Source of the DNA: Collinsella aerofaciens
Lineage (GTDB): Bacteria; Actinomycetota; Coriobacteriia; Coriobacteriales; Coriobacteriaceae
Assembly (NCBI RefSeq): GCF_028207065.1
Contig: NZ_JAQLFP010000008.1
Span: forward strand, 1 to 64,000
Length of the DNA: 64,000 bases
Direction of reading: 5' to 3'
Shown here: positions 1-64,000 of the stretch, in pieces
Layout: each line of letters opens with the position of its first letter
Numbering within the stretch: the first letter of the stretch is position 1
Notes under the pieces: generated by a model
What the model was told of the DNA's origin: nothing
Seen by the model: the letters and a program-made list of their open reading frames with translations, nothing else
The model's database searches: none
Translations under genes and position numbers: made by a program

Positions 1-91
1 ATTTGGAGCAAACACCCCGGCGACTCGGGGCTTCCCCGGCCAGACGACTCGGCCGTTCGGGTCAGGCGGGGCTGAATGGAATAGAGTGAAT

Positions 92-120
92 GGGCGCGCC
101 GTTGGCGCGCCCATTGTTTT
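92..120 (+). terminator. Rho-independent terminator of the first repeat unit
   Basis: Nine-base arms GGGCGCGCC and GGCGCGCCC with a 3-nt loop, followed by ATTGTTTT on the plus strand. Confidence 0.65.
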
Positions 121-220
121 GGAGGGAACTCATTTTGAGCAAGCACCCGCCCTGCCGGGGCTCCCGGGTTCTGCAACGACTCGGCCGTTCGGGTCAGGTG
201 GGCTGGATTGAATTTGGTGA

Positions 221-250
221 ATGAGGGCGCCGATGGCGCCCTCATTCTTT
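221..250 (+). terminator. Rho-independent terminator of the second repeat unit
   Basis: Eleven-base arms ATGAGGGCGCC and GGCGCCCTCAT with a 3-nt loop, then TCTTT. It ends at the stop codon of the convergent AraC-type gene and may also limit that gene's transcript. Confidence 0.65.
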
Positions 251-1295
251 ATATATGTTGGGAACGCCAAGCGGTGGGGGTGGTGCCGGTGTGTTGCTTG
301 AAGGCTTGGGCGAAGGCGGCCTGCTGAGGGTAGCCTAGACGCTCTGCCACCTGCGCTATCGTGAGCGCGCTATCGGCCAAAAGGTCCTGTGCTCGCTCCA
401 TACGGCGTCTGCGAATGTAGACGCCCAGGGACTCGCCGGTTTGGGCTTTAAAGGTGGCGCATAGCTTGGAGCGGCTTGTGTAGAGCCTCTCGGCCACCTC
501 GTTGATACCCACACGCCTGCCTTTGTCGAGCGCGCGCTCAATCATTGCCGCCGCTTCCTCGGCAATGGTTACGCTGGCGCGTGTGTCTGCCGCCTGCCGC
601 GCCTGCTTGTGGGCCGCGCGCGAACAGGCGAGCTCCGCGACCATGGTCTCCACGATGCCTTGCATATAGACGTGTCCGCCTACGGTGCGGGCGCGTTCCT
701 CGTTAATCCTGCGCAACGTGTGGCAGATGGCAGACGCTGCCTCCTCGTGCCATGACTCGGCAAACGCCTCAAAGACCCCCGCGAACTCGGCGGGATAGCG
801 ATGCTCCAGCTCGTCAAAATAACCGGGCAAAAAGAGGACCGAGCGCGAGTGGTAGAGCTGCCCTGCAAACAGCGGGCTTAGCTCCTCACCGCAGCTATCT
901 TGGACAAAGCTGCAGATCGCGCTGTTCGGCCACGGTCCATGCAGCGGCTTGAGGTTCGCAGGCGTTATGCCGGCTTCGGGCATGCACATGAGCGTGGGCG
1001 CGCTGACCTCGCTCACGCACGCGTACGGTTCGGGTGTGTATTCGGCCAGGTACATATCGTGCATCGGGGTAATGTAATGCTCCATAACGATGCAGGCAGG
1101 GGAGAGGGGCATGATCCATGCGCGTCCGTGCGCCCGATCGTTTGCCACCTCACCGGTAAAGACGGCGCCCTTGCCGGAAAGCTGCAGACCAAACTGCTCA
1201 AACTGCGGTGCGTAGAGCTCGGTTATATCGGTTGCTGCCCGCCGCATTTTCAAAAGCGTCCCCTTCATTTGCGAAAACGTCCACGCCTGGCCCAA
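249..1295 (-). CDS. AraC-family transcriptional regulator
   Basis: The 348-residue protein has a C-terminal AraC/XylS DNA-binding domain of about 100 residues with two helix-turn-helix units; the second contains LTIAQVAERLGYPQQAAFAQ and the end is TGTTPTAWR. The N-terminal 230 residues are a sensory region without a recognisable fold. The start taken is TTG at 1295 behind a weak AGGG; ATG at 1268 (MKGTLLKM) is an alternative with no better ribosome site. It is divergent from the ABC exporter pair, with a 72-bp shared promoter gap. AraC proteins next to such exporters commonly control them, so it probably responds to a siderophore, drug or similar substrate; the ligand cannot be inferred. Confidence 0.85.
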   Translation of the reverse strand: MGQAWTFSQMKGTLLKMRRAATDITELYAPQFEQFGLQLSGKGAVFTGEVANDRAHGRAWIMPLSPACIVMEHYITPMHDMYLAEYTPEPYACVSEVSAPTLMCMPEAGITPANLKPLHGPWPNSAICSFVQDSCGEELSPLFAGQLYHSRSVLFLPGYFDELEHRYPAEFAGVFEAFAESWHEEAASAICHTLRRINEERARTVGGHVYMQGIVETMVAELACSRAAHKQARQAADTRASVTIAEEAAAMIERALDKGRRVGINEVAERLYTSRSKLCATFKAQTGESLGVYIRRRRMERAQDLLADSALTIAQVAERLGYPQQAAFAQAFKQHTGTTPTAWRSQHI

Positions 1296-1367
1296 TTGTG
1301 TGCCCTGGCTAACACGCCCATGATAAGTTTCTTACGGTTAACTCTCAAGCCGTTAGAAGGGAATCTC

Positions 1368-3194
1368 ATGGCAAAGGGATCAAAAAAGGAAGGCGGCGGC
1401 ATCGGCGAGCTACTTGCATATGCCGGTGACCGTAAATTCCTAACGTATTTGGGCATGGCCCTCTCGGCGTTCTCGCAGCTGTTGAGCTTTGGCCCGTACG
1501 TGTGCATCTGGCTTGTTGCGCGAGACCTGATTGCCGTGGCGCCCAACTGGAGCGAGGCCGCCGACATCGCGATGTATGGTTGGTGGGCTGTTGGTTTTGC
1601 CCTGGCAAGCATCGTGGTCTATTTCGTGGGACTCATGTGCACGCACCTGTCCGCGTTTCGCTGCGCATCCAATATCCGCAAGGCTACGAGCGAGCATCTG
1701 CTTAAGCTGCCGCTCGGCTACTTTGACACGCACGCCACCGGTGAGCTGCGCCGTATCGTAGACGGCTGTGCCGCCTCCACCGAGACGCTGCTCGCGCACA
1801 TGCTGCCCGATATCGCCGGTGCCACCGCCATGGTCGTGGGCCTGCTTGTGCTGCTATTTGCCCTCGATTGGCGTTTGGGCGCGGCATGCTTAATCTCGGT
1901 CGTCGTTTCGTTTTGCGCCATGGCCACCATGATGAGCGGCAAGGGCGCCGAGTTTATGAAGGCTTACATGGGCGCGCTGGTCAAGATGAACAAGACCGGC
2001 ACCGAATACGTACGCGGCATCCCCGTGGTCAAGGTATTCCAGCAGACGGTCTACTCCTTTAAGGCGTTCCACGATGCGATCGCCGAATACGCCGATATGG
2101 CGCAAAACTATGCGGGTACGTTTTGCCGGGGTCCACAGGTGCTCAACCTTACTGCGCTCAACGGCCTTGTGGCATTTCTTTTGCCTGTGGCGCTGCTGCT
2201 GGCGCCGGGCGAGACGGACTTCGCGCACTTTATGGTCAATTTTACGTTTTACGCGATCTTTTCGGCCGTGGTGCCGACGGCCATGACCAAGCTTATGTTT
2301 GTGGGCGAGGCGTCTCAGATGAGTGCTGATTCGCTGGCTCGCATCCGAAGCGTTATGGATTCCAAGCAGCTCTCCGTGCCCGCTCAACCCAAGCACCCCG
2401 CTGGCAGCGATGTGCGCTTTGAGGATGTAAGCTTTACCTACGAGGGTGCCGAGGCACCTGCCGTCAACCATGTGAGCTTTAGCGTTCCCGCTGGTAGTGC
2501 CCTTGCGCTTGTGGGTCCTTCGGGCGGCGGCAAGTCAACCTGCGCAAGCCTGATTCCTCGTTTTTGGGATGTTTCCTCGGGTCGAGTGCTCGTAGGTGGT
2601 GTGGACGTTCGCGATATGGATCCGCACGAGCTTATGGACCAGGTCGCCTTCGTGTTCCAGACCAACCAGCTGTTCCGGCAAACACTTGCCGATAACGTGC
2701 GCGCTTCCAAGCCTACGGCCACTGACGACGAAGTGCGTGCGGCCCTCTCCGCAGCTCAGTGCGACGACATTGTGGCCAAGCTTCCACAGGGCATCAATAC
2801 CATGCTCGGTGCCGGCGGAGCATATCTTTCGGGCGGCGAGGTGCAGCGCGTGGCACTCGCCCGCGCGATCCTTAAAGACGCACCTATCGTGGTGCTCGAT
2901 GAGGCCACAGCGTTTGCCGACCCCGAGAACGAGGCGCTCATCCAGCGTGCCTTTAGCAAGCTGGCGGCGGGTCGCACAGTCATTATGATCGCGCACCGAC
3001 TCTCGACTGTAGTGGGCGCAGACCAAATCGTGGTGCTCAACCAGGGCAGCGTGCAGGAGTCGGGTACCCATGCCGAGTTACTGTCCCAAAAGGGTCTGTA
3101 TGCCAAGATGTGGGCCGAATACGAACAGGCCGCGAGCTGGAAAATCACTGCAGCGACCGCGGATGCCGCCGTCACGAAGGGAGGCGAGGCCTAA
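1368..3194 (+). CDS. ABC exporter subunit, permease fused to ATPase (first of pair)
   Basis: 608 residues: an N-terminal six-helix ABC-exporter membrane domain (about 20-330) and a C-terminal nucleotide-binding domain. Visible motifs are Walker A GPSGGGKST (from residue 383), signature LSGGE, Walker B IVVLDEATAFAD with its catalytic Glu, and switch IAHR. ATG at 1368 is chosen because AGAAGGGA precedes it; the open frame extends upstream to 900 but only antisense to the AraC gene. The stop is directly followed by the ATG of the second half-transporter, so the two form an operon and almost certainly a heterodimer. The pair resembles YbtP/YbtQ- or IrtA/IrtB-like exporters, but substrate and direction of transport are not shown. 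Confidence 0.9.
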   Translation: MAKGSKKEGGGIGELLAYAGDRKFLTYLGMALSAFSQLLSFGPYVCIWLVARDLIAVAPNWSEAADIAMYGWWAVGFALASIVVYFVGLMCTHLSAFRCASNIRKATSEHLLKLPLGYFDTHATGELRRIVDGCAASTETLLAHMLPDIAGATAMVVGLLVLLFALDWRLGAACLISVVVSFCAMATMMSGKGAEFMKAYMGALVKMNKTGTEYVRGIPVVKVFQQTVYSFKAFHDAIAEYADMAQNYAGTFCRGPQVLNLTALNGLVAFLLPVALLLAPGETDFAHFMVNFTFYAIFSAVVPTAMTKLMFVGEASQMSADSLARIRSVMDSKQLSVPAQPKHPAGSDVRFEDVSFTYEGAEAPAVNHVSFSVPAGSALALVGPSGGGKSTCASLIPRFWDVSSGRVLVGGVDVRDMDPHELMDQVAFVFQTNQLFRQTLADNVRASKPTATDDEVRAALSAAQCDDIVAKLPQGINTMLGAGGAYLSGGEVQRVALARAILKDAPIVVLDEATAFADPENEALIQRAFSKLAAGRTVIMIAHRLSTVVGADQIVVLNQGSVQESGTHAELLSQKGLYAKMWAEYEQAASWKITAATADAAVTKGGEA

Positions 3195-4952
3195 ATGTTC
3201 GCCTCATTCCAAAAGAAGTACTTCCTATCCGATAAAGGCGTCGCCGGCGTAAAACGCGGCATTTTCTGGACCGCGCTCACCAATCTCATTACCATGGCCG
3301 GCATGGGCTTATTGTTCCTGGTCATGGCCGGTTTTGTCGAACATCTCGCCACCGGTGCCGACCTGCCGGATGCCCTGCCGATTGTGGGCGGCCTCCTGGT
3401 CTTTTTCGTGTTGCTCTTTGCCTCTAACTGGCAGCAGTATTACTACACCTACTGCATCTTTTACGAGGAGTGCGGCAAGCAGCGTATGGAGATTGCCGAG
3501 CGCTTGCGCAAGCTGCCGCTGTCGTTTTTTGGCCGTCGTGATCTGGCCGATTTAACCGAGACCATCATGGGCGACGTCCAGGCCATGGAGCACGCCTACA
3601 GCCACGTGCTGGGAGAGCTTTGGGGTGCCATCATCGCAAGCGCCATTGTGTTCGTGGCGTCGCTGTTCTTTTGCTGGCAGCTGGCGATCGCGGCGTTTTG
3701 GAGCGTGCCCGTGGCCTTTGCCGTGCTGTATCTGACACGCGGCCCCATGACCCCGGTGTTCGACCATGTGCGCGCCGAGAAGGTCAAGGTTACCGAGGCG
3801 ATCCAGGAGACGCTCGACTGCGTGCGCGAGATCCGCGCCACCAACCAGGAGGCTCATTATCTTGAGGGGCTCAACGCCGTGATCGATGCCGAGGAGCGCG
3901 AGACCACCAAAGGCGAGCTCGCCAATGGGCTTTTGGTCAACTCCGCCTTTGCCATCCTGCGCCTGGGGATTGCCACCACGTTGGTCACGGGCGCTGCGAT
4001 GGTCGCCTCCGGCCAGGTCGACTTTTTGGTGATGTTTGCCTTCCTGCTTATGGTGAGCCGCATCTATGCGCCCTTTGATCAGGCGCTGATGCTGATGTCC
4101 GAGCTGTTTGCCGCCGAGTCGTCGGCCAAGCGCATGCGTTCCATCATGGAAGAGCCCGTGGCGCGGGGCAGCGAGCAGTTTGAGCCCGTAGGCCACGATG
4201 TGGTGTTCGATCACGTGGCATTTGGCTATGGTGCGGGCGAGGACGGCCGCGCCGGCGAGAAAGTTCTTACCGATGTGAGCTTTACCGCCAAGGAAGGCGA
4301 GGTCACGGCACTGGTCGGTCCTTCGGGCTCCGGTAAGTCCACGGTGAGCCGCCTGGCCGCGCGCTTTTGGGATGCCACCGCGGGCACGGTCACCGTGGGC
4401 GGCGTGGATGTTGCGAGCGTGGATCCCGAGGTGCTGCTGCGCGACTACGCCATTGTGTTCCAAGACGTGCTGCTCTTTGACGACACGGTGATGGGAAACA
4501 TCCGCCTCGGGCGTCGTGGCGCCACCGATGAGCAAGTGCTTGCGGCTGCGCGTGCCGCCAACTGCGGCGAGTTTGTGAGCCGCATGCCGCAGGGCTACAA
4601 CACCATGATCGGCGAGAACGGCTCCAAGCTGTCCGGCGGTGAGCGCCAGCGCATCTCTATCGCCCGTGCGCTGCTCAAAGACGCGCCGATCGTGTTGCTG
4701 GACGAGGCGACGGCGAGTTTGGATGTGGAGAACGAGACCGTGGTGCAGCAGGCGCTTTCCCGCCTGCTCGCAGGCAAGACGGTTATCGTGATCGCCCACC
4801 GTATGCGCACGGTAGAAAATGCCGATAAGATCGTTGTGCTCAAGGATGGTGTGGTAGCCGAGCAGGGTGCTCCGGCGCAACTCAAAGCGGCAGGCGGAGA
4901 ATTCGCCCGCATGGTTGCGCTGCAAAAGGAAGCAGCTACCTGGCAGTTGTAA
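3195..4952 (+). CDS. ABC exporter subunit, permease fused to ATPase (second of pair)
   Basis: 585 residues with the same layout as its upstream partner: six-helix membrane domain, then an ATPase domain with Walker A GPSGSGKST (from residue 375), signature LSGGERQR, Walker B IVLLDEATASLD and switch IAHRM. Its ATG follows the partner's stop with no gap, implying translational coupling. Both ATPase sites look intact, so the dimer need not have one degenerate site. Together with the divergent AraC-type gene it forms a regulator-exporter cassette. Possible substrates include metallophores, peptides or drugs. Confidence 0.9.
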   Translation: MFASFQKKYFLSDKGVAGVKRGIFWTALTNLITMAGMGLLFLVMAGFVEHLATGADLPDALPIVGGLLVFFVLLFASNWQQYYYTYCIFYEECGKQRMEIAERLRKLPLSFFGRRDLADLTETIMGDVQAMEHAYSHVLGELWGAIIASAIVFVASLFFCWQLAIAAFWSVPVAFAVLYLTRGPMTPVFDHVRAEKVKVTEAIQETLDCVREIRATNQEAHYLEGLNAVIDAEERETTKGELANGLLVNSAFAILRLGIATTLVTGAAMVASGQVDFLVMFAFLLMVSRIYAPFDQALMLMSELFAAESSAKRMRSIMEEPVARGSEQFEPVGHDVVFDHVAFGYGAGEDGRAGEKVLTDVSFTAKEGEVTALVGPSGSGKSTVSRLAARFWDATAGTVTVGGVDVASVDPEVLLRDYAIVFQDVLLFDDTVMGNIRLGRRGATDEQVLAAARAANCGEFVSRMPQGYNTMIGENGSKLSGGERQRISIARALLKDAPIVLLDEATASLDVENETVVQQALSRLLAGKTVIVIAHRMRTVENADKIVVLKDGVVAEQGAPAQLKAAGGEFARMVALQKEAATWQL

Positions 4953-4955
4953 GAA

Positions 4956-4980
4956 GGGACAAAGGGACAGTCCCTTTGTC
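4956..4980. repeat. Inverted repeat after the ABC operon
   Basis: A near-perfect palindrome with arms GACAAAGGGAC and GTCCCTTTGTC lies 5 nt after the stop of the second ABC gene. No clear T tract follows, so it may be a REP-like dispersed element, a 3'-end RNA stabiliser or a weak terminator. Confidence 0.4.
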
Positions 4981-5147
4981 ACATTGACAATCGGTTACTC
5001 CGCATCGTTAATTTTCAAAAGGTTAGCCATGGCTGACCTAGATAGTTAGATAAAATTGAGATATTTCAAAAGCGTGCTCGAGCAAATTTATTTACTCGGG
5101 TGCTGAGGCACCGTGCCGCAATTGTTGCGGCAAAAGGGAGAGACATC

Positions 5148-5393
5148 ATGAAGAAGTCCACGTTCAACACCCTGCTTGTCGGCGGCGGTTTTCTGCTCGG
5201 CACGGCCGGCATCAAGCTGCTCACCAGCGCTCCGGTAAAGAACGCTTGCGTGCAGGGTATCGCGTGTGGCATGCGCATCAAGAACGGCTACCAGGACATG
5301 GTCGAGCAGGCCAAGGCCGAGGTCGACGACATGGTTGCCGAGGCTGCCTATCTCACCCAGAGCGAGGCCGCTGCGGACAAGGCAGCCGAATAG
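5148..5393 (+). CDS. Small protein preceding the metal ATPase
   Basis: 81 residues. The N-terminus MKKSTFNTLLVGGGFLLGTAGIK holds one hydrophobic, probably membrane-associated segment; the rest is acidic and amphipathic and ends EAAADKAAE. ATG at 5148 is chosen because GGGAGAGACATC precedes it; the frame stays open to 5100 without a ribosome site. It lies 18 bp upstream of the P1B ATPase gene on the same strand, so it is probably co-transcribed and may be an accessory or regulatory subunit of the pump. A hairpin CCGCAA-TTG-TTGCGG (5115-5129) lies in the leader. I do not place it in a characterised family. Confidence 0.75.
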   Translation: MKKSTFNTLLVGGGFLLGTAGIKLLTSAPVKNACVQGIACGMRIKNGYQDMVEQAKAEVDDMVAEAAYLTQSEAAADKAAE

Positions 5394-5411
5394 CACTCCC
5401 AGGCATAAACA

Positions 5412-7487
5412 ATGAGATTCTCGATTGTTAGCGAGATCCCCGGCAGGACCCGTCTTCAGTTGGCGGGTCCTGTGCCAGAGAGCGATCTCGATGCGCTTCT
5501 TAAACTCAACGGTGACATCGACGGCGTGCGCAAGGTGCGCGTCTATGGCCGTATTGGCCAGTTAGCGCTCGAATATGACGAGCCGTGTCGCGATGCCGTG
5601 CTGGCCGCCGTCGGTGCGCTCGACGCTCAGGCCATTGCCGACGCAAAGACGGGTTACGTGATGCAGCTTGAGCCGCGCAAGCACAAGCTCGTTATGGATC
5701 TTGCCACACTTATCGGTGCCCATTACGCACGTCGCTGGTTCTTGCCGACGCCCCTGCGTGCGGTGTTTGTCGTGGCCGGTTACATGACCTTTTTGCGCGC
5801 CGCCCTCCGTGAGCTCGCGCAGCCGCGCCTGACCGTTCCTGTGCTCGACGCTTCGGCCATCGGTATCTCGTTTGTCAAACGTGATGTCGACACCGCGGGC
5901 CAGACGATGTTCCTGCTCAACGTGGGCGAGCTGCTCGAGGACTACACCCGCGCCATGAGCGAAAACGAGCTCATCAACTCGCTGCTCGATGTGCCCGACA
6001 AGGCGCAAAAGGTTGTCGGCGACACCGAGGTAGGCGTTGCCGCGACCGAGCTTGAGCCCGGCGATCTGGTCGCCGTGCGCACCGGCATGTCCATCTGCAT
6101 CGACGGTGTTGTCGAGCAGGGGAGCGCCATGGTCAACCAGGCGACCCTGACCGGCGAGCCGCTTGCCGTCGAGCGCAGCGTGGGCGACGACGTGTTCGCC
6201 GGCACCGTCGTGGAGGACGGCAGCATCTTGGTGCGTGTGCGCGCCAATACGGCGCAAACCAAACTGCGCTCAATTGTCTCGCTCGTGCAGACGGCCGACT
6301 CGCTCAAGTCCGAGGGCCAGTCGCACATGGAGGACCTTGCCAACAAGATCGTCCCGTGGAACTTCCTGCTCGCGGGCCTGGTTGCGCTTACCACCCGCAG
6401 CCTCATCAAGACCTCGGCGGCGCTGATGGTCGACTACTCGTGTGCACTCAAGCTCACGGGTTCCGTTGCCGTCATGACCGCTATGAGCGATGCTGCCAAG
6501 ATGGGCGTCATGGTCAAGGGCGCGAAGTACTTTGAGTCGTTTGCCAAGGCCGACACCATTGTGTTTGATAAGACTGGCACGCTTACCGAGGCACAGCCGC
6601 GTCTTGCCTGCGTGCTCACCACCGATGGCTGGAGCGAGGACGAGGTCCTGCGCCTTTCCGCTTGCTTGGAGGAGCATTTTCCGCATCCGGTGGCGCGTGC
6701 CGTGGTCAACGCCGCCCGCGAGCGCGGGCTCGAGCACCGCGAGCGCCATGCCGCCGTCGAATACATCGTGGCGCACGGCATCGCTTCGTCCATTGAAGGG
6801 CGTCGCGCCATCATCGGTTCCGCGCACTTTGTATTTGAGGATGAGGGCGCGCAGCTCGAGTCCGACATTAAGGAGCAAATCGAGTCCCAGATGCAGGGCC
6901 TGTCGCCGCTGTATCTGGCGGTCGATGGAAAGGTCGTCGGCGTGCTCGGTATCGAGGACCCGCTCAAGCCCGGGGTCCGCGAGGCAATCGCCGACCTGCA
7001 TGCGCTGGGCGTCAAGCATGTCGTTATGCTCACGGGCGACTCCGAGCGCACGGCCGAGCGCATTGCGCGAGAGGCGGGCGTCGACGAGTTTAAGGCCGAG
7101 CTGCTGCCCGAGGACAAGTACGCGTATGTGGAGCGCATTAAGGGCGAGGGGCGCCACGTTGCCATGGTGGGCGACGGCGTCAACGATTCGCCGGCGCTCG
7201 GTTTGGCCGATGTGGGGTTGGCCATGGGCGGCGGAAGCGACATTGCCAAGGAGGTCGCCGATATCATCCTGACCGATACGGATCTTGCCGCGATCGTGCG
7301 CCTGCGCCGCATGAGTCAGGGTCTCATCGACCGTCTGACGAGCTCCTATTCTAAGGTGATGCTCACCAACTCAGCGCTCTTGGCACTGGGCATTACCGGC
7401 GCGATTACCCCGCAGGCGTCGTCACTGCTGCACAACGGCTCGACGATTGCCTACAGCCTGGGCAACGCAAAGGCGTACCTGCGTTAA
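5412..7487 (+). CDS. P1B-type heavy-metal-transporting ATPase
   Basis: 691 residues with all P-type ATPase signatures: TGE (247-249, dephosphorylation), DKTGT with phosphorylated Asp386, MLTGD and GDGVNDSPAL (hinge and magnesium site). The N-terminal 75 residues look like a heavy-metal-associated ferredoxin fold that lacks the usual CxxC. In the metal-binding membrane helix the usual CPC/SPC is replaced by SCA (Ser343-Cys344-Ala345 in DYSCALKL). The reaction is ATP-driven cation efflux across the cytoplasmic membrane. The altered motif makes metal choice uncertain; manganese, iron or zinc are possible. The downstream gap ends in a strong terminator. Confidence 0.88.
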   Translation: MRFSIVSEIPGRTRLQLAGPVPESDLDALLKLNGDIDGVRKVRVYGRIGQLALEYDEPCRDAVLAAVGALDAQAIADAKTGYVMQLEPRKHKLVMDLATLIGAHYARRWFLPTPLRAVFVVAGYMTFLRAALRELAQPRLTVPVLDASAIGISFVKRDVDTAGQTMFLLNVGELLEDYTRAMSENELINSLLDVPDKAQKVVGDTEVGVAATELEPGDLVAVRTGMSICIDGVVEQGSAMVNQATLTGEPLAVERSVGDDVFAGTVVEDGSILVRVRANTAQTKLRSIVSLVQTADSLKSEGQSHMEDLANKIVPWNFLLAGLVALTTRSLIKTSAALMVDYSCALKLTGSVAVMTAMSDAAKMGVMVKGAKYFESFAKADTIVFDKTGTLTEAQPRLACVLTTDGWSEDEVLRLSACLEEHFPHPVARAVVNAARERGLEHRERHAAVEYIVAHGIASSIEGRRAIIGSAHFVFEDEGAQLESDIKEQIESQMQGLSPLYLAVDGKVVGVLGIEDPLKPGVREAIADLHALGVKHVVMLTGDSERTAERIAREAGVDEFKAELLPEDKYAYVERIKGEGRHVAMVGDGVNDSPALGLADVGLAMGGGSDIAKEVADIILTDTDLAAIVRLRRMSQGLIDRLTSSYSKVMLTNSALLALGITGAITPQASSLLHNGSTIAYSLGNAKAYLR

Positions 7488-7511
7488 CAGACGTGTTCAC
7501 CCACGTTATCT

Positions 7512-7557
7512 GGCCTGCGCCCAGACGGCATCGGTGTCGTCCGGGCGCAGGCCTTTT
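7512..7557 (+). terminator. Terminator of the metal ATPase operon
   Basis: Eleven-base arms GGCCTGCGCCC and GGGCGCAGGCC around a 20-nt loop, followed by TTTT. Confidence 0.8.
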
Positions 7558-7561
7558 GCAT

Positions 7562-7609
7562 TTGACCATGTGCTAGCTTCTTTATATAGTGGTGCTAGCA
7601 GGGCTAGCA
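7562..7609 (+). promoter_or_regulatory. Toxin-antitoxin promoter with GCTAGC operator repeats
   Basis: TTGACC (7562-7567) and TATAGT (7585-7590) are separated by 17 bp, a near-consensus housekeeping promoter. The palindromic hexamer GCTAGC occurs three times (7572-7577, 7594-7599, 7604-7609), flanking the -10 element. This is a likely operator for autoregulation by the antitoxin. Confidence 0.65.
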
Positions 7610-7629
7610 ATTGAAGGGAGCGGGTCAAC

Positions 7630-7983
7630 GTGGGTGCTGTTAGTGGCATGGCGCAGGTGAACGTTCGCGTAGATCGCTCGGTTAAAGAGCGCGCCGAGGA
7701 AGCGCTGCAGCTTTCGGGCAGGTCACTGCCCGAGCTCATCAAAAATGTCGTGGCCAAGGTCGCGCAGGGTGGTGGACAGTGTGAGGAAGTGCTTGCGGCC
7801 GTCGACGACCGGCGGCAGACCGTCGCGCCCGATACTCCGTTCGCCGCATCATGGGCGGCGGCAGATCAGCTTTACGCGGACCTGGGCATCGCTACGTCGC
7901 CCGTATCCGACGATCGCGGTTGGGAAACAATCTATTCCGAAGCCATGGACGAGCACTATCGCCAAAAGGGGATGATCCTGTGA
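7630..7983 (+). CDS. RelB/DinJ-like antitoxin
   Basis: 117 residues. The N-terminal part (AQVNVRVDRSVKERAEEAL, then SLPELIKNVVAKVA) has the ribbon-helix-helix pattern of RelB/DinJ antitoxins; the C-terminal part would wrap the toxin. GTG at 7630 is preferred because AAGGGAG lies about 10 nt upstream; ATG at 7648 lacks a ribosome site. The stop overlaps the start of a PIN-domain gene in the sequence GTGA, a typical toxin-antitoxin arrangement. It probably represses its own promoter through the GCTAGC repeats. A RelB-like antitoxin paired with a PIN toxin is a mixed pairing. Confidence 0.75.
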   Translation: MGAVSGMAQVNVRVDRSVKERAEEALQLSGRSLPELIKNVVAKVAQGGGQCEEVLAAVDDRRQTVAPDTPFAASWAAADQLYADLGIATSPVSDDRGWETIYSEAMDEHYRQKGMIL

Positions 7984-8495
7984 GCGGGGCTCCCCTCAAA
8001 ATAATGGTGGATGCCAACGTATGGGTTGATTCGTTTTGCGCCGACCATGCCGAGTCGCTTGCCGCACGCGCGTTTATTGGGCAGGCGACGGAGGCGGGGG
8101 CATTGCTGTTCTTTCCGGTGCATATCGCCAAGGACGTACTGTATGTTGTACAGCACGAACTGAAGCGCAGCGTTCTTGCCAGCGGGGGAGCGCTCGGCGA
8201 GGCTTCTGCCCGCGCGATTGGCGATGCGGCGCTGGCGTTTGTTCGGAACATGACCGAAAACGCCACGGCCGTGGGTGCAGATGCGTCGGACCTTTGGCTG
8301 GCCGACAAATACTTAGCGCTCCATCGCGATTACGAAGACAACTTGGTGCTCGCCGCGTGCAAGCGCGCGCAGGTCGATTACTTGGTGACTAACGATCGCA
8401 AGCTGCTCGAACATGCCGATCTTGCAGCAAAGACCCCGCGCCAAATGATGCCGATTCTGGCTTTGGCCGAACGCGGCCGCGCGGCTATCGGTTGA
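7980..8495 (+). CDS. PIN-domain toxin (putative ribonuclease)
   Basis: 171 residues with a PIN-domain layout: MVDANVWVDSF near the N-terminus supplies the first acidic residue, SDLWLADKY and DYEDNLVLAA supply central acids, and VDYLVTNDRKLLEH the final one. PIN toxins cleave RNA using a magnesium-binding acidic cluster. GTG at 7980 overlaps the antitoxin stop by 4 nt; an internal ATG at 8004 is less likely. A hairpin (8508-8544) follows. The target RNA cannot be read from sequence. Confidence 0.8.
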   Translation: MSGAPLKIMVDANVWVDSFCADHAESLAARAFIGQATEAGALLFFPVHIAKDVLYVVQHELKRSVLASGGALGEASARAIGDAALAFVRNMTENATAVGADASDLWLADKYLALHRDYEDNLVLAACKRAQVDYLVTNDRKLLEHADLAAKTPRQMMPILALAERGRAAIG

Positions 8496-8507
8496 CGCAA
8501 ACTGTTT

Positions 8508-8544
8508 GCGGGCCTCTTGGACGACGATGCGCCAAGGGGCCCGC
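8508..8544. terminator. Hairpin between convergent genes
   Basis: GCGGGCCTCTTGG pairs with CCAAGGGGCCCGC around an 11-nt loop. It lies between the PIN toxin gene and the convergent hypothetical gene. T tracts are weak on both sides, so bidirectional termination is inferred from position. Confidence 0.5.
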
Positions 8545-8553
8545 GTCTGCTAT

Positions 8554-8985
8554 TTACAAAAGCTCGGCCTTAATGGCGGGACTTTCTGCGAGCTGCTCGG
8601 CTGCCTTTTCGTCGGAGCTATCGAGTGCTGCCCTTCGGTAGACCCACTCGTTGACCTGGGTGTTCTTGACGCCTGCGGTCTGCATAAGGGCGCCTACCTC
8701 GCGGATTGCTGCGAACAGATCGGCCTTGGGACCCGCGAGCTCGACCTCGATACCGTGGTAGGCGGCCACGCCGCGGTTCTCACTCACGTGGTCGATAAAG
8801 CCCTCGACGGTCTCAAGCTGCTGAGTGAGAGCTGCATCATCGTCAACGTCCAGCGCGACGAGTGCGTTCGATACCGTGAGGGCGGGATGTCCGCAGGGGA
8901 CAAAGCCCTCGATGACATCCATAGCTTCGGTAATGGTTGAGCCCAGGCCTGCGAGGGCATTGACGAGTTGCTGCTTGGTATCCAT
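8554..8985 (-). CDS. Hypothetical protein
   Basis: 143 residues, soluble and acidic, with no signal peptide or membrane segment. ATG at 8985 is preceded by AAAGGACCGTT. The protein is rich in Ala, Glu, Asp and Val and mostly helical in appearance, with a HPALTVSNALVALDVDDD segment near residue 33. I do not recognise the family. It stands alone between the toxin gene and ssrA, convergent with the former and divergent from the latter. Confidence 0.7.
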   Translation of the reverse strand: MDTKQQLVNALAGLGSTITEAMDVIEGFVPCGHPALTVSNALVALDVDDDAALTQQLETVEGFIDHVSENRGVAAYHGIEVELAGPKADLFAAIREVGALMQTAGVKNTQVNEWVYRRAALDSSDEKAAEQLAESPAIKAELL

Positions 8986-9224
8986 AACGGTCCTTTCGAC
9001 GGGTCAATTTTGCTTGGCGAAAATATACGTGACGCGATCGGTAACAAAAGTGCGAAGTGCGGCGCACATTGGGGTCTTCACAGCTCGTGCATAGAACAGC
9101 TGTCCGCTTTCAGAACGTGGTAAGATAACACTCCACAAGCGGGGCTCGCCCCGTATGTTCCTTGAAAAGTCGACGGTTATCGGGTGTTTGCAGGCCCGAT
9201 GCCATCCAGACTTTCCCAGCATTC

Positions 9225-9588
9225 GGGGGCGACTGGTTTCGACACGATAGCTCTGAGAGAGGAAGCAAGCCGAGGTCTCCTCGCCTCGTTAAACAGGGGT
9301 ACCGTCAAATTGAATTGACAACAACTCTTCTTTTGAGCCTATGGCTCTCGCTGCCTAATTTATAGCGGCGCGTCAACCCGGTGATTTCCCCGACACCGGC
9401 GCGACGTCATGTTAGGGGAATGCTCCTGCGCACGTAATCGGTATGGCGCAGGCTAAGACCGAACCGGTTAGGACGCCGCGAACGTGTCGCTGCGCGCAAA
9501 GCGTCCGAGACTAAACCAGCGACTGAGCTTGGAGATGCCAATCAGGGGGCTTTCGTGGACCGGAGTTCGATTCTCCGCGCCTCCACCA
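9225..9588 (+). ncRNA. ssrA: Transfer-messenger RNA (tmRNA)
   Basis: About 364 nt. The 5' GGGGGCGACTGG pairs with the 3' CGCCTCC before ACCA to form the tRNA-like acceptor stem (one G-U), and the 3' part holds the T-arm GGAGTTCGATTCTCC. The tag reading frame (about 9317-9358) encodes DNNSSFEPMALAA and stops at TAA; the ALAA end is the classic protease tag. tmRNA rescues stalled ribosomes with SmpB. A possible -10 TAAGAT lies at 9121-9126. The 3' end is the prophage attachment site, and the core repeat restores the mature CCA end after integration. Confidence 0.97.
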
Positions 9589-9589
9589 A
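9581..9589 (+). other. attL core at the ssrA 3' end
   Basis: CTCCACCAA covers the last bases of tmRNA and recurs in the same orientation at 46382-46390. Host tmRNA lies on its left and phage DNA on its right. The identity is short, as expected for a serine integrase, and is supported by the reading-frame and terminator evidence at both ends. Confidence 0.8.
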
Positions 9590-9656
9590 CTGTTCAGTAG
9601 GCGAACACATACGCGTGCTCGTCGTTAGGCGGGCGTTCGTATTGCTCGTCAGATAG
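9590..9656 (+). other. Stranded 3' end of the virus-form integrase gene
   Basis: Joining the integrase frame at the attR core to the DNA right of attL continues the same frame for 21 codons after the shared Asn (CSVGEHIRVLVVRRAFVLLV, then R) to TAG at 9654-9656. A terminator follows at once. The stretch has no start of its own. It is best read as the C-terminal coding end of the integrase in the circular phage genome, displaced by integration. Confidence 0.72.
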
Positions 9657-9688
9657 AAAGAAGCCGCTCCATACGGGGCGGCTTCTTT
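9657..9688. terminator. Bidirectional terminator at the left prophage end
   Basis: AAAGAAGCCGC pairs with GCGGCTTCTTT, giving A/T-rich ends on both strands. On the plus strand it directly follows the virus-form integrase stop; on the minus strand it closes the lysis/late operon whose last gene ends at 9694. Confidence 0.85.
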
Positions 9689-9693
9689 GCGTT

Positions 9694-10005
9694 CTAGGCC
9701 TGCGGCATGATCTCCTGCTCGCCGTCCTCGTCCATGTACGGCATGAGGAACACGCCGCCCTGCTCGGTGGTAAGCAGCAGGTACTCGCGGTTGTGCTCGT
9801 CGCACACGATTTCCTGGCCGATGCCCTCGGGCAGGTCGTATATGGGGCCGTCCGTGCGGGCTTGCCTCACGGTCACGTCTTGCGCTCCCATGGCCTGCGA
9901 CGCGCAGCTGGCGGCGGCCAGGACGATGAACAGCAGGACGACCGCCGCGAGGATGGGGCCGCACCCGCCGTTGCGCTCCTCGTCTGCGGGGCTCGGGTAC
10001 GGCAT
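9694..10005 (-). CDS. Small phage membrane protein after the endolysin
   Basis: 103 residues. A hydrophobic segment (about 17-38, GPILAAVVLLFIVLAAASC) ending in a lipobox-like AASC is followed by a soluble domain with EYLLLTTEQGGVFLMPYMD and DEDGE. That tail loosely resembles small DUF6440-type domains (hydrophobic strand, GG, acidic turn), which is a weak match. ATG at 10005 follows GGTGGGATAGGCC. It is the last gene of the late operon, 3 bp downstream of the endolysin stop, so it may assist lysis (spanin-like) or alter the host envelope. Function is not established. Confidence 0.65.
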   Translation of the reverse strand: MPYPSPADEERNGGCGPILAAVVLLFIVLAAASCASQAMGAQDVTVRQARTDGPIYDLPEGIGQEIVCDEHNREYLLLTTEQGGVFLMPYMDEDGEQEIMPQA

Positions 10006-10008
10006 GGC

Positions 10009-10821
10009 CTATCCCACCTTCACCAGATAGTCGTCGGCCTCTGGCTTGCCCGTGGCCTTGCCCACGGCGATGTAGCGCGTTGCGCCGCTGTAGCCCGTGT
10101 ATCGGCCCCACACGTAGCCGTCGGCGATCTTGTACCAGTTATCCAGCGTCACGGTCTCGCCGCTGGAATAGTGCGCCACCTCGGTGCCGCCCAGGCCGGG
10201 GGCGTCGCGCACGCGCAGGTAGTCCACAGTGCAGCGGTAGGTGCCGCCGAAGTTCTCGGTCGTTTCCTGCTGCGCAGGCTGCGGCTGCGGGACGGCTGCG
10301 GGGGCACTTCCAGCAGTGATGCCGAAGCATTCCAGGTAGATGCGCGCCAGCTCGTCCAGGTTGCCGTTGAACTTCTCGCGGTCGCCGTCGTTGTCGATGA
10401 AGCCGTTCTCGCACAGGCGGTAGTTGATGCCGCGCGCGGCGGCTCGGTTCGTGTTCGCGAGGTCGGAACGGCGCACCAGCTTCTCGGAGCGCCCGGGCAT
10501 GAACGCCGCCAGCTTGTCGGCCAGCGCATTGTCGTACTCGTCAGGCTCAAAGCCCTCCTTGATGATGACGTGCGCGCCGTGGCCCGTGGCGATGCCGCTG
10601 GCGTCCATGTGCAGCTCCACCACTGGCGCGTCGGTGCTCAGGCGGTTAAGCCCGCCGTCGGCGTACCAGTTGCGGGACGTATCGCCCAGCTCGACCTCGG
10701 AACCGCCCAGTTCCTTGATTCGCTGGCCCAGGGCGCGAACGCGCTCGGCCTCGGTGCAGCCGCCTGCGCAGCAGCCGGGGTCGCCAGCGCCGTGGCCGCA
10801 GATGATGAACAGTTTAGCCAT
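10009..10821 (-). CDS. Endolysin: N-acetylmuramoyl-L-alanine amidase with SH3 domain
   Basis: 270 residues. The N-terminal 175 residues are an Amidase_3 zinc hydrolase: GHGAGDPG supplies the first zinc His (10), ELHMDAS another (about 71), and ENGFIDN a catalytic Glu. A Pro/Gln-rich linker leads to a C-terminal bacterial SH3-like domain (about 200-255, YLRVRDAPGLGGTEVAHY) for wall binding. It cleaves the amide bond between muramic acid and the peptide stem at the end of infection. It lies just downstream of the holin gene, the usual lysis cassette order. Confidence 0.92.
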   Translation of the reverse strand: MAKLFIICGHGAGDPGCCAGGCTEAERVRALGQRIKELGGSEVELGDTSRNWYADGGLNRLSTDAPVVELHMDASGIATGHGAHVIIKEGFEPDEYDNALADKLAAFMPGRSEKLVRRSDLANTNRAAARGINYRLCENGFIDNDGDREKFNGNLDELARIYLECFGITAGSAPAAVPQPQPAQQETTENFGGTYRCTVDYLRVRDAPGLGGTEVAHYSSGETVTLDNWYKIADGYVWGRYTGYSGATRYIAVGKATGKPEADDYLVKVG

Positions 10822-10824
10822 TGC

Positions 10825-11130
10825 CTACTCCTTCCCGCCTACGGTCACGCCCAACAGGGCGTCGAGCCATTTGGATGTGATGCCTACCGACTTGAACAGC
10901 GTGTAGGCCGCCTGCACGCCGCCTACCACGGCGAAGGCGCACGTGACCCATGCGCCCGGGTCTGCGGGCACGCCGCCCACGAAGCCGGTCACGACGCCCG
11001 CCAGGAGCGAGCAGCCCAGCGCCAGGATGCGCGCGGCCTTGCCGGTCATGGCCTCGGTCTTGATCAGCTGCACCGCGAACGGCACGGCGAAAGACAGCAC
11101 GATGGCTGCGATTGCTTGCATTTCTGTCAT
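10825..11130 (-). CDS. Phage holin
   Basis: 101 residues from ATG at 11130, which follows AGAAAGGAATCCGAA; the frame extends to 11175 without a ribosome site. Three hydrophobic stretches are visible: AIAAIVLSFAVPFAVQLI, ARILALGCSLLAGVVTGFVGG and WVTCAFAVVGGVQAAYTLF. The C-terminus is short. Size, membrane pattern and position immediately before the endolysin identify a holin, which permeabilises the membrane to release the endolysin. The precise holin family is uncertain. Confidence 0.85.
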   Translation of the reverse strand: MTEMQAIAAIVLSFAVPFAVQLIKTEAMTGKAARILALGCSLLAGVVTGFVGGVPADPGAWVTCAFAVVGGVQAAYTLFKSVGITSKWLDALLGVTVGGKE

Positions 11131-11143
11131 TTCGGATTCCTTT

Positions 11144-11557
11144 CTATCGAGCCGATTCCTTGTAGAGCAGGTCAACGCGGTCAGCGATGTGGTCGACCTT
11201 CGCCGCCATGCCCTGGCTGCGCGCCTGGCTGTTCGCCAGGTCGGCGTGCAGCACCTCGTTGGAGGTCACGACGGACTCCATGAGCGCCTTCATGGCCTCC
11301 ATCAGCGCGTTGCTGCGCTCCATCTGCGCAGCGATGCGGCCCTCCATCTGGCTGCGCTCGCGGTCGCGCTGCGCCCGCTCGTTCACCTCGTCCTGCTTTC
11401 GCTCTTCGCGCTTGAGGTCGATGTTCGCCTTGCGCTCGTTCTGGGCCTTGAACTCTTCGAGGAACTGCTTGCCGAAGTACAGGACCACTAGGACGAGCAG
11501 CGCGCCGAAAAGCGACCCGGGGCCGTACGGCGCGAAGATTTCCAGCACGTCGGTCAT
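11144..11557 (-). CDS. Membrane-anchored coiled-coil protein in the lysis cassette
   Basis: 137 residues: one transmembrane helix (about 12-28, LFGALLVLVVLYFGK) followed by about 100 residues of charged coiled coil. ATG at 11557 follows a strong GAGGAGGTGAG. The layout recalls BhlA/UviB-like holin-related proteins and XhlA-type haemolysin proteins. It probably helps or times lysis with the adjacent holin. The gene is preceded by a terminator and by a motif repeated four times in the phage, so it may start a new transcript. Confidence 0.7.
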   Translation of the reverse strand: MTDVLEIFAPYGPGSLFGALLVLVVLYFGKQFLEEFKAQNERKANIDLKREERKQDEVNERAQRDRERSQMEGRIAAQMERSNALMEAMKALMESVVTSNEVLHADLANSQARSQGMAAKVDHIADRVDLLYKESAR

Positions 11558-11593
11558 TCGTTTTCTCACCTCCTCGAATCGCTGCCGCGATTG

Positions 11594-11613
11594 TCCGCGA
11601 GGTGTCGCCGGGC
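11594..11613 (-). promoter_or_regulatory. Recurring phage motif, copy 1
   Basis: The minus strand carries GCCCGGCGACACCTCGCGGA between a terminator and the strong ribosome site of the lysis-cassette gene. Related copies are at 15880-15899, 27295-27314 and 33290-33309. Repetition and position suggest a regulatory element (promoter part or processing site). No standard -35/-10 pair fits well. Confidence 0.45.
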
Positions 11614-11641
11614 AAAAGAAAAGCGCCCCCGAAGGGGCGCT
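11614..11641 (-). terminator. Minus-strand terminator
   Basis: On the minus strand AGCGCCCC-TTCG-GGGGCGCT is followed by TTTCTTTT. It closes the transcript of the upstream DGR/tail-associated genes. Confidence 0.85.
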
Positions 11642-11643
11642 CG

Positions 11644-11889
11644 CTACTCCTGCGGCGCTTCCGGCTGGTCGGGCTCCATGGCTTCCAGCTCGTTGATGCG
11701 GTCGCGCCACGTCTGGCGCTGCGAGATGATCTCGGCCACCTCCTTGGCAGCTGCGGCGATGGCCGAGAGCAGGTCGGTGATGGACGATGCGGAGAAGATG
11801 CGCTCCACCGCCTTCATGACCTTGTAGTCGCTCTGCTCAAGCTGCTGTTTGTAGCCGTTGATCTCCCCGGCGATTTCCTGTTCTGTCAT
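11644..11889 (-). CDS. Small tail- or lysis-associated phage protein
   Basis: 81 residues, helical and charged. ATG at 11889 is preceded by GGAAGGAGCGACCC. The pattern GYKQQLEQSDYKVMKAVE plus RQTWRDRINELEAME near the C-terminus recurs in small proteins encoded beside tail-fibre genes of Gram-positive phages. A precise role is unknown. The start overlaps the 3' end of the reverse transcriptase gene by 53 bp in another frame, and a strong terminator follows. Confidence 0.7.
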   Translation of the reverse strand: MTEQEIAGEINGYKQQLEQSDYKVMKAVERIFSASSITDLLSAIAAAAKEVAEIISQRQTWRDRINELEAMEPDQPEAPQE

Positions 11890-13096
11890 GGGTCGCTCCT
11901 TCCGTTGCTAGGGTAGGGGCATGTTCCCATCCGTGTCGCCTCCAGGTTTGGATTGCATTGAGCAACCCCCCCGCGGGATTTCCGAACAGGCTGCGGTACA
12001 GCGCGTCCATGGCCCGCACGCTGCGGTGCGCGTCCAGCCGCTTCATGCCCCCGCGCCAGCTCTGGTAGCTCTGCTCCACCTGCTCGGGGGTCATGATGCC
12101 ATCGGCGACCATGCGGGCCATCTTCTTGAGCTTGCGGCGCTCCCGCGTTATGGAGTCTCGGCACGGCTTCACGACTATGCGGCCCGTCTCCGTGTAGAAG
12201 ATGCGCTTCTTCAGCCACGTGAACCCGCGCGTGAGCTTCACCACGCGCGTCTTGCGCGGGTTCAGCTCGATGCCCAGCTCGGCGCATTTGCCCTCTATCA
12301 GCAGCAGGCACACCTGCAGGTAGTCCTTGGACTCGTGTATCAGGTAGAAGTCGTCCATATATCGACCGTAGGCCTCGGGGCGCAGCATCTCGATTACGTA
12401 GTGGTCAATGCGGTTGGGGTGCGCGACGGCGCATATCTGGTTCGGCTCGCTGCCCAGCCCCAGGCCCACATCGCCCTGCGCGTCTATCAGGCGGTGCTCC
12501 AAGGCGACCACGCGCGGATCTAGCAGCGCGGAGGCCACCTGGTCTTTGACGGGTTGGTGCGCTATGCGCGCGAAGTAGTCGGAGAAGTCGCCGAGCAGTA
12601 TGTACCCCTCGCGGCCGTGCCGCCTCCAGTGGCCGGCCAGGTGGCGCTTGAGCAGCTTCAGGGCGTAGTCGGTGCCGCGCCCCTTTATGTTCGCGGAGTT
12701 GGCGGCTATGAGGGTGGGCACGATCGCGGGCACGAGCGCGTTTTGTGCCAGGGACTTCTGTACCACGCGCTCGGGGAAGTGTACGGCGCTGATATGGCGC
12801 AGCTTTCCGCGCTCCCACAGGTCGAACCGTATGAAGCCCCGGCATATGTCGCGCCCCTCCAAAAGGTCGCGGCGGGACAGGACGGCGTTGCGCAGGTAGC
12901 TTTTCATGTATCGCTGCGTGGATGCCTTCCACATCACGCCGCGCGCGGCCTGCTTCGATGCCTTGCACAGGCTGTTGAGGTCGGCCACGGTATCAAGCGT
13001 GCACGCCTTGACGCGCTCGGCCTTGGCCTGCGCGCGCTTCTCCTCGCGGCGCTTGCGGCGCGCCGCCCGCCTTTGCTCGGAGTTCACAGGAGGCAC
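11837..13096 (-). CDS. DGR reverse transcriptase
   Basis: 419 residues. A Lys/Arg-rich N-terminus precedes the polymerase fold: LLGDFSDYF (catalytic Asp near 170-173), GLGLGSEPNQ (215-220, where DGR enzymes usually carry a GxxxSQ motif) and YGRYMDDF (YMDD 246-249). A maturase or nuclease domain is absent, so it is not a group II intron. It copies the template-repeat RNA into adenine-mutagenised cDNA. GTG at 13096 is the longest start and has a poor ribosome site, so expression is probably low. It lies 208 bp downstream of the template repeat and overlaps the next gene by 53 bp. Confidence 0.92.
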   Translation of the reverse strand: MPPVNSEQRRAARRKRREEKRAQAKAERVKACTLDTVADLNSLCKASKQAARGVMWKASTQRYMKSYLRNAVLSRRDLLEGRDICRGFIRFDLWERGKLRHISAVHFPERVVQKSLAQNALVPAIVPTLIAANSANIKGRGTDYALKLLKRHLAGHWRRHGREGYILLGDFSDYFARIAHQPVKDQVASALLDPRVVALEHRLIDAQGDVGLGLGSEPNQICAVAHPNRIDHYVIEMLRPEAYGRYMDDFYLIHESKDYLQVCLLLIEGKCAELGIELNPRKTRVVKLTRGFTWLKKRIFYTETGRIVVKPCRDSITRERRKLKKMARMVADGIMTPEQVEQSYQSWRGGMKRLDAHRSVRAMDALYRSLFGNPAGGLLNAIQTWRRHGWEHAPTLATEGATHDRTGNRRGDQRLQTAA

Positions 13097-13304
13097 CCCG
13101 CGCGGCTTGCAATGTGGCTCTGGCAGCCGCTTGAGGTATGGCCATGAAACGCGGCGAAGCCACGGAGCGCCGCGCCATGCAAGCAGCGTCCGGCCACCCT
13201 CGCGGGGTGCGTATTTACGGGCGCATGCCCGACGGTCGCGCCTTCCTTCCTCTTCGCGCTCTGCTTTCGGCTCTGGGGCCTACTCGGTCTGGCAATAAGG
13301 GAAT
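13097..13304 (-). ncRNA. DGR spacer RNA between template repeat and RT gene
   Basis: These 208 bases on the minus strand have no convincing gene. In the Bordetella phage DGR the RNA 3' of the template repeat forms a structure bound by Avd-RT and primes cDNA synthesis. By position this segment is the equivalent. The primed base cannot be identified by eye. Confidence 0.55.
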
Positions 13305-13428
13305 CCGGGGCGGGGGCGAACCCAGACGTTCGTCGCCGAGTTGTAGTTGGCATTGCCGTTGTTGTTGACATAGCACACGTTGGACGCGGAGCCCGACGCA
13401 ACGGAACGCAGCCACCAATTGTACCGAT
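13305..13428 (-). repeat. DGR template repeat (TR)
   Basis: This 124-bp sequence matches the 3' end of the variable tail gene at 14043-14166. I count seven mismatches, all at adenines of the TR minus strand (A to G four times, A to C twice, A to T once, including one at the boundary). About 23 template adenines are present and none of the other roughly 101 bases changed. In the gene's frame the TR holds TAC and AAY codons at the variable sites, the standard diversifiable codons. It lies 23 bp after the avd stop. Confidence 0.95.
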
Positions 13429-13451
13429 AAACAAGGCGCGACCGCCGTCCA

Positions 13452-13922
13452 TTATAGCGAACGCAGGCGCTCTAGCTCGGCCTCGGCCTCGGCTATGCGC
13501 TCCTCGGTGGACTTCTTGCCCGTCACGCGCACGTTCTTGCGCGCGCCCTTCAGCAGCTTGATCTCTTCCTCGACCATGGCCGCCAGCTCCTCGAAGCGGT
13601 TGGCGTTCACGGGCAGGCCGATATCCATGAGGCACTGCATGTCCAGCATCAGCTGCTCGCAGTCAGCTATGGCCAGCGTTAGGTAGCGTTTCCTCTCCAG
13701 CGCGTTGAACGAGGTGTTGGGGTAGAAGCAGTCGGCGCGGTTGACGTTGTACACGATGCTGCGCGCCGTCTCCACCGTAGGCACCGCGTTCAGCAGACGA
13801 TAGGTCTTCGGAACCACGGAGGACGACGCCATCAGCTTGTTGACCTCCACGCGGATGGCGATTGCTTGAGTGAAAAACTTGTACTCGGAAACCTCGCGGT
13901 TGCGCTGGTAGACGCCGCTCAC
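13452..13922 (-). CDS. avd: DGR accessory variability determinant (Avd-like)
   Basis: 156 residues from GTG at 13922, with AGGAGG five bases upstream. The protein is all helical and basic (EYKFFTQAIAIRVEVNKL, RKRYLTLAIADCEQLML, ELAAMVEEEIKLLKGARK), like the four-helix-bundle Avd proteins that form a pentameric ring and bind reverse transcriptase and template RNA. The last 30 residues (TEERIAEAEAELERLRS) form an extra coiled coil, making it longer than the usual 120-130 residues. The frame is open upstream to 14312 but only across the variable repeat. Order VP-avd-TR-RT is classic for DGRs. Confidence 0.82.
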   Translation of the reverse strand: MSGVYQRNREVSEYKFFTQAIAIRVEVNKLMASSSVVPKTYRLLNAVPTVETARSIVYNVNRADCFYPNTSFNALERKRYLTLAIADCEQLMLDMQCLMDIGLPVNANRFEELAAMVEEEIKLLKGARKNVRVTGKKSTEERIAEAEAELERLRSL

Positions 13923-13947
13923 GTGCACCTCCTGGGGAAACTGGCGG

Positions 13948-13970
13948 AAAAAACGGCCCGCTTCGCGGGC
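13948..13970 (-). terminator. Terminator between the variable tail gene and avd
   Basis: On the minus strand GCCCGC-GAA-GCGGGC is followed by CGTTTTTT. It should keep most late transcripts from entering avd and RT, limiting DGR expression. Confidence 0.75.
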
Positions 13971-13973
13971 GAG

Positions 13974-13998
13974 AGGCGACCGCGCAAGGCGGTCGCCT
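13974..13998 (-). other. Strong hairpin upstream of the terminator
   Basis: Ten-base arms AGGCGACCGC and GCGGTCGCCT around a 5-nt loop lie directly before the terminator. It may add to termination or stabilise the 3' end of the variable-protein mRNA. Confidence 0.55.
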
Positions 13999-14018
13999 AA
14001 AAGCAGAGTATAGAGCAC

Positions 14019-14034
14019 TCGGCTGGCTAGCCGA
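14019..14034 (-). other. DGR target hairpin after the variable repeat
   Basis: TCGGCT and AGCCGA form a 6-bp stem with a 4-nt loop, 8 bp beyond the end of the variable repeat and spanning the stop codon of the variable gene. No such hairpin flanks the template repeat. A DNA hairpin at this position is required for efficient retrohoming in the Bordetella phage system. Confidence 0.65.
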
Positions 14035-14935
14035 CGAGGAAGCCGGGGCGGGGGCGAACCCAGACGTTCGTCGCCGAGTTGTAGTTGGCATTGCCGCTGC
14101 TGTTGACATAGCACACGCTGGACGCGGAGCCCGACGCAACGGAACGCAGCCACCAAGAGCACCGAGTTCCGTTGAGGCGGTGCGCCGTGTCGCGGAACAG
14201 GTCGAACTGGCAGTCGAAGCCGACGCTGTAGCCCTTGGTGCCCCACACTGGGCAGCCGTACACCTCCATCTCGGAGGGCGACCACACCTTGCCGATATCC
14301 TGCCAGCTCCACGAGTTGGAGTCGTTGAGCGCGCCACTGGCGCTGTAACGCTCCTCAAGCAGGACGCGCTGGGTCAGCAGGTACTTGGTCAGGCTCTCGG
14401 GCAGGCACGCCTCGAAAGCCGTCTCCCACGCCTTGAGGTTGCTGTTGGGGTAGGGGCATTTCTGGTCGGCGGTGCCCTGGTTCGTGTTGGTCGTGTTCCA
14501 CATCAGGAAGCTGTCGTTGGCAACGCCGGTCACGGTCTTGGCCACGGCGATGGGCGCGGAGGCCACGAACGCGATATGGTGTCCCTTGCTGTTGTCGCCG
14601 CAGTAAAGGTACGGGTCGATGTGGGCAAGCAGGAACCGCACAGATTGCTGTGTGGTGACGGCGGATGCGCTCACAAGCGGCACGTCCAGGTAGTCGCCCA
14701 CGCGCAGGCCTGCGAAGTTCGCGGCGGCGATGCGCTTATGCAGCGCGTCGTACACGCTGCCGCTGCCGATCTCTCCCGCCAGGATGGCGGCGATGTTCTG
14801 CCCGCCGTACTTGCCGATTTGGCCCTGGCGGTTGTACTCGGCGTTGTTGAGCGCCGTCTGCGCGTTGCTGCGCGCGGTATCGTCGATGACCTCGTAGCCG
14901 ATGCCGCCCACCGACAGGGTTTTCGCTTGTGCCAT
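14027..14935 (-). CDS. DGR variable protein, tail-tip receptor-binding protein
   Basis: 302 residues. The N-terminal 75 residues are tail-attachment-like; the C-terminal two thirds resemble the C-type-lectin-like DUF6273 fold common among gut-phage DGR targets (SFLMWNTTNTNQG, WSPSEMEVYG, WWLRSVASGSAS, VWVRPRPGF). The last 40 or so residues are the variable region. Relative to the template, Tyr became Cys and Asn became Ser at several positions while the scaffold (WWLRS, VWVRPRPGF) is untouched. It lies after the baseplate-type gene and is expected to bind the host surface. ATG at 14935 follows GAAAGGCAACGAA. Confidence 0.9.
   Translation of the reverse strand: MAQAKTLSVGGIGYEVIDDTARSNAQTALNNAEYNRQGQIGKYGGQNIAAILAGEIGSGSVYDALHKRIAAANFAGLRVGDYLDVPLVSASAVTTQQSVRFLLAHIDPYLYCGDNSKGHHIAFVASAPIAVAKTVTGVANDSFLMWNTTNTNQGTADQKCPYPNSNLKAWETAFEACLPESLTKYLLTQRVLLEERYSASGALNDSNSWSWQDIGKVWSPSEMEVYGCPVWGTKGYSVGFDCQFDLFRDTAHRLNGTRCSWWLRSVASGSASSVCYVNSSGNANYNSATNVWVRPRPGFLVG
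14043..14166 (-). repeat. DGR variable repeat (VR)
   Basis: The 3' coding end of the variable protein gene, aligned without gaps to the template at 13305-13428. The GC-rich GGTTCGCCCCCGCCCCGG at its 3' end is identical in both copies and is the likely initiation-of-mutagenic-homing site. Differences from the template fall at AAT/AAC/TAC codons only. Confidence 0.95.
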
Positions 14936-14947
14936 TTCGTTGCCTTT

Positions 14948-15850
14948 CTACTTGAGGTTGAGGGTTGTGCCGGACGCCGTGCAGGTGCTCCCGAACGTGA
15001 TGGTGCTGCCAGATGCACTGGCCTTGGAGGCGGGGCAGTACACGTTGCCGTCGTCGTAGATGAACGTGTCCGTGGCGTCGGCCAGCTTGCCGTACAGGTC
15101 GGCTATCTGCTGCTTCTGCTTGGCCATGTCCGAGCTGCCCGCACTGCCCTGCGCCACGCTGTTGGCTATCTGCAGGGCGATGTTTGCCGCCGCGTCGGCG
15201 TTCGAGGCCGCGCCGGTTGCCGCAGCCGTGGCGGCTTGCGAGGCCGTCTTCAGCTGCGACGCCTCGGTCACGCGGTCGCTTTCCGCCGTGGCTCGCTTCT
15301 TCTCGGCCTCTGCGCGCTTGGTTTCGGCGGTCTGGCGTGCCTTCTCGTTCGTGGCGCGCTGGTTTTCCGCGCTCGCGCGGGAGGCCTCGGCCTTCTGCAT
15401 CTGCGCGTTCAGCGCGCTCACGTCGGCTAGCTGCCCTTCGAGGTTCGCGATGATCGCCTCCACCGCATCGACGTACGGGCCGGATATCTCGCCCGACGCG
15501 CTCGCCGAGGGCAGCACGTTCACCAGGACGTTCTCGGTGGTGGCGTCTAGCCCTGCCGCGCTCCGCACGCGCACGTAGCACACCTTGAGCAGCCCGGCCA
15601 CGCCGAAGACGGCGGGGTCGACCGTCACGGTGGCCACGTTGTCGCTGATGCCAGTGAACTGCTGCTCCACGTAGGTGTGGTCGGGCTTCGCAGCCATGAG
15701 GTGCACTTTGCAGCCCGTCAGGGCCGCCTTCTTGTCGCCGTCGTAGATGGCGGCCTTCAGGACCTCGGCGCTGTCGCCCTGGTGCACGGTGATGACGGGC
15801 GGCGCTATGTTGGTCTTCTTGAGGTTGAGCGTAAGCTCGTGCGTTGCCAT
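14948..15850 (-). CDS. BppU-like baseplate upper protein
   Basis: 300 residues. The first 110 form a beta domain typical of BppU N-termini (HELTLNLKKTNIAPPVITVHQ, then GDSAEVLKAAIYDGDKKAAL). A long Ala/Glu/Lys coiled coil (about 130-245) follows, then a small beta tail ending STCTASGTTLNLK. Such proteins form a trimeric arm holding receptor-binding proteins on the baseplate. ATG at 15850 follows GGAAAGGAATAAGGC. Directly downstream is the DGR variable protein, consistent with this protein carrying it. Confidence 0.8.
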   Translation of the reverse strand: MATHELTLNLKKTNIAPPVITVHQGDSAEVLKAAIYDGDKKAALTGCKVHLMAAKPDHTYVEQQFTGISDNVATVTVDPAVFGVAGLLKVCYVRVRSAAGLDATTENVLVNVLPSASASGEISGPYVDAVEAIIANLEGQLADVSALNAQMQKAEASRASAENQRATNEKARQTAETKRAEAEKKRATAESDRVTEASQLKTASQAATAAATGAASNADAAANIALQIANSVAQGSAGSSDMAKQKQQIADLYGKLADATDTFIYDDGNVYCPASKASASGSTITFGSTCTASGTTLNLK

Positions 15851-15853
15851 GCC

Positions 15854-16174
15854 TTATTCCTTTCCTTCGGCCGCAAGTGTCCGCGATATGTCGCCGGGCT
15901 GCGCTCTGTGGACCCCGCATATCTCCTCGTCGGTGAGCGCCGAGAAGTCCACGGCGTTGGCCTCGCCGCCTTCCGCGTCCATGACGGCCACGGGGCTGGA
16001 CACGAGCGTGAAGCCGCCCTTGCCGTCGAACTCGAACACGTCTTCCGATTCCACGATGGCCCGCGCCGTGGCCGGGTCGCTGATGCACTCGAACACCGGA
16101 AGCGCCTCGGGCGGCTTCGGCGCGCCGTCGAGCGCCTGCGGCGCTTCGGGCTGCTGCACAAGGTGGTAGAACAT
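15854..16174 (-). CDS. Small tail-associated protein
   Basis: 106 residues, acidic, starting MFYHLVQQPEAPQAL. ATG at 16174 follows GAGAGAGGAAACGGA. Position between the tail endopeptidase gene and the BppU-like gene suggests a baseplate or fibre accessory role, similar to small XkdW-type proteins. Its last codons contain copy 2 of the recurring phage motif (15880-15899), so here the motif is both coding and upstream of the next gene. Function unknown. Confidence 0.65.
   Translation of the reverse strand: MFYHLVQQPEAPQALDGAPKPPEALPVFECISDPATARAIVESEDVFEFDGKGGFTLVSSPVAVMDAEGGEANAVDFSALTDEEICGVHRAQPGDISRTLAAEGKE
15880..15899 (-). promoter_or_regulatory. Recurring phage motif, copy 2
   Basis: Minus-strand GCCCGGCGACATATCGCGGA lies inside the 3' end of the preceding gene, about 30 bp upstream of the BppU-like start. 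This copy lacks an adjacent terminator, unlike the other three. Confidence 0.4.
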
Positions 16175-16195
16175 TCCGTTTCCTCTCTCGCTGGT

Positions 16196-18748
16196 CTAGT
16201 TTCCCGTGATGCTGCTCATGCCGGTGATGATTCCGTTCACCACGTTGATGGTGCCCCACGTCCAGTTGTTGCCGTTGTTGGTGATGCACCCGATGAACTG
16301 CGTGGAGCCCGTGTACCCGTAGGTGCCGCCGCTGCTCGGACTGGTTCCTATGGCGAACTTCGGGGCGAGTATCCTGGCGGTGTCCGACGACCCAATGTCT
16401 GCGCGGCTGCTATCCAGGTACACGTAGTTGTTGGAGTTCTCCTGCAGCTTCACGTACGCCGAGCCGCCCGCGTTGCTGTTGCCGCTCCTCATGTACAGCT
16501 GCTCGTCGGGATGGCTCATGTAGCCCGCGCAGTAGGGGGTCGTCAGCCACGTCTGGCGGTAGTAGCGGTTGACTGCCAGGAAGCCGTAGCCGCAGGTGGA
16601 TATGCCCACGCCGTCGGTCGAGCTCGCCGTGGGGCTGTCCTTCGCGTGGACGGCCTCGATGGTGCAGTACTCGGTCGAGCCGTTCACGAACGACGCTCCC
16701 GGGTGGTTGTTCGTCGTCGTGCCGGTGGTGATGTAGTTGGTTGACGACGTGCCGACCATGTTGCAGCGGAACATGGAGGTGCTGCCCACCAGCACGGTGC
16801 CCGCGATGATGGAGCCGTTCTTGTCGTATATCTGGAAGCCGTTGGTGGCGTTGATATAGACCCTGTTGCCGTTGCTGTCGGTCATGAAGATAGAGCCGTC
16901 GCGCAGGTAGAAGGCCCCGCTGTCGAGGTCCCAGTACGAGTTCCCGCCTTTGATGCGGCCCGTGGTCAGCTCGTCGGCGGTCACGCCGTCGCCGGTTATG
17001 GCCGTGCGCCACTTCCACGCGCCGCTGGAGTACTTGGAGTTGGCCACGCCGATGATTCCGCCGCCTATCTTGACGCACTTGGTGGCGCTCTCGGGCTTTT
17101 TGTCGTACACGAGGATGCCTTGGCCGGGCTCCTCGTACACCCAGCCGCCCGTGGTGTTCACCTCGCTGTTGAGCATGTCAACGATCTTCTTGCGGATATC
17201 CGTCGGCAGCTGGTCGAGCTGTTTCTGCAGCCCATCCACCTCGCCCTCGGCGCTCGTCAGCCGTTCGTCCAGCTTGTCCGTGACGCCTTCCAGGTACTCC
17301 TTGTTGGCCTCGTCTATCTTCTTGAGCACGCTCTCGCTTTGCTCTATCGACGTGTCGGTGTACAGGCGCAGCACCTCGTCCAGGGTCAGGTTGCCGTCGT
17401 CGGAATACTTCTTCAGCGCCTCCTCCAGCGTGGCGTCCCCGTTGTCGGCGTACTCCTTGAGGGCCTTGTCCAGCTCGTCCCTTATCTGGTCGGTGTAGTC
17501 CTGGGCGGCGCCGCCGACCTCCTTGGCATACGCCTTCTGGCGCTCCTCGGCGGCCGCCAGGCTCTCGCCCCATTTGCCGGTCGATGCCTTGTTCGAGGCG
17601 TTCACGGCCTCGGTCACGGTCGCCCGGATGGTCGAGGCGGTGGACTTGGCGGCCGACTTCTGCACGGCCATCAGCTCGGCGACCGTCTGGTAGTTGCCGA
17701 ACGTGTAGGTGACCTCGCCGGGGCGCAGCTGGTCCTCCACCACCTTGGTGATGCGCGTGCGCACGCGCAGCGGCGGGTCGTACACCTTGTCCACCACGGT
17801 CACCAGGTCGCCCTCGTCCGCGCCCTCGAAGCCCTCGCCGGCGCGCGCAAGCGCCACGGCGTCCGCAGTGTAGGACACGGTGGGCACGCACGACTTCGCC
17901 AGCTGCGCCTCGGTGAGCTTCTTCAGCTCGTCGGCGTCCTCGCAGTCGGAGAACTCCACGTCGCCGAACACGTGCGCCTTGCCGCCCTTGCCGTCGGGCC
18001 GTCCCCAGCGCGCCAGCGCGTCGGCCGACCCCACCCAGTTCTGCCCGCCGTTCACGTCGCCGAAGGTCAGCTTGCGATCGTAGCCGCCCGTCAGGTTGCC
18101 GTCCTCGTCGGCGGTCTGCAGGGACTTGCCGTAGCCGTACAGGGCGGTACACACGTTGCCCTCGTCCACGCTGCGCTTGACGCTCACGAGGTCCTTGGCG
18201 TAGGTGAAACGCTTGCCGTTGTCCTCGCCGACCTGCTTGGCCATGCACACGCGGCGTGCGGTCACCTTGGTGCCGCTCACCTGGATTTCGAACGACAGCT
18301 CGCCGCCCCAAGTGTCTGCCACGTCGTGGATGGCCGCCCATGCGTTGGTGTGGTAGAAGTTCGTGCCGGCCTGCCCGAGGTCGGCCACGGTTCCGACCTG
18401 CCAGCGCGAGGAGGACAGTGCCGAGGCCAGCGCGGCGTAGGCGCTCACGTCGTAGGGGCGCTTGTCCTCCAGGTAGTCGCCCAGGAGCTCGATTTGCGCC
18501 GAGGTCGGGCAGTAGTACGTGTAGAGGATGCCCGCGCTTGCGCGCTCCTCTTCCACGCCGTCCACGATGTTCTCGTGCCAGCGGCCCTTGAGGTCGCGCC
18601 ACACCAGGCGGTCGCCCTTGTCCAGGCGCGCCAGCGTTGTGATGCTCAGGGCGTTCTCGCCGTTGACCTCGCGCGTGTCCTCGCACTCGAACAGCGTCTT
18701 GATGGGTCCCTTGTACGCCTCCCAGCGGTCGCATGCCCACAGAATCAT
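16196..18748 (-). CDS. Phage tail endopeptidase (Tal-like) protein
   Basis: 850 residues. The first 360 resemble the gp27-like hub domain of prophage tail endopeptidases (Prophage_tail family). A long charged coiled coil follows (about 400-560, DYTDQIRDELDKALKEYADN, DEVLRLYTDTSIEQSESVLK), then a beta-rich fibre (GGIIGVANSKYSSGAWKW, GSIFMTDSNGNRVYINATNG). It forms the tail tip below Dit and may carry peptidoglycan-active or receptor parts. ATG at 18748 overlaps the Dit stop (TGATG); an upstream GTG at 18772 is less likely. Confidence 0.85.
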   Translation of the reverse strand: MILWACDRWEAYKGPIKTLFECEDTREVNGENALSITTLARLDKGDRLVWRDLKGRWHENIVDGVEEERASAGILYTYYCPTSAQIELLGDYLEDKRPYDVSAYAALASALSSSRWQVGTVADLGQAGTNFYHTNAWAAIHDVADTWGGELSFEIQVSGTKVTARRVCMAKQVGEDNGKRFTYAKDLVSVKRSVDEGNVCTALYGYGKSLQTADEDGNLTGGYDRKLTFGDVNGGQNWVGSADALARWGRPDGKGGKAHVFGDVEFSDCEDADELKKLTEAQLAKSCVPTVSYTADAVALARAGEGFEGADEGDLVTVVDKVYDPPLRVRTRITKVVEDQLRPGEVTYTFGNYQTVAELMAVQKSAAKSTASTIRATVTEAVNASNKASTGKWGESLAAAEERQKAYAKEVGGAAQDYTDQIRDELDKALKEYADNGDATLEEALKKYSDDGNLTLDEVLRLYTDTSIEQSESVLKKIDEANKEYLEGVTDKLDERLTSAEGEVDGLQKQLDQLPTDIRKKIVDMLNSEVNTTGGWVYEEPGQGILVYDKKPESATKCVKIGGGIIGVANSKYSSGAWKWRTAITGDGVTADELTTGRIKGGNSYWDLDSGAFYLRDGSIFMTDSNGNRVYINATNGFQIYDKNGSIIAGTVLVGSTSMFRCNMVGTSSTNYITTGTTTNNHPGASFVNGSTEYCTIEAVHAKDSPTASSTDGVGISTCGYGFLAVNRYYRQTWLTTPYCAGYMSHPDEQLYMRSGNSNAGGSAYVKLQENSNNYVYLDSSRADIGSSDTARILAPKFAIGTSPSSGGTYGYTGSTQFIGCITNNGNNWTWGTINVVNGIITGMSSITGN

Positions 18749-19461
18749 CAGCCCACGTACCTTTCCGTCCACTGTACCGTCGCGGTGCCGCTGGACAGCT
18801 TGAGGCTGTTGGACCCCGGCTCCAGCGGGAAGAAGTCACTCTCGAAGGTCACGGGCGCGGGGCTGCCGTCCACCGTGGCCTGCGGGGCGGCCATGTCGAT
18901 GACCACCGCGCTCGATGCCGTCACCGCCTTGTCGATCTGCACGAACTCGCCCGTGCCCATGTTCGTCAGCCGCAGCGCCGACGTGCTGCCGCCGGGCCTG
19001 ACGGTCACGGTGGGGTAGGTGCGGAAAGTCCCGCCCACCTGCACGCCCGAGGTGCCCGACACGGTTGCGCGCCCCTCGGCCCCGTAGGCCACGGGGTCGT
19101 ATGCCGTGAACGTCAGCGTGGCCTCGCCGGTGTGCCACAACGTGTCGAGCGCGCCCGGCGAGGTCAGCACGGCCATGTAGCGCAGGCCCAGGTGCCTCTC
19201 GTCGTCCAGCCACAGCTCGGCCTCCTTGAGGCACAGCAGGCGCGAGGCCATGAGGCGGCGAAGGGCCGCCATATCGTCGGCGGGGCGTGCCCTCCAGGCC
19301 GCCGCCACGTCTATCGTCAGGGGTTTCAGCTCTGCGCGCATGAAGCGCGAGCCGGGCTGCCCGGGCACGTCGCGCGTGGCGATTTCGTACTCGGGCAGCA
19401 GCGAGCGGGTCACGAGCCGGGTGTCGAACCACGGCGCGAAGTCGAAGCCGTTGTATATCAT
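18748..19461 (-). CDS. Distal tail protein (Dit, Sipho_tail)
   Basis: 237 residues with the Sipho_tail/Dit pattern: MIYNGFDFAPWFDTRLVTRS at the start, a beta-rich N-domain, YMAVLTSPGALDTL, LTFTAYDPVAYG, and a galectin-like C-domain with LRLTNMGTGEFVQIDKAV and FFPLEPGSNSLKL. Dit hexamers link the tail tube to the tip complex. ATG at 19461 overlaps the tape-measure stop (ATGA) and follows CAGGAGTGCTTCGC. The next gene also overlaps, giving tight translational coupling. Confidence 0.9.
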   Translation of the reverse strand: MIYNGFDFAPWFDTRLVTRSLLPEYEIATRDVPGQPGSRFMRAELKPLTIDVAAAWRARPADDMAALRRLMASRLLCLKEAELWLDDERHLGLRYMAVLTSPGALDTLWHTGEATLTFTAYDPVAYGAEGRATVSGTSGVQVGGTFRTYPTVTVRPGGSTSALRLTNMGTGEFVQIDKAVTASSAVVIDMAAPQATVDGSPAPVTFESDFFPLEPGSNSLKLSSGTATVQWTERYVG

Positions 19462-22148
19462 GCGAAGCACTCCTGCCGTTTGATTTCCTTGGCTATCTGG
19501 CGGGAGATTTTCTCGATGTCGGCCTCCTCCCGCACGGTCGCGTACAGGTTGATTGTCACGTTCGTGTCGCCATGGGCCGCGCCGCCCTTGCCGTCGAGCA
19601 GCTTGGCGATGCCCTCGGCCAGCGGGCGCGCGCCGCGCTCGTTGAACGGCACCACGCCCTCGGGGCCCGCCTCGCCGACGCCGATGACGCTGGGGCCGTT
19701 GAACACGCCGCCCTTGGCGTACCAGTCGATGCCGAAGTGCGGCACGCTCGGCGGGGCGATGCTGAAGCTGCCGGAGATGGACAGGTGCGGCAGCTTCAGG
19801 TGGGGCAGCGACCACGAGAAGTTGAAGAACCCCTTGATGGAGTCGATGACGTTGCGCACGGTGTCGCGGGCGTTCTGTATCGGCGTCTCGATGGCGCTCT
19901 TGATGGAGTTCCACACGCTGCTCACGGTGTCCTTGGCGGCGTTGAACACACTGGAGATCGTGTCGCGGATGCCGTTCACGATGCTGGATATGGTGGAGCT
20001 GATGCCGCCCCACACGCTCGACGCCGTGCTGCTCACGGCCCCCCATATGGAGTCCCACACCGCCTGAATTGCCGACAGCACCGCCGATATGGTGGAGCTG
20101 ATGGCATTGATGGCCGCGCCTATCGCCGAGCTGATGGCATCCCATATGCTGGAGGCGGTGGAGCTCACCGCGCCCCACACCGTGTCCCACGCGCCCTGGA
20201 TGACCCCAAGGGCCGCGCCTATCACGTCGCTGACGTACTGGATGTACGCGCTCACCGCGCCGTAGATGGCCTCCCATATGGCGCTGGCGGTGCCGCTGAT
20301 GCCTTCCCACGTCGCGCCCCACCATTCGGAGAGCGCCGTCACCGCGTCGGTGATGACCTGGCTCACCGCGTCGATGTAGCCTCCCACCGCGCCGCAGATT
20401 GCGTCCCATGCCGCCGTCAGCTGCTCGCCGAAGTTCTCCCAGATGAAGTTCCAGGGTATGAGCAGCGTCTCGATGGCCAGGTTCAGAATCTCGCCCAGCA
20501 GCATCACGGCGACCTGCACCACGTTGCAGATGCCGTCCCAGATGGACGAGGCGGTGCCGGCCAGGCCTTGGAAGAACCCGGCTATGGCGTCGATGGCCCC
20601 CTGCACCGTGGAGCAGATGCCGTCCCACACGCCGCCCAGCTTCTCGCCGAGCTGCGAGAAGAACTCGCCGACGCTTCGGGCCACGTCGCCCGCCACCTGG
20701 ATGGCCACCTCGAACGCGGCGCACACGGCATCCCACACGGCGGTCACCGCGTCGCGGAACTCCTCGCAGTTGTTCCACAGCAGCACCACGGCGGCGATGA
20801 TGGCCGCTATGGCCGCTACCACGGGGTGCGCGGCTATGAGCCCCAGCGCGCCGGTGCCCAGCTTGCCGACCACCTGGAAGGCCGCTCCGATTTTCGGCAC
20901 GGTGTCCACGACGGTGCCGACCGTCGACAGCACGGGGCCTATGGCGGCCGCTATCGTGGCGATCGCCAGCACGGCGGTCTGGCCGCCCTCGCCGATGCCG
21001 GCGAACCACTCGGAGAACGACTTGACGACACCCGCCACGTTGGTGGCGATGTTGAGCAGCGGCTCGCCAAGCGGCTCGATGGAGCCCTGCAGCTCGCGCA
21101 TGGCCTCCTGCGATTTCACGGCGAAGCTGTCGGAGGCGGCCTCCTGGGCCTGCTGCGCAGCGCCCGCCACGTCGCCGAAACTGTCCTGCACGCCCGCCAG
21201 GGACTCGATCATACCCAGGGCATTGTCCTCACCCAGCGAGGACCACAGGGTGGAGGCCAGCGCGGCCTTGTCGTACTCGTTTGGCATCTGCGTGAGGTCG
21301 CCCAGCACCGCCTGCAGCATGTCCTCGGCGGTGGCGCTGCCGTTCTTGAAGTTCTCGAAGACCTCCTGCGTGCCCTCGCTGAACGAGCCGATGGATTCCT
21401 CCATGCGGCCGTCGGACAGCGCCGTCAGGAACTCGTTGAGGTAGTCGCCCACCTTGTCCAGGTTGTACGCGCCGTTGGACGTGCCCGCTTCGAGCAGCGA
21501 GAAGTACTCGCTGGCGCTCATTCCCGCCTCGCCCCATCGCACGGAGTATTCGCTCAGGTTGTCGCCCAGCTCGTCGGTGTAGTTCAGGCCGCGCTGCATG
21601 CCCGCCGTCAGCAGGTCGCTGGCCTCGGTGGCGGACAGCCCGAAGCCCTCCATGAGGGCGTTGGTGCCGCGTATGGACTCGTTCACGTCTGCGCCGAAGG
21701 TGTCCGACAGCATGAGTGCGTTGGTGGTGACGGTCTGCAGGTCCTCGTCGGACACGTCGCGAAGGGTGGACTTGCACTGGATCAGCGCATCGTTGACCTC
21801 GTCCAGGGACTGGCCCCAGCCACCCTCGTATATGCGCTTGCCTATGCCGCTGAAACGCTCGGCCTCCTCGCCGGACACGCCGAACGCGGCGGCTATGCGG
21901 GCGTTGGCCTGCTCGTAGTCGCTGGCCACGCCGAATACGGCCTTGCCGGCGGCCACCACGGGCGCGGTCAGCGTCACCGTGGCGGCCGTGCCGGCCTTCT
22001 TGAACGAGGACGACAGCTTCGCGGCCTTCTCGTCGCCCTCGGTTATGTTCTTCCAGGAGATGCCCTGGAGGTCGCGCTCCAGGGCCTTGATGTTCTTGGA
22101 TACGTCAACGGTGTCGAGCACCGCTTTGATGATGACGTTGCCGTCCAT
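19458..22148 (-). CDS. Tail tape measure protein
   Basis: 896 residues. The N-terminal part (about 50-350) is the TP901-type tape-measure core with alpha-helical LTAGMQRGLNYTDELGDNL. A hydrophobic central section (about 375-480) contains GLIAAHPVVAAIAAIIAAVV. The second half has degenerate repeats around W-x-x-I (SSIWDAISSAIGAAINAIS, SVWGGISSTISSIVNGIR). The protein sets tail length; about 1.5 angstrom per residue gives roughly 130 nm. ATG at 22148 is preferred to GTG at 22154 because GAGG lies at good spacing. Confidence 0.92.
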   Translation of the reverse strand: MDGNVIIKAVLDTVDVSKNIKALERDLQGISWKNITEGDEKAAKLSSSFKKAGTAATVTLTAPVVAAGKAVFGVASDYEQANARIAAAFGVSGEEAERFSGIGKRIYEGGWGQSLDEVNDALIQCKSTLRDVSDEDLQTVTTNALMLSDTFGADVNESIRGTNALMEGFGLSATEASDLLTAGMQRGLNYTDELGDNLSEYSVRWGEAGMSASEYFSLLEAGTSNGAYNLDKVGDYLNEFLTALSDGRMEESIGSFSEGTQEVFENFKNGSATAEDMLQAVLGDLTQMPNEYDKAALASTLWSSLGEDNALGMIESLAGVQDSFGDVAGAAQQAQEAASDSFAVKSQEAMRELQGSIEPLGEPLLNIATNVAGVVKSFSEWFAGIGEGGQTAVLAIATIAAAIGPVLSTVGTVVDTVPKIGAAFQVVGKLGTGALGLIAAHPVVAAIAAIIAAVVLLWNNCEEFRDAVTAVWDAVCAAFEVAIQVAGDVARSVGEFFSQLGEKLGGVWDGICSTVQGAIDAIAGFFQGLAGTASSIWDGICNVVQVAVMLLGEILNLAIETLLIPWNFIWENFGEQLTAAWDAICGAVGGYIDAVSQVITDAVTALSEWWGATWEGISGTASAIWEAIYGAVSAYIQYVSDVIGAALGVIQGAWDTVWGAVSSTASSIWDAISSAIGAAINAISSTISAVLSAIQAVWDSIWGAVSSTASSVWGGISSTISSIVNGIRDTISSVFNAAKDTVSSVWNSIKSAIETPIQNARDTVRNVIDSIKGFFNFSWSLPHLKLPHLSISGSFSIAPPSVPHFGIDWYAKGGVFNGPSVIGVGEAGPEGVVPFNERGARPLAEGIAKLLDGKGGAAHGDTNVTINLYATVREEADIEKISRQIAKEIKRQECFA

Positions 22149-22150
22149 GC

Positions 22151-22807
22151 TCACCTCGTCGCTCTCTTGAGCGCGGCGAACACATCGCGCATCGCCGCGT
22201 CGCTTCCTTCCTCAGAGCCGTGTGAGCTGCGGCCTTTGCCGAGTTCGAACGCCTTGTGGGCGGCGTTCCAGGCCTCGACCTCCTGCCTGTTGTATTTGGT
22301 TGGCTTCGGCTTGGTCGCCGGGTTGCGGTAGTGGATGGCCGCGCCGAGCGGCGTGTCCTGCGGGCAGCCGCCCACGAGTGCCACGAACTCGGCAAAGCTG
22401 ATGCGACCGCGCACCTCGTCCCACTCGATGCCGTAGGCCTGGCGGAAGCTGGTGCGTATGCGCGCCGCGTCCTCCTCCAAGTCCCACAGCGGGGTCTCGT
22501 GCGGGCGGTCGCCGGTCAGGTCGAGTCCGCACATGTCCCATACCGCCGCGTCGCGCATCCGCACGAACTCGGCGGCGTCGTAGTCGCATGCGCACCACGC
22601 GTCCGCCCAGTCCACGAAGAACAGCGCCAGGAACTCGTCCCGGCGCTGGTCGTCGGACTTGCCCTCGTCGGTCAGCACCTCGATGACGCGGATGATCGTG
22701 AGCGCGTCGTCGCGCACCAGCACCTCCTCGCCGTTCCACGGGTAGCGCGTGGCGCTCGTGCCGTCGGGCAGCCGCACCCGCTCGGCCGTGAGCGCGGCTG
22801 GCAGCAT
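22151..22807 (-). CDS. Gp15-like tail assembly chaperone
   Basis: 218 residues. The middle shows a DDALTIIRVIEVLTDEGKSD segment and DEFLALFFVDW, as in the bacteriophage Gp15 family encoded just before tape-measure genes; the C-terminus is basic and disordered. ATG at 22807 overlaps the previous stop as TAATG. With its upstream partner it occupies the place of the G/GT tail-assembly chaperones, which hold the tape measure during tube polymerisation. Here the pair is coupled by stop-start overlap rather than an obvious slippery site. Confidence 0.75.
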   Translation of the reverse strand: MLPAALTAERVRLPDGTSATRYPWNGEEVLVRDDALTIIRVIEVLTDEGKSDDQRRDEFLALFFVDWADAWCACDYDAAEFVRMRDAAVWDMCGLDLTGDRPHETPLWDLEEDAARIRTSFRQAYGIEWDEVRGRISFAEFVALVGGCPQDTPLGAAIHYRNPATKPKPTKYNRQEVEAWNAAHKAFELGKGRSSHGSEEGSDAAMRDVFAALKRATR

Positions 22808-23310
22808 TACTTGCCGCCCTTCTTCTTGCGCTTGGCCTTGGCGCGGCGCTGGGCGCGGTTGAGCGCCTGGACCTGATCGGCGCGCTCGCTGTATGAAAGG
22901 CCGCACGCCATCAGCTGCTCGCTGGTCGCGTGGCGCGCCAACATGTTGAGGAACGTGGCGAAGACCTCGCCCAGGATGCGGATGTTCTCCTCGGGCGCGA
23001 TGGGGCCCTCGTCGCCGCCCATCCACGCGAGCAGCTGCTCCCAGCCCTCGGTGCCGATGAACGCCGAGATGGTGCGCTTCATGAGGCGGGCCTGCGCGGC
23101 GTTGGCCTCGGCCGCCTTCTCGGGGGTGTCGGCCTCGCGGGCCATCTGCTCGTTGGCCTGCGCGCGGTCGATGGCGTTGCCGACCTTGGCCAGGTACTCC
23201 TCGATGTGCTTGTCGTCGAACCACACGCGGAAGCGCGGCGTGTCGGGGTTCTCCTCGGGGTCCTCGAAGAACACGTCCTCGTACGCGCGGATGTTTTTCA
23301 GAAGTTCCAT
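22807..23310 (-). CDS. Tail assembly chaperone, first gene
   Basis: 167 residues, acidic at the start (YEDVFFEDPEENPD), with a DDKHIEEYLAKVGNAID helix and a Lys/Arg-rich end (RAQRRAKAKRKKKGGK). ATG at 23310 follows AAAGGGGCAACAA. It lies between the major tail protein and the Gp15-like gene, the standard slot of the first tail-assembly chaperone. A terminator separates it from the major tail protein gene, which would set expression well below that of the tube protein. Confidence 0.75.
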   Translation of the reverse strand: MELLKNIRAYEDVFFEDPEENPDTPRFRVWFDDKHIEEYLAKVGNAIDRAQANEQMAREADTPEKAAEANAAQARLMKRTISAFIGTEGWEQLLAWMGGDEGPIAPEENIRILGEVFATFLNMLARHATSEQLMACGLSYSERADQVQALNRAQRRAKAKRKKKGGK

Positions 23311-23346
23311 TTGTTGCCCCTTTCGTGAGCGGTGAGCGTCGGGCAT

Positions 23347-23383
23347 AGAAAAGGGGCGCGGGCCGCTCACTAGCCCGCGCCCC
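23347..23383 (-). terminator. Terminator after the major tail protein gene
   Basis: On the minus strand eleven-base GC arms (23353-23363 with 23373-23383) around a 9-nt loop are followed by CCTTTTCTA. Read-through must feed the rest of the tail operon, or a further promoter exists. Confidence 0.8.
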
Positions 23384-23418
23384 CATGTCCAGGAGGTTAT
23401 GTCTGGTGTCGCCTGCGG

Positions 23419-24135
23419 CTACTTCGCCGCCACGGTGACCTTCACCTGCGTGCAGATGCTCGGCTTGGACGCGCAGCGCACGGTGATGACCGCCTCGCCT
23501 GCGGCCACGCCCGTCACGTTGCCGTCGCTGTCGACGGTGGCCACGTCGGTGTTGCCCGATGCGAAGAAGCACTTGGCGTTCGCCTCGGCGGGCGTGACGG
23601 TCGGCGCGAGCTTCATGGACTTGCCCACGGCCGGGCCGGTCGGCGCGGTGCAGGTGACGCCCGTGGGCTGCTTGAGCTTGTTGGCGGGGATGTAGCGCAT
23701 AGCGCCAGCGCCCGAGATTGTGCAGGAGAACGCGCCGGGGTCGGACGCCGCGCCCTGCTGCGAGCCGACGGTCAGGCCCAGGTAGGTGCAGTCGCCCTCC
23801 ACCACGTCGCCGTTGGGGTCGGTGTGGCGGAAGTGGCCCGTGCGGCCCTCGCCGGTCTCAAGCGCCAGGCTGGCAACGAAGTCCTGCGCGGGGTCGCCGT
23901 AGCAGCGGTCGCCTGTGACCTCGTACTGCGGCTGCACGCTCTTCACCTTGTCGGTGGGAGTGCCGTAGCCGTCGTAGTAGTCCTTGGTCTCGGTGGTCTC
24001 GTTGGTGGTCGGCTTCACCTCGGTGATGCCGCGCGAGAAGATGGCCCACGTGGGGCTGGCCGCGTCTGGCGTAGTGTCGATCTCCAGCGCGCTCATGTAG
24101 TTGGGCGCGAAGCCCAGGTCTTGGTTCTTTGCCAT
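23419..24135 (-). CDS. Major tail protein with C-terminal Ig-like domain
   Basis: 238 residues. Residues 1-150 match the tail-tube class (LGFAPNYMSALEIDTTPDAA, SLALETGEGRTGHF). The last 80 residues are a bacterial Ig-like (Big_2) domain: LAPTVTPAEANAKCFFASGN, VATVDSDGNVTGVAAGEAVI. Such domains decorate tail tubes and may bind surface sugars or mucus. ATG at 24135 follows AGAAGGGATAACG. Just upstream are the tail terminator and head-tail connector genes. Confidence 0.87.
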   Translation of the reverse strand: MAKNQDLGFAPNYMSALEIDTTPDAASPTWAIFSRGITEVKPTTNETTETKDYYDGYGTPTDKVKSVQPQYEVTGDRCYGDPAQDFVASLALETGEGRTGHFRHTDPNGDVVEGDCTYLGLTVGSQQGAASDPGAFSCTISGAGAMRYIPANKLKQPTGVTCTAPTGPAVGKSMKLAPTVTPAEANAKCFFASGNTDVATVDSDGNVTGVAAGEAVITVRCASKPSICTQVKVTVAAK

Positions 24136-24137
24136 CG

Positions 24138-24536
24138 TTATCCCTTCTCTATGGTTATGGTCGCTTTGATTCGGAACTCCCACAGGTACGGCCCGCCCTC
24201 CGGCGGCGTTATCTCCTGCGGCTCTGTGTACAGCGCCGCGCTGGTGAAGCCGTAGGAGCCGGTGGGCGAGGACAGGTCGGCCCCGTCCAACGCGCCGGCC
24301 AGGTCGTAGGCGTCGCCCATGGCCTTGGCCTCGGAGGTGTCCTTCACGATGACCTGCAGCACGTATCCGACACGGCGGGTGCCGTCCATGTGGCGCACCG
24401 CGTCGGCCGTGGGCATGGGCCTCAGCACCACCGCGTCGTCGTGGCCGCGCGATGCTGCCAGGCGGGTGAGGAGCACCGGGCCGTAGCCCAGGGCCTCTAT
24501 GGCGGCCTTCGCCGCCTCCATCACGTCCGGGGCCAT
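24138..24536 (-). CDS. Tail terminator-like (minor capsid 3-type) protein
   Basis: 132 residues, mixed alpha/beta with a C-terminal strand LWEFRIKATITIEKG. The GYVLQVIVKDTSEAKAMGDA segment and the place immediately before the major tail protein fit the tail-completion or minor capsid protein 3 group. It would cap the tail tube at the head end. ATG at 24536 lies one base after the upstream stop. Confidence 0.7.
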   Translation of the reverse strand: MAPDVMEAAKAAIEALGYGPVLLTRLAASRGHDDAVVLRPMPTADAVRHMDGTRRVGYVLQVIVKDTSEAKAMGDAYDLAGALDGADLSSPTGSYGFTSAALYTEPQEITPPEGGPYLWEFRIKATITIEKG

Positions 24537-24537
24537 G

Positions 24538-24888
24538 TCACGCCCCCTCGGTCAGGAGGTCGACGGCCAGGCGCTCCCAGTCCTCGCCGTGCGCTTCCTT
24601 CGCGGCCTTCGGCCAGTCGGCCTTGGCCCTCGGGTTCTTGCCGTGCTTGATGGAGCTGTCGGGCAGGTCGCGCACGTATGCGGCGTAGTCGGCGTCCCAT
24701 ATGACGAGGCCCTGCCTGAAGTCGGAGGCGGCCTGCATGGAGTTGTGCATGCGCTTGGTGTCCTCTGGCGTGAACGCGTTCATGTCCTCGGCCACGCTCA
24801 TGGCGAACTTCACCTGCTTGGCCTCCAGCTCCTTCGCGCTGAAACGCTTCATGAGCTTGGTCAGGTCGACCGTAACTGCTGCGGGCAT
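24538..24888 (-). CDS. Head-tail connector, minor capsid protein 2-type
   Basis: 116 residues with an alpha-helical first half (DLTKLMKRFSAKELEAKQVK) and a WDADYAAYVRDLPDSSIKHG segment. This matches the minor capsid 2/HK97 gp10 neck-protein pattern, in which a tyrosine-rich AxYVxxG segment recurs. ATG at 24888 follows GGAGGTGAGGTAGCC. It lies in the ordered connector block between capsid and tail tube genes. Confidence 0.72.
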   Translation of the reverse strand: MPAAVTVDLTKLMKRFSAKELEAKQVKFAMSVAEDMNAFTPEDTKRMHNSMQAASDFRQGLVIWDADYAAYVRDLPDSSIKHGKNPRAKADWPKAAKEAHGEDWERLAVDLLTEGA

Positions 24889-24890
24889 GG

Positions 24891-25220
24891 CTACCTCACC
24901 TCCAGTTCCCAGTGGTGGGGACGGGTGCCGAACGCGCGGCGGGGCGTGCACCTCGCCACGTTCATCCACTCGCCCCCGTCGATGCTCACGCGGCTGCCCA
25001 CGGGCACGTCGAACATGCCGGGGCTGTCCGCGCCGTCTGCTATCACGAGGCCCTGCGCGCCGTCGCCCAGGGCGTACTCGCGCACGAGCCACGCCGAGAC
25101 GGGCTCGAAGCGCACGCGGCGCACCTCGACGGGCTGCTCGAACTCGCCGCCGTAGCCGCCCTCCCTGGGCACCTTGACGGACATGGTGGAGGGCCGCGCC
25201 GAGCGCGGCACCCGCATCAT
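24891..25220 (-). CDS. Head-tail connector, minor capsid protein 1-type
   Basis: 109 residues, beta-rich, with RVSIDGGEWMNVARCTPRRA and a C-terminal HHWELEVR strand, like head-closure proteins of the minor capsid 1 group. ATG at 25220 (or 25217) overlaps the preceding stop in ATGATG, so translation is coupled. It probably forms the stopper ring below the portal and adaptor. Confidence 0.68.
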   Translation of the reverse strand: MMRVPRSARPSTMSVKVPREGGYGGEFEQPVEVRRVRFEPVSAWLVREYALGDGAQGLVIADGADSPGMFDVPVGSRVSIDGGEWMNVARCTPRRAFGTRPHHWELEVR

Positions 25221-25576
25221 CTGGTACCCCCGATGCCCGCGTAGAGCAGCGGCGTTCCAAGCAGCTCGCGGCGGACGGCGGCCTCCATGTCGCTGCGGTA
25301 GGTGCTGGCCCCTTCGGTACCGGGGTTCCACGAGAACGAGCCGACGGTAAAGCCGCCGCCCTCCATGATGCCGCCCGAGCATCCGTATGCGGCGTCGACC
25401 TCGCAGGCCGCCATGACCGCGCGCGCCCACTCCTCGGAGCCGTCCGGCTCGTTGGGGAAGATCAGGTCGCGCACGGCTGCCGTGGCGTGGGGGAGCGCCG
25501 CCTTGAACTCCTCGGCGGACAGCTCCCCGCGCCCGGCTGCCAGGTAGTCCTCGTGGGTCGGGGCTCTAGTTTCCAT
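25217..25576 (-). CDS. Head-tail adaptor (gp6-like) protein
   Basis: 119 residues, helical: EDYLAAGRGELSAEEFKAAL, then a Cys-containing AACEVDAAYGCSGGIMEGGG loop. Small helical proteins encoded right after the capsid gene in this type of phage are adaptors binding the portal. ATG at 25576 follows GAGGACG and overlaps the end of the preceding small gene by 11 bp. Confidence 0.65.
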   Translation of the reverse strand: METRAPTHEDYLAAGRGELSAEEFKAALPHATAAVRDLIFPNEPDGSEEWARAVMAACEVDAAYGCSGGIMEGGGFTVGSFSWNPGTEGASTYRSDMEAAVRRELLGTPLLYAGIGGTR

Positions 25577-25721
25577 CGTCCTCGGCCGCCTCGGGCTTTT
25601 CCGCCTTGCCCTTGGCGGGCTGCTCGTCTGCGGCCTTCGCCTCGGGCTTTTCCGCCTTGCCCTTGGCGGGCTTGGCCTTCTTCGGGGCCTCCTTCTCGAA
25701 GGCCAGTCCAACAGTGCGCAT
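25566..25721 (-). CDS. Small Lys/Ala/Glu-rich phage protein
   Basis: 51 residues, low complexity, with the nine-residue unit KGKAEKPEA present twice. ATG at 25721 is behind a very strong GGAAGGAGGCGCGAC. It lies between capsid and adaptor genes. Possibly a capsid decoration or tail-like peptide; no family is recognised. The direct repeat at DNA level could change length by recombination. Confidence 0.6.
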   Translation of the reverse strand: MRTVGLAFEKEAPKKAKPAKGKAEKPEAKAADEQPAKGKAEKPEAAEDDGN

Positions 25722-25735
25722 GTCGCGCCTCCTTC

Positions 25736-26617
25736 CTACGCGGCCTTCATGCCTGCGGTGATGTAGTGCGCCAGGTTCTCGCGGACGCCGCACACGCCGT
25801 ACTTGCGGTACTTGAACAGGTGGCCGAAGCCCTGCTGGTTGTCTTCGGCGTCGATGACCTTGCCGTGCGCGAAGTTCCAGCGCAGCACCACGGCGTCCTT
25901 GTGGACGATGAGGAAGTTCATGTCCACCGCGCCGGCGCCCTTCTTGTAGTGGCCGATCTCCTCGTCCTTGGTGGTGCCGTCCAAAAGGTCGATGGCGCTG
26001 TAGAAGCGGGACTGCGGCACCTTCACGATGGAGGAGAAGCCGTCCAGCGCCTCTCGGGACTTGGTGGTGTCCAGGTCCTTCACCATACCCAGCAGGGTGG
26101 GGGTGATGAACAGCACGCGGCCCTCTTCCGGCACCTCCTTCTCGTCCATGTCGCACATGGCGGCGTTCAGGCCCTTGAGCATGTCCGCGCCGTCGGCGTA
26201 GGTCTTCTGCTCCTTGGTGATGCCGGTGCCTGCGCACAGCGTGGAGAACACGAACGCGTCTCCCTCGGGCACCACCTTGGTGCGGTTGAAGTGCGCGGCG
26301 GCGTTGCCGAACGCCAGATTGAAGGACTGGGCGTCCACTTTCTGGTCGATTTCCAGGATGGTGCCGCGGTCGTAGTTGGCGCTGATGGGCTTCCAGGTCA
26401 GGGACGCGCCGCTGTTCTGCGGCAGTCGCCCGTTGGCCTGCACGTCGCCCAGGCCACCCATGGAGTAGACGGGATAGTAGAACTCGCCCAGCTGCTCCAT
26501 CTGCGCGATGTTGCCCTGCGGCGCGGCGCTCTCAAGCACTGCGGTCAGGGATTCCTTGCGGTACGCCTCCATGAGCACGTTCTCGTAGCCCTTGGGCAGT
26601 TCGATGCTGTTTGGCAT
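25736..26617 (-). CDS. Major capsid protein
   Basis: 293 residues, typical of the shorter HK97-fold capsid proteins with a separate scaffold gene. Characteristic stretches are LTWKPISANYDRGTILEIDQ, FSTLCAGTGITKEQK, DEKEVPEEGRVLFITPTLLG and a C-terminal HLFKYRKYGVCGVRENLAHY. No N-terminal delta domain is present, agreeing with the upstream GP20-like scaffold. ATG at 26617 follows AAAGGAGTAAATC. Confidence 0.88.
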   Translation of the reverse strand: MPNSIELPKGYENVLMEAYRKESLTAVLESAAPQGNIAQMEQLGEFYYPVYSMGGLGDVQANGRLPQNSGASLTWKPISANYDRGTILEIDQKVDAQSFNLAFGNAAAHFNRTKVVPEGDAFVFSTLCAGTGITKEQKTYADGADMLKGLNAAMCDMDEKEVPEEGRVLFITPTLLGMVKDLDTTKSREALDGFSSIVKVPQSRFYSAIDLLDGTTKDEEIGHYKKGAGAVDMNFLIVHKDAVVLRWNFAHGKVIDAEDNQQGFGHLFKYRKYGVCGVRENLAHYITAGMKAA

Positions 26618-26620
26618 GAT

Positions 26621-27178
26621 TTACTCCTTTGAAGATTCGTCGGTGAGTCCGAAAGCTGCGCGGAAGTCGGCCAGGCCGTCGGAGCCTGCGCCGCCCTTCT
26701 GCTCGCCGCCCGCGCTCGAACGCGGCTGGTCGGCGAACATGTAGGCGTTGTCCTTCTTCAAGGCGTCGAAGTCGATGCCGGTCAGGTTGCCCTGCTCGTC
26801 CAGCTTCGCCTCGGCGATGTTGGGGATAATCGCGCGCGCCGCCTTGGCGTTGCGCACGCCCATCTGCGCCAGCTTGGTGTCGATGGCGAAGTCGCGGCGC
26901 ATGTCGGCCTCGCGCTTCTCGGCGTCGGCCTTGTACGCCTCGTTGTCGGCCTTGGCCTTGTCGAGCGCGGCCTGCAGCTCGTCGGCGTTGCCCGCCTTGG
27001 CGGTGAACTCCTCGATCTGCTTGTCGCGCTGCTCCAGCTCGGCCTTGAGGGCCTTCACCTGCTCCTGGTACTCGTCGGTCTCGCGCTTGTACTTCGCGTA
27101 GGACACGACCTCCTTCTGGGGCTCGGTCTGCTGGCCTTCGCCGCCCTCGTTTCCCTGGGGCTTGTTGTCTTCAGCCAT
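26621..27178 (-). CDS. Capsid scaffold protein (Phage GP20-like)
   Basis: 185 residues. A long central coiled coil (about 30-95, YQEQVKALKAELEQRDKQIE) and a C-terminal region with MGVRNAKAARAIIPNIAEAK, TGIDFDALKKDNAYMF and LADFRAAFG are the hallmarks of GP20 scaffolds. It directs assembly of the procapsid and is then removed. ATG at 27178 follows GGAAGGAGCAAGCG. A terminator and copy 3 of the recurring motif lie upstream, so head-gene expression may be reset here. Confidence 0.87.
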   Translation of the reverse strand: MAEDNKPQGNEGGEGQQTEPQKEVVSYAKYKRETDEYQEQVKALKAELEQRDKQIEEFTAKAGNADELQAALDKAKADNEAYKADAEKREADMRRDFAIDTKLAQMGVRNAKAARAIIPNIAEAKLDEQGNLTGIDFDALKKDNAYMFADQPRSSAGGEQKGGAGSDGLADFRAAFGLTDESSKE

Positions 27179-27294
27179 CGCTTGCTCCTTCCGTGTTTGG
27201 TTGTCGCGCTTCCCTGCGCGCTTGGATGGCCCGCCGTTGTCGCCGCGGTCGCGTGCGGGGCATGTTGTCGCCGCCCCATCGCGTGACCGCATCT

Positions 27295-27314
27295 TCCCCG
27301 AGGTGTCGCCAGGC
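27295..27314 (-). promoter_or_regulatory. Recurring phage motif, copy 3
   Basis: Minus-strand GCCTGGCGACACCTCGGGGA follows a terminator and precedes the scaffold-capsid block by about 120 bp. It has two differences from copy 1. Confidence 0.45.
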
Positions 27315-27347
27315 AAAAGAAAAGGCCGCCCGTTCGTGGGCGGCCTT
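27315..27347 (-). terminator. Minus-strand terminator before the scaffold gene
   Basis: AAGGCCGCCC and GGGCGGCCTT around 6 nt, followed on the minus strand by TTCTTTT. Confidence 0.85.
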
Positions 27348-27379
27348 GATGCCGTGTGTCTACTCGGTTGTCGCTTGGT

Positions 27380-27544
27380 CTACTTCATCAGCCCCGCGTC
27401 GCGCAGAACCTTGCGGGACTTGGCAAAAAGCTCCTCGCGCTCTTCTTTGGTCAGCTTTTCGGCGGCTTTCGACTCGGAGGCGCTGTCATCTATGACGAGC
27501 ACCCAGTCCTCTGGCGTCACTTCTTTTTTGTCAGCCTGAACCAT
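27380..27544 (-). CDS. Small acidic phage protein
   Basis: 54 residues starting MVQADKKEVTPEDWVLVIDD, strongly charged. ATG at 27544 follows GAGGAAGCGAA and overlaps the 3' end of the minor head gene by 28 bp in another frame. It is the last gene before a terminator. No family recognised. Confidence 0.6.
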   Translation of the reverse strand: MVQADKKEVTPEDWVLVIDDSASESKAAEKLTKEEREELFAKSRKVLRDAGLMK

Positions 27545-29238
27545 TTCGCTTCCTCGTTTCGCTCGTAGAGCATTTCGGTGGCGAGCTGGTCGATAACATC
27601 GCCGCCCGCGTTCGGGCACTCTCTTTTCGCCAGCTCTCGCAGCTCCTCGTACGCTTGTACGACGCTGCGGTCGTTCACCTTGATTTCATAGATTGTACCA
27701 TCGTGGCACGCCACCACCGAGCTGCGCACCCAGTCGTTTTCCGCCACCGTTCGAATGTCGGTCCACGACGGCGGCGAGCTCATGGGGTGGTTGTGGATCA
27801 GCACCACGCCGCCCTTGGTGCGCCTGCACGCCTCCACCTGCTTGGCGGTCAGGCCGCACGCCTGGCTCTTCAGGCCGTGCCCGAAGGTGTCGGTGACGCG
27901 CTCGCCCTTCTTCCACGACACGACGGACATGCGTTCGTAGCCCGTGCCGTCGCGGTCGCGCAGGATGCGGCGGCTTTCGGCGTACACGGCCTCGCTTGCG
28001 CGCTTCGGGATGGGAAGGGACACCACCTTGTCGTGGTAGGCCCTGCCGTTCACGGCGCGGCGGCTCACGTCTGCGGCGGTGCCCGCGCCCTTGCCCGGCA
28101 TGAACTTCTCGCGCACCCAGGTCTTGTCCGTGGCAAGCGGGTAGATGCGCTCCTTCGATTCCACGGCGGCCTCGCGCGTGCGCTCGCGGGACAGGTAGGG
28201 ATGGGCGGCTATGTGCTCGCGCTGGCGCTTCTGCAGCTTGCCCAGGCGCAGGCGCTCCTTGGTGTTGTCGAGCCCGGCGGCCTCCAGGGCCGTTGCCTCG
28301 CGCTTGGCGGCGCGTATGCCGCGCTCAAGCTCGCGCTGCTTCTGCTCTGCCTGGTATCGCTCCTCGCGCTTCTCGTCGCCGCCATCGGGATCGCGCTCGT
28401 ACCGCAGCTGCTGGCCCTCCACGTAGATGCCGAAGTCGTGCTTGCAGTTCGCGCCGCACAGGCCATCGACAGAGCCGTAGCCCGTCTCGCGGTAGAACGG
28501 CGGGTACTTCTTGGACTTGCCCGACAGACTGAACACGCGGCCCTGCCACTTGGCGTGGCTCTCGCGCGCCCCGCCGTGCGAGGAGGTCTGCACGAGGTCG
28601 TGCCCGGTCTCTTCAAGCAGCTCCAGCGTGTTGCTGCTGCCGGCCTGCACCGCCTGCGTGCGAATGTGGCGGCGCATGGCCACGTCGGGCTGCGCCCACG
28701 CCCCGCTCTTGTAGTCCACGACGGACACGCCGCGTCGCGCCAGCTTCAGCACAGCCTCGCGGGTGGCCTGCTCGTAGCCCGCCATGCCCGAGTTCACCCG
28801 AGCCACGGCCTGCGCCACGACTTCGAGGTAGGCGCGCTGCACGTTGGCGGGCATCTTCAGGTTGTCGCGGCTCACGACGTCCTGCACTCCCGCCGCCGTG
28901 GCCCGCGCTGAGTTGTGCAGCCTCCACTGCATCGTCTTGGACAGCGCGCCCATGGCCGTGCCCAGCGTGGCCAGGTCGGCCTCGGCGCTCTTGGCCACGG
29001 CCTCGGCTGCAGCCTTGGCAGCCTCGCGCGCGGCTCTGCGGCCCTCCTCGTTCATGGCCTTCTGCACGTCCTTGGCGGCAAGCGCCGCCTTGCGGGCGGC
29101 CTGCGAGTAGGCGCTGTCGCCCTCGAAGTCGATGGAGCCTATGAGCGCGGCGTAGATGCACACCAGGCGCAGGGTGTATTCGTCCATGGCCCCCTGCGCT
29201 GCGTCAGTGAAGTGCTCTATGTAGTCCGGCCCCAGCAT
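27517..29238 (-). CDS. Minor head protein with C-terminal JAMM-like metalloprotease domain
   Basis: 573 residues. The N-terminal 280 residues match phage minor capsid protein 2 (Phage_min_cap2): long helices, ESHAKWQGRVFSLSG, and CGANCKHDFGIYVEGQQLRY. A Lys/Arg coiled coil (about 290-370) follows. The last 130 residues carry VVLIHNHPMSSPPSWTDI (His482, His484, Asp494), the zinc motif of JAMM/MPN proteases such as RadC-like domains. It sits after the portal gene with TGATG overlap, the usual place of a head morphogenesis protein packaged in the capsid. Proteolytic activity is inferred only from the motif. Confidence 0.82.
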   Translation of the reverse strand: MLGPDYIEHFTDAAQGAMDEYTLRLVCIYAALIGSIDFEGDSAYSQAARKAALAAKDVQKAMNEEGRRAAREAAKAAAEAVAKSAEADLATLGTAMGALSKTMQWRLHNSARATAAGVQDVVSRDNLKMPANVQRAYLEVVAQAVARVNSGMAGYEQATREAVLKLARRGVSVVDYKSGAWAQPDVAMRRHIRTQAVQAGSSNTLELLEETGHDLVQTSSHGGARESHAKWQGRVFSLSGKSKKYPPFYRETGYGSVDGLCGANCKHDFGIYVEGQQLRYERDPDGGDEKREERYQAEQKQRELERGIRAAKREATALEAAGLDNTKERLRLGKLQKRQREHIAAHPYLSRERTREAAVESKERIYPLATDKTWVREKFMPGKGAGTAADVSRRAVNGRAYHDKVVSLPIPKRASEAVYAESRRILRDRDGTGYERMSVVSWKKGERVTDTFGHGLKSQACGLTAKQVEACRRTKGGVVLIHNHPMSSPPSWTDIRTVAENDWVRSSVVACHDGTIYEIKVNDRSVVQAYEELRELAKRECPNAGGDVIDQLATEMLYERNEEAKWFRLTKKK

Positions 29239-30752
29239 CAGGCGAGCCCGTCGCCCAGCATGTCGAACGCGCCGCCCTGCTGCTCGGGCACGTTGGCCTT
29301 GGCCTCGTTGCTGGTCTCGCCGTAGAAGCGGCGGCGGTACTCCCACGGGGCCATGATGCCCGCGCCGACCTCGCTCATGGCCATCTCGCGCGCGCTCTGC
29401 GTGTCGCTGATGATGGAGTCGTCGAAGTCCACGGTGACGTCGCCGTAGGGCACGGCCTCGCCCTTGATGCTGCGGCACGCGTCGGCCATGCCGTTCACGA
29501 GGCGCACGATGGACTTGCGCAGGGCGTTCTCGTGCCGGTGGATGGATCGCATCAGCTGCGAGTTGTCGGCCGCCACCTCCTTGGCGGTCTTCAGGCCCGT
29601 GTGCGACTCCCAGGAGAAGTAGCCGTTGCCGAAGCCGCACGCCACCGACAGCAGGCGCAGGCCCGTGTTGATGGCGCTGGCGTTCTCGTCGGCCTTGAGG
29701 TCGCTCTGAACGGTCTGAATCTTGGCCGACCCCTCGTCGCCGGGGTTCATGCTGAAGATGGTGTCGTCGGCCTCGCCGAAGGCGTAGTAGGTCTTCGTGA
29801 GGCTGCCGTCCGTCCCCTTGTCGGTCTTGGACTCTATGAGGGTCTTGTCCACGAACGTGCGCGGGCGGCCCACGCGAATGTGGTCGAGCAGGGAGGTGGC
29901 GGCCTCGTCGACCACCTTCATGGCCCCCACGGCGTTGCAGTACACGCTCGCGCCCATCGCGCAGTAGTCGTAGAAGCGGTTCGACACGGCGGGGCGCACC
30001 AGCGCGAAAAGCGGGCGGGTGCAGCGCGTGTCCATGTCGGCGCTGATGCCCTCGACCGCCACCTGCTTGTGCGTCTTGGTGTCGAACAGCTGCGTGAGGA
30101 TGTGGTAGGTGCCGCCCTTGAGCACGTGGGCCTGGCACTGGTCGTAGTCGCGCCCGGCGACCTCCACGCGGCCCACGAACGCGCACTGCGTGCAGTCGTC
30201 GGCGCTCCACGTGAGCGGGACTATCTGCGTGGCGTCGTAGCGCACGATGCGCAGCTCGGCGTCGGGCGTGTAGGCGCTGTCGGTCACGCCTCGCGGCTCG
30301 ATGACCCACGCGCCCGTGCCCATGGCGAACGCGCAGGCTATGAAGTCGGCGTTGTCCATGGCGAACGATGTGGGCGCGTCGCCGTCCTCTGTCGGCTGCG
30401 GCGCGGCCTGGCCGTCCTCGTGCCCCTCGTCGCCGACGCCGCCCGTCGCCTTGGGGTTGGCGAAGTAGCGCGCCATCCAGGCGCGGCGCTCGTCGCTCGT
30501 GCTGGAGATGATCGTGCTCTCGTTCATGAGCAGGCTGGCCCACTCGTCGGCCACGAGCGCCGCCGGGTGCAGGCTGGCGCGCTCGCGCTTGTACACGCGG
30601 AAGCCGCGCCGCTCGCTGTAGTGGTACCAGCCGTTGTTCGCCGCGAACCAGCCGAACCAGACGCCCACCATGCCCTGCATGCGGGTGTCCGGCTGGTATC
30701 CCATGCGGCGCAGCCACGCCTCGGCGTAGCCCGTGTTGCCTCGCTTCTCCAT
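29238..30752 (-). CDS. Portal protein
   Basis: 504 residues of the SPP1 gp6-like portal class: an N-terminal WFGWFAANNGWYHYSERRGF region, a central beta wing, and a C-terminal helical part with AREMAMSEVGAGIMAPWEYR and RFYGETSNEAKANVPE. The dodecamer forms the DNA channel and docks the terminase. ATG at 30752 overlaps the terminase stop (TGATG) and is preceded by AAGGAGCAACCTCTG. Confidence 0.9.
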   Translation of the reverse strand: MEKRGNTGYAEAWLRRMGYQPDTRMQGMVGVWFGWFAANNGWYHYSERRGFRVYKRERASLHPAALVADEWASLLMNESTIISSTSDERRAWMARYFANPKATGGVGDEGHEDGQAAPQPTEDGDAPTSFAMDNADFIACAFAMGTGAWVIEPRGVTDSAYTPDAELRIVRYDATQIVPLTWSADDCTQCAFVGRVEVAGRDYDQCQAHVLKGGTYHILTQLFDTKTHKQVAVEGISADMDTRCTRPLFALVRPAVSNRFYDYCAMGASVYCNAVGAMKVVDEAATSLLDHIRVGRPRTFVDKTLIESKTDKGTDGSLTKTYYAFGEADDTIFSMNPGDEGSAKIQTVQSDLKADENASAINTGLRLLSVACGFGNGYFSWESHTGLKTAKEVAADNSQLMRSIHRHENALRKSIVRLVNGMADACRSIKGEAVPYGDVTVDFDDSIISDTQSAREMAMSEVGAGIMAPWEYRRRFYGETSNEAKANVPEQQGGAFDMLGDGLA

Positions 30753-32035
30753 CAGAGGTTGCTCCTTATCCACAGTCCTGCGGCGTAGCCCGCCGCGTCT
30801 ATCGCGTCGTCGTTCACCTTCGGCAGTGTCTCGGTTATGTCGCCCTGCCCGTTCGACACGTACTCGTACTCGGGGAACTCCTTGGCGGCGAGCGGGCAGC
30901 GGTCGGGGTCGATGACTATGCGCGTGAGGTTCTGCATCCACCTGATTCGGCTCTTGGGCGCGTTCAGGCCCTGCTTGAGCGATTTCTGCGCGCCGATGCC
31001 CTGCTCCTGGTAGTAGAGGATCATGCCGCGCGCCGCGCTGTCGCACCACACGTCGGCGGCGGGGTCCTCGGCCTCCTGCAGCTTGGCGGCCACCAACTCG
31101 GCGGTCTTGACGTCGATGGCCTCGGTTCCCTGGCGGCTCTCCTCGTCCAGCAGGTAAAGCACGCGCTCGTTCTCGTCGTATCCCGCCTCCATGAACACCC
31201 ACGGGTGCACGCTGCCCGCGTCCACGCCGAACGAGCGCAGGGCGATGGCCTCGCGTTCCTCTGCGGTGATGGGACGTATGTCCAGCAGCTCGTCGGGGAA
31301 CACCTCGGAGCCCGTGCCGATGACCTCGCCGAGCCATTGCCAGCGGTAGGAGTCGGGCGTCTTGCGGCGGCTGCGCTCGGCCTCCGCCAGCGCCGCGGCG
31401 CTTATCCACTCGGGGTGCTCGTCTATGACGTCCAGGTACGTGGTGTGGCATATGAAGCGCCCGTCCTCGCCCGGGTGGGCCTCCAGGTCGCGCGCCTCCT
31501 TGTTCACCCAGTTGCGAGCCGAGCGGGGAGGGTTGTAGCTGTAGAACACCCAGAACATGTCGCCGCCGCGCAGGAACGTGGCCAGCACGCTGCGCACCTC
31601 GTCCATGCCGTCGAACTCGTCTACCTCCTCGAACCACACCACGGCGCAGTAGCCGGTGCGGAACTTCGCGGACTTCAGCTTCTTCGGCTTGTCGCATCCC
31701 ACAAAGCGTATGACCTGCCCGGTGGGGCGGTACGTCACCTCCATGGGGGACAGGCCGAAGTCGAACAGGTGCGCCACGCCCAGCACGTCGCACGCCCAGC
31801 CTATCTGCTCGTACACGGACGTGCGCAGCGTGTTGCCGACCTTGCGCAGCACGACGGCGTTGGCCTCCGGGTTGAGCATGATCAGCAGCACGATGGCGAT
31901 GGATATGAACGACGACTTGGTGGAGTTGCGCCCGCCCTTGAACCAGTAGTGCGTGAACTCGTGCGCCTTGATGGAGCGCCACACGCCGGCGAACACGGAG
32001 GCCACGACGTCCGAGAGCCTAACCGAGGTCGTCAA
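30752..32035 (-). CDS. Terminase large subunit
   Basis: 427 residues of the Terminase_3 type. The ATPase carries a modified Walker A GGRNSTKSS (34-42) and Walker B CAVVWFEEVDE; the nuclease has FGVDAGSVHP and the late NDDAIDAAGYAAGL acidic cluster. It cuts and pumps phage DNA into the procapsid. The start is TTG at 32035 behind GGGGGTGACC, overlapping the small-subunit gene by 17 bp; no ATG lies nearby. Confidence 0.92.
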   Translation of the reverse strand: MTTSVRLSDVVASVFAGVWRSIKAHEFTHYWFKGGRNSTKSSFISIAIVLLIMLNPEANAVVLRKVGNTLRTSVYEQIGWACDVLGVAHLFDFGLSPMEVTYRPTGQVIRFVGCDKPKKLKSAKFRTGYCAVVWFEEVDEFDGMDEVRSVLATFLRGGDMFWVFYSYNPPRSARNWVNKEARDLEAHPGEDGRFICHTTYLDVIDEHPEWISAAALAEAERSRRKTPDSYRWQWLGEVIGTGSEVFPDELLDIRPITAEEREAIALRSFGVDAGSVHPWVFMEAGYDENERVLYLLDEESRQGTEAIDVKTAELVAAKLQEAEDPAADVWCDSAARGMILYYQEQGIGAQKSLKQGLNAPKSRIRWMQNLTRIVIDPDRCPLAAKEFPEYEYVSNGQGDITETLPKVNDDAIDAAGYAAGLWIRSNL

Positions 32036-32450
32036 CGATGGTCACCCCCGCCTCCGCCATGGCGGCCTTCGCGCCGTCCACGCCGAACATGTCGTTGAGC
32101 AGCTTCACGCTCTCGGTTATGGCCAGGCGCGCGTCGCCGTTGATGCTGCCCTCGGCCGCCTGGCGGCGGAAGATGGGCAGCGCGCCGTCCAGCACCTCGA
32201 ACAGCGGGGCGGCCGCGTCCTGCAGCTCCCAGCGGCAGTCCTTGGCGGCCGCGTCGCGGATTTCCTGGATTCTGTGCGCGATTCGTGGGTCGCGCATCAG
32301 CTTGGAGGCGGCGCAGCTTATCGAGTTGTAGTTCATCCGCTTGCAGTCGTAGGCCGCGCGGTACGCGTCCTGCTGCTTGGCGCGGGGCTTTGCCATCTCG
32401 CGGGCGAACGCCTCCTGCTTCGCCGTGAGCGGCTTGTCCTTCTTGGGCAC
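32019..32450 (-). CDS. Terminase small subunit
   Basis: 143 residues of the Terminase_2 type: LTAKQEAFAREMAKPRAKQQ, DAYRAAYDCKRM, and a helix-turn-helix with LMRDPRIAHRIQEIRD. It recognises the packaging site and loads the large subunit. GTG at 32450 is preceded by GGAAGGAGGCCGCAG, a very strong ribosome site. It overlaps the large subunit gene. Confidence 0.87.
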   Translation of the reverse strand: MPKKDKPLTAKQEAFAREMAKPRAKQQDAYRAAYDCKRMNYNSISCAASKLMRDPRIAHRIQEIRDAAAKDCRWELQDAAAPLFEVLDGALPIFRRQAAEGSINGDARLAITESVKLLNDMFGVDGAKAAMAEAGVTIVDDLG

Positions 32451-32479
32451 CTGCGGCCTCCTTCCTGATTAGTTTCGCG

Positions 32480-33262
32480 CTAGCCAAGCGACGCGATCAC
32501 ATCGCGCTCGCGCGGCGAAAGCGCGAAACGCTCTGCGGCTGCACGCTCTGCGGCTGCACGCTCTGCGGCTGCACGCTCTGCGGCTGCACGCTCTGCGGCT
32601 GCACGCTCTGATATGAGGTAGCCGCTGCCGTATATCGCCTTGTTCTGCACGCGCTGCGCGTCGAGCGCCCTCGTGAGGCTGCACTCCTGCGGCCCCACGC
32701 GGAAGTCGATGCCGTACTTGGAGTAGCGCGCCAGCATGGGCGCGGTCAGCACCTCGTCCGGGTACTCGTACTTCGGCAGCGCCTTGGCCTTCTCGCGGCG
32801 CAGGCGCTCTATCGCGGCATCCAGCTCGGAGCGCAGGTCGGGCGCGCTGCGAGCCTGGGCGGGGTCGAGGTTGGTCACGAACGACGTGTTGACGCTTGCG
32901 CCGTTGGCGTACGTCACGCCGACGCCCGTCACGACCTTGCAGCAGTTGCGGATGCCCATGCACGTCAGGGTGGGGGCGAACAGGAAGAAGCCCACGCCGC
33001 GCTCCTGGTAATGCTTGACGATCTTGCTTAGGATGGAGAACGGCGGGTTGTCCACCACCGTGCAGCCCTGCGGGTACTCCTCGCGCTCGTAGTCGCCGCC
33101 CGGATAGAACGGGCGCGCCACCTTCGCCAGGTCGAACCCGTACTCCCGGTGCGCCCACCGCAGCACGCAGTCGTACACCTCGGGCGGGGTGTAGCAGTCG
33201 TCCGTCGTCCTTTTCGGCTCGAACTTTGCCGTGAACTCCTCGTATGTCTCGCCTCTCGCCAT
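32480..33262 (-). CDS. Putative DNA adenine methyltransferase-like protein
   Basis: 260 residues. CYTPPEVYDCVLRW and VVDNPPFSILSKI (Asp71-Asn-Pro-Pro-Phe75) are the SAM-site start and catalytic motif IV of N6-adenine methyltransferases; the rest is like small phage Dam-type proteins. A classic SAM-binding FxGxG is not evident, so activity is uncertain. The C-terminal part has five in-frame copies of ERAAA (about 218-245) from a 15-bp tandem repeat. ATG at 33262 follows AGGAGACGC. It sits just before the terminase genes and may protect phage DNA or mark packaging sites. Confidence 0.7.
   Translation of the reverse strand: MARGETYEEFTAKFEPKRTTDDCYTPPEVYDCVLRWAHREYGFDLAKVARPFYPGGDYEREEYPQGCTVVDNPPFSILSKIVKHYQERGVGFFLFAPTLTCMGIRNCCKVVTGVGVTYANGASVNTSFVTNLDPAQARSAPDLRSELDAAIERLRREKAKALPKYEYPDEVLTAPMLARYSKYGIDFRVGPQECSLTRALDAQRVQNKAIYGSGYLISERAAAERAAAERAAAERAAAERAAAERFALSPRERDVIASLG
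32529..32610. repeat. 15-bp tandem repeat, about 5.5 copies
   Basis: The unit CGCTCTGCGGCTGCA is repeated without error from 32529 and encodes ERAAA on the minus strand. A multiple of three, so copy-number change keeps the frame. Confidence 0.95.
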
Positions 33263-33289
33263 GCGTCTCCTATCTCTCGGCCCATATGG

Positions 33290-33309
33290 TCGCAAGCGTG
33301 TCGCCGGGC
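33290..33309 (-). promoter_or_regulatory. Recurring phage motif, copy 4
   Basis: Minus-strand GCCCGGCGACACGCTTGCGA follows a terminator and lies about 30 bp upstream of the methyltransferase-like gene. Confidence 0.45.
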
Positions 33310-33313
33310 ACGG

Positions 33314-33337
33314 AAAAGGCCGCCCCGAAGGACGGCC
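33314..33337 (-). terminator. Minus-strand terminator at the early-late boundary
   Basis: GGCCGTCC and GGGGCGGCC around TTC, followed on the minus strand by TTTTCC. It ends the early/replication transcript before the methyltransferase and packaging genes. Confidence 0.75.
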
Positions 33338-33365
33338 CTCTGCCTGTTTCCGTATTCGGTTGCCC

Positions 33366-33500
33366 CTATCCGCACGCCGCCACGGCCATGGCCATGAGCC
33401 CGAGCGCCAGCGCCCTTATGGCGTAGATGGCCGCCGCGTCTATGGCGATTGCCGCCGCTATGAACAGCAGGCACCCCCAGTTGCATCCCGGGCGGTTCAT
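33366..33500 (-). CDS. Small membrane protein
   Basis: 44 residues, nearly all hydrophobic after MNRPGCNWGC; one or two membrane helices (LLFIAAAIAIDAAAIYAIRA, LALGLMAMAVAAC). ATG at 33500 follows GGGAGGAGCG and overlaps the previous stop (ATGA). Unknown role; membrane peptides of early phage operons sometimes act in exclusion. Confidence 0.6.
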   Translation of the reverse strand: MNRPGCNWGCLLFIAAAIAIDAAAIYAIRALALGLMAMAVAACG

Positions 33501-33718
33501 CGCTCCTCCCACTCGACGGTGCCGTCGTCGTACTCGGCCTTGAGCCATTCCAGGTAGTCGGCCTCCTCGCAGAAGCTGGCCAGCAGCCGCTTGCTGGTAG
33601 TGCAGCCGCTCATGCGGTTCGTCTCATACACGGCGATGAAGAAGGGCCACGAGTGGAACTCCGTCTCCGTGTGGATGGCCCGCTCGGGCGTGCCGAAAAG
33701 GTGCTCCCAGTTCGTCAT
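33497..33718 (-). CDS. Hypothetical early phage protein
   Basis: 73 residues, aromatic and acidic (HSWPFFIAVYETNRMSGCTT, YLEWLKAEYDDGTVEWEE). ATG at 33718 follows GAAGGAGGGGGCGCG and overlaps the preceding stop. No family recognised. Confidence 0.65.
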   Translation of the reverse strand: MTNWEHLFGTPERAIHTETEFHSWPFFIAVYETNRMSGCTTSKRLLASFCEEADYLEWLKAEYDDGTVEWEER

Positions 33719-33900
33719 CGCGCCCCCTCCTTCGCGCTCGGCCCGACCTTGCGGTAGGTGAAGTCCTCGAACAGGTGGCCGCACCAGCGGCAGCGGTCGC
33801 CGCCCTTGGGCAGGTGGTGCCAGATCTCGCGCATGCCGCACTTCGGGCAGCGCACCTCGATACTGGGTCGGCGCTTCGGCTTCTCGGTCTGCTGCTCCAT
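33715..33900 (-). CDS. Zinc-ribbon phage protein
   Basis: 61 residues with CPKCG and CRWCG, a four-cysteine zinc ribbon (residues 18-40). ATG at 33900 follows GGTGGAG. Likely a small nucleic-acid-binding or partner-binding protein; first of several Cys-rich small proteins in this block. Confidence 0.7.
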   Translation of the reverse strand: MEQQTEKPKRRPSIEVRCPKCGMREIWHHLPKGGDRCRWCGHLFEDFTYRKVGPSAKEGAR

Positions 33901-33902
33901 GG

Positions 33903-34409
33903 CTACTCCACCGCCATCCGCATGGCCGGCTTCATGGCCTCGCGCAGGATCTTGGCCAGCTCCTCGGCCGTTACCTCGGCCTTCACCTCCACGTTCACGT
34001 CGGGCATCGCGAAACCGTGCGCCTCTTCGGCCTTGAGGCAGGGCATGGCGGCGTCCTGGGCCGCGCCCTTGAGCGTCGGTGACGCTGTCACCCTCGGCTC
34101 GCAGCGCCCCAGCCACATCTCGCACTCGTCCAGCTTCGTGAGCGCCAGGGCGCGCTCGCGGCTCGCCTCGTAGGCCGTCTCGATGCCCTTGCGCAGGTTC
34201 TGCACGGCCGTCTCTTCGGTTCCGGCGTCCAGCTTTTCGCGCAGTCGGGCGTTCTCGAACCTCAGGTTGCGAGCCTCGCGACGCGGCACTGCTGCCGTAT
34301 GGCTTTGCTGCTCGCCCCAGCAGTCCTCGCACAGCGGCGCGTCTACGCCCATGTTGTCCTGCCCCAGGGCGTCGATATCGCGCCCGCAGGTATCGCAGAT
34401 GATTCCCAT
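33903..34409 (-). CDS. Zinc-ribbon and coiled-coil phage protein
   Basis: 168 residues. N-terminal zinc site CDTCG...CEDCW (5-30), then a coiled coil (about 45-90, RNLRFENARLREKLDAGTEE) and a C-terminal segment with VKAEVTAEELAKILREAMKP. ATG at 34409 follows GAAGGAAGGGAGTAGCC. Function unknown. Confidence 0.65.
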   Translation of the reverse strand: MGIICDTCGRDIDALGQDNMGVDAPLCEDCWGEQQSHTAAVPRREARNLRFENARLREKLDAGTEETAVQNLRKGIETAYEASRERALALTKLDECEMWLGRCEPRVTASPTLKGAAQDAAMPCLKAEEAHGFAMPDVNVEVKAEVTAEELAKILREAMKPAMRMAVE

Positions 34410-34411
34410 GG

Positions 34412-34603
34412 CTACTCCCTTCCTTCCGGCTTCACCGCTCCTGCGAGGAACCACGCCCGAAGGCTCTCGGCGCACTCCGGGCACAAGGCCCTTGCCTTGC
34501 CGTCGATTCGCGCGCTGTTCCTCAGCACCATCTTGGCGTAACCCGCCAGGGTCGCCGGCACCTCCTTGCCGCAGCGTTCGCATGCGCACATGTACAGCCT
34601 CAT
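34412..34603 (-). CDS. Small zinc-ribbon phage protein
   Basis: 63 residues with CERCGKEVP and CPECAESLRAW, a CxxC pair arrangement. ATG at 34603 follows GGGAGGCGAGCAGGC and overlaps the preceding stop. No function assigned. Confidence 0.65.
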   Translation of the reverse strand: MRLYMCACERCGKEVPATLAGYAKMVLRNSARIDGKARALCPECAESLRAWFLAGAVKPEGRE

Positions 34604-34809
34604 GCCTGCTCGCCTCCCTTCGGCAGAGCGTCGGCGATTCGGTCCCAGTCGGTGGCCGGCCTCTCGCTGGGGTACTCGTAGGCCCCCACGCACGGCACCG
34701 GCAGCACCGCCATGCCGTCGTGCTCGCCTGCGTACTCGTCTGCGTCCGATCTGCTCTCGAACGCCAGCACCACGTCGCTCTCCGTGGCCACCGCGTAGAT
34801 CTTCTTCAT
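34600..34809 (-). CDS. Hypothetical early phage protein
   Basis: 69 residues: MKKIYAVATESDVVLAFESR is followed by SDADEYAGEHDGM. The pattern of a beta strand, then a surface-exposed acidic helix, is common in small phage proteins. ATG at 34809 follows AGGAGACGAAACG. Confidence 0.65.
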   Translation of the reverse strand: MKKIYAVATESDVVLAFESRSDADEYAGEHDGMAVLPVPCVGAYEYPSERPATDWDRIADALPKGGEQA

Positions 34810-34820
34810 CGTTTCGTCTC

Positions 34821-35069
34821 CTATTCGAACTCGAAGCACTCGCATGCCTCGCTTGTCTCGTCTACCGCCTCCACGTCGGGGCCGCCGCCAGTCATGGCGT
34901 CGCAGGCGCACACGGCCTCGCCGCCAGCGCCCTGCACGCGGCCGCAGAAGCGGCACTCCCGGCACGTGCGGCCCTCCCACGGGTCGGGCCGGTTCCACGG
35001 TGCCCTGGGGTCGGACTCGAAGCACCCGGGCGGGAGGTTCCACCCGCTTGAAGGCTCGTACCCGCTCAC
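34821..35069 (-). CDS. Cysteine-rich small phage protein
   Basis: 82 residues with eight cysteines (including CRECRFCG and CACD), which could bind zinc. GTG at 35069 overlaps the HNH stop as GTGA, behind GGCGGTG. Unknown function. Confidence 0.6.
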   Translation of the reverse strand: MSGYEPSSGWNLPPGCFESDPRAPWNRPDPWEGRTCRECRFCGRVQGAGGEAVCACDAMTGGGPDVEAVDETSEACECFEFE

Positions 35070-35461
35070 ATGCACCGCCTGCCCCTCGGCAGCCGCCCCC
35101 AGCCGTCCATGGCCAGGGCATCCGCGTACTTGGTCGGTTCCGGCAGCAGCAGGTACTCCCAGTGCCCCGAGCCCGGCGGGGCGGGGCGGTTGAACCTCTG
35201 CTCGGCCCTGACCCAGCGGAAGTGCAGCCGGTTGGCGTGCGCCAGCCCGTGGCAGCCGCTGCCGTTGCCGCTGCCGCACAGCATCACCGTGGGCTTGGGA
35301 ACCTCGCGCCCGTCGCGGAACAGCTTGCCCGCCCCGCGCCTCACGATGTGGTGGCGGTTGAGCGGCCACGGCGCGCCGCACACGGCGCACCTGGGCGTCT
35401 CGATGCTCGGCCCCTCCATGAGGGGGCGCAGGATCTCGGGCAGCGTGTCAACGTTTGCCAT
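35066..35461 (-). CDS. HNH endonuclease
   Basis: 131 residues. CAVCG and a C...CHGLAHA pair bind zinc; PLNRHHIVRRG is the HNH core with the catalytic His, and a downstream GSGCHGLAH contributes the last His. Phage HNH enzymes nick DNA in packaging or recombination. ATG at 35461 follows AGGAGGCTATCGA and overlaps the loader gene by 14 bp. Confidence 0.8.
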   Translation of the reverse strand: MANVDTLPEILRPLMEGPSIETPRCAVCGAPWPLNRHHIVRRGAGKLFRDGREVPKPTVMLCGSGNGSGCHGLAHANRLHFRWVRAEQRFNRPAPPGSGHWEYLLLPEPTKYADALAMDGWGRLPRGRRCM

Positions 35462-36176
35462 TCGATAGCCTCCTGTCCTTGCCTTGCAGCTCGTACTTGT
35501 CGCACATCTCCGACAGGCGGCTCACGATGGCCACCGCCGTCTCCTCGTCGCCGTTCTTGGCCAGGCGGCGTATGAGGTCGCTCTTGCCGTACTGCGTGGT
35601 CACGACCACGGGCCTCATGTTCTCGTACCTGTCGTTCACGACGCGGAACACCTGCCCCAGCGTCCAGTCGGTGGGGGACTCCTTGCCCAGGTCGTCCAGC
35701 ACCAGGCACCCCACGCGGGAGAGCCTGGACAGCACGCCGTCCTCGGTGCCGTCGCCGCCGTAGGTGCCCTTGATGGCGGCCAGCACGCCCAGCATGTCGG
35801 TCACCCTCACGCTGGTGCCGCCGTCCACCAGGAGCCGCGCCACGGCACTCGCCAGGTGGGTCTTGCCGGTTCCCACGGGGCCGCAGATGTACGCCCCGCG
35901 CCCTTGCTCAACCTTCGCGGCAATGCCCTCGGCCATGGGGGAGGCGGCTGTCATGAAGCGGGGCTTGATTCCGGCCCGCTCGTAGGCCCGGCGGCGTTTG
36001 GCTGCGGCCTCCTCGGCCTTGGCCCTGGCCTCAAGGCGCGAACGCTCGTCGCGCTCCGCCACGGCACCCGGGCAGCCGCACGGCTTCCAGCCGCAGAAGG
36101 TGCGGCGGCCAGCCAGCACCACGTAGCGGACCTCCAGCTGCGCCCCGCAGTGGGGGCACTCAGTCGTACTCGGCAT
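35448..36176 (-). CDS. DnaC-like helicase loader
   Basis: 242 residues. N-terminal zinc site CPHCG plus CGCPG, basic linker, then an AAA+ ATPase: GPVGTGKT (99-106), Walker B CLVLDDLG (about 157-164) and sensor I VVVTTQYGK. It loads the host replicative helicase on phage DNA together with the preceding initiator protein. ATG at 36176 overlaps the initiator gene by 17 bp. Confidence 0.87.
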   Translation of the reverse strand: MPSTTECPHCGAQLEVRYVVLAGRRTFCGWKPCGCPGAVAERDERSRLEARAKAEEAAAKRRRAYERAGIKPRFMTAASPMAEGIAAKVEQGRGAYICGPVGTGKTHLASAVARLLVDGGTSVRVTDMLGVLAAIKGTYGGDGTEDGVLSRLSRVGCLVLDDLGKESPTDWTLGQVFRVVNDRYENMRPVVVTTQYGKSDLIRRLAKNGDEETAVAIVSRLSEMCDKYELQGKDRRLSNGKR

Positions 36177-36867
36177 AGCCGTCGGCCTCCTTCCGGGTCC
36201 TCGGGCCGCGGTTCACGTAGTCCTCGAACTTCGGCGAGAACAGCGTGGAGGGCCGCAGGTACTTGGCCATCTTCGGGTCGCCCGCCCACTCGGCTGCCAT
36301 CGTGTCGATGACGGCCAGGAAGTCGGGGAGGCGGTAGCCCTCGGCCCAGCGGGCGTGTATCAGCCCGCGGGTCTTGGCGCTGCTTGAGCGGTAGCGGGTG
36401 CCGGCTGCCTCGTTGAGCGCATGCACGATTTCGTCAAAGGGGATTAAGGGGTTATCTATATACTCAACCTCAACCTCAACCTCAACCTCTGCATTGCCGC
36501 AACTCGATGCGCCTGCATGTGCATCCGCATCTGCTTGCGCATGTGCGGCTGCATCTGTATCCGCATATGCTCCCGCATGTGCTTGCGCATCGGCTTGCGC
36601 CCGTGCCGCCGCATCGTCCACCGCGTCTTCCTTCCCCGGCCTGTTGCCCCAGCGGGCGTTGGCCGCCTTCCTTGCGCGCTCGCTCTTCTCGTCGCCCATG
36701 TCGAGCCTGCCCTTGAGCACCAGGAAGGTAGGCAGCCACGCGGGGCTGCCCTGCGGCTCCTTGCCCGTGAACCGGTACTCGACGATGGCGTAGATGAACG
36801 GCGCGCGCTGCTTCTCGGGCATGGCCTGCGCGGCCGCCCAGAAGTCGTCGTGTATAACCATGCCCAT
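36160..36867 (-). CDS. Phage replication initiator-like protein (Phg_2220_C)
   Basis: 235 residues. The N-terminal 90 (VIHDDFWAAAQAMPEKQRAP, AYAIVEYRFTG-type pattern) resemble DUF6291-like domains. An Ala/His/Asp repeat linker and an EVEVEVEVEY stretch follow, then a C-terminal phage conserved domain (AGTRYRSSSAKTRGLIHARW, KYLRPSTLFSPKFEDYVN). Such proteins bind the phage origin and recruit the DnaC-like loader. ATG at 36867. The linker is built from microsatellite DNA, so its length may vary. Confidence 0.8.
   Translation of the reverse strand: MGMVIHDDFWAAAQAMPEKQRAPFIYAIVEYRFTGKEPQGSPAWLPTFLVLKGRLDMGDEKSERARKAANARWGNRPGKEDAVDDAAARAQADAQAHAGAYADTDAAAHAQADADAHAGASSCGNAEVEVEVEVEYIDNPLIPFDEIVHALNEAAGTRYRSSSAKTRGLIHARWAEGYRLPDFLAVIDTMAAEWAGDPKMAKYLRPSTLFSPKFEDYVNRGPRTRKEADGYAEYD
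36463..36489. repeat. CTCAAC hexanucleotide repeat
   Basis: CTCAAC occurs four times in a row plus CTC and encodes the EVEVEVEVE stretch of the replication initiator. A longer imperfect GCATNNGC-type repeat follows to about 36606 and encodes its Ala/His/Asp linker. Confidence 0.9.
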
Positions 36868-36886
36868 AGTGTCGCCGTCGCCTTCC

Positions 36887-37441
36887 CTAAAACGGGATAT
36901 CCTCGTCGTACAGATCGGGCATGGCCTGCTGCTGCGGCGCGGGCTGCTGTGGCGCGTACGCCTGCTGAGTGGCCGGCTGCGGCGCGTAGGCGGGCTGCTG
37001 CGGCGCAGGTGCCGGGGCGGGGCGTCCCTGGCCGTACGTGCGGGCCTGCGGCGCTTGCGGGGCCGCCTGGGGCGCGTACTGCTGCGGCGCGTAGCCCTGC
37101 TGCTGTTGCTGGCCGCTCATGAACTCCAGCTCGTCCACCACGACCTCCAGCGCGCTGCGCTTCTGGCCGGTCTGCTGGTCGTTCCAGCTGCGGTAGCGCA
37201 GCTTGCCCTCGATGGCCACCTTGCTGCCTTTGGCGAGGTACTGCGCCAGCTTCTCGCCGCGGGTGCCGAACAGCGTGCAGTCCACGAAGTTCGGGTAGTC
37301 CTCCCACTGCCCGGTCTGCTGGTTCTTGCGGCGGTCGTTGACGGCCACGCCCATGGACAGCACGGACATGCCGCCAGACGTGGAGCGCAGCACGGGGTCG
37401 CGGGTCAGGTTGCCGGATATGCACACGCGGTTGATGCTCAT
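36887..37441 (-). CDS. ssb: Single-stranded DNA-binding protein
   Basis: 184 residues. An OB fold (1-110: INRVCISGNLTRDPVLRSTS, YPNFVDCTLFGTRGEKLAQY, LRYRSWNDQQTGQKRSALEV) is followed by a Gln/Pro/Ala-rich linker and the acidic tip DEDIPF that recruits partner enzymes. It coats ssDNA in phage replication and recombination. ATG at 37441 follows AAGGAGGGTATCT and overlaps the previous stop. Confidence 0.95.
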   Translation of the reverse strand: MSINRVCISGNLTRDPVLRSTSGGMSVLSMGVAVNDRRKNQQTGQWEDYPNFVDCTLFGTRGEKLAQYLAKGSKVAIEGKLRYRSWNDQQTGQKRSALEVVVDELEFMSGQQQQQGYAPQQYAPQAAPQAPQARTYGQGRPAPAPAPQQPAYAPQPATQQAYAPQQPAPQQQAMPDLYDEDIPF

Positions 37442-37791
37442 AGATACCCTCCTTGGGTTACGTCCCCGCTGTTCCAGATGCGGGTGATCTGCGCGTCTAC
37501 CATGCGGATACGCAGCTTGATTACGTTGATGGCCTCCTGCGAGGCCTTATAGATGGCCTCGGAGCAGTCGCGGCGGCGCTTGGCCTCCGCTATCTGCTCC
37601 TGGCCCCGGCACACGTCGCCGATGATGGTGACGGGCGTGCCCTTCTGGCGCTCGTTCAGGATGGCGATGCGCAGGGCCTTGCGGTACTCGGCCTCGTTCT
37701 CGGCGTACTGGCAGCCCGACTCCTTGCAGGTTTTCAGCTCGGCCTCCAGCCTGTCGGTCAGCTCGTCCAACTCCTCGGTGAGCGCCTGCAT
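37438..37791 (-). CDS. Helical early phage protein
   Basis: 117 residues, coiled-coil rich (LTEELDELTDRLEAELKTCK, then IYKASQEAINVIKLRIRMVD). ATG at 37791 follows AGGTGGAGTAG. It lies between the ERF recombinase and SSB genes, so a role in recombination or replication is plausible. No family recognised. Confidence 0.65.
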   Translation of the reverse strand: MQALTEELDELTDRLEAELKTCKESGCQYAENEAEYRKALRIAILNERQKGTPVTIIGDVCRGQEQIAEAKRRRDCSEAIYKASQEAINVIKLRIRMVDAQITRIWNSGDVTQGGYL

Positions 37792-38364
37792 CTACTCCAC
37801 CTGCCAGTCGGGGCGCGGGCAGCACGGGCTGTTGGCCACGAACTCCATGTACTGCGGCATGCTGGCGAACTGGTAGCGCGCCCCGCAGCTGCGGCAGTGG
37901 GCCGTGAAGGGGCCGTCTGCGGGCGGCTGCTTCTCCTCGGGCGCGGGCCGCTCCTCCATGGCGTCGGGATCGCTCTGCCCGTCGATGGCGAACGCGCCGC
38001 ACAGCGCGTACTTGCGGGCGTAGCTCGACGCCATGCCGGTCACCTGGGCGTCGTCCGAGCCCTTCTTGTGCTCGTCCTCGCGGGCGTAGGCGCTCACCTG
38101 CAGCAGGCCCTCGCCGCCCTCGGCGGGGAACACGCACGCCGTGGACTTCACGTAGTAGCGGTCGCCTATCTGCACCAGCTCGTCGGTCATGAAGAACGCC
38201 AGGCCCTCCTTGGCGCACGGCTCCTTCAGCGCGGCCACTATGTCCTCGTAGCTGCGGTAGCTGAACTTGCCGAAAGCGTTGTACTTGGCCTTGGGCACCA
38301 CCACGGCGCGCTGCACGCGGGCAACGGCCGCCATGAGGTCGATGGACTGCTGTTCCTGGGTCAT
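37792..38364 (-). CDS. ERF-family single-strand annealing protein
   Basis: 190 residues with the ERF signature: AKYNAFGKFSYRSYEDIVAA near the N-terminus, DRYYVKSTACVFPAEGGEGL, and QVTGMASSYARKYALCGAFA. The C-terminus has a CRSCG...CCPR zinc-like site. ERF proteins anneal complementary strands for phage recombination. ATG at 38364 follows GGAGGCTACTAGC. Its neighbours (DUF1351-like, SSB, RusA-like) complete the recombination module. Confidence 0.88.
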   Translation of the reverse strand: MTQEQQSIDLMAAVARVQRAVVVPKAKYNAFGKFSYRSYEDIVAALKEPCAKEGLAFFMTDELVQIGDRYYVKSTACVFPAEGGEGLLQVSAYAREDEHKKGSDDAQVTGMASSYARKYALCGAFAIDGQSDPDAMEERPAPEEKQPPADGPFTAHCRSCGARYQFASMPQYMEFVANSPCCPRPDWQVE

Positions 38365-38365
38365 G

Positions 38366-39376
38366 CTAGTAGCCTCCGTTCATTCGCTCGTAAACCTGGC
38401 CCACCGTGCCGTGCATGATGGTGCCCACGACGCCCTGCGCCTTGAGGGCCGCCGCGACGCCCTGCATCTGCTCGCGCGTGGCGCACGGCACCACGACCGT
38501 CCACGGGTCGCCCGCCATGGCCACGGGTGCCGGTGCGGGCGGCGCTGGCGGCACCGGGGCTGGCATGGGCGCGGGCTGCGGCTCGGGCATCTGCTCAAGC
38601 GGCTGCGGGAACTCTGCGGGCTGGCATTCCGCGGGCTCGGGCACCGCTTCGGGTTCGGGTTCGGGCTCTTCCGCGGGTTCCGGCTCCATGGCCGCCTTCA
38701 GCTCGGCGATGCGCCGGCGCTCCTCCTCGGCCTTGTGCGCCGCCGTTATGGCCGCGCCCAGGTCCAGGGTGGCGAACAGCTCGCGCTCGGCCTCGTCGTA
38801 GAACGGCTCGCCCTGGAACTGCGCCTTGAGGGTTTCCCAGTCCTGGGCCAGGCGCTCTACCTTGGCCTCCAGGGCCTTGAATGCCTTCACCTCGCCGAAG
38901 GTCTTGTTGGTCCACTGCTTCTCGTGGAAACGCTCATAGGGCACGACGGGGGCCAGCAGCCCGGCGAACTCCTCGTAGTGCTCCCGCAGCTTGGCGTACG
39001 CGCGCAGCTGGCGCTCCTCCTCGGCCTCGTCCAGCTGCGCCTTGATGCCGTCGGCTGCCTGCTTCGCGATGCCCGCCACGGCCTTGCACCTGTCCTCGAA
39101 CGCGGCCAGGGGCTTCGTGTACTCGCGGCTCACGGCCTTGCGGCGCTCGTCTATCTCCTTGGCGATGCCGTTGAGGTAGGCGCGGTCGCGCTTGGCGGCC
39201 TTCACGTTCTCGTCCTTGCCCATGTCGTAGGTCGCGCCCTCGTAGTCGGCCACCAGCCTGCGCACGTGCGCCTCCAGGGCGTCGAAGTTGGCCTCGATCA
39301 CGGCGGGGGAGTACGCCACGGTCAGCTCTGACGCCTCCTCGGGCTCGATGATCTCGGCCTCAACTGCTTCGCTCAT
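38366..39376 (-). CDS. DUF1351-type recombination-associated protein
   Basis: 336 residues. Helical N-terminal two thirds with LEAHVRRLVADYEGATYDMG, NVKAAKRDRAYLNGIAKEID and RRKAVSREYTKPLAAFEDRC are typical of DUF1351 proteins adjacent to phage recombinases. A Pro/Glu/Ala linker and a small C-terminal domain (VVVPCATREQMQGVAAALKA) follow. ATG at 39376 directly follows the ParB-like stop. Confidence 0.8.
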   Translation of the reverse strand: MSEAVEAEIIEPEEASELTVAYSPAVIEANFDALEAHVRRLVADYEGATYDMGKDENVKAAKRDRAYLNGIAKEIDERRKAVSREYTKPLAAFEDRCKAVAGIAKQAADGIKAQLDEAEEERQLRAYAKLREHYEEFAGLLAPVVPYERFHEKQWTNKTFGEVKAFKALEAKVERLAQDWETLKAQFQGEPFYDEAERELFATLDLGAAITAAHKAEEERRRIAELKAAMEPEPAEEPEPEPEAVPEPAECQPAEFPQPLEQMPEPQPAPMPAPVPPAPPAPAPVAMAGDPWTVVVPCATREQMQGVAAALKAQGVVGTIMHGTVGQVYERMNGGY

Positions 39377-40660
39377 TTACTCCTCGCTTCCCAGGCGCGC
39401 CATGCACGCCTCGTAGGTTTCCGTCTCGACCGCGTTCGGCTCATAGCCGTCGGCCTTCATGGCCTCGTAGATGATGGTCACGTTCTCGACCGTCGCTCGG
39501 TTGAGGTACACGGAGCTGCCGCCTTCCATGAGGCCCCAGGCCGTCCAGCCGCTCATGTTCCACGCTGCCCGCCAGCCCATGGCCACGGCCAGCTCGGTGG
39601 GCGTGCGGTCGATGGGTCGGCCCAGCAGCTCCTCGAACGATTCCACGGCCTCGGCCTCCATGGCGAACGCGGTCAGCGCCAGAGCCGTGCGGCGCATCGA
39701 CTTGAGGTCGCCCGCGTGGGCGGCAAGCCACTCGCGGCGGGCCTTCGCGCCGTCCTCGTAGGCGGCCTGGAAGTCGGCCTTGCGCTGGGCTGCGGCCTGT
39801 GCGGCCTCGTCGGCCCCCTCGGCCACCGGCGCCAGCAGGGTCACGCCGAACGACGTCTCCTCGGCCAGAAGCCCAGCGCCCGCGTTGTCGGCCACGTAGG
39901 CGTCCAGCGCCGCCAGGTCGGGGCGGTAGTCGGAAAACGTGCGGCATGCGGCGAAGCCCTCGGGGCATTCGTCGACGAACTCGACGCCCGCGTCGGCAAG
40001 CACCGCCACCACCTCGGCGCGGTTGCGCCTCTGCTCGGCCTCGGCCTTCAGGCTCGCGTACACGCGCTGCCATTCGGACTGCTTGCAGTCGCGCAGCTCG
40101 GCCACGGCCTCGTCGTCGCCCTCGAACTCGGCGATGGCGGCCAGGCGGTCGAGCGTCATGTCGTAGGCGGCGTCCTGCACCCTGCGGGCGGCGCGGCGCG
40201 CCTTGGCCACGGTGCCCGCGTCGGTGCGGGCGGCCACGGCCACCTCCTCGTCGGGAATGTCGAGCGCCAGCATGGTCTGCACGCCGCGCGACTTCTCCTC
40301 GGCGGTCAGCCCCAGCTTGGCATCGGTCTCCACCATGGCCTTGGCGGCCTCCACGCGCGCCAGCTCGGCGTCGTCCAGGTCGTCGTAGACCTCGGCGAGG
40401 AAACGCTCGGTGCCGATGGCCCTCATGGCGCGCACGCGGCACTCGCCGTCGATGATCCAGTAGATGCCGCCCTCCTTGTACAGGATGGGCTTCATGACGG
40501 GCTGGCCGGGGTTGAGGCGGTTGGCCTTGAACTGCGCGGCCAGGCCCGCGATGTGCTCGGCGCTCTCCCTGGTGGTGAAGTCGCGCGGGTTCATCGGCTC
40601 GCCGTCGGCGCGCTCGTAGGGGTACACGTCGCAGATCGCGACCTCCTCTAGCGATTGCAT
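39377..40660 (-). CDS. ParB-like nuclease-domain protein
   Basis: 427 residues. The N-terminal 120 are a ParB/Srx fold with the phosphate motif IIDGECRVRAMRAIG (a variant of GERR); a helix-turn-helix-like part follows (IPDEEVAVAARTDAGTVAKA). The C-terminal half is helical and unassigned. Phage ParB-like proteins act as regulators or nucleases in DNA metabolism. ATG at 40660 follows GAGGAGGCCCGCGC and overlaps the preceding gene by 13 bp. Confidence 0.8.
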   Translation of the reverse strand: MQSLEEVAICDVYPYERADGEPMNPRDFTTRESAEHIAGLAAQFKANRLNPGQPVMKPILYKEGGIYWIIDGECRVRAMRAIGTERFLAEVYDDLDDAELARVEAAKAMVETDAKLGLTAEEKSRGVQTMLALDIPDEEVAVAARTDAGTVAKARRAARRVQDAAYDMTLDRLAAIAEFEGDDEAVAELRDCKQSEWQRVYASLKAEAEQRRNRAEVVAVLADAGVEFVDECPEGFAACRTFSDYRPDLAALDAYVADNAGAGLLAEETSFGVTLLAPVAEGADEAAQAAAQRKADFQAAYEDGAKARREWLAAHAGDLKSMRRTALALTAFAMEAEAVESFEELLGRPIDRTPTELAVAMGWRAAWNMSGWTAWGLMEGGSSVYLNRATVENVTIIYEAMKADGYEPNAVETETYEACMARLGSEE

Positions 40661-40944
40661 GCGCGGGCCTCCTCGTCTACGACCACGCGGCACTCCATGC
40701 CCACCAGGCGGGCGCGGCACGCCACGCGGGCCACCTCGCCCATGAGCGCGATGCGCCTGGTGGGCACGGGGCCGTTCTTGATTTGCGCGGCCATGCAGGC
40801 GGCCCCCATGTTGAACGCCTGGCGCATGGCGGCGTCGAAGCCGCCGTCGCCCGGCTCGGGCACGGGGACGGCGCGCTCGATGCGCTTCAGGATGCTGTCC
40901 ACCGTCTTGTCCGCGACGGTCTTGCTGATGATTTCCGTGAGCAT
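40648..40944 (-). CDS. Hypothetical early phage protein
   Basis: 98 residues, basic C-terminus (VARVACRARLVGMECRVVVD). ATG at 40944 follows TTAGGAGACCCAA. The upstream gap holds a GGAAAACTGAA element and a dyad (40967-40990), which may be a repressor-controlled promoter. Confidence 0.65.
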   Translation of the reverse strand: MLTEIISKTVADKTVDSILKRIERAVPVPEPGDGGFDAAMRQAFNMGAACMAAQIKNGPVPTRRIALMGEVARVACRARLVGMECRVVVDEEARACNR

Positions 40945-40960
40945 TTGGGTCTCCTAACTG

Positions 40961-40990
40961 GGAAAACTGAAAGTGATAAAAACTTTTCAG
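40961..40990 (-). promoter_or_regulatory. Possible operator/promoter within the early operon
   Basis: GGAAAACTGAA (961-971) is identical to 43483-43493 in the genetic switch. The dyad CTGAAAG...CTTTTCAG (40967-40990) overlaps the end of the upstream gene. AT-rich compared with its surroundings. Confidence 0.4.
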
Positions 40991-41544
40991 GATTTCGGAA
41001 CTTTTTTCTCTATGCGCTCCTTGCGCTTCTGCGCCGCCTTGACCCTGCGGTACAGGTAACGGCACAGCCACCGCTCCATGGCCTCGTCGTGCGCCTCTGC
41101 TGCCTTGTCGGCGGCGTAGCGGCTCATGCCCGAGGTGTCCGGGGCCTGCGGCATGGGGTCGGCGCGGCTCTCTCGGCCGCACTCGGTGCGCTCGTAGGTG
41201 CGGCGCTCCTCTGCGGTCAGCCTCGGCAGCAGCTCGGCTATGCGGGCCTCTATGGCCTCAAGCTGCTGCTGGCGTCTGCACGGTTCGCAGATGCCGTCCT
41301 TGCCGAGGGTCGCCCTGCGGCACCCGCACGACGGGCACAGCTCCAGGCGGTGGCGGTAGCAGCGCAGGGACACGTGGCCGCCGCTGGCGTTGATCAAGCG
41401 CCGCGCGTTATCCAACTGGTTCTTGGACAGCCGCAGCTCGCGGCGAATCTCGCGGGCGGGCACCTTTCCCGCCAGCTCGGCTATGCGGTCGAGGTCGGCC
41501 TTGCGCCACGCCCTGTGTGGCCTGCCCTTGTCTCGGCGGGTCAC
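40987..41544 (-). CDS. HTH and zinc-ribbon DNA-binding protein
   Basis: 185 residues. The N-terminal ADLDRIAELAGKVPAREIRR and LRLSKNQLDNARRLI form a helix-turn-helix; CPSCGCRR...CEPCRR is a zinc ribbon (about 70-95). A helical C-terminus is rich in Arg and Glu. GTG at 41544 overlaps the RusA-like stop as GTGA behind GGAGGTGAGCGACGA. Probably an early regulator or replication accessory. Confidence 0.7.
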   Translation of the reverse strand: MTRRDKGRPHRAWRKADLDRIAELAGKVPAREIRRELRLSKNQLDNARRLINASGGHVSLRCYRHRLELCPSCGCRRATLGKDGICEPCRRQQQLEAIEARIAELLPRLTAEERRTYERTECGRESRADPMPQAPDTSGMSRYAADKAAEAHDEAMERWLCRYLYRRVKAAQKRKERIEKKVPKS

Positions 41545-41906
41545 TCGTCGCTCACCTCCACGACCACGCGGGGGCGCGCCCTGTCGGTGAGCACCCTGTC
41601 GGGGCACTGCTCCACGTACTTGCGGGAGTCGTCCTTGATTACGCCCGCCGCCACCAGGCCGTCGAGCACGAACTTGCGCGCGAAGCCCACGTTGTCGGCG
41701 TCGCGGCGCATGTCGGGCTCGTAGAACGTGGTGCGCACGGTCACCCGGCGCTCGAAGCGCGGCGCGCGCTGCTGCATGGCCGCCGCCCTCACGCGCGCCG
41801 TCTCGCGCTTCTTCATGGCCGCCGCCTTGTAGCGGTTGGCGCGCTCGGCGCTGATGTAGTCGTTCAGGCTCGGCATTCGGCCCTCGACCGTGACGGTGCA
41901 CCTCAT
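41541..41906 (-). CDS. RusA-like Holliday junction resolvase
   Basis: 121 residues with the RusA pattern: a start MRCTVTVEGRMPSLNDYISA, then YEPDMRRDADNVGFARKFVL, DGLVAAGVIKDD, where the DxDN aspartates bind the catalytic metal. It resolves branched DNA made during phage recombination and replication. ATG at 41906 overlaps the preceding stop. Confidence 0.87.
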   Translation of the reverse strand: MRCTVTVEGRMPSLNDYISAERANRYKAAAMKKRETARVRAAAMQQRAPRFERRVTVRTTFYEPDMRRDADNVGFARKFVLDGLVAAGVIKDDSRKYVEQCPDRVLTDRARPRVVVEVSDE

Positions 41907-42301
41907 TGCGCGCCCCTGTCGTAGATGCCCTGCGCCTCGGTTAGCGTGGAGGCGGCGAAAACGGCTGGGCCCACGATGGCCTCCCACGTGCCCACCAGGT
42001 CCACGGAGTCCACCGGCGTGCGGCGGAAGCTCACGGCGGCCAGCATGGAGGGGCGCTGCAGCACCATGTAGCGGGACAGCACGCTCCACAGGTTGTGGTC
42101 ACGCTTGAACTCGCTGGCCTCGCTCACGGTCATGCCGTTCTGGCACGCCAGGGTGTACACGTTGTCGCGCTGGATGACGTGGCCCTCCAGCATCAGGCGG
42201 TAGCAGATGCGGCGCAGCTTCGCCCATGTATCGGGGTTCGAGGCAACCCAGCCGCACGCCTTGGCCACGAGGGTCTGGGCCTTGGCGTCTACCTCGGCCA
42301 T
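41903..42301 (-). CDS. Hypothetical early phage protein
   Basis: 132 residues, mostly helical with SNPDTWAKLRRICYRLMLEG, QRDNVYTLACQNGM and a KRDHNLWSVLSRYMVLQRPS stretch, possibly a winged-helix DNA-binding domain. ATG at 42301 follows GGGGGCAACAGT. No family recognised. Confidence 0.65.
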   Translation of the reverse strand: MAEVDAKAQTLVAKACGWVASNPDTWAKLRRICYRLMLEGHVIQRDNVYTLACQNGMTVSEASEFKRDHNLWSVLSRYMVLQRPSMLAAVSFRRTPVDSVDLVGTWEAIVGPAVFAASTLTEAQGIYDRGAQ

Positions 42302-42489
42302 ACTGTTGCCCCCAGCGCCCATGTGGCGGCGATGCACGCGCAGACGAACAGGGCGGCGAAAACGGCCTGCAGCCTCTCGCGGCGCTGCTCGGGTGTTACA
42401 CTGGTCTCGGTTCGGAAGTGAACCGTTGCGGTGCGCGTCTTTCGCTTGCCGGCTGCGACGCGCACCCTCTTTCCCTTGATCTTTTCCAT
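42289..42489 (-). CDS. Small basic protein with C-terminal membrane helix
   Basis: 66 residues: basic first 40 residues, then FAALFVCACIAATWALGATV as a single membrane helix. ATG at 42489 follows GAGAGGAAGTTCCAGGA. It overlaps the upstream small gene by 94 bp in another frame and the downstream gene by 13 bp. Confidence 0.55.
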   Translation of the reverse strand: MEKIKGKRVRVAAGKRKTRTATVHFRTETSVTPEQRRERLQAVFAALFVCACIAATWALGATVWPR

Positions 42490-42581
42490 TCCTGGAACTT
42501 CCTCTCGTTCTCTGGGTCCTTGTAGAACTCGCGCATCATGGCGGCGCACTCGTCGCACATGGCGCGCTGTATCGGGGTCAT
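42396..42581 (-). CDS. Small charged phage protein
   Basis: 61 residues starting MTPIQRAMCDECAAMMREFY, then KDPENERKFQEWKRSRERG. ATG at 42581 overlaps the preceding stop as ATGA. The long overlap with the next gene leaves doubt, but the N-terminal half reads like a real helical protein. Confidence 0.45.
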   Translation of the reverse strand: MTPIQRAMCDECAAMMREFYKDPENERKFQEWKRSRERGCASQPASERRAPQRFTSEPRPV

Positions 42582-42822
42582 TCGCCCGCGACGCCCGGCA
42601 GAAGCAGCGGGGCGTCCTCGTAGGCGACCTCACCGGTGTCCCTATCCACGAACATCACCTCCTGGTCGTCGTACACGTGGATGTTGAGCATCTGCCCCGT
42701 GAACTCCACCAGCTTGGGGATGAAGTCACGGAACTTCGGGTCCAGCTCAAACTGCAGCACGCACTTGCCGCTCTTCACGTTGAGGGCGGTGAACCCCCCC
42801 GTACGGTCACCTCGTTCAGCAT
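42578..42822 (-). CDS. Early phage gene interrupted by a frameshift at a G7 tract
   Basis: ATG at 42822 has an excellent ribosome site (GAAGGAGTAGGCC) and begins MLNEVTVRGG, but after seven Gs (42794-42800) that frame ends at once in SPPST. A -1 shift, or one extra G, continues into FTALNVKSGKCVLQFELDPK and on to the stop at 42578, for a product of about 81 residues. No start codon fits the downstream frame on its own. This may be a frameshift mutation, a phase-variable homopolymer, programmed slippage at G-GGG-GGT, or a sequencing error. Function unknown. Confidence 0.6.
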
Positions 42823-42825
42823 GGC

Positions 42826-43164
42826 CTACTCCTTCTCGTCGTACGCGGTGTCGCGCGCGATGGTCTTGAAATCGGTGCTCCAGCCCTTGCCGTTCACGCT
42901 GAACTGCACGGAGCTGTAGACGTTGAACTGCATGCCGCCGAGCTCGAACCAGGTCGTGCTCGCCTCCAGAAGCTCGATGCCGCTCGTCTGGAAGCCCCAC
43001 ACGGCCGTGATGCGGCGCTTGAGGCTGTCGTGCGTCTCCTCCATGCAGCCGTTCTCGGCGGGCTTGAAGTCGATGGCCACGTGGTCGCGGCGGTTGATGA
43101 TGGCGTCCAGCATGTCGGTCACGAGGTTGGTCATGCTGTCGGGTTGGTGGCTTGCGTTTGCCAT
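42826..43164 (-). CDS. Hypothetical early phage protein
   Basis: 112 residues. NLVTDMLDAIINRRDHVAID, DSLKRRITAVWGFQTSGIEL and a beta-like ASTTWFELGGMQFNVYSSVQ. ATG at 43164 follows AAGGAGAGGCACC. Second gene of the early operon after the Cro-like gene; no family recognised. Confidence 0.65.
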   Translation of the reverse strand: MANASHQPDSMTNLVTDMLDAIINRRDHVAIDFKPAENGCMEETHDSLKRRITAVWGFQTSGIELLEASTTWFELGGMQFNVYSSVQFSVNGKGWSTDFKTIARDTAYDEKE

Positions 43165-43181
43165 GGTGCCTCTCCTTTGCG

Positions 43182-43421
43182 TTAGTAATTCGGTTTAACT
43201 GAATCATCAGGACAAAAAAATAGAGCTATCCCGTCGTAAAGCAATTTCTTGCCTACAGGCGTGAGAACTCCTTTAAGTTTGAGGAGCTCATTTACTCGAA
43301 AATCGGTAGGATGAAGCTCTCTCTGCTGGTAGGTAGCTCGCGAAATATTGCATGCGTTTGCCGCGTCTTCAACCGAAACGTTAGACGCCCGACGTGCTGC
43401 CGCGAACATGTTCTCCTCCAT
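43182..43421 (-). CDS. Cro-like early regulator
   Basis: 79 residues with a helix-turn-helix: RRASNVSVEDAANACNISRA followed by TYQQRELHPTDF. ATG at 43421 is behind AAAGGAGGTGCC, one of the best ribosome sites in the phage. It is divergent from the repressor across a 116-bp switch, the place of cro. A palindrome TTCGGTTTAACTGAA (43189-43203) overlaps its stop codon. Confidence 0.8.
   Translation of the reverse strand: MEENMFAAARRASNVSVEDAANACNISRATYQQRELHPTDFRVNELLKLKGVLTPVGKKLLYDGIALFFCPDDSVKPNY
43189..43203. promoter_or_regulatory. Palindromic operator-like site
   Basis: TTCGGTT-T-AACTGAA, a near-perfect 15-bp palindrome at the 3' end of the Cro-like gene. Half-sites recur in the switch at 43458-43468 and 43487-43493. 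Confidence 0.5.
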
Positions 43422-43537
43422 GGCACCTCCTTTCTTGTGATTCCAGAATACCAAACATTCGGTTAAACGCAACAAGTTTTTTGGAAAACTGAATAGGCAT
43501 ATTGTAAAATTTCGTTTATCACGAGAAGGAGGGTTGT
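43422..43537. promoter_or_regulatory. Lysis-lysogeny switch, divergent promoters
   Basis: Minus-strand promoter toward cro: TTGCGT (43467-43472) and TATTCT (43445-43450), 16 bp apart. Plus-strand promoter toward the repressor: TTGGAA (43481-43486) and TAAAAT (43505-43510), 18 bp apart. Half-sites TTCGGTT (43458-43464) and AACTGAA (43487-43493) overlap both promoters, as expected for shared repressor/Cro control. The region is AT-rich. Confidence 0.65.
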
Positions 43538-44194
43538 ATGGGTGTTCCGGAGAACATTGATGCGTTACTAGTTAAATTTGACATAACGCAGGAAACGCTC
43601 GCCCGTATTGCAGGCGTTGCGCCTTCCTCTGTTTCTGGCTGGCGTAACGGTGCAGTTCCTCGTATGTCAGCCATTACTAAGATTTGTGATGCTCTTGGCG
43701 TTACACGCGACGACATAATGTCGGACCAGTTCGGTCTTGCTGCCCGAGAACATGGGCATATCCCTGCGGGGGCCATGCCTGTAGTACCAAGCAGTGCCAC
43801 TGTTCCATTGCTTACGTTGGGACGCGTGCATGCCGGGAGTCTTACCGATGAAGAAGAAATAGAGCATCGTGTCGAGGTCCCTGTGTCTATATGTGCAGCG
43901 CACCCGCGCGCGTTCGCTTTGGAGGTCGAGGGGAACTGCATGGACCGGGTGATACCCGAGGGCAGCCACGTGCTGGTCGACCCCGACCGCCAGCCCGCCA
44001 ACGGCTCCATAGCCGTGGTGGAGACCGAGGACTACCGAGCCGTCATGCGCCGCTGGTACAAGGGCAGCACCAAGCTGATGCTGTCGGCGGATAGTTTCGA
44101 GGATTACGAGGACATGATTTTCGGCATGGACGACGGCCCCGTGCGCGTGATCGGCACAGTGGTGTGGTTCCAAGCTTCCAACGAGATGGAGTAG
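43538..44194 (+). CDS. CI-like repressor with degenerate S24 peptidase domain
   Basis: 218 residues. N-terminal helix-turn-helix (TQETLARIAGVAPSSVSGWR) and a C-terminal LexA/S24-type domain (about 90-215) with FALEVEGNCMDRVIPEGSHV and SIAVVETEDYRAVMRRWYKG. The catalytic serine of the family (GxSM) is Cys124 here and the lysine of the TxKR motif is Met160, so RecA-stimulated self-cleavage is probably lost. It should hold the prophage silent through the adjacent switch. ATG at 43538 follows AAGGAGGGTTGT. How induction happens is unclear. Confidence 0.85.
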   Translation: MGVPENIDALLVKFDITQETLARIAGVAPSSVSGWRNGAVPRMSAITKICDALGVTRDDIMSDQFGLAAREHGHIPAGAMPVVPSSATVPLLTLGRVHAGSLTDEEEIEHRVEVPVSICAAHPRAFALEVEGNCMDRVIPEGSHVLVDPDRQPANGSIAVVETEDYRAVMRRWYKGSTKLMLSADSFEDYEDMIFGMDDGPVRVIGTVVWFQASNEME

Positions 44195-44196
44195 CC

Positions 44197-44925
44197 ATGG
44201 GCCTGTTTGATTTCCTGCATGCGTCGAAAGCGGCGCGAGATGAAAAGCGCGCCATGCGCGAGTTCGCAGAGGAGAAGCGCAAGGCGGAAGAAAAGCGCCG
44301 CGCAGAAGAAGAAACCCAGCGCGCCGAGGAGGCTCGCATCCTGCGCGAGCACGAGGTGCCGCCCGCGATGGTCTGCCCGGACTATGACCTGGGGCCGTTC
44401 CCGTTCGGCAACAAGCCGTACCTGTGCCATACGGTGGTCAAGTACGAGCGCGAGACCGGCCAGGTGTTCGCCGGCGAACGCTACTATTACGGCGATGCGG
44501 ACGCGGTTGCGGCCGTGAAGGCGGATGTGGCGAAGCTGGAGCGCATGCTCACGCCCGCCGCCACTGGCGTGCCCTCGCTGCCGAACCTTCGTACGAACTT
44601 CGCGCGGGTTGAGGCGGTTGATTCGGTGGTGGAGTTCCCCGAAAACCGCGTGCAGCTGCAACTCCAGCCGTTGACGAAGACGGGGAAGAACGCCAAGTAC
44701 CCGGTGGAGGTCTTCTTCAACTCGTACGGCAAGAACGACAACGGCTCGCACGGCACCGTGTCGTACCTTCGCGACGGGGCGATGGGGAAGGCCGTTATCC
44801 ATTACTGGCGCAACCATGTGTACTATGGCGCGTATTTCAAGATTATCGACGGCGCTATAGCCTTGAACGTGCTGAATTACAGGGGAGCGCCGAACGATGA
44901 CCTCGTAGAGCTGTACAGGGCGTAG
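44197..44925 (+). CDS. Unknown protein of the lysogeny module
   Basis: 242 residues. The first 55 are a strongly charged coiled coil (EEKRKAEEKRRAEEETQRAE) after MGLFDFLHASKAARDEK; a compact alpha/beta domain follows (YDLGPFPFGNKPYLCHTVVK, then VEVFFNSYGKNDNGSHGTVS). ATG at 44197 lies two bases after the repressor stop, so both are expressed in the lysogen. Position between repressor and integrase is typical of superinfection-exclusion, immunity or host-conversion genes. No family recognised and no catalytic motif visible. Confidence 0.75.
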   Translation: MGLFDFLHASKAARDEKRAMREFAEEKRKAEEKRRAEEETQRAEEARILREHEVPPAMVCPDYDLGPFPFGNKPYLCHTVVKYERETGQVFAGERYYYGDADAVAAVKADVAKLERMLTPAATGVPSLPNLRTNFARVEAVDSVVEFPENRVQLQLQPLTKTGKNAKYPVEVFFNSYGKNDNGSHGTVSYLRDGAMGKAVIHYWRNHVYYGAYFKIIDGAIALNVLNYRGAPNDDLVELYRA

Positions 44926-44927
44926 CC

Positions 44928-46442
44928 ATGGGCGGACGTGCGGCGATATACGCCCGCTTCTCTAGCCACAACCAGCGCGGCGAGTCCATCGAGATACAGG
45001 TGGAGAAGTCCCGCGCCTACTGCGCGGAGAACGACCTGCGCGTGGTGGCCACGTACTGCGACTTCGCGCAGACGGGCACCAACACCGACCGCGCCGAGTT
45101 CCAGCGCATGATGGCCGACGCCAAGCGCGGGCTGTTCGACTTCGTGGTCATATATAAAGTCACCCGAATCATGCGCAACCGCGACGAGATGGCCCTGGCG
45201 CGCATCATGCTGCGCCGCTGCCATGTCGAGATACTGTACGCGGGCGAGGACATTTCGGACGGCTCGGCGGGCGTGCTGCAGCTGGGCATGCTTGAGGTCT
45301 TGGCGGAGTACGAGAGCGCGCTCGACGGCGAGCGCATACGCGACGGCATACAGAAGAACGCCGAGCGGTGCCTGGCCAACGGCTGCGTGCGCTACGGCTG
45401 GGACATAGCGGACGGGCGCTACGTGGTGAACGAGGAGGAGGCAGCCGCCATCCGCCTGGGCGTGCGCATGGTTCTTTCCGGCAAGTCGGTGGCCGACGTG
45501 GTGCGCGCCTGGGAGCCCTACCGCACCAAGAAGGGCGGCAAGTGGCGCTTCCAGACGGTGCGCCGCATACTGATGCGGCGGGAGAACGGCGGGGAGTACC
45601 GCTACGCGGGCGTGGTCGTGCCCGGCGGCATGCCCGCCATCGTTTCCATGGAGGACGAGGAGAGGGTGATACGGATGCTGGAGGACTCGCACAGGCCCCG
45701 CGCCAAGACCGACGCGTGGGACTTCCCACTCACGGGCAAGCTCTACGACGGGCGAGACGGCGGGCTGATGACCGGCACCAGCGGCACGGGCAAGTCGGGC
45801 AGGCCCTATCACTACTACCGCTGCCGCAGCTGCGGGCGCACCGTGCGCCGCGACGCAATCGAGAAGCGCGTGGCCGACGCCGTGCGCGAGGCCCTGGGCA
45901 GCGCCGACAGCCGCGAGCGCATCGCGAGCATGCTGGTCGAGGCGGAGGAGCAGCGCGACGGCGAGAGGCCCTTGAGCGAGACGATAAAGGGCGAGCTGGC
46001 CAAGATCGAGACAGCCTTCTCGAACATATGGGCGGCCATCGAGTCGGGCATGGCCCCGCCGGGCGGCAAGGAGCGCATAGACGCGCTGAAGCAGCGGCAG
46101 GCGCTCCTCAAGGACGAGCTGCGCACGGCCGAGGCCCTTGAGGCCGCCCGCCTTGACTACGACCGCGCGCTGTTCTGGCTTGAGGGCATGGCCGCCGCCG
46201 AGGTGGACGACGCGCAGCTCCTGCGCACGTTCGTGGCGCGCGTGGTGCTGGGCGGCCCCGACGATGACGACGGCCTGCGCGTGGCGTTCACGTTTGACGA
46301 TTCTGCCGGCTTGGGCGATAATCCGTCGCTGCCTGGCGCTATAGGTCCAGGTGGCGAGGTGTTCGACCGAATGAACGCCAGCTCCACCAATAGTTACAAG
46401 CAGGTAGAGAAGTGTCTCTACCTGCTTTTTTATTACATATAG
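44928..46442 (+). CDS. int: Large serine recombinase (phage integrase)
   Basis: 504 residues in the lysogen. Resolvase catalytic domain at 1-150 (IYARFSSHNQ, Ser12; ITRIMRNRDEMAL-type helix E), recombinase domain about 155-270, a reduced zinc ribbon, and a coiled coil (about 345-405). The usual first CxxC is YDGRDG, leaving only YRCRSCG. It catalyses prophage integration and, with a directionality factor, excision. The attR core lies in codons 485-488, so residues after Asn488 (SYKQVEKCLYLLFYYI) are encoded by host DNA; the virus form would instead end CSVGEHIRVLVVRRAFVLLV plus R. Confidence 0.92.
   Translation: MGGRAAIYARFSSHNQRGESIEIQVEKSRAYCAENDLRVVATYCDFAQTGTNTDRAEFQRMMADAKRGLFDFVVIYKVTRIMRNRDEMALARIMLRRCHVEILYAGEDISDGSAGVLQLGMLEVLAEYESALDGERIRDGIQKNAERCLANGCVRYGWDIADGRYVVNEEEAAAIRLGVRMVLSGKSVADVVRAWEPYRTKKGGKWRFQTVRRILMRRENGGEYRYAGVVVPGGMPAIVSMEDEERVIRMLEDSHRPRAKTDAWDFPLTGKLYDGRDGGLMTGTSGTGKSGRPYHYYRCRSCGRTVRRDAIEKRVADAVREALGSADSRERIASMLVEAEEQRDGERPLSETIKGELAKIETAFSNIWAAIESGMAPPGGKERIDALKQRQALLKDELRTAEALEAARLDYDRALFWLEGMAAAEVDDAQLLRTFVARVVLGGPDDDDGLRVAFTFDDSAGLGDNPSLPGAIGPGGEVFDRMNASSTNSYKQVEKCLYLLFYYI
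46382..46390 (+). other. attR core
   Basis: CTCCACCAA in the same orientation as at the tmRNA 3' end. Phage DNA (integrase gene) is on the left; the sequence on the right is the former downstream flank of ssrA, beginning with a strong terminator. Confidence 0.8.
46399..46430 (+). terminator. Original ssrA terminator, now ending the integrase transcript
   Basis: AGCAGGTAGAGA and TCTCTACCTGCT around AGTG, followed by TTTTT. It starts 9 bp after the attR core, exactly where a tmRNA terminator would be before integration. It overlaps the lysogen-form integrase 3' end. Confidence 0.85.
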
Positions 46443-46443
46443 A

Positions 46444-46492
46444 TACCGCGGAGAATCGAACTCTGTGCAGGGCGCGGGCGTAAAGAAAACGC
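46444..46492. repeat. 49-bp direct repeat, copy 1 (tmRNA/tRNA T-arm-like)
   Basis: Starts TACCGCGGAGAATCGAACTC and is identical to 46655-46703. Its minus strand contains GAGTTCGATTCTCCGCG, which is also the 3' T-arm region of tmRNA (9563-9579). A terminator-like hairpin with T tract follows (CGCGTGAGCGTTTTTAG). Confidence 0.8.
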
Positions 46493-46654
46493 GTGAGCGT
46501 TTTTAGCCCGCGGGCGAGGACGCCGGCAGGCGGCCGAAGCCGGTGCGGATTTGCGAAGCAAATACGCGGATTCTCCGCGCAATGCCCCAATCCCATATAG
46601 ATGCGATGCCGATTGAGCTCCGGCTGTCCATGCCCCGCTTCAACGCAAGCCCCG

Positions 46655-46703
46655 TACCGCGGAGAATCGAACTCTGTGCAGGGCGCGGGCGTAAAGAAAA
46701 CGC
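46655..46703. repeat. 49-bp direct repeat, copy 2
   Basis: Exact copy of 46444-46492 at a distance of 211 bp. The DNA between them contains a further CGGATTCTCCGCG stretch. No gene is seen in 46443-46944. Confidence 0.8.
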
Positions 46704-46718
46704 CTTGGCAACGCAGGC

Positions 46719-46862
46719 CGGGACATACTTTCCCAATGGTAGCCCAGGCGGAAAGCGTGTCCCGGAATCCGCGCTCAGACTGGGACGTAGTTTCCGGATG
46801 GCGCCTCAAGCGGAAAGCGCATCCCGTAATCCCGCCTCAAACTGGGACGCACTTTCCGCTGC
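46719..46862. repeat. 62-bp tandem repeats, about 2.3 copies
   Basis: Units start at 46719, 46781 and 46843 with GGGACRTA-TTTCC and contain GCGGAAAGCGYRTCCCG. The two elements within each unit are related by inverted symmetry, so each can fold into a hairpin. Intergenic; no coding potential I trust. Confidence 0.75.
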
Positions 46863-46944
46863 ACCTGCCGCCTCGAAAAACCTGCGCGCCCTCCATTCCA
46901 AAACTGGGTAGAAGAAAGCCAAAACGCAATCACAGGAGGTCAAC

Positions 46945-47823
46945 ATGACTGCAGAAGATAAGGCAAAGAACGCCGGCAAGGTCGCGCTCGTTTTGGAGGG
47001 CGGCAGCTTCCGCGGGCAATTTACCGCAGGCGTACTCGACGTTCTCATGGAGGCCGGCGTCGAGATTCCGGCGGTATATGGCGTATCGGCCGGCGCCCTC
47101 AACGGCGTGAACTACAAGTCGCACCAGATCGGCCGTGCCAACCGCATCAACCTGGCTTTCTGCAACGACAACCGCTTCATGGGCGCCGCATCGTTTGCGT
47201 CCACGGGCTCCATCGTGGGTTACGACTTTATCTTCAACGATGTCCAGGACCGCCTGGACCCCTTTGACAACGAGACGTTCGACGCGAGCCCCATCGAGAT
47301 GTACGCCGTCGCGACGGACATGCTCTTTGGAACCGCCACGTACCTCCCGGTCAAAAGCGCCGTACTTGACCTCGACGCCGTGCGCGCCTCGACCTCGTTG
47401 CCGCTGGTGACGCCGCCGGTCGAGATCGATGGGCACAAATACGTCGACGGCGGCGTAGCCGATTCGGTCCCCGTCGAGCACGTGCTGGAGGAGGCGGGCT
47501 TCGATCGCGCGGTTGTCATTGTCACGCAGGACCGCTCGTACGAGAAAAAGCCCTACGAGTTTATGCCCGCCGCACGCGCTCGCTATGCCGACTACCCCTA
47601 CCTGCTCGAGGCTATCGAGACGCGCCACGACCGCTATAACATCCAGCGCATGCATCTATGGAAGTATGAGCGTGAGGGCCGCGCGCTGGTCGTTGCTCCG
47701 CAAAAGCCGGTCGAGGTCGGTCACGTTGAGCATGATCCGGCAAAGCTCCTCGACCTGTATATTCAGGGCCGCCAGGAGGCAAAGCGCCTACTGAGTGATA
47801 TCGAGGCATTTGTCGAGCGCTAG
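46945..47823 (+). CDS. Patatin-like phospholipase
   Basis: 292 residues with the full patatin set: oxyanion loop LEGGSFRGQ (about 18-26), nucleophile GVSAG (serine near 48), and catalytic Asp in VDGGVADSVP. No signal peptide is seen, so it is cytoplasmic or membrane-peripheral. It hydrolyses acyl lipids; the substrate is not determined. ATG at 46945 follows CAGGAGGTCAAC. It stands alone between the repeat region and the ribosomal genes. Confidence 0.88.
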   Translation: MTAEDKAKNAGKVALVLEGGSFRGQFTAGVLDVLMEAGVEIPAVYGVSAGALNGVNYKSHQIGRANRINLAFCNDNRFMGAASFASTGSIVGYDFIFNDVQDRLDPFDNETFDASPIEMYAVATDMLFGTATYLPVKSAVLDLDAVRASTSLPLVTPPVEIDGHKYVDGGVADSVPVEHVLEEAGFDRAVVIVTQDRSYEKKPYEFMPAARARYADYPYLLEAIETRHDRYNIQRMHLWKYEREGRALVVAPQKPVEVGHVEHDPAKLLDLYIQGRQEAKRLLSDIEAFVER

Positions 47824-47886
47824 TGTCGCGACGTCATGACCCATGGATGACATGTGCAGAAACTCTGGTCGGAGCCAAAATACCTG

Positions 47887-47914
47887 TTGACTCGTACGGT
47901 GAGCGGGGTAATAT
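47887..47914 (+). promoter_or_regulatory. rplM-rpsI promoter
   Basis: TTGACT (47887-47892) and TAATAT (47909-47914), 16 bp apart, 67 bp upstream of the rplM start. Confidence 0.7.
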
Positions 47915-47980
47915 GGACGGGTTACTTGCAGAGCCCCGTGAATCTCTGTAACAACACGTACTGTACATGGAGGAGTCTAA

Positions 47981-48424
47981 GTGATTTCGAAATCGACTCA
48001 CTACGCCAAGCAGGGCGAGGTCCAGCGCAACTGGGTTCTCGTCGACGCCGATGGTGCTGTCCTGGGCCGTCTTGCCACCCAGATCGCAATGATCCTGCGC
48101 GGTAAGAACAAGCCCCAGTTCACGCCCAACAGCGACTGCGGCGACTTCGTTGTCGTCATCAACGCCGATAAGGTCCAGCTTACCGGTAACAAGGCCGACA
48201 CGAAGACCTATTATCGCCACAGCGGCTACAACGGCGGCCTCAAGGCTGAGAGCTTCCGCCAGGCTATGGAGAAGCACCCGGAGAAGGTTATCGAGCGCGC
48301 CGTTCGCGGTATGCTGCCCAAGACCACCCTCGGCCGTGCCCAGATGACCAAGCTTAAGGTCTACGCTGGTGCCGAGCATCCGCACGCTGCCCAGAACCCC
48401 ACGAAGATTGAGCTGGAGGCTTAA
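47981..48424 (+). CDS. rplM: 50S ribosomal protein L13
   Basis: 147 residues, standard length. [60 protein letters not shown] and [19 protein letters not shown] identify L13. GTG at 47981 follows GGAGGAG. Two bases separate it from rpsI, the conserved pair. Confidence 0.98.
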
Positions 48425-48426
48425 AG

Positions 48427-48822
<396 letters not shown>

Positions 48823-48852
48823 GGTTTTATCTCCTTTCGAGATACAATGTAC

Positions 48853-48896
48853 AAGCGGGGCCTGCCGATTCCTCGGCGGGTCCCGCTTTTCTTTTT
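48853..48896 (+). terminator. rplM-rpsI terminator
   Basis: A 16-base imperfect stem (AAGCGGG...CCCGCTT ends) around TTCC, followed by TTCTTTTT. Confidence 0.88.
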
Positions 48897-48945
48897 CGAC
48901 TAGGGTGGGCGGTTGCATATCGCCTGCTAGGGAAGGAGCGATCCT

Positions 48946-50283
48946 ATGCCCCAGAACATCTTCGGTACCGACGGCGTCCGTGGCGTCGCCAATGCCGACC
49001 TCTCGTGTGACCTCGCGTTTCGCCTGGGCCGCGCGGCGACCAAGTTCCTTGGTCCGGATATCTGTGTCGGCCGCGACACGCGTCTTTCGGGCACCATGCT
49101 CGAGAGCGCTCTGACCGCCGGCATCATGGCCGAGGGCGGCCGTCCGCACTGCTGCGGCGTCATCCCCACGCCTGCCGTGGCGCTGCTCACCGTCCAGAAT
49201 GAGCTCGACGGCGGCATCGTCATCTCTGCTTCGCATAATCCGCCGGAGTTCAACGGCATCAAGTTCTTTAGCCGCAAGGGCATGAAGCTTCCCGATGCGG
49301 TCGAGGAAGAGATCAGCGCCTGGGTCATGTCCGAGGAAGCCATGGCTGCCGACACGCTGCCGACCGGTGCCGGCGTGGGCCACATCATCAAGATGAAGGA
49401 CGCTCGCAAGGCATACGTCGACCACGCCATCGATACGCTTGATGGCCTGAGGCTCGATGGCCTGGTCGTTGCCGTCGACTGCGGTCACGGTGCTTCCTGC
49501 CAGACTACGCCCGCCGCGCTGCAGCGCCTGGGTGCCACGGTCCATGCCATCAACACCGATTACTGCGGCACCGACATCAATGTCGAGTGCGGCTCCACTC
49601 ACCTTGAGCCCCTGCGCGAGCTCGTGCTGCGCACCCATGCTGACATCGGCCTGGCCCACGACGGCGACGCCGATCGCGTGCTCTTTGTGGACAGCGAGGG
49701 CAATGAGATCGACGGTGACTACATCCTGGCTATCTGCGGTTCTGACCTCGCCGCCCGCGGCAAGCTCGCCAGCTCCGAGATCGTCTCGACCGTCATGTGC
49801 AACCTGGGCTTCTCCATCGCTATGAAGGAGCAGGGCTTCGAGATGGTTCAGACCGCTGTGGGCGACCGTTATGTTCTTGAGCGTATGCTCGCGGACGGTG
49901 CCGTCATCGGCGGCGAACAGTCCGGCCACATCATCTTCCTGGAGCACAACACCACCGGTGACGGCCTGGTGACGGCTCTGCAGCTGCTGGCCGTGCTCAA
50001 GCGCACCGGTCGTACCCTCACCGATCTTGCCGGCATCATGAAGAAGTATCCGCAGGTACTCGTCAACGTGCATTCCGACAACAAGGCTGGTCTGGATGAT
50101 TGCCAGCCCATCTGGGATGCCGTCGCTGCTGCCGAGAAGGAGCTTGACGGCCGCGGCCGCATTCTGGTGCGTCCGAGCGGTACCGAGCCGCTGGTCCGCG
50201 TTATGGCCGAGGCCGAGACGCACGAGCTGACCCAGCGCGTTGTCGACGACATCGTCGAGGTTGTCAAGCGCGAACTTCCCTAA
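48946..50283 (+). CDS. glmM: Phosphoglucosamine mutase
   Basis: 445 residues, standard length. FGTDGVRGVAN at the start, active-site phosphoserine loop ISASHNPPEFNGIKFF, magnesium loop DGDADRVLFVD, sugar loop GGEQSGHIIF and phosphate site RPSGTEPLVRVM. It interconverts glucosamine-6- and glucosamine-1-phosphate for peptidoglycan synthesis. ATG at 48946 follows GAAGGAGCGATCCT. Confidence 0.96.
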   Translation: MPQNIFGTDGVRGVANADLSCDLAFRLGRAATKFLGPDICVGRDTRLSGTMLESALTAGIMAEGGRPHCCGVIPTPAVALLTVQNELDGGIVISASHNPPEFNGIKFFSRKGMKLPDAVEEEISAWVMSEEAMAADTLPTGAGVGHIIKMKDARKAYVDHAIDTLDGLRLDGLVVAVDCGHGASCQTTPAALQRLGATVHAINTDYCGTDINVECGSTHLEPLRELVLRTHADIGLAHDGDADRVLFVDSEGNEIDGDYILAICGSDLAARGKLASSEIVSTVMCNLGFSIAMKEQGFEMVQTAVGDRYVLERMLADGAVIGGEQSGHIIFLEHNTTGDGLVTALQLLAVLKRTGRTLTDLAGIMKKYPQVLVNVHSDNKAGLDDCQPIWDAVAAAEKELDGRGRILVRPSGTEPLVRVMAEAETHELTQRVVDDIVEVVKRELP

Positions 50284-50354
50284 TGGTCAAAAACGAGTGC
50301 CAAGTGGTAAACTGTTAAGGTTATTTTGGTTGATCGGTATGTCCGAGGGGGAGC

Positions 50355-50852
50355 ATGTTCACTAAAGTCCTAAGGTCTTTTGGTATGCGTGGTCGAGTCC
50401 TTACGCTGGATGCTCCCATCTCGGGCGACGTCATTCCGCTTTCCGAGGTAAACGACCAGACATTTGCCACCGGCCTTTTGGGCCAGGGCGTGGCGATTCA
50501 GCCTACCGGCACGCGTGTGATTGCACCGGCTGATGCCAAGGTCGAGGCCATTTTTCCCACGGGACACGCTGTTGCGCTTAACACGGTCGATGGCTTGGAC
50601 GTGCTCATCCACGTTGGTTTGGACACTGTTCAGCTTGAGGGCAAGCACTTTACCGTATATGCGCAAGTGGGTGACATCGTCCATAAGGGCGATGTACTCA
50701 TTGAGTTCGATCGCGAGGCAATTGCTGCCGAGGGCTACGATGTGACGGTTCCCATCTTGGTATGCAACTCCGTTGAGTTCTCGAGCATCAAGGGCTCCGT
50801 TGGCGCGCATGTCGAAGAGATGGACCAGCTCATCGTTGCTCGCGAGCGCTAA
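50355..50852 (+). CDS. PTS glucose-family EIIA component
   Basis: 165 residues of the Crr/EIIA-Glc fold: GDVIPLSEVNDQTFATGLLG, PADAKVEAIFPTGHAVAL and the phosphorylated His in DVLIHVGLDTVQLEGKHF. It accepts phosphate from HPr and passes it to an EIIB/EIIC sugar permease not encoded here. ATG at 50355 follows GAGGGGGAGC. Next to nagB and glmM, an amino-sugar link is plausible. Confidence 0.92.
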   Translation: MFTKVLRSFGMRGRVLTLDAPISGDVIPLSEVNDQTFATGLLGQGVAIQPTGTRVIAPADAKVEAIFPTGHAVALNTVDGLDVLIHVGLDTVQLEGKHFTVYAQVGDIVHKGDVLIEFDREAIAAEGYDVTVPILVCNSVEFSSIKGSVGAHVEEMDQLIVARER

Positions 50853-51124
50853 CAAGTGCACGTGGCCATTAGCCTACAATTCAAACACGTTTACGGAGGG
50901 CGCCCTTGAAAGAGGACGCCTTCCGTGGCAAGATGGGATTTGTCCGAAGCTAAAAGGCTTCGGGTCACCGTGGACGGGCAGGGGCCTCGACGCGGCTAGA
51001 CACGAGACACATACATTACGCGACCTCGCCCTGGTGGCCGCACACGTTGGTTGCGGCCGACGCGGGCCGCGGGCAAGTGCTTGTAAGGGGAGCCTTGCCT
51101 CTCTTGTACGAGAAAGGACGCGTA
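50853..51124 (+). promoter_or_regulatory. Structured leader upstream of nagB
   Basis: 272 bp without a gene. Hairpins: ACGGAGGGCG/CGCCTTCCGT (50893-50926), CCGAAGC/GCTTCGG (50944-50963), GGCCGCA/TGCGGCC (51036-51058). TACAAT at 50875 may be a -10. The long folded leader suggests post-transcriptional control of nagB or a small RNA; I do not recognise a riboswitch class. Confidence 0.5.
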
Positions 51125-51853
51125 ATGAAGATCATTAAAGCTAAAGACTACGAGGATATGAGCCGCAAGGCCGCCAATATCATCTCGGCGCAGGTTATCC
51201 TCAAGCCCGACTGTGTGCTGGGCCTTGCCACCGGCTCCACCCCGATCGGTGCCTACAAGCAGCTCGCTGCTTGGTACGAGAAGGGCGACGTCGACTTTGC
51301 CGAGGTCAGCACATACAACCTGGACGAGTATCGCGGCCTTTCGCACGACGATCCCCAGAGCTATCACTACTTTATGCGTGAGAACTTCTTCGATCACATC
51401 AACATCGACCTGAACAACACGCATGTGCCCGACGGTTCCAACCCCGACGCCGCCGCTGCCTGCTCTGAGTACGACAAGATCGTCGCCGCCGCCGGTTACC
51501 CGGATCTGCAGCTGCTCGGCATTGGCAACAACGGCCACATCGGCTTCAACGAGCCCGATGACCACTTCTCCAAGGGTACGCACTGCGTCGACCTCACCGA
51601 GAGCACCATTCAGGCCAACAGCCGCCTGTTCGACAGCATCGACGACGTTCCCCGTCAGGCCTACACCATGGGCACCCAGACCATCATGTATGCCCGCATG
51701 ATCCTGGTCGTCGCCAACGGCGAGGCCAAGGCTCAGGCCGTGCATGACATGTGCTACGGTCCGGTTACGCCTGCGTGCCCGGCTTCGATCCTGCAGCTGC
51801 ACACCAACTGCGTTGTCGTTGCCGACGAGGCCGCCCTTTCGCTCTGCGAGTAG
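51125..51853 (+). CDS. nagB: Glucosamine-6-phosphate deaminase
   Basis: 242 residues, standard length. LGLATGSTPIGAYKQL (phosphate binding), YNLDEYRGL with the proton-exchange Asp, and the ring-opening LLGIGNNGHIGFNEPDD. It converts glucosamine-6-phosphate to fructose-6-phosphate and ammonia, feeding amino-sugar use into glycolysis. ATG at 51125 follows AAAGGACGCGTA. Confidence 0.95.
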   Translation: MKIIKAKDYEDMSRKAANIISAQVILKPDCVLGLATGSTPIGAYKQLAAWYEKGDVDFAEVSTYNLDEYRGLSHDDPQSYHYFMRENFFDHINIDLNNTHVPDGSNPDAAAACSEYDKIVAAAGYPDLQLLGIGNNGHIGFNEPDDHFSKGTHCVDLTESTIQANSRLFDSIDDVPRQAYTMGTQTIMYARMILVVANGEAKAQAVHDMCYGPVTPACPASILQLHTNCVVVADEAALSLCE

Positions 51854-51885
51854 CGCGAATCCTGCACCTCGACATAGCCTTGCCT

Positions 51886-51913
51886 AAGGCCTCCGCTTTG
51901 CGGGGGCCTTTTT
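51886..51913 (+). terminator. nagB terminator
   Basis: AAGGCCTCCGC and GCGGGGGCCTT around TTT, followed by TTT. Confidence 0.85.
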
Positions 51914-52301
51914 GCTATCCCTTTCCGCCCGCTTGACCAAAATCTTGCCGCAAGCTTGACGAATGCCGGATGTCAAACAGCTTGATTCATTCCATACCAG
52001 ATTCTATGCAAAAATGCCACTAAAAGGTCGTAGACGGTAGCGGGTGCTAGGCGAGTTGAATGACATGGCTGAACCTTGTTCATTTGCGTTACACTGCCGC
52101 TTGGATGGGACAAGCTGACAAGCTCATTTACCTGCTTAAAGACCGATTAGTCGGGGGATTAATAACAATCGGCCCTCGCTGTACAAAAACTTGCCGCTTG
52201 CGTACCAAAAGACAACCTCAAACACAAGGTCGCTCTATTCATAGCGCGGCTTGTATGGTCTTGCGGTTACAGTGTCCATACGGTCGAGTTGAGGAGCGGG
52301 C
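51914..52301 (+). promoter_or_regulatory. Long regulatory region before the BTAD regulator
   Basis: 388 bp with no convincing gene. CAAAA(TC/A)CTTGCCGC occurs at about 51938-51951 and 52184-52197, and GTACAAAA/GTACCAAAA repeats lie two helical turns apart (about 52181-52210). A GTATGG/CCATAC dyad is at 52253-52281. Direct repeats are the usual targets of SARP-like regulators, so autoregulation is possible. Confidence 0.4.
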
Positions 52302-55301
52302 ATGGTAAACGATTTGAGCAGTATAGACGACCTCGAGCTGATGCCGCTGGGCGGAGGCTATATGGTGCGACGCGAACGCTTGATGAATGAGCTTCTCGCC
52401 AAGGGCCGAAAGGCCGGCATCGTGGTTCTCTATGCGCCCGACGGGTTTGGGAAGACCTCGGTGCTGCTGCAGTACACCCATGAGGTTAAATGCGACCCGA
52501 CGCGAGGCCCTGTGCGGATTATCGAGGCCGATCGCGCCACTGGGCGCGAGGTGTTTATGCAGCTCGAGGTGGTTACCGAAGAACTCAAAGACAAACCGCA
52601 CTCCCTTATCGCGATTGATAATGTGCCAAACCTCGATCAGCACGATACCGAAGACCTCATCGACAGGATTCGCGGCCTGCGCGCTATGGGGGTAGGGGTC
52701 TTTATCTCCTGCCGTCCTTCAAATCGTCAACTGATTCATGGGCTGGGCGATTCGGTTAAGATCAATGCGCAGATGCTCAAGGTGCATGCCTATGAGTATT
52801 CGGCGTGGGCATCGGCGTTTTCGATCAGCACATCGCTCGACTTTTATCAGCTCACGCAGGGCGTGCCCGAGCTCGTTTCGGCATTGCAGACGGGTCTGTA
52901 TGGCCAAGGCGACGTAGCCGGTCTGCTCGAAAACGAGATTGTCAACGTATATGGCGCGGCACTTGTCGATCTGGCTTCGCTCGACAATAATGCGCTGTTT
53001 TGCGTGGCATGTCTCATGATTTTGATGGGCGAGGGCAATATCGCAGAACTCGAGGCTTGCGGGGTGAGGCTGTCGATGGTCGACCAGTCCTACTTTGTAC
53101 GCGACTACCCGATCTTTGGCTTGGACCCCGCCGAGCGGAGTTTTACGTGTCTGGGCACGGAGGATAACGGACGCTTGCGCTTGCGTAAGTTGGTGGCCGA
53201 GGTTCGCCCCGAACTTGTTCCGAGGGCGGCCCGGATTTTGCTTAAGGCGGGTAGATGCGATGCGGCGATGGGCCTGGCGGACGCCTTTTTGGACCGTGAT
53301 GCGGTCCTTGAACTTGCTGGGCAGTATGGGGTCGATCTGGCTCTGACGGGGCACGGGGCCGATATCTGCCGAGCAGCGCTGGGCACGATCGATGCCGAGG
53401 ATCCGGCTCCAGAGCCAACGCCTGCCGAGGCGCTTGGCGTATATCTGGCAGCGGTCAGCGTGTCCAATACAAAGCTCGCTCGCTATATGGCATCGGTCAT
53501 CGAGCGCGGGGGCGAACGGGCGGCCTGCGAAATAGACCCTGTTTCATGGAGGGTGGCCCAGACACTGACGGCTGTTTGCTATGGGGACAACGGGCTTGGG
53601 CTTCCTACGAACCTGGCCGTGCCAGAAATCGAGACATCCCATACCGCACTCGATATGTTGTCCGCACATATCGAGGTCAAGCGCTGCCTGACCGAGCGGG
53701 GAGATGACGGCGGCGTTCTACAGCAGCTCAAAACGAGCAAGGCCTACGACTGTGAGCTCGACATCGCGGGGATTGTTATACGGGCCGATAGCATGCTGGT
53801 GGAGCTTTTTGACGGGTCGTTTGCGGGAACCGACGAGCGCGACGACGAGATGACGGTGGTGCGGGAGGCGCTCGACGTACGTGGGCTTAAGGCGATGGCT
53901 ATCTGGGTGCGCATGGTGTTGGCGGCACGGCGGCTCCTTTCCGGCCTGCCGGTAACCGACGACGCGGCATTCAACGAGCTCGATCGTTTTGCCGTGCGCA
54001 TGCGCGACAACCAGATTCAGCTGTTTGGCCTGTTGCTAGAAGGCTGGCAGTCGCTGGCAGAGGGACGGCCGGTTAATGCAAAGTTTCGTGCGGTCCAAGT
54101 GCTCAAACTTGCCGAGGAGTCGATTGCGTACATGCGCGATAACGCATTGCTGCTGGAGCGCGCGGCGTATCTGCGTAACACCTCGATGGTTTCGGTGCGC
54201 GAGGAAGCGGAGTTGCTCGATATAAGCCAGACGCAGGTTGGTGGAGCGGAGGCCTGGATGGTGGCGCTGCATTTGGCCTGTGCGGGCCGAGACAGCGATC
54301 TTGCGGCCTGGATGTCCATGAATCGTGCGGGGATTCTGGAGCCATCGTATCGGCTCTTTGCGCGCCTTGCCATGCATTGTCTGGGCGAGCCGGCGACCAG
54401 GATTCGCAAGAAGCTTCCCGTGCGCGAGTTATCGCGGTATTCGCTGCGCGACGATCTGGAAGGGGAGGGCGAGCGCCTGTTCCAGGCCGGCGAGGTTGAA
54501 GCCGTTGATACCATCGACCATATCGAGATTCGCATGTTTGGTGCGTTTCGCGCCGAGCGCGATGGGTTTCCCATCACGGACAAAATGTGGCGGCGCAAGA
54601 AGGCGGCGACACTTGCCGAGCGGCTTGCGCTGGGCATGGATGCGCTCGTCGATCGTGAGACGCTGGCCATGGAGCTGTGGCCCCATGCCGAGTTCAATAG
54701 CGCCCGCAACAACCTGTACTCGACTATATCGCGCTTGCGGTCGGCTTTGGGACCGACGCCGGATGGCAAGTCGTGTGTGCTCATCCAAAATGAATGCATC
54801 GGACTCAACGGCGACTACGTCAAGACCGATGTACGGCTGTTTGACCAGATAAGCCGCGAGGTTTTGGGAAATCGCACGGGTGCGCGCGGGCCCCATTTAG
54901 TTGAACTGTGCCTTAAGATTGAGCAGCTTTATGCCGGACCGCTGTATGTTCCCAATGGCTGTAACCCCACCTACTTTTTGCGTATGCGACGCATTATGCA
55001 GTCAAAGTACATCGATTGCATGATTAAGGGAGCAAATGCCGCTCTAGAAGAAAACGATCTGCAGTCGGCGATTTGGCTGGCGGAGTCGGGGCTTCGGCAG
55101 GAAACAGCGCGTGAGGATATGGTGCGCTGCGCCATGCGCGTCTACAGTGCGGCGGGGCGGCGGCGCGATATCGTCGAGCTGTACAGCGGGCATATGCACC
55201 ATCTAAGGGAGCAGGTCAATGGCGTGCCCGAGCCCGAGACGCGGCGTCTGTACGAGCGCTTGGTAGAGGGCAGGCTTAACCGCGTGCTCGTCGAGCGATA
55301 A
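52302..55301 (+). CDS. Large STAND-type regulator with BTAD domain
   Basis: 999 residues. N-terminal P-loop ATPase (APDGFGKTSVLLQY, 45-58; Walker B-like HSLIAIDNVPN), a long helical sensor region, and a C-terminal module: OmpR-like winged helix (from about 742, IRMFGAFRAERDGFPITDKM) followed by a bacterial transcriptional activation domain (about 845-985, with LCLKIEQLYAGPLYVPNGCN). Related to MalT-like and SARP regulators; the DNA-binding part is C-terminal. ATG at 52302 follows GAGGAGCGGGC. Regulon and ligand unknown. Confidence 0.85.
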   Translation: MVNDLSSIDDLELMPLGGGYMVRRERLMNELLAKGRKAGIVVLYAPDGFGKTSVLLQYTHEVKCDPTRGPVRIIEADRATGREVFMQLEVVTEELKDKPHSLIAIDNVPNLDQHDTEDLIDRIRGLRAMGVGVFISCRPSNRQLIHGLGDSVKINAQMLKVHAYEYSAWASAFSISTSLDFYQLTQGVPELVSALQTGLYGQGDVAGLLENEIVNVYGAALVDLASLDNNALFCVACLMILMGEGNIAELEACGVRLSMVDQSYFVRDYPIFGLDPAERSFTCLGTEDNGRLRLRKLVAEVRPELVPRAARILLKAGRCDAAMGLADAFLDRDAVLELAGQYGVDLALTGHGADICRAALGTIDAEDPAPEPTPAEALGVYLAAVSVSNTKLARYMASVIERGGERAACEIDPVSWRVAQTLTAVCYGDNGLGLPTNLAVPEIETSHTALDMLSAHIEVKRCLTERGDDGGVLQQLKTSKAYDCELDIAGIVIRADSMLVELFDGSFAGTDERDDEMTVVREALDVRGLKAMAIWVRMVLAARRLLSGLPVTDDAAFNELDRFAVRMRDNQIQLFGLLLEGWQSLAEGRPVNAKFRAVQVLKLAEESIAYMRDNALLLERAAYLRNTSMVSVREEAELLDISQTQVGGAEAWMVALHLACAGRDSDLAAWMSMNRAGILEPSYRLFARLAMHCLGEPATRIRKKLPVRELSRYSLRDDLEGEGERLFQAGEVEAVDTIDHIEIRMFGAFRAERDGFPITDKMWRRKKAATLAERLALGMDALVDRETLAMELWPHAEFNSARNNLYSTISRLRSALGPTPDGKSCVLIQNECIGLNGDYVKTDVRLFDQISREVLGNRTGARGPHLVELCLKIEQLYAGPLYVPNGCNPTYFLRMRRIMQSKYIDCMIKGANAALEENDLQSAIWLAESGLRQETAREDMVRCAMRVYSAAGRRRDIVELYSGHMHHLREQVNGVPEPETRRLYERLVEGRLNRVLVER

Positions 55302-55305
55302 AAAA

Positions 55306-55332
55306 TGAGCGCCCGAATTGCTCGGACGCTCG
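55306..55332. terminator. Hairpin between convergent genes
   Basis: GAGCG...CGCTC with partly paired interior between the BTAD regulator and the YhbY-like gene; preceded by AAAAAA on the plus strand, so it can serve the minus-strand gene. Confidence 0.5.
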
Positions 55333-55370
55333 CAAGCTTGATGTATGTTGGCTCGCCGGATCGTCGGCTC

Positions 55371-55670
55371 TTAGACGAGCTTAATCTTCTCGATGTCCTT
55401 GCGCGAGGACTCGCGATACAGCGAGAACTTGCGGCCGATGACCTGGACGACCTCGGCGTGGCAGCGATCGGCGAGATCTTCGGCGGCCTCGCGGGCAGAA
55501 AGGCTGGAACCATCGAGTACGGAGCACTTAACGAGCTCGTGCTTCTCCAGGTAGGCGACCGTCTGCTCGACGGTGCCCTCGTTGATGTCGGACTTGCCGA
55601 TGATGATGGCGGGGTTGAGGTGATGGGCCATGCTGCGAAGCTGCTTGACCTGGGCTCCTGTCAGTGCCAT
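55371..55670 (-). CDS. yhbY: YhbY-like RNA-binding protein (CRM domain)
   Basis: 99 residues. The CRM fold is shown by LTGAQVKQLRSMAHHLNPAI, IGKSDINEGTVEQTV and RCHAEVVQVIGRKFSLYRES. YhbY proteins associate with ribosome assembly intermediates. ATG at 55670 has only a weak GCGAG upstream. Confidence 0.9.
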   Translation of the reverse strand: MALTGAQVKQLRSMAHHLNPAIIIGKSDINEGTVEQTVAYLEKHELVKCSVLDGSSLSAREAAEDLADRCHAEVVQVIGRKFSLYRESSRKDIEKIKLV

Positions 55671-55852
55671 GGGTTCTCGCTTTCTATGTTATGGGGCGCC
55701 CCGCGATGGGGCCTTAATCTACGTGAGCTGTCCCACGATAGCGCAGGAACGGCGCGGTGTGGGGCGTGTTTGCCCAGTTCAAAAAGAATGCGGATGCCGA
55801 GCGGGAGAACGGCGCGGGTTACAGGCGGACGTGTACGACGGCCGAAAGCGGT

Positions 55853-56740
55853 CTATGGACGGCTCGAAGAGACCGGCTCCCATGCAATAAACGCCCAACG
55901 GACCTTGCGGATATGGTCGAGCATATAGCGTCCCTGCGGCACTCCTTTGGACCCCGGCTCGCCAGCACGGGGATTCTCAATCATATGCTGAGCGACGTAG
56001 TCGCGCAGACGGTCGATCTTATCCTCGTTACCGTGCTCGAGCATGCGGGAGAAGTCCGCCACGCCCGCCTCAAGGCTATCGAAAGTATCGCGACGGGGCG
56101 ATTCGAAGTATGTAACCTGCGGCAGCGCCCCCATCTGAATGAGGATATTAAAGGCATACACAAAGCCATTACTGCAGGTAACCGAGGCACCGATGGCGTT
56201 CATCAGGTGCAGGTCATAGCGCGGGCTGGAGTTGGCGACCATCGTGACAGCACAACGCCGACGAGCCGTTCGATCAAGCTTGGCAAGCGCGCCTTTTAGG
56301 TTGGTCGTGGTGACAGAACGACTGGCAAAGGCAACATCTACCGCTTTCGCGACCGGTCCAACCAAATCCCAGTCATCATCCCAAGCAAGTTCAAGCGGTG
56401 TAATGCGATCCTCGAGTCCATAGTACTCAATGCCAGCATCAAGCGTGCCCAACATAGCAGGGGAAAAGTCAGCAGCAATCACAGGATGCCCAGCCTGAGC
56501 AAGCGGAATGGCAATCGACCCAGCCCCACACCCCATATCAAGCACCGACTCGCCAGGCTTTAACGCCAACAGCTTTATAAAATCCCGGGCATACGGAGCA
56601 GTCTCAAGCGGCCGAAAATGCCGAGCCCGCTTATCCCACTCAAAAGAATCATCAGCCCGCCGCCGACCAGCCTGCAGGCGCATCCATTCGCCATTCCAAT
56701 CAGCAGAAAGAAGCTCAGAGCGAATCAAATCATCAGCCAC
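55853..56740 (-). CDS. SAM-dependent methyltransferase
   Basis: 295 residues of the class I fold. VLDMGCGAGSIAIPLAQAGH is motif I (about 66-85) and ADFSPAMLGTLDAGIEYYG motif II; DVAFASRSVTTTNLKGALAK follows. The C-terminal 100 residues are less typical. Substrate unknown. A 112-bp gap without a clear terminator separates it from the YhbY-like gene. Confidence 0.82.
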   Translation of the reverse strand: MADDLIRSELLSADWNGEWMRLQAGRRRADDSFEWDKRARHFRPLETAPYARDFIKLLALKPGESVLDMGCGAGSIAIPLAQAGHPVIAADFSPAMLGTLDAGIEYYGLEDRITPLELAWDDDWDLVGPVAKAVDVAFASRSVTTTNLKGALAKLDRTARRRCAVTMVANSSPRYDLHLMNAIGASVTCSNGFVYAFNILIQMGALPQVTYFESPRRDTFDSLEAGVADFSRMLEHGNEDKIDRLRDYVAQHMIENPRAGEPGSKGVPQGRYMLDHIRKVRWAFIAWEPVSSSRP

Positions 56741-57058
56741 GGGCCATCCCCCTCACAACAAAAAAGCGACTCCTCCCAAAAGAAGAGCCGCAACCAGCAT
56801 ATATCAGAAAGAACCGATCCAACGCCAAACCGCCGTATCAACCATGTGGTGCAGGAGCGAAGCAACTGCAACATGGGACAGAACTCAGCCAAGGTTGAGA
56901 TGTGCGGGAACCCCGGGAAGGGCAAATATATAAGGTCGATCGCGAGTTCCGCACGAGCCGGAGAGCACTTAATGTGCTCTCCGTGCGAGTCAGGACTGTC
57001 CGAGCAGGCGACCTTATATATTTGTCCTTCCCGGGGTTCCTCGCCTCGTATCCCTGGG
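56741..57058. other. Gene-free region with a 134-bp palindrome
   Basis: 318 bp. The left part is AT-rich and probably holds the methyltransferase promoter; the right part is the palindrome 56907-57040. No protein-coding stretch is convincing. Confidence 0.6.
56907..57040. repeat. 134-bp palindromic element with 32-bp arms
   Basis: Arms 56907-56938 and 57009-57040 are inverted copies with one mismatch (31 of 32). Each arm runs from GGAACCCCGGGAAGG to ATATATAAGGTCG. The centre holds a second palindrome, GGAGAGCAC-TTAAT-GTGCTCTCC flanked by CGCAC/GTGCG. No target-site duplication is obvious. It could be a MITE-like insertion or a very stable RNA hairpin after the UPF0210 gene. Confidence 0.85.
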
Positions 57059-58423
57059 CTAGTTCTTGAGCGAGTTCAGCGGTGCCGGGAAGCGTCCACC
57101 ACGGTGGGCAAGCACGGTGCCGGCGTTGGGGTTCACCGGCATGATGGGCGCACGGCCGAACAGGCCGCCGTACTCGACGCAGTCGCCCACGCCCTTGCCG
57201 ATGGCGGGAATCACGCGGACGGCCGTGGTCTTGTTGTTGATGACGCCGATAGCCATCTCGTCGGCGATGATGCCGGCGATGGTCTCGACCGGGGTGTCGC
57301 CGGGGATGGCGATCATGTCCAGGCCAACGGAGCACACGCAGGTCATGGCCTCGAGCTTCTCGAGCGAAAGTGCACCGGCCTCGACGGCGGCGATCATGCC
57401 GGCGTCCTCGGATACGGGGATAAAGGCGCCGGAGAGACCGCCCACGCTGGAGCTGGCCATGACGCCGCCCTTCTTGACGGCATCGTTGAGCATGGCGAGC
57501 GCGCAGGTCGTGCCCGGGCCACCACAGGTGCCCACGCCGATGATCTCGAGGATGCGTGCGACGGAGTCGCCGATGGCAGGCGTGGGAGCCAGCGACAGGT
57601 CGACAATGCCCTTCTCGACACCCAGGCGATGGGCGGCCTCGCGGCTCATGAGCTCACCGGCACGGGTGATCTTAAAGGCGGTCTGCTTAATCTTCTCGGC
57701 GACTTCCATCATCGATGCGGAATCGGGCAGCGTCTCCAGGGCTGCGGCCATAACGCCGGGGCCCGAGACGCCTACGTTGATGACGGCGTCGGCCTCGCCA
57801 CCGCCGTGGACGGCGCCCGCCATAAACGGGGAGTCCTCGACCATGTTGGCAAAGCAGACAAACTTGGAAGCGCCGACGGAATCCTGGTCGGCCGTGAGTT
57901 TAGCGGCATCGATGATGGTCTGGGCGGCCATAAGCACGGCGTCCATGTTGATGCCGGCGCGCAGGCTAGCGACGTTGACACTGGAGCAGACTCGGCTCGT
58001 GGTAGCGAGCGCCTGGGGGATGGACTGGATGACGCGGCGATCGGCGTCGCCGATGCCCTTCTGGACGAGTGCGGAGAAGCCACCCAGGTAATCGATGCCG
58101 AGCGTCTCTGCCGCGCGGTCGAGGGCATGCGCGATGGGGGTGAGGTCCTCATCCTTGCAGCACGCGGCGATCTGCGCCACCGGGGTGACGGAGACGCGCT
58201 TGTTGACGATGGGGATACCGTACTCGCGCTCGAGGTTCTCGGCGGTCTCGACCAGATGCTCAGCCGTGTGCGTCACGTGGTCGTAGATCTTCGTGCACAT
58301 GCGGTCGAGGTTCTCGTCACCGCAACCCATGAGCGAAACACCCATGGTGATGGTCCTGATGTCGAGGTTCTGCTCCTCAACCATGCCGCGGGTTTCCGCG
58401 ATTTCTGCGGGCGTGATCGCCAT
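57059..58423 (-). CDS. UPF0210 (PFL) family protein
   Basis: 454 residues, full family length. [20 protein letters not shown] start, then [73 protein letters not shown] and [16 protein letters not shown] C-terminus. Some members are annotated as PFL-like radical-domain relatives, but no glycyl-radical motif is evident; biochemical role unknown. ATG at 58423 follows AGGAGCGCAAGG. The partner ACT-domain gene often found upstream is absent here. Confidence 0.88.
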
Positions 58424-58468
58424 CCTTGCGCTCCTATCTGCCAAAACGAGCATAGTCTTTTCTATTCT

Positions 58469-58506
58469 AACGTGCCGCACGTGCCAAGTGGCGCGTGCGG
58501 CACGTT
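58469..58506. terminator. metH-side hairpin
   Basis: Thirteen-base arms AACGTGCCGCACG and CGTGCGGCACGTT around 12 nt, between the metH stop and the UPF0210 start. T tracts are modest on either strand; it probably ends the met operon. Confidence 0.65.
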
Positions 58507-58531
58507 TTGGTGCTTGGTTGTTTCCGTTGTG

Positions 58532-61090
58532 TTACTGCCCAAAGACCTCTTCGGCGATACGAGCGCTCTCGGCGGCGTCCTTGGCGTAGTAGTCCGCGCC
58601 GATCTGCTTGGCGTATTCGGGGGTGAGTACGGCGCCGCCTACGATGATCTTGACGCCCGGCACCTCGGCATGAAGCAGCTTGATGGTCTCTTCCATGGCC
58701 ACGACGGTGGTAGTCATAAGCGCCGAGAGGCCGACGAGCTTGATGTCACGCTCCCGTACGGTCTTGAGCACCTCTTGCGGATCGACGTCGCGGCCAAGGT
58801 CAAAGACGGTGTAGCCGTAGTTATCGAGCAGCATCTTGACGATGTTCTTACCGATGTCGTGGATATCGCCCTTGACGGTGGCCACGCAGATCTTGCCCTT
58901 GTCGGCAATCTCGTCGGCGGGCATCAGGCGCTTGATGGTGTCAAAACCCATGCGTGCCGCCTCTGCCGATGCCATAAGCTGCGGCAAGAAGAACTTTCCC
59001 TGGTCAAAGAGGACGCCGACCTCGTCGAGGGCGGGGATAAAGTGGTTATTGATGAGGTCCATGGCGTCGTGGTCGGCCAGCAGGCGCTCGGTCTCGGCCG
59101 CGATCTCGCCCTTGCGGCCCGAGACGACCATGCGACGGATGGGGTCGTCGTTGCCGTCGGTGCCGGAGGCGCCGGCAGCGGGCGCGGCGTCGCTCGAGGC
59201 GGCCTGGGCGGCTGCCGGGTTTGCGGCGATCTTATAGGGATCGGTCCAGCCGGCGTAGCGCTCGATGTATCCGGTCGAGCCCTCGTCCTCAACGCTCAGC
59301 ACGCGATAGCTGTAGACGGTGTCCATAAAGCGCTTGGAACCCGGGTTCATGATGGGGGCGTCCAGGCCCGCGCCGAAGGCGGCGGCCAAAAAGACCGAGC
59401 CCAGCAGCGGGCGGGCGGGCAAGCCAAAGCTGATATTCGACACGCCAAGCGCGCATTTGACGCCCAGATGCTCCTTGCACAGGGACATGGCGCGCAGGAT
59501 CTGTTCGGCTTGGCGTTGATTGGTCGAGGCGGTCATGACCAGGCAGTCGATGAGGATGCGGTCCGGGCCGATGCCGTAGCGGGCGGCCTCGGCCACGATG
59601 CGCTCAGCGATGGCGAAGCGAGCCTCGGCGGTATCGGGGATGCCGCCTTCGTCGAGCGTGAGGCCGACGACGTTGGTTCCATAGTGGGCGACCAGCGGAA
59701 AGATCTCATCCATGATCTGCTGCTTGCCGTTGACCGAGTTGATGATGGGCTTGCCGGCGTAGCGGCGTACGGCGGCCTCGACAGCGGCGGGATCGGTGGA
59801 GTCGATCTGCAGCGGCAGGAGCGTGGAGCCCTGGAGCTGCTCGGTGGCCTGCTGGATAATCTTGACCTCGTCGATCTCGGGCAGGCCCACGTTAACGTCC
59901 AGGATATCGGCGCCCTGTTCTTGCTGGCTGATGCCCTGACTTACGACGTAGTCCAGATCGCCGTCGCGCAGGGCCTGCTGCAGGCGCTTTTTGCCGGTGG
60001 GATTGATGCGCTCGCCGATGACGGCGATCTTGTGGCCGTCGCAGGGAAGGTCCACGACCGTCTGGGCGCTTGTGACCGACATGCTGGGCTTGCGGTGGCG
60101 CGGGCTGGGCGTGTGGTTGACGATGAGGGTGCGAAGTGCCGCCATGTGCGTCGGCGTGGTGCCGCAGCAGCCGCCCACGACGCTCACGCCGTCCTCAATC
60201 ATGCCGGCGACGGCCTCGGCGTATTCGGGTGCCTGGATATCAAAGACGGTATTGCCGTCATCGTCCACGCGGGGCAGTCCCGCATTGGCCTGCACCATAA
60301 CGGGCTTGTCCGTAACGGTGAGCATACGCGCGGCGAGTTCTCGGAGCTCGGCCGGGCCCTGGCTGCAGTTGATGCCCAGGACATCGGCGCCGATGGCATC
60401 GAGCGTGATGGCGGCAACCTCGGGACTCGTGCCCAGGAAGGTGCGACCGTCTTCCTCAAAGGTCATGGTGGCAAAGACGGGCAGGTCGGAGTTCTCGCGG
60501 CAGGCGAGGACGGCCGCCTTGATCTCGGCAAGGTCGGTCATGGTCTCTATAATAAAGAGGTCCACACCCGCGGCGACGCCGGCGCGCACTTCCTCGGCAA
60601 AGAGGTCATAGGCCTCGTCGAAGCTGAGGGTACCCAAGGGGCGAAGCAGCGCGCCGATGGGGCCGATATCGCCGGCGACGTAGTGGGCGCCGGCCGCGCG
60701 GGCGCAGGTGACTGCCGCGGCAAAGACGTCTGCCACGGTGGCGGCGCCGTCGAGCTTGTGGGCGTTGGCGCCAAAGGTGTTGGCGGTGATCACGTCACAG
60801 CCAGCCTCGACGTACTGACGCTGAATATCGGTGATGACCTGGGGCTCCTCAAAGTTGAGCAGTTCGGGCAGGGCGCCGGCCTTCATGCCGGCCGCCTGCA
60901 GCATGGTGCCCATGCCGCCGTCGAACAGCAGGTGTCCCGTGCCCTCGATGGCGGCGCGCAGGCGGTCATCCTTAATGCGAAGGTCGTCGATCGTGCGCGT
61001 CTTGTATGCATCGCCGCTGCGGCGGGCAGCATCAACGGGTGCCGCCAGCGCGGCACCGTCCAGATCATGAGTGATAAGCGGAGTAAACAT
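58532..61090 (-). CDS. metH: Cobalamin-dependent methionine synthase (without activation domain)
   Basis: 852 residues. Homocysteine domain (about 40-345) with zinc ligands GINCS and VVGGCCGTTP; methyl-tetrahydrofolate domain (about 370-620: IAVIGERINPTGKKRLQQAL, QIDSTDPAAVEAA, KPIINSVNG); cobalamin domain with KGDIHDIGKNI (His744 ligand) and [10 protein letters not shown]. The C-terminal reactivation domain of long MetH is missing and is provided by the adjacent gene. It transfers a methyl group from methyl-THF to homocysteine. ATG at 61090 follows GGAGCCCCCG. Confidence 0.95.
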   Translation of the reverse strand: MFTPLITHDLDGAALAAPVDAARRSGDAYKTRTIDDLRIKDDRLRAAIEGTGHLLFDGGMGTMLQAAGMKAGALPELLNFEEPQVITDIQRQYVEAGCDVITANTFGANAHKLDGAATVADVFAAAVTCARAAGAHYVAGDIGPIGALLRPLGTLSFDEAYDLFAEEVRAGVAAGVDLFIIETMTDLAEIKAAVLACRENSDLPVFATMTFEEDGRTFLGTSPEVAAITLDAIGADVLGINCSQGPAELRELAARMLTVTDKPVMVQANAGLPRVDDDGNTVFDIQAPEYAEAVAGMIEDGVSVVGGCCGTTPTHMAALRTLIVNHTPSPRHRKPSMSVTSAQTVVDLPCDGHKIAVIGERINPTGKKRLQQALRDGDLDYVVSQGISQQEQGADILDVNVGLPEIDEVKIIQQATEQLQGSTLLPLQIDSTDPAAVEAAVRRYAGKPIINSVNGKQQIMDEIFPLVAHYGTNVVGLTLDEGGIPDTAEARFAIAERIVAEAARYGIGPDRILIDCLVMTASTNQRQAEQILRAMSLCKEHLGVKCALGVSNISFGLPARPLLGSVFLAAAFGAGLDAPIMNPGSKRFMDTVYSYRVLSVEDEGSTGYIERYAGWTDPYKIAANPAAAQAASSDAAPAAGASGTDGNDDPIRRMVVSGRKGEIAAETERLLADHDAMDLINNHFIPALDEVGVLFDQGKFFLPQLMASAEAARMGFDTIKRLMPADEIADKGKICVATVKGDIHDIGKNIVKMLLDNYGYTVFDLGRDVDPQEVLKTVRERDIKLVGLSALMTTTVVAMEETIKLLHAEVPGVKIIVGGAVLTPEYAKQIGADYYAKDAAESARIAEEVFGQ

Positions 61091-61099
61091 CGGGGGCTC

Positions 61100-61888
61100 C
61101 TAATGGCTGGAATAGCAGGTGGTGTGGGCGGCGCGGAAGCGGCAGTGCTCGCGCATGCGGCAGATATTGCAGGTGGGGCGGCTCTGGGCGTCGTGGACTT
61201 CGCCGTCAAACAGGCCGATCACCGCGGTCACGCTCTTGGTGGGCATGAGCAGGCTGGTGGGGGTGACGGTAAGTCCAATGAGGCGCGTGGCGTTGAGTGC
61301 AGCCACGATCGAGCGCTGGGCCGAGAGCGGACAGTCGCCATAGCCGGGACTGAAGCGCCAGTTACCGGCGAGTCCGTGTGCAGCGGCCGCAGCCTTGACT
61401 TGCTGGTCCATCTGCTCGACGGCGGCCTCCACGTAGGCGGAGCATGCGGCGTCGAGCACGGCTCCCTCTAGGGGCTGCTGAGCTCCCGTGGTGCGCAGAC
61501 GGCGTTCGGCGTCCATGCCGAGGGTGCATGCCATGAGTGCGGCAAAGCGGGCGTCTTTGAGGTGGCGATAGATATCGCGACCGCGCAGTTCAACGTTGGT
61601 GCCGACTAAGCGAATGCAGGGCTCGCCCTGTTCATCGACGCCCGTGGCATCGATGGCAAATATGCGGCGCACGCCACGGGGCTCAATGTCCAGCTCCAGA
61701 CGCTCAACGACAAGCTCAATACGCTGCGCTAGCTCGGGCTCAATCTGCTGGCCGCCGTAGCCCAGATACCGCAGCATCTCGGCACGGTCGACACGAGGAT
61801 GGTGGGCAGCGTCGATACGGTAAAGCGCCGGCGACGCAAGGTCGGCCGGCACTTTAACAACGGTTGTATCGATGTGCGGTTTTTCCAT
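61100..61888 (-). CDS. B12-dependent methionine synthase activation-domain protein
   Basis: 262 residues, a stand-alone counterpart of the MetH AdoMet-binding reactivation domain (YLGYGGQQIEPELAQRIELV, ACTLGMDAERRL, RFSPGYGDCPLSAQRSIVAA). The C-terminal CNICRMREHCRF is a cysteine motif. It reductively re-methylates oxidised cobalamin on MetH. ATG at 61888 overlaps the metF stop as TAATG, and metH starts 9 bp after its end, so three genes are coupled. Confidence 0.9.
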   Translation of the reverse strand: MEKPHIDTTVVKVPADLASPALYRIDAAHHPRVDRAEMLRYLGYGGQQIEPELAQRIELVVERLELDIEPRGVRRIFAIDATGVDEQGEPCIRLVGTNVELRGRDIYRHLKDARFAALMACTLGMDAERRLRTTGAQQPLEGAVLDAACSAYVEAAVEQMDQQVKAAAAAHGLAGNWRFSPGYGDCPLSAQRSIVAALNATRLIGLTVTPTSLLMPTKSVTAVIGLFDGEVHDAQSRPTCNICRMREHCRFRAAHTTCYSSH

Positions 61889-62760
61889 TACCCCAGACGC
61901 TCCATAATGGTCGCGGCGATTGCAGGACGGTTCATAGTGTACAGGTGCAGACCGTCGGCGCCGTGCTCCTTGAGGTCGCAAAGCTGGCGGGCGGCATAAT
62001 CTACACCGGCTGCCTGCAGGCTCTCGGGGTCGTTCTCGTATTTGGCGAGGATCTTGATGACGGGGGAGGGCAGCGACGCGCCGCACATAAAGACCATGCG
62101 GCTGATCTGCGACTTGCCCATAAACGGCATGATGCCCGCGGTAATAGGCACGGTGATGCCGGCCTTGTCGGCAAGCTCGCGGAAGCGATAGAAGCACTCG
62201 TTATCAAAGAAGAGCTGCGTCACAAAGAAGCTCGCGCCGGCGTCTTGCTTTTGCTTGAGGTGCTCGACCGAGAGGTTGAGATCCTCGCAGGCAATGTGGC
62301 CCTCGGGGTAGGCTGCGGCGCCCACGCAAAAGCCGGCGTCGACGAGCTCGGGGATGAGGTCACGGGCGTAGGCGTAGTCGGAGGCGGGCTTGTCGTCCTC
62401 GGTCGCGCCAGCGGGCAGGTCGCCGCGCAGGGCCAGGATGTTTTCAACGCCGGCCGAGCGATACTCGTCAATCTTGGCGGCGATATCGGCATGTGTGCGG
62501 CCAACGCAGGTGAGGTGCGCTACCGAGGGCGTATCGAATTCGCTCGTAATCATATGTGCGATGGGGGCGGTGGTGGCACCGTTACCCGAGCCGCCAGCGG
62601 AACAAGTGACCGAGACAAAGCTCGGTGAAAGCTTGCACAGGTTGCCTGCCACCTCGCGAGCCGTATCGAGGGTAAGCTCACCCTTGGGCGGGAACATCTC
62701 AAACGAAACGGACGTGGTGCCCTGGGATGCTGCCTGCTTAAAAACCTCGTCGACGCGCAT
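61888..62760 (-). CDS. metF: 5,10-methylenetetrahydrofolate reductase
   Basis: 290 residues, standard length. SVSFEMFPPKGELTLDTARE, VSVTCSAGGSGNGATTAPIA, ENILALRGDLPAG, and FFVTQLFFDNECFYRFREL identify MetF, an FAD enzyme producing methyl-THF for MetH. ATG at 62760 follows AAAGGAGCACGAT. First gene of the metF-activator-metH operon. Confidence 0.95.
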   Translation of the reverse strand: MRVDEVFKQAASQGTTSVSFEMFPPKGELTLDTAREVAGNLCKLSPSFVSVTCSAGGSGNGATTAPIAHMITSEFDTPSVAHLTCVGRTHADIAAKIDEYRSAGVENILALRGDLPAGATEDDKPASDYAYARDLIPELVDAGFCVGAAAYPEGHIACEDLNLSVEHLKQKQDAGASFFVTQLFFDNECFYRFRELADKAGITVPITAGIMPFMGKSQISRMVFMCGASLPSPVIKILAKYENDPESLQAAGVDYAARQLCDLKEHGADGLHLYTMNRPAIAATIMERLG

Positions 62761-63184
62761 ATCGTGCTCCTTTAGATGCCTGGGTGCGATGTGTTGTAAG
62801 GATTCTACAGCACCGCTGTGCCACGGTGGAGTTTTACTCGCGATTTAGGGATACCAATCAAAGATGCCTTGCTATCGGCATTGCCTATAGCAGAGCGGTC
62901 AATGTAGGAAAGGGCTATATTGAATGGTATCTGATGCGAAATACCAGTTAAGAAAGCCCTGTCCCAAATTGACTGCCCTTAAATCATGGGGAGAGGTCTG
63001 CAATTTATACAGTTGATTGGCCATTAAGGGCGGCAGTGCCGCTGTGATGCGGTAACCTCATTGATTGGTTTCGCGACAGCAACATAACGGTAATGTCGCG
63101 GAAACACGGCGAGTCTAAGCTATGACTCGTTCGTTAGTAATCAACACCGCATCTCACGCGGTGCCGATACGAAGGGAGTTCCGT
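62761..63184. promoter_or_regulatory. Divergent metF / glutamine synthetase region
   Basis: 424 bp without a gene. On the glutamine-synthetase side three consecutive hairpins lie in the leader: TTTCGCGACA/TGTCGCGGAAA (63069-63104), GAGTC/GACTC (63111-63128) and CACCGC/GCGGTG (63145-63163). TTGACT at 62969 has no good -10 partner. No B12, SAM or glutamine riboswitch signature was recognised. Confidence 0.5.
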
Positions 63185-64000
63185 ATGGCCGATCTTACTG
63201 ACCGCTTCGGGACCATGGTGTTCTCTGAGGAAGTCATGAAGGACTACCTCCCCAAGGACATTTGGAAGCGCCTTGCTGCAACCCTCGAGGACGGTGAGCC
63301 GCTCGACCTGGATGTGGCCAACGCCGTTGCCCACGCCATGAAGGTCTGGGCCATCTCCAAGGGCGCCACGCACTACGCGCACTGGTTCCAGCCGCTTTCG
63401 GGCATTACTTCCGAGAAGCACGACAGCTTCCTCGAGCCCAACCACGACGGCACCGCCATTACCAAGTTTACGGGCAAGAACCTCATCCAGGGCGAGCCCG
63501 ATGCCTCCAGCTTCCCCAACGGCGGTCTGCGTGCCACCTTCGAGGCCCGTGGCTACACCGCCTGGGATCCCACCAGCCCTGCTTTTATCAAGGACGACGT
63601 CCTGTGCATCCCCACGGCTTTCTGCTCCTACACGGGCGAGGCCCTGGACAAGAAGACCCCGCTGCTGCGCTCCATGACCGCGCTCTCGCGTGAGTCCAAG
63701 CGTGTACTGGCACTCTTTGGCAAGACCCCCAAGAAGGTCGTTCCTTCCGTGGGTGACGAGCAGGAGTACTTCCTGATCAAGAAGGATGCCTACCGCAAGC
63801 GCAAGGACCTGGTCATCACCGGCCGCACGCTCTTTGGCGCCGCTCCCTGCAAGGGCCAGGAGCTCGAGGAGCACTACTTTGGCGCAATCCGCCCCACCGT
63901 CTCGTCCTATATGAAGGACCTGGACAACGAGCTGTGGGCGCTCGGCATCCCCGCCAAGACTAAGCACAACGAGGTTGCCCCCTGCCAGCATGAGCTCGCC
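63185..64000 (+). CDS. glnN: Glutamine synthetase type III, 5' part
   Basis: 272 codons, running off the window. Translation begins [20 protein letters not shown] and shows type III features: [70 protein letters not shown] and [19 protein letters not shown] near the edge. It makes glutamine from glutamate, ammonia and ATP; type III enzymes are about 700 residues. ATG at 63185 follows AAGGGAGTTCCGT and a structured leader. Confidence 0.95.

Follow-up and report, generated by a model that had tools for sequence, protein, structure and literature searches.

A diversity-generating retroelement with an RT-2 spacer RNA in a Collinsella prophage

The diversity-generating retroelement (DGR) of Bordetella phage BPP-1 has the gene order mtd-avd-TR-brt, a spacer that matches Rfam family RF03022 (Phage_DGR, 104.7 bits) and, as described in excerpts of PMC3240598, a hairpin downstream of its variable repeat (VR). 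Excerpts of PMC8778435 report prophages of Eggerthella lenta, a gut coriobacterium of another genus but the same class as Collinsella (Coriobacteriia), that carry an avd-like gene, a template repeat (TR), a reverse transcriptase (RT) and a variable gene, and in which a DGR changed its VR in a chemostat. Roseburia phage Shimadzu (LR596903) has an annotated Avd, RT and tail fibre, and Faecalibacterium phage Pioen as well as nd4 and nd12 have DUF6273 targets, as indicated by excerpts of PMC11792537 and PMC10743442.

The DGR described here lies in a prophage within a 64,000-nt stretch of DNA (the window); the closest relatives are in Collinsella, which upholds the gut actinomycetotal host named in a first-pass annotation as far as relatives show. 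The canonical set of parts listed in that annotation is complete, all on the minus strand, in the order variable protein (VP), accessory variability determinant (Avd), TR, spacer and YMDD RT that is also found in BPP-1 (Table 1). The likeness to BPP-1 extends to the RT in sequence, the Avd in fold, a GC tract, adenine-restricted changes, a post-VR hairpin and a TR 3' end that can pair with the spacer. Unlike in BPP-1, the VP is a DUF6273 protein rather than an annotated Mtd, the spacer belongs to family RT-2 (RF03077) and is longer (203 nt versus 144 nt), and the 24-nt stretch between avd and the TR carries one arm of a closing helix, the best helix in BPP-1 having 8 bp against 15 here in a simple scan. 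The Shimadzu RT and Avd are 53.5% and 26% identical to those of the window, its spacer is an RT-2 RNA (144.9 bits) and 17/18 of its TR/VR mismatches are at A; it differs in its P2-like baseplate genes, a longer VP (431 aa) and a closing helix that pairs poorly. Pioen likewise has an RT-2 spacer (175.1 bits), whereas the RTs of Pioen, nd4 and nd12 are ~30-34% identical and the nd4 and nd12 loci have no Rfam match. The locus adds a clean DGR for Collinsella, a common gut genus; a literature text search with "diversity-generating retroelement" and "Collinsella" gave no title on Collinsella DGRs among the matches listed.

Tail genes flank the DGR on one side and lysis genes on the other. The prophage has a serine integrase. 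No attachment repeat of at least 15 nt is shared between 9401-9900 and the rest of the window, which is unsurprising given this type of integrase.

Table 1 Features of the DGR locus, in window coordinates
Feature	Position	Strand	Basis or detail
VP, DUF6273 C-terminal domain, probable receptor-binding protein	14027..14935	-	302 aa; VR at 3' end
VR	14038..14165	-	128 nt; 95% identity to TR; the 7 mismatches, fixed one included, all lie at TR adenines
GC-rich IMH-like tract, VR 3' end	14043..14056	-	sequence; then fixed C at 14042
Hairpin H1, 6-bp stem, over VP stop codon, BPP-1-like	14019..14034	-	relatives' stems vary yet still pair
Hairpin H2, 9-bp stem, loop CTTGC	13975..13997	-	fold
Hairpin H3 then T run, terminator-like end of VP transcript	13956..13970	-	sequence and fold
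Avd homologue	13452..13922	-	156 aa; predicted fold matches bAvd
Closing helix, 5' arm (GGTCGCGCCTT)	13433..13443	-	covaries with 13234-13244
TR	13300..13427	-	128 nt, 23 A
Fixed TR/VR discriminator	TR A at 13304, VR C at 14042	-	22/23 loci (21/22 distinct)
TR 3' end / IMH*-like strand TTCCCTT	13297..13303	-	pairs with 13247-13254
DGR spacer RNA, Rfam RF03077 RT-2	13073..13297	-	135.5 bits against a gathering score of 40; E 3.4e-33; whole model (1-222 of 222)
Spacer strand (AAGAGGAA, one unpaired A)	13247..13254	-	pairs with TR 3' end
Closing helix, 3' arm (AAGGCGCGACC)	13234..13244	-	covaries with 13433-13443
DGR RT, YMDD	11837..13096	-	up to 419 aa; motif GRYMDDF

Adenine-restricted change between template and variable repeats

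The homology between the two repeats, first annotated over 124 nt, stands, but the ungapped repeat is 128 nt long. Within the stretch compared in the first-pass annotation (13305-13428 against 14043-14166; 124 nt, 23 A), all seven mismatches do fall at TR adenines (P = 3.3e-6 by chance over 13305-13428), while the number of dispersed mutations is six, because 13428 is the outermost base of the repeat, where homology stops. For these six (13422, 13420, 13419, 13380, 13362 and 13359), P = 1.8e-5 over 13305-13427. The remaining mismatch of the 128-nt repeat, at 13304, lies one base outside the stretch compared earlier; it recurs in all but one of the loci, with or without the duplicate described below, and is a fixed mark rather than a product of mutagenesis. 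Its codon effect is Gly to Gly. The turning of Tyr and Asn codons into Cys and Ser holds as claimed, with one Tyr to Cys change and four Asn to Ser changes, one of the latter via AAT to TCT. A whole-window scan of both strands with a 129-nt TR, allowing up to 25 non-A mismatches, recovered the TR and one VR only and thus no second target, and exact patterns from the TR and VR end matched no viral contigs.

Taking the window and its relatives together, 24 loci were examined and a VR was present in 23, of which 22 are distinct because L046 includes L004 unchanged. TR/VR mismatches lie at TR adenines in 305 of 320 cases in the 23 loci (292/307 in the distinct ones), and in none of the 320 is there an A on the VR side; the 15 non-A mismatches belong to L038 (nine), L015 and L033 (two each), and L014 and L023 (one each). 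The window has 7 mismatches, L016 has 6 and the remaining 21 loci have 9 to 26. In an 11-locus comparison, non-A mismatches within a locus numbered zero in ten loci and one in L015, even though as many as 37 of 112 positions differ between the TRs of separate lineages, which argues that the VR has been overwritten from the TR.

Comparing related prophages for the same TR with different VRs, as the first-pass annotation proposed, yielded two such pairs. The window and L014 have identical TRs, and their VRs differ at 14 of 128 positions, 13 of them at a TR A, against 30/770 in the upstream VP; L016 and L002, again with identical TRs, differ at 12/128 VR positions, all at a TR A, and at 12/431 upstream. 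The same TR with different VRs in relatives indicates that the DGR was active in this lineage in the past, in agreement with the adenine-only differences here and the adenine-biased ones in relatives; variation is not spread equally over all bases, the YMDD motif is intact and the VRs of relatives are not static.

The VR ends in an IMH-like GC tract and is followed by hairpins, features by which a DGR is recognized. For the hairpins, 15 rows were supplied and the 13 with GCTTCC were folded; a stop-codon hairpin and a CTTGC-type hairpin are found in 12 of these 13. L016 has the same H1 letters as the window but a different minimum-energy fold.

We consider it highly probable (roughly 0.95 for the whole account, mechanism included) that the locus is a phage DGR, functional now or until recently, for which the sequence evidence covers the parts, the adenine-restricted change from TR to VR, the same TR with different VRs and the covarying helices described below. 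The DGR may be active at present and still be retargeting its VP. That it was formerly active and has since fallen silent in the prophage, its parts remaining and its VR frozen, would fit the low number of dispersed changes (six) in the VR of the window and the decay seen in relative L006; with RT, Avd, TR, spacer RNA and hairpins all intact by sequence, and close relatives with the same TR carrying different VRs, we regard this as unlikely. In L006, the VP and VR are kept, whereas the TR and spacer are gone along with the remainder of avd and the front part of the RT.

The variable protein, reverse transcriptase and Avd

Residues 154-295 of the VP match Pfam DUF6273 (E 4.8e-9). Excerpts of PMC10743442 present structural models of other DUF6273 proteins with a C-type-lectin fold, and the putative C-type-lectin fold of the VP, to which the first-pass annotation had pointed, rests on the DUF6273 match together with these published models. 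An AF2 model of the VP itself (13 sequences) has a pLDDT of 50.1, with ~25-46 per block over residues 191-300, and is too poor for a fold. The gene is preceded by tail-tip (Prophage_tail/Tal-like) and BppU_N genes and followed by holin-like and endolysin genes. Receptor-binding proteins are usually located behind tail-tip genes and before holin and endolysin, and this gene location suggests that the VP is probably a receptor-binding protein. Somewhat less likely even than a silent element is a VP that acts as a tail or virion protein without receptor binding, for example in decoration or mucus binding, with its variation serving another purpose: residues 254-294 weakly match the Hoc-like decoration family phrog_10993 (E 0.002), and excerpts of PMC11792537 describe a Faecalibacterium prophage DGR target with Hoc-resembling Ig repeats, whereas family searches matched no Ig domain in the VP and its gene position favors receptor binding.

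The RT, judged by its sequence matches, is of the DGR type with an intact catalytic motif; it matches PF00078 (E 2.6e-10) and phrog_1423 (E 2.5e-62), and its best PDB match is 8ub7_A, the BPP-1 DGR RT (E 4.4e-12). Translation may start at an internal GTG at 13087 (VNSEQ...), resembling the MNS starts of relatives. By its predicted fold, an Avd accessory protein is present. Sequence-family searches with the Avd gave no trustworthy match, bAvd chains scored no better than E 0.22 in a Foldseek search that had no match reaching E 0.001, and in the VIA list 2gsc (hypothetical) and 2rld (S23 family) rank above bAvd, an unrelated helical bundle scoring 13.1. An RT from some other retroelement (group II intron, retron or defence RT) next to an ordinary diverging duplication is scarcely credible, as the generic matches in its favor (group II maturase, 43 bits against a cut-off of 300; PADLOC models for RT and DRT, at up to 55.5 bits) stand against NCBIfam scores far under their cut-offs, mismatches at A of one copy only, a DGR RT as best structural match, and an Avd and spacer RNA in place. 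The adenine count given above already contradicts this reading.

RT-2 spacer RNA and covarying helices at both template ends

RT-2 is the sole match in window positions 12900-14200, where RF03022 was unmatched at E up to 1. Of another 13 phage loci that encode a related RT, four matched an Rfam family, RT-2 each time; the wider proposal that all RT-named Rfam families are DGR spacers was rejected, as only these four of 13 matched any family and RT-2 alone was matched. RT-n motifs were reportedly described by Weinberg in 2017. In the literature searched, a set lying outside that study and the 2025 BPP-1 RNP paper, RT-2 appeared only as a row of an Rfam 15 table, and no statement of RT-2 as a DGR spacer was found.

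An 11-bp covarying helix joins the TR 5' flank to the spacer, and a second helix joins the TR 3' end to the spacer. The Rfam RT-2 model leaves both helix-forming spacer strands unpaired, and the helices use 18 of 25 model-unpaired spacer bases. Over 19 sequences, 14 being the same ones that yielded the helices and 5 added, 94.2% of cells are paired and double changes occur in 14 of 18 pairs; none of 500 shuffles reached as high, and slid controls were at most 59.6% paired. For the added sequences, the closing helix has 11/11 pairs in L025, L028 and L030, 10 in L032 and only 5 in L023. Position 13244 is a candidate priming adenosine by analogy with A56 and G117 of BPP-1.

We think it probable that RT-2, a family nameless as to function, serves as spacer in a second class of DGR template RNA. 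In its working form this RNA would exceed the Rfam model, running back across the TR into the avd end, and the model-unpaired bases would form the two template-end helices, one closing the loop and likely stopping copying, the other being the duplex where copying starts. Because it lies beside this TR 3'-end duplex, the A/C difference would never be copied into the VR and would mark the template repeat. A family without an assigned role would in this way be tied to a mechanism. The confinement of DGR mutagenesis to the template has been worked out mainly in BPP-1, and the helices, as testable base-pairing predictions, bear on how it is achieved.

For the functional or recently functional DGR that we favor, the order of biochemical steps and the roles of the helices in starting and stopping copying would be as follows. 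A transcript would span the end of avd, the TR and the RT-2 spacer, which would pair with both template ends, the 11-bp helix with the TR 5' flank closing the template and the short helix with the TR 3' end fixing the start point. RT and Avd would then copy the TR, misreading adenines, and the cDNA would take the place of the VR in the last part of the VP gene, with the GC tract and the stop-codon hairpin as guides. Such replacement by adenine-mutated cDNA would keep the scaffold of the VP, encoded behind the tail-tip genes, constant and change mainly Asn and Tyr codons. In two of the RT-2 loci, L012 and L013, TR-like DNA is present upstream, and their stretches begin near the TR.

The retroelement and its prophage

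All parts of a diversity-generating retroelement (DGR) claimed by the first-pass annotation are present on the minus strand, namely the genes for the variable protein (VP), an Avd-like protein (accessory variability determinant) and a YMDD reverse transcriptase (RT), and the template repeat (TR); the variable repeat (VR) comprises the last codons of the DUF6273 domain of VP. Holin-like and endolysin genes lie downstream of the unit, and further prophage genes encode tape measure, major tail, scaffold, head and terminase proteins and a large serine recombinase. The prophage is about 37 kb with its ends estimated, and no att repeat of at least 15 nt was found near the tmRNA gene. A 30-nt repeat (87% identical; 11584-11613 and 15870-15899) lies near two small cassette genes. 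Gut phages and prophages of the same bacterial class are known to carry DGRs, and one of these prophage elements has been shown to be active (PMC8778435); the window contains a new, well-made DGR, which its RNA findings lift above routine.

Features of the DGR and the surrounding prophage
Feature	Position	Strand	Remark
tmRNA gene	9225-9588		Left edge; prophage starts after it
RT	11837-13096	minus	YMDD
TR	13300-13427	minus	24-nt gap to Avd-like gene; spacer, then RT, next
Avd-like gene	13452-13922	minus	3' of the three stem-loops trailing VP
Terminator-like stem and T run			Third stem-loop behind VR
9-bp hairpin, loop CTTGC	13975-13997	minus	Next after stop-codon hairpin; stem letters vary among relatives, pairing kept
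Hairpin over VP stop codon	14019-14034	minus	Directly behind VR
VP	14027-14935	minus	302 aa; C-terminal DUF6273 (Pfam, E 4.8e-9)
BppU_N gene	14948-15850		Upstream of VP
Prophage_tail/Tal-like gene	16196-18772		Upstream of VP
Large serine recombinase	44928-46442		Near right edge of prophage

Adenine-directed variation

Over 128 nt, TR and VR of the window differ at seven positions, all at TR adenines (23 A in TR; P 2.6e-6). The earlier 124-nt frame (13305-13428) also gives seven, but it takes in the outermost base 13428 and omits 13304. At 13304, TR has A and VR has C in 22 of 23 loci, the exception being L025, in which TR also has C. Because random mutagenesis would not yield the same base every time, the A/C difference at this site is a fixed one, of the IMH/IMH* kind (the GC-tract-associated elements at the 3' ends of VR and TR) known from the DGR of Bordetella phage BPP-1. 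There, too, the repeats are distinguished close to the 3' end, by five differences of which four lie at bases other than A. Six dispersed mutations are left in the window. L025 and L047 form the only lineage seen with C in TR at the fixed discriminator.

The comparison covered 24 loci: the window, L047, Roseburia phage Shimadzu, four other phage records and 17 relatives taken from genome and viral contigs. All but L047 have VR in the available stretch, which leaves 23. The five relatives found in genome contigs come from four strains, all Collinsella, which makes this the probable host genus of the prophage; within the genus, RT relatives with E no higher than 1e-30 occur in 9 of 43 genomes. 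In the 23 loci, 305 of 320 mismatches fall at TR adenines, which make up 609 of 2956 positions, and VR has A at none of the 320; since L046 includes L004 unchanged, only 22 of the loci are distinct, and for these the count is 292 of 307. With the fixed base excluded, Fisher's test across the 23 loci yields p 3e-204, a value overstated because the loci are related. The 15 non-adenine mismatches belong to L038 (nine), L015 and L033 (two each), L014 and phage Shimadzu (one each).

Related prophages with the same TR and different VRs, proposed earlier as a check, were found among genomes: the 128-nt TR is identical in the window and Collinsella locus L014, but the two VRs show 14 differences in 128 positions, 13 of these at TR adenines, compared with 30 in 770 for the upstream VP. 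Likewise, there are 12 differences in 128 positions between the VRs of L016 and L002, every one at a TR adenine, compared with 12 in 431 upstream. In 10 of 11 loci, the last 112 nt of VR match its own TR at every non-adenine position (L015 has one mismatch), despite TRs of different lineages differing there at up to 37 positions; VR thus follows its TR, as predicted by homing.

The spacer RNA and its helices with the template repeat

The spacer (13297-13073) matches the full length of Rfam family RF03077, RT-2, at 135.5 bits (gathering threshold 40). In overlapping survey sets, RT-2 was matched in 11 of 13 relatives (absent from L007 and L008), in 11 of 12 of another relative set (absent from L006, whose DGR core is deleted), in 4 of 13 phage loci with related RT, in 7 of 396 Actinomycetota genomes and in 11 of 197 genomes of the same order. 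In all 23 RT-2 loci whose extracted stretch spans both repeats, the repeats are adenine-biased and TR lies directly upstream of RT-2, a count that leaves out L047, L012 and L013, whose stretches could not be judged for VR. The BPP-1 spacer, which folds and recruits RT-Avd (PMC12875486), belongs to a different family, RF03022 (Phage_DGR). Rfam thus has one named DGR spacer; RT-2 is apparently another, with a neutral name. Text searches of the available papers, which did not include the one founding RT-2, found no statement linking RT-2 to DGRs.

RNAalifold on 14 loci pairs the spacer with the TR 5' flank (the closing helix) and with the TR 3' end. Across 19 sequences, 94.2% of cells in the two helices are paired, and in 14 of 18 pairs both partners have changed; none of 500 shuffles reached any of five helix measures. 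Slid helices reached at most 59.6% paired, seven doubly changed pairs and a score of 0.136, versus 0.363 for the real helices, a control that leans favourable because 14 of the 19 sequences are discovery loci, the five added rows being the fairer test. In these rows (L025, L028, L030, L032 and phage Shimadzu, L023), 11, 11, 11, 10 and 5 of 11 pairs form in the closing helix and 7, 5, 7, 6 and 5 of 7 in the 3' helix. A 25-nt stretch (13232-13256) is unpaired in the Rfam consensus, and 18 of its bases fall in the two helices.

The TR 3' end of BPP-1 is likewise able to pair with its spacer, over 7 bp; there, priming of cDNA within IMH* is done by a spacer adenine, and copying is ended by a motif at the end of the avd mRNA (PMC12875486). 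By analogy, the 3' helix would set the start of copying, and the closing helix may act as its stop. If copying began 5' of 13304, this would account for the base there not passing to VR.

The target site and other DGR loci

GCTTCC is present in 13 of 15 rows behind VR; of these, which were folded, 12 are predicted to form the first two hairpins, with differing stem letters, while in L016 an alternative fold wins. BPP-1 requires such a hairpin, its structure rather than its stem sequence being what matters (PMC3240598).

On one Collinsella contig (G001 C6), a pair of convergent RT-2 DGRs is separated by about 5.5 kb (L014 and L009; 42102-43560, plus, and 49019-50335, minus), and the second RT is 59% identical to that of the window. 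L006 (G011 C4) is a decayed DGR in which VP and VR are retained and TR and spacer removed, the deletion fusing the beginning of avd with about the final third of RT. In another DGR of the genus, L007 (G019 C2), the RT is divergent (32% identity) and RT-2 has no match, but an adenine-only repeat stretch is present.
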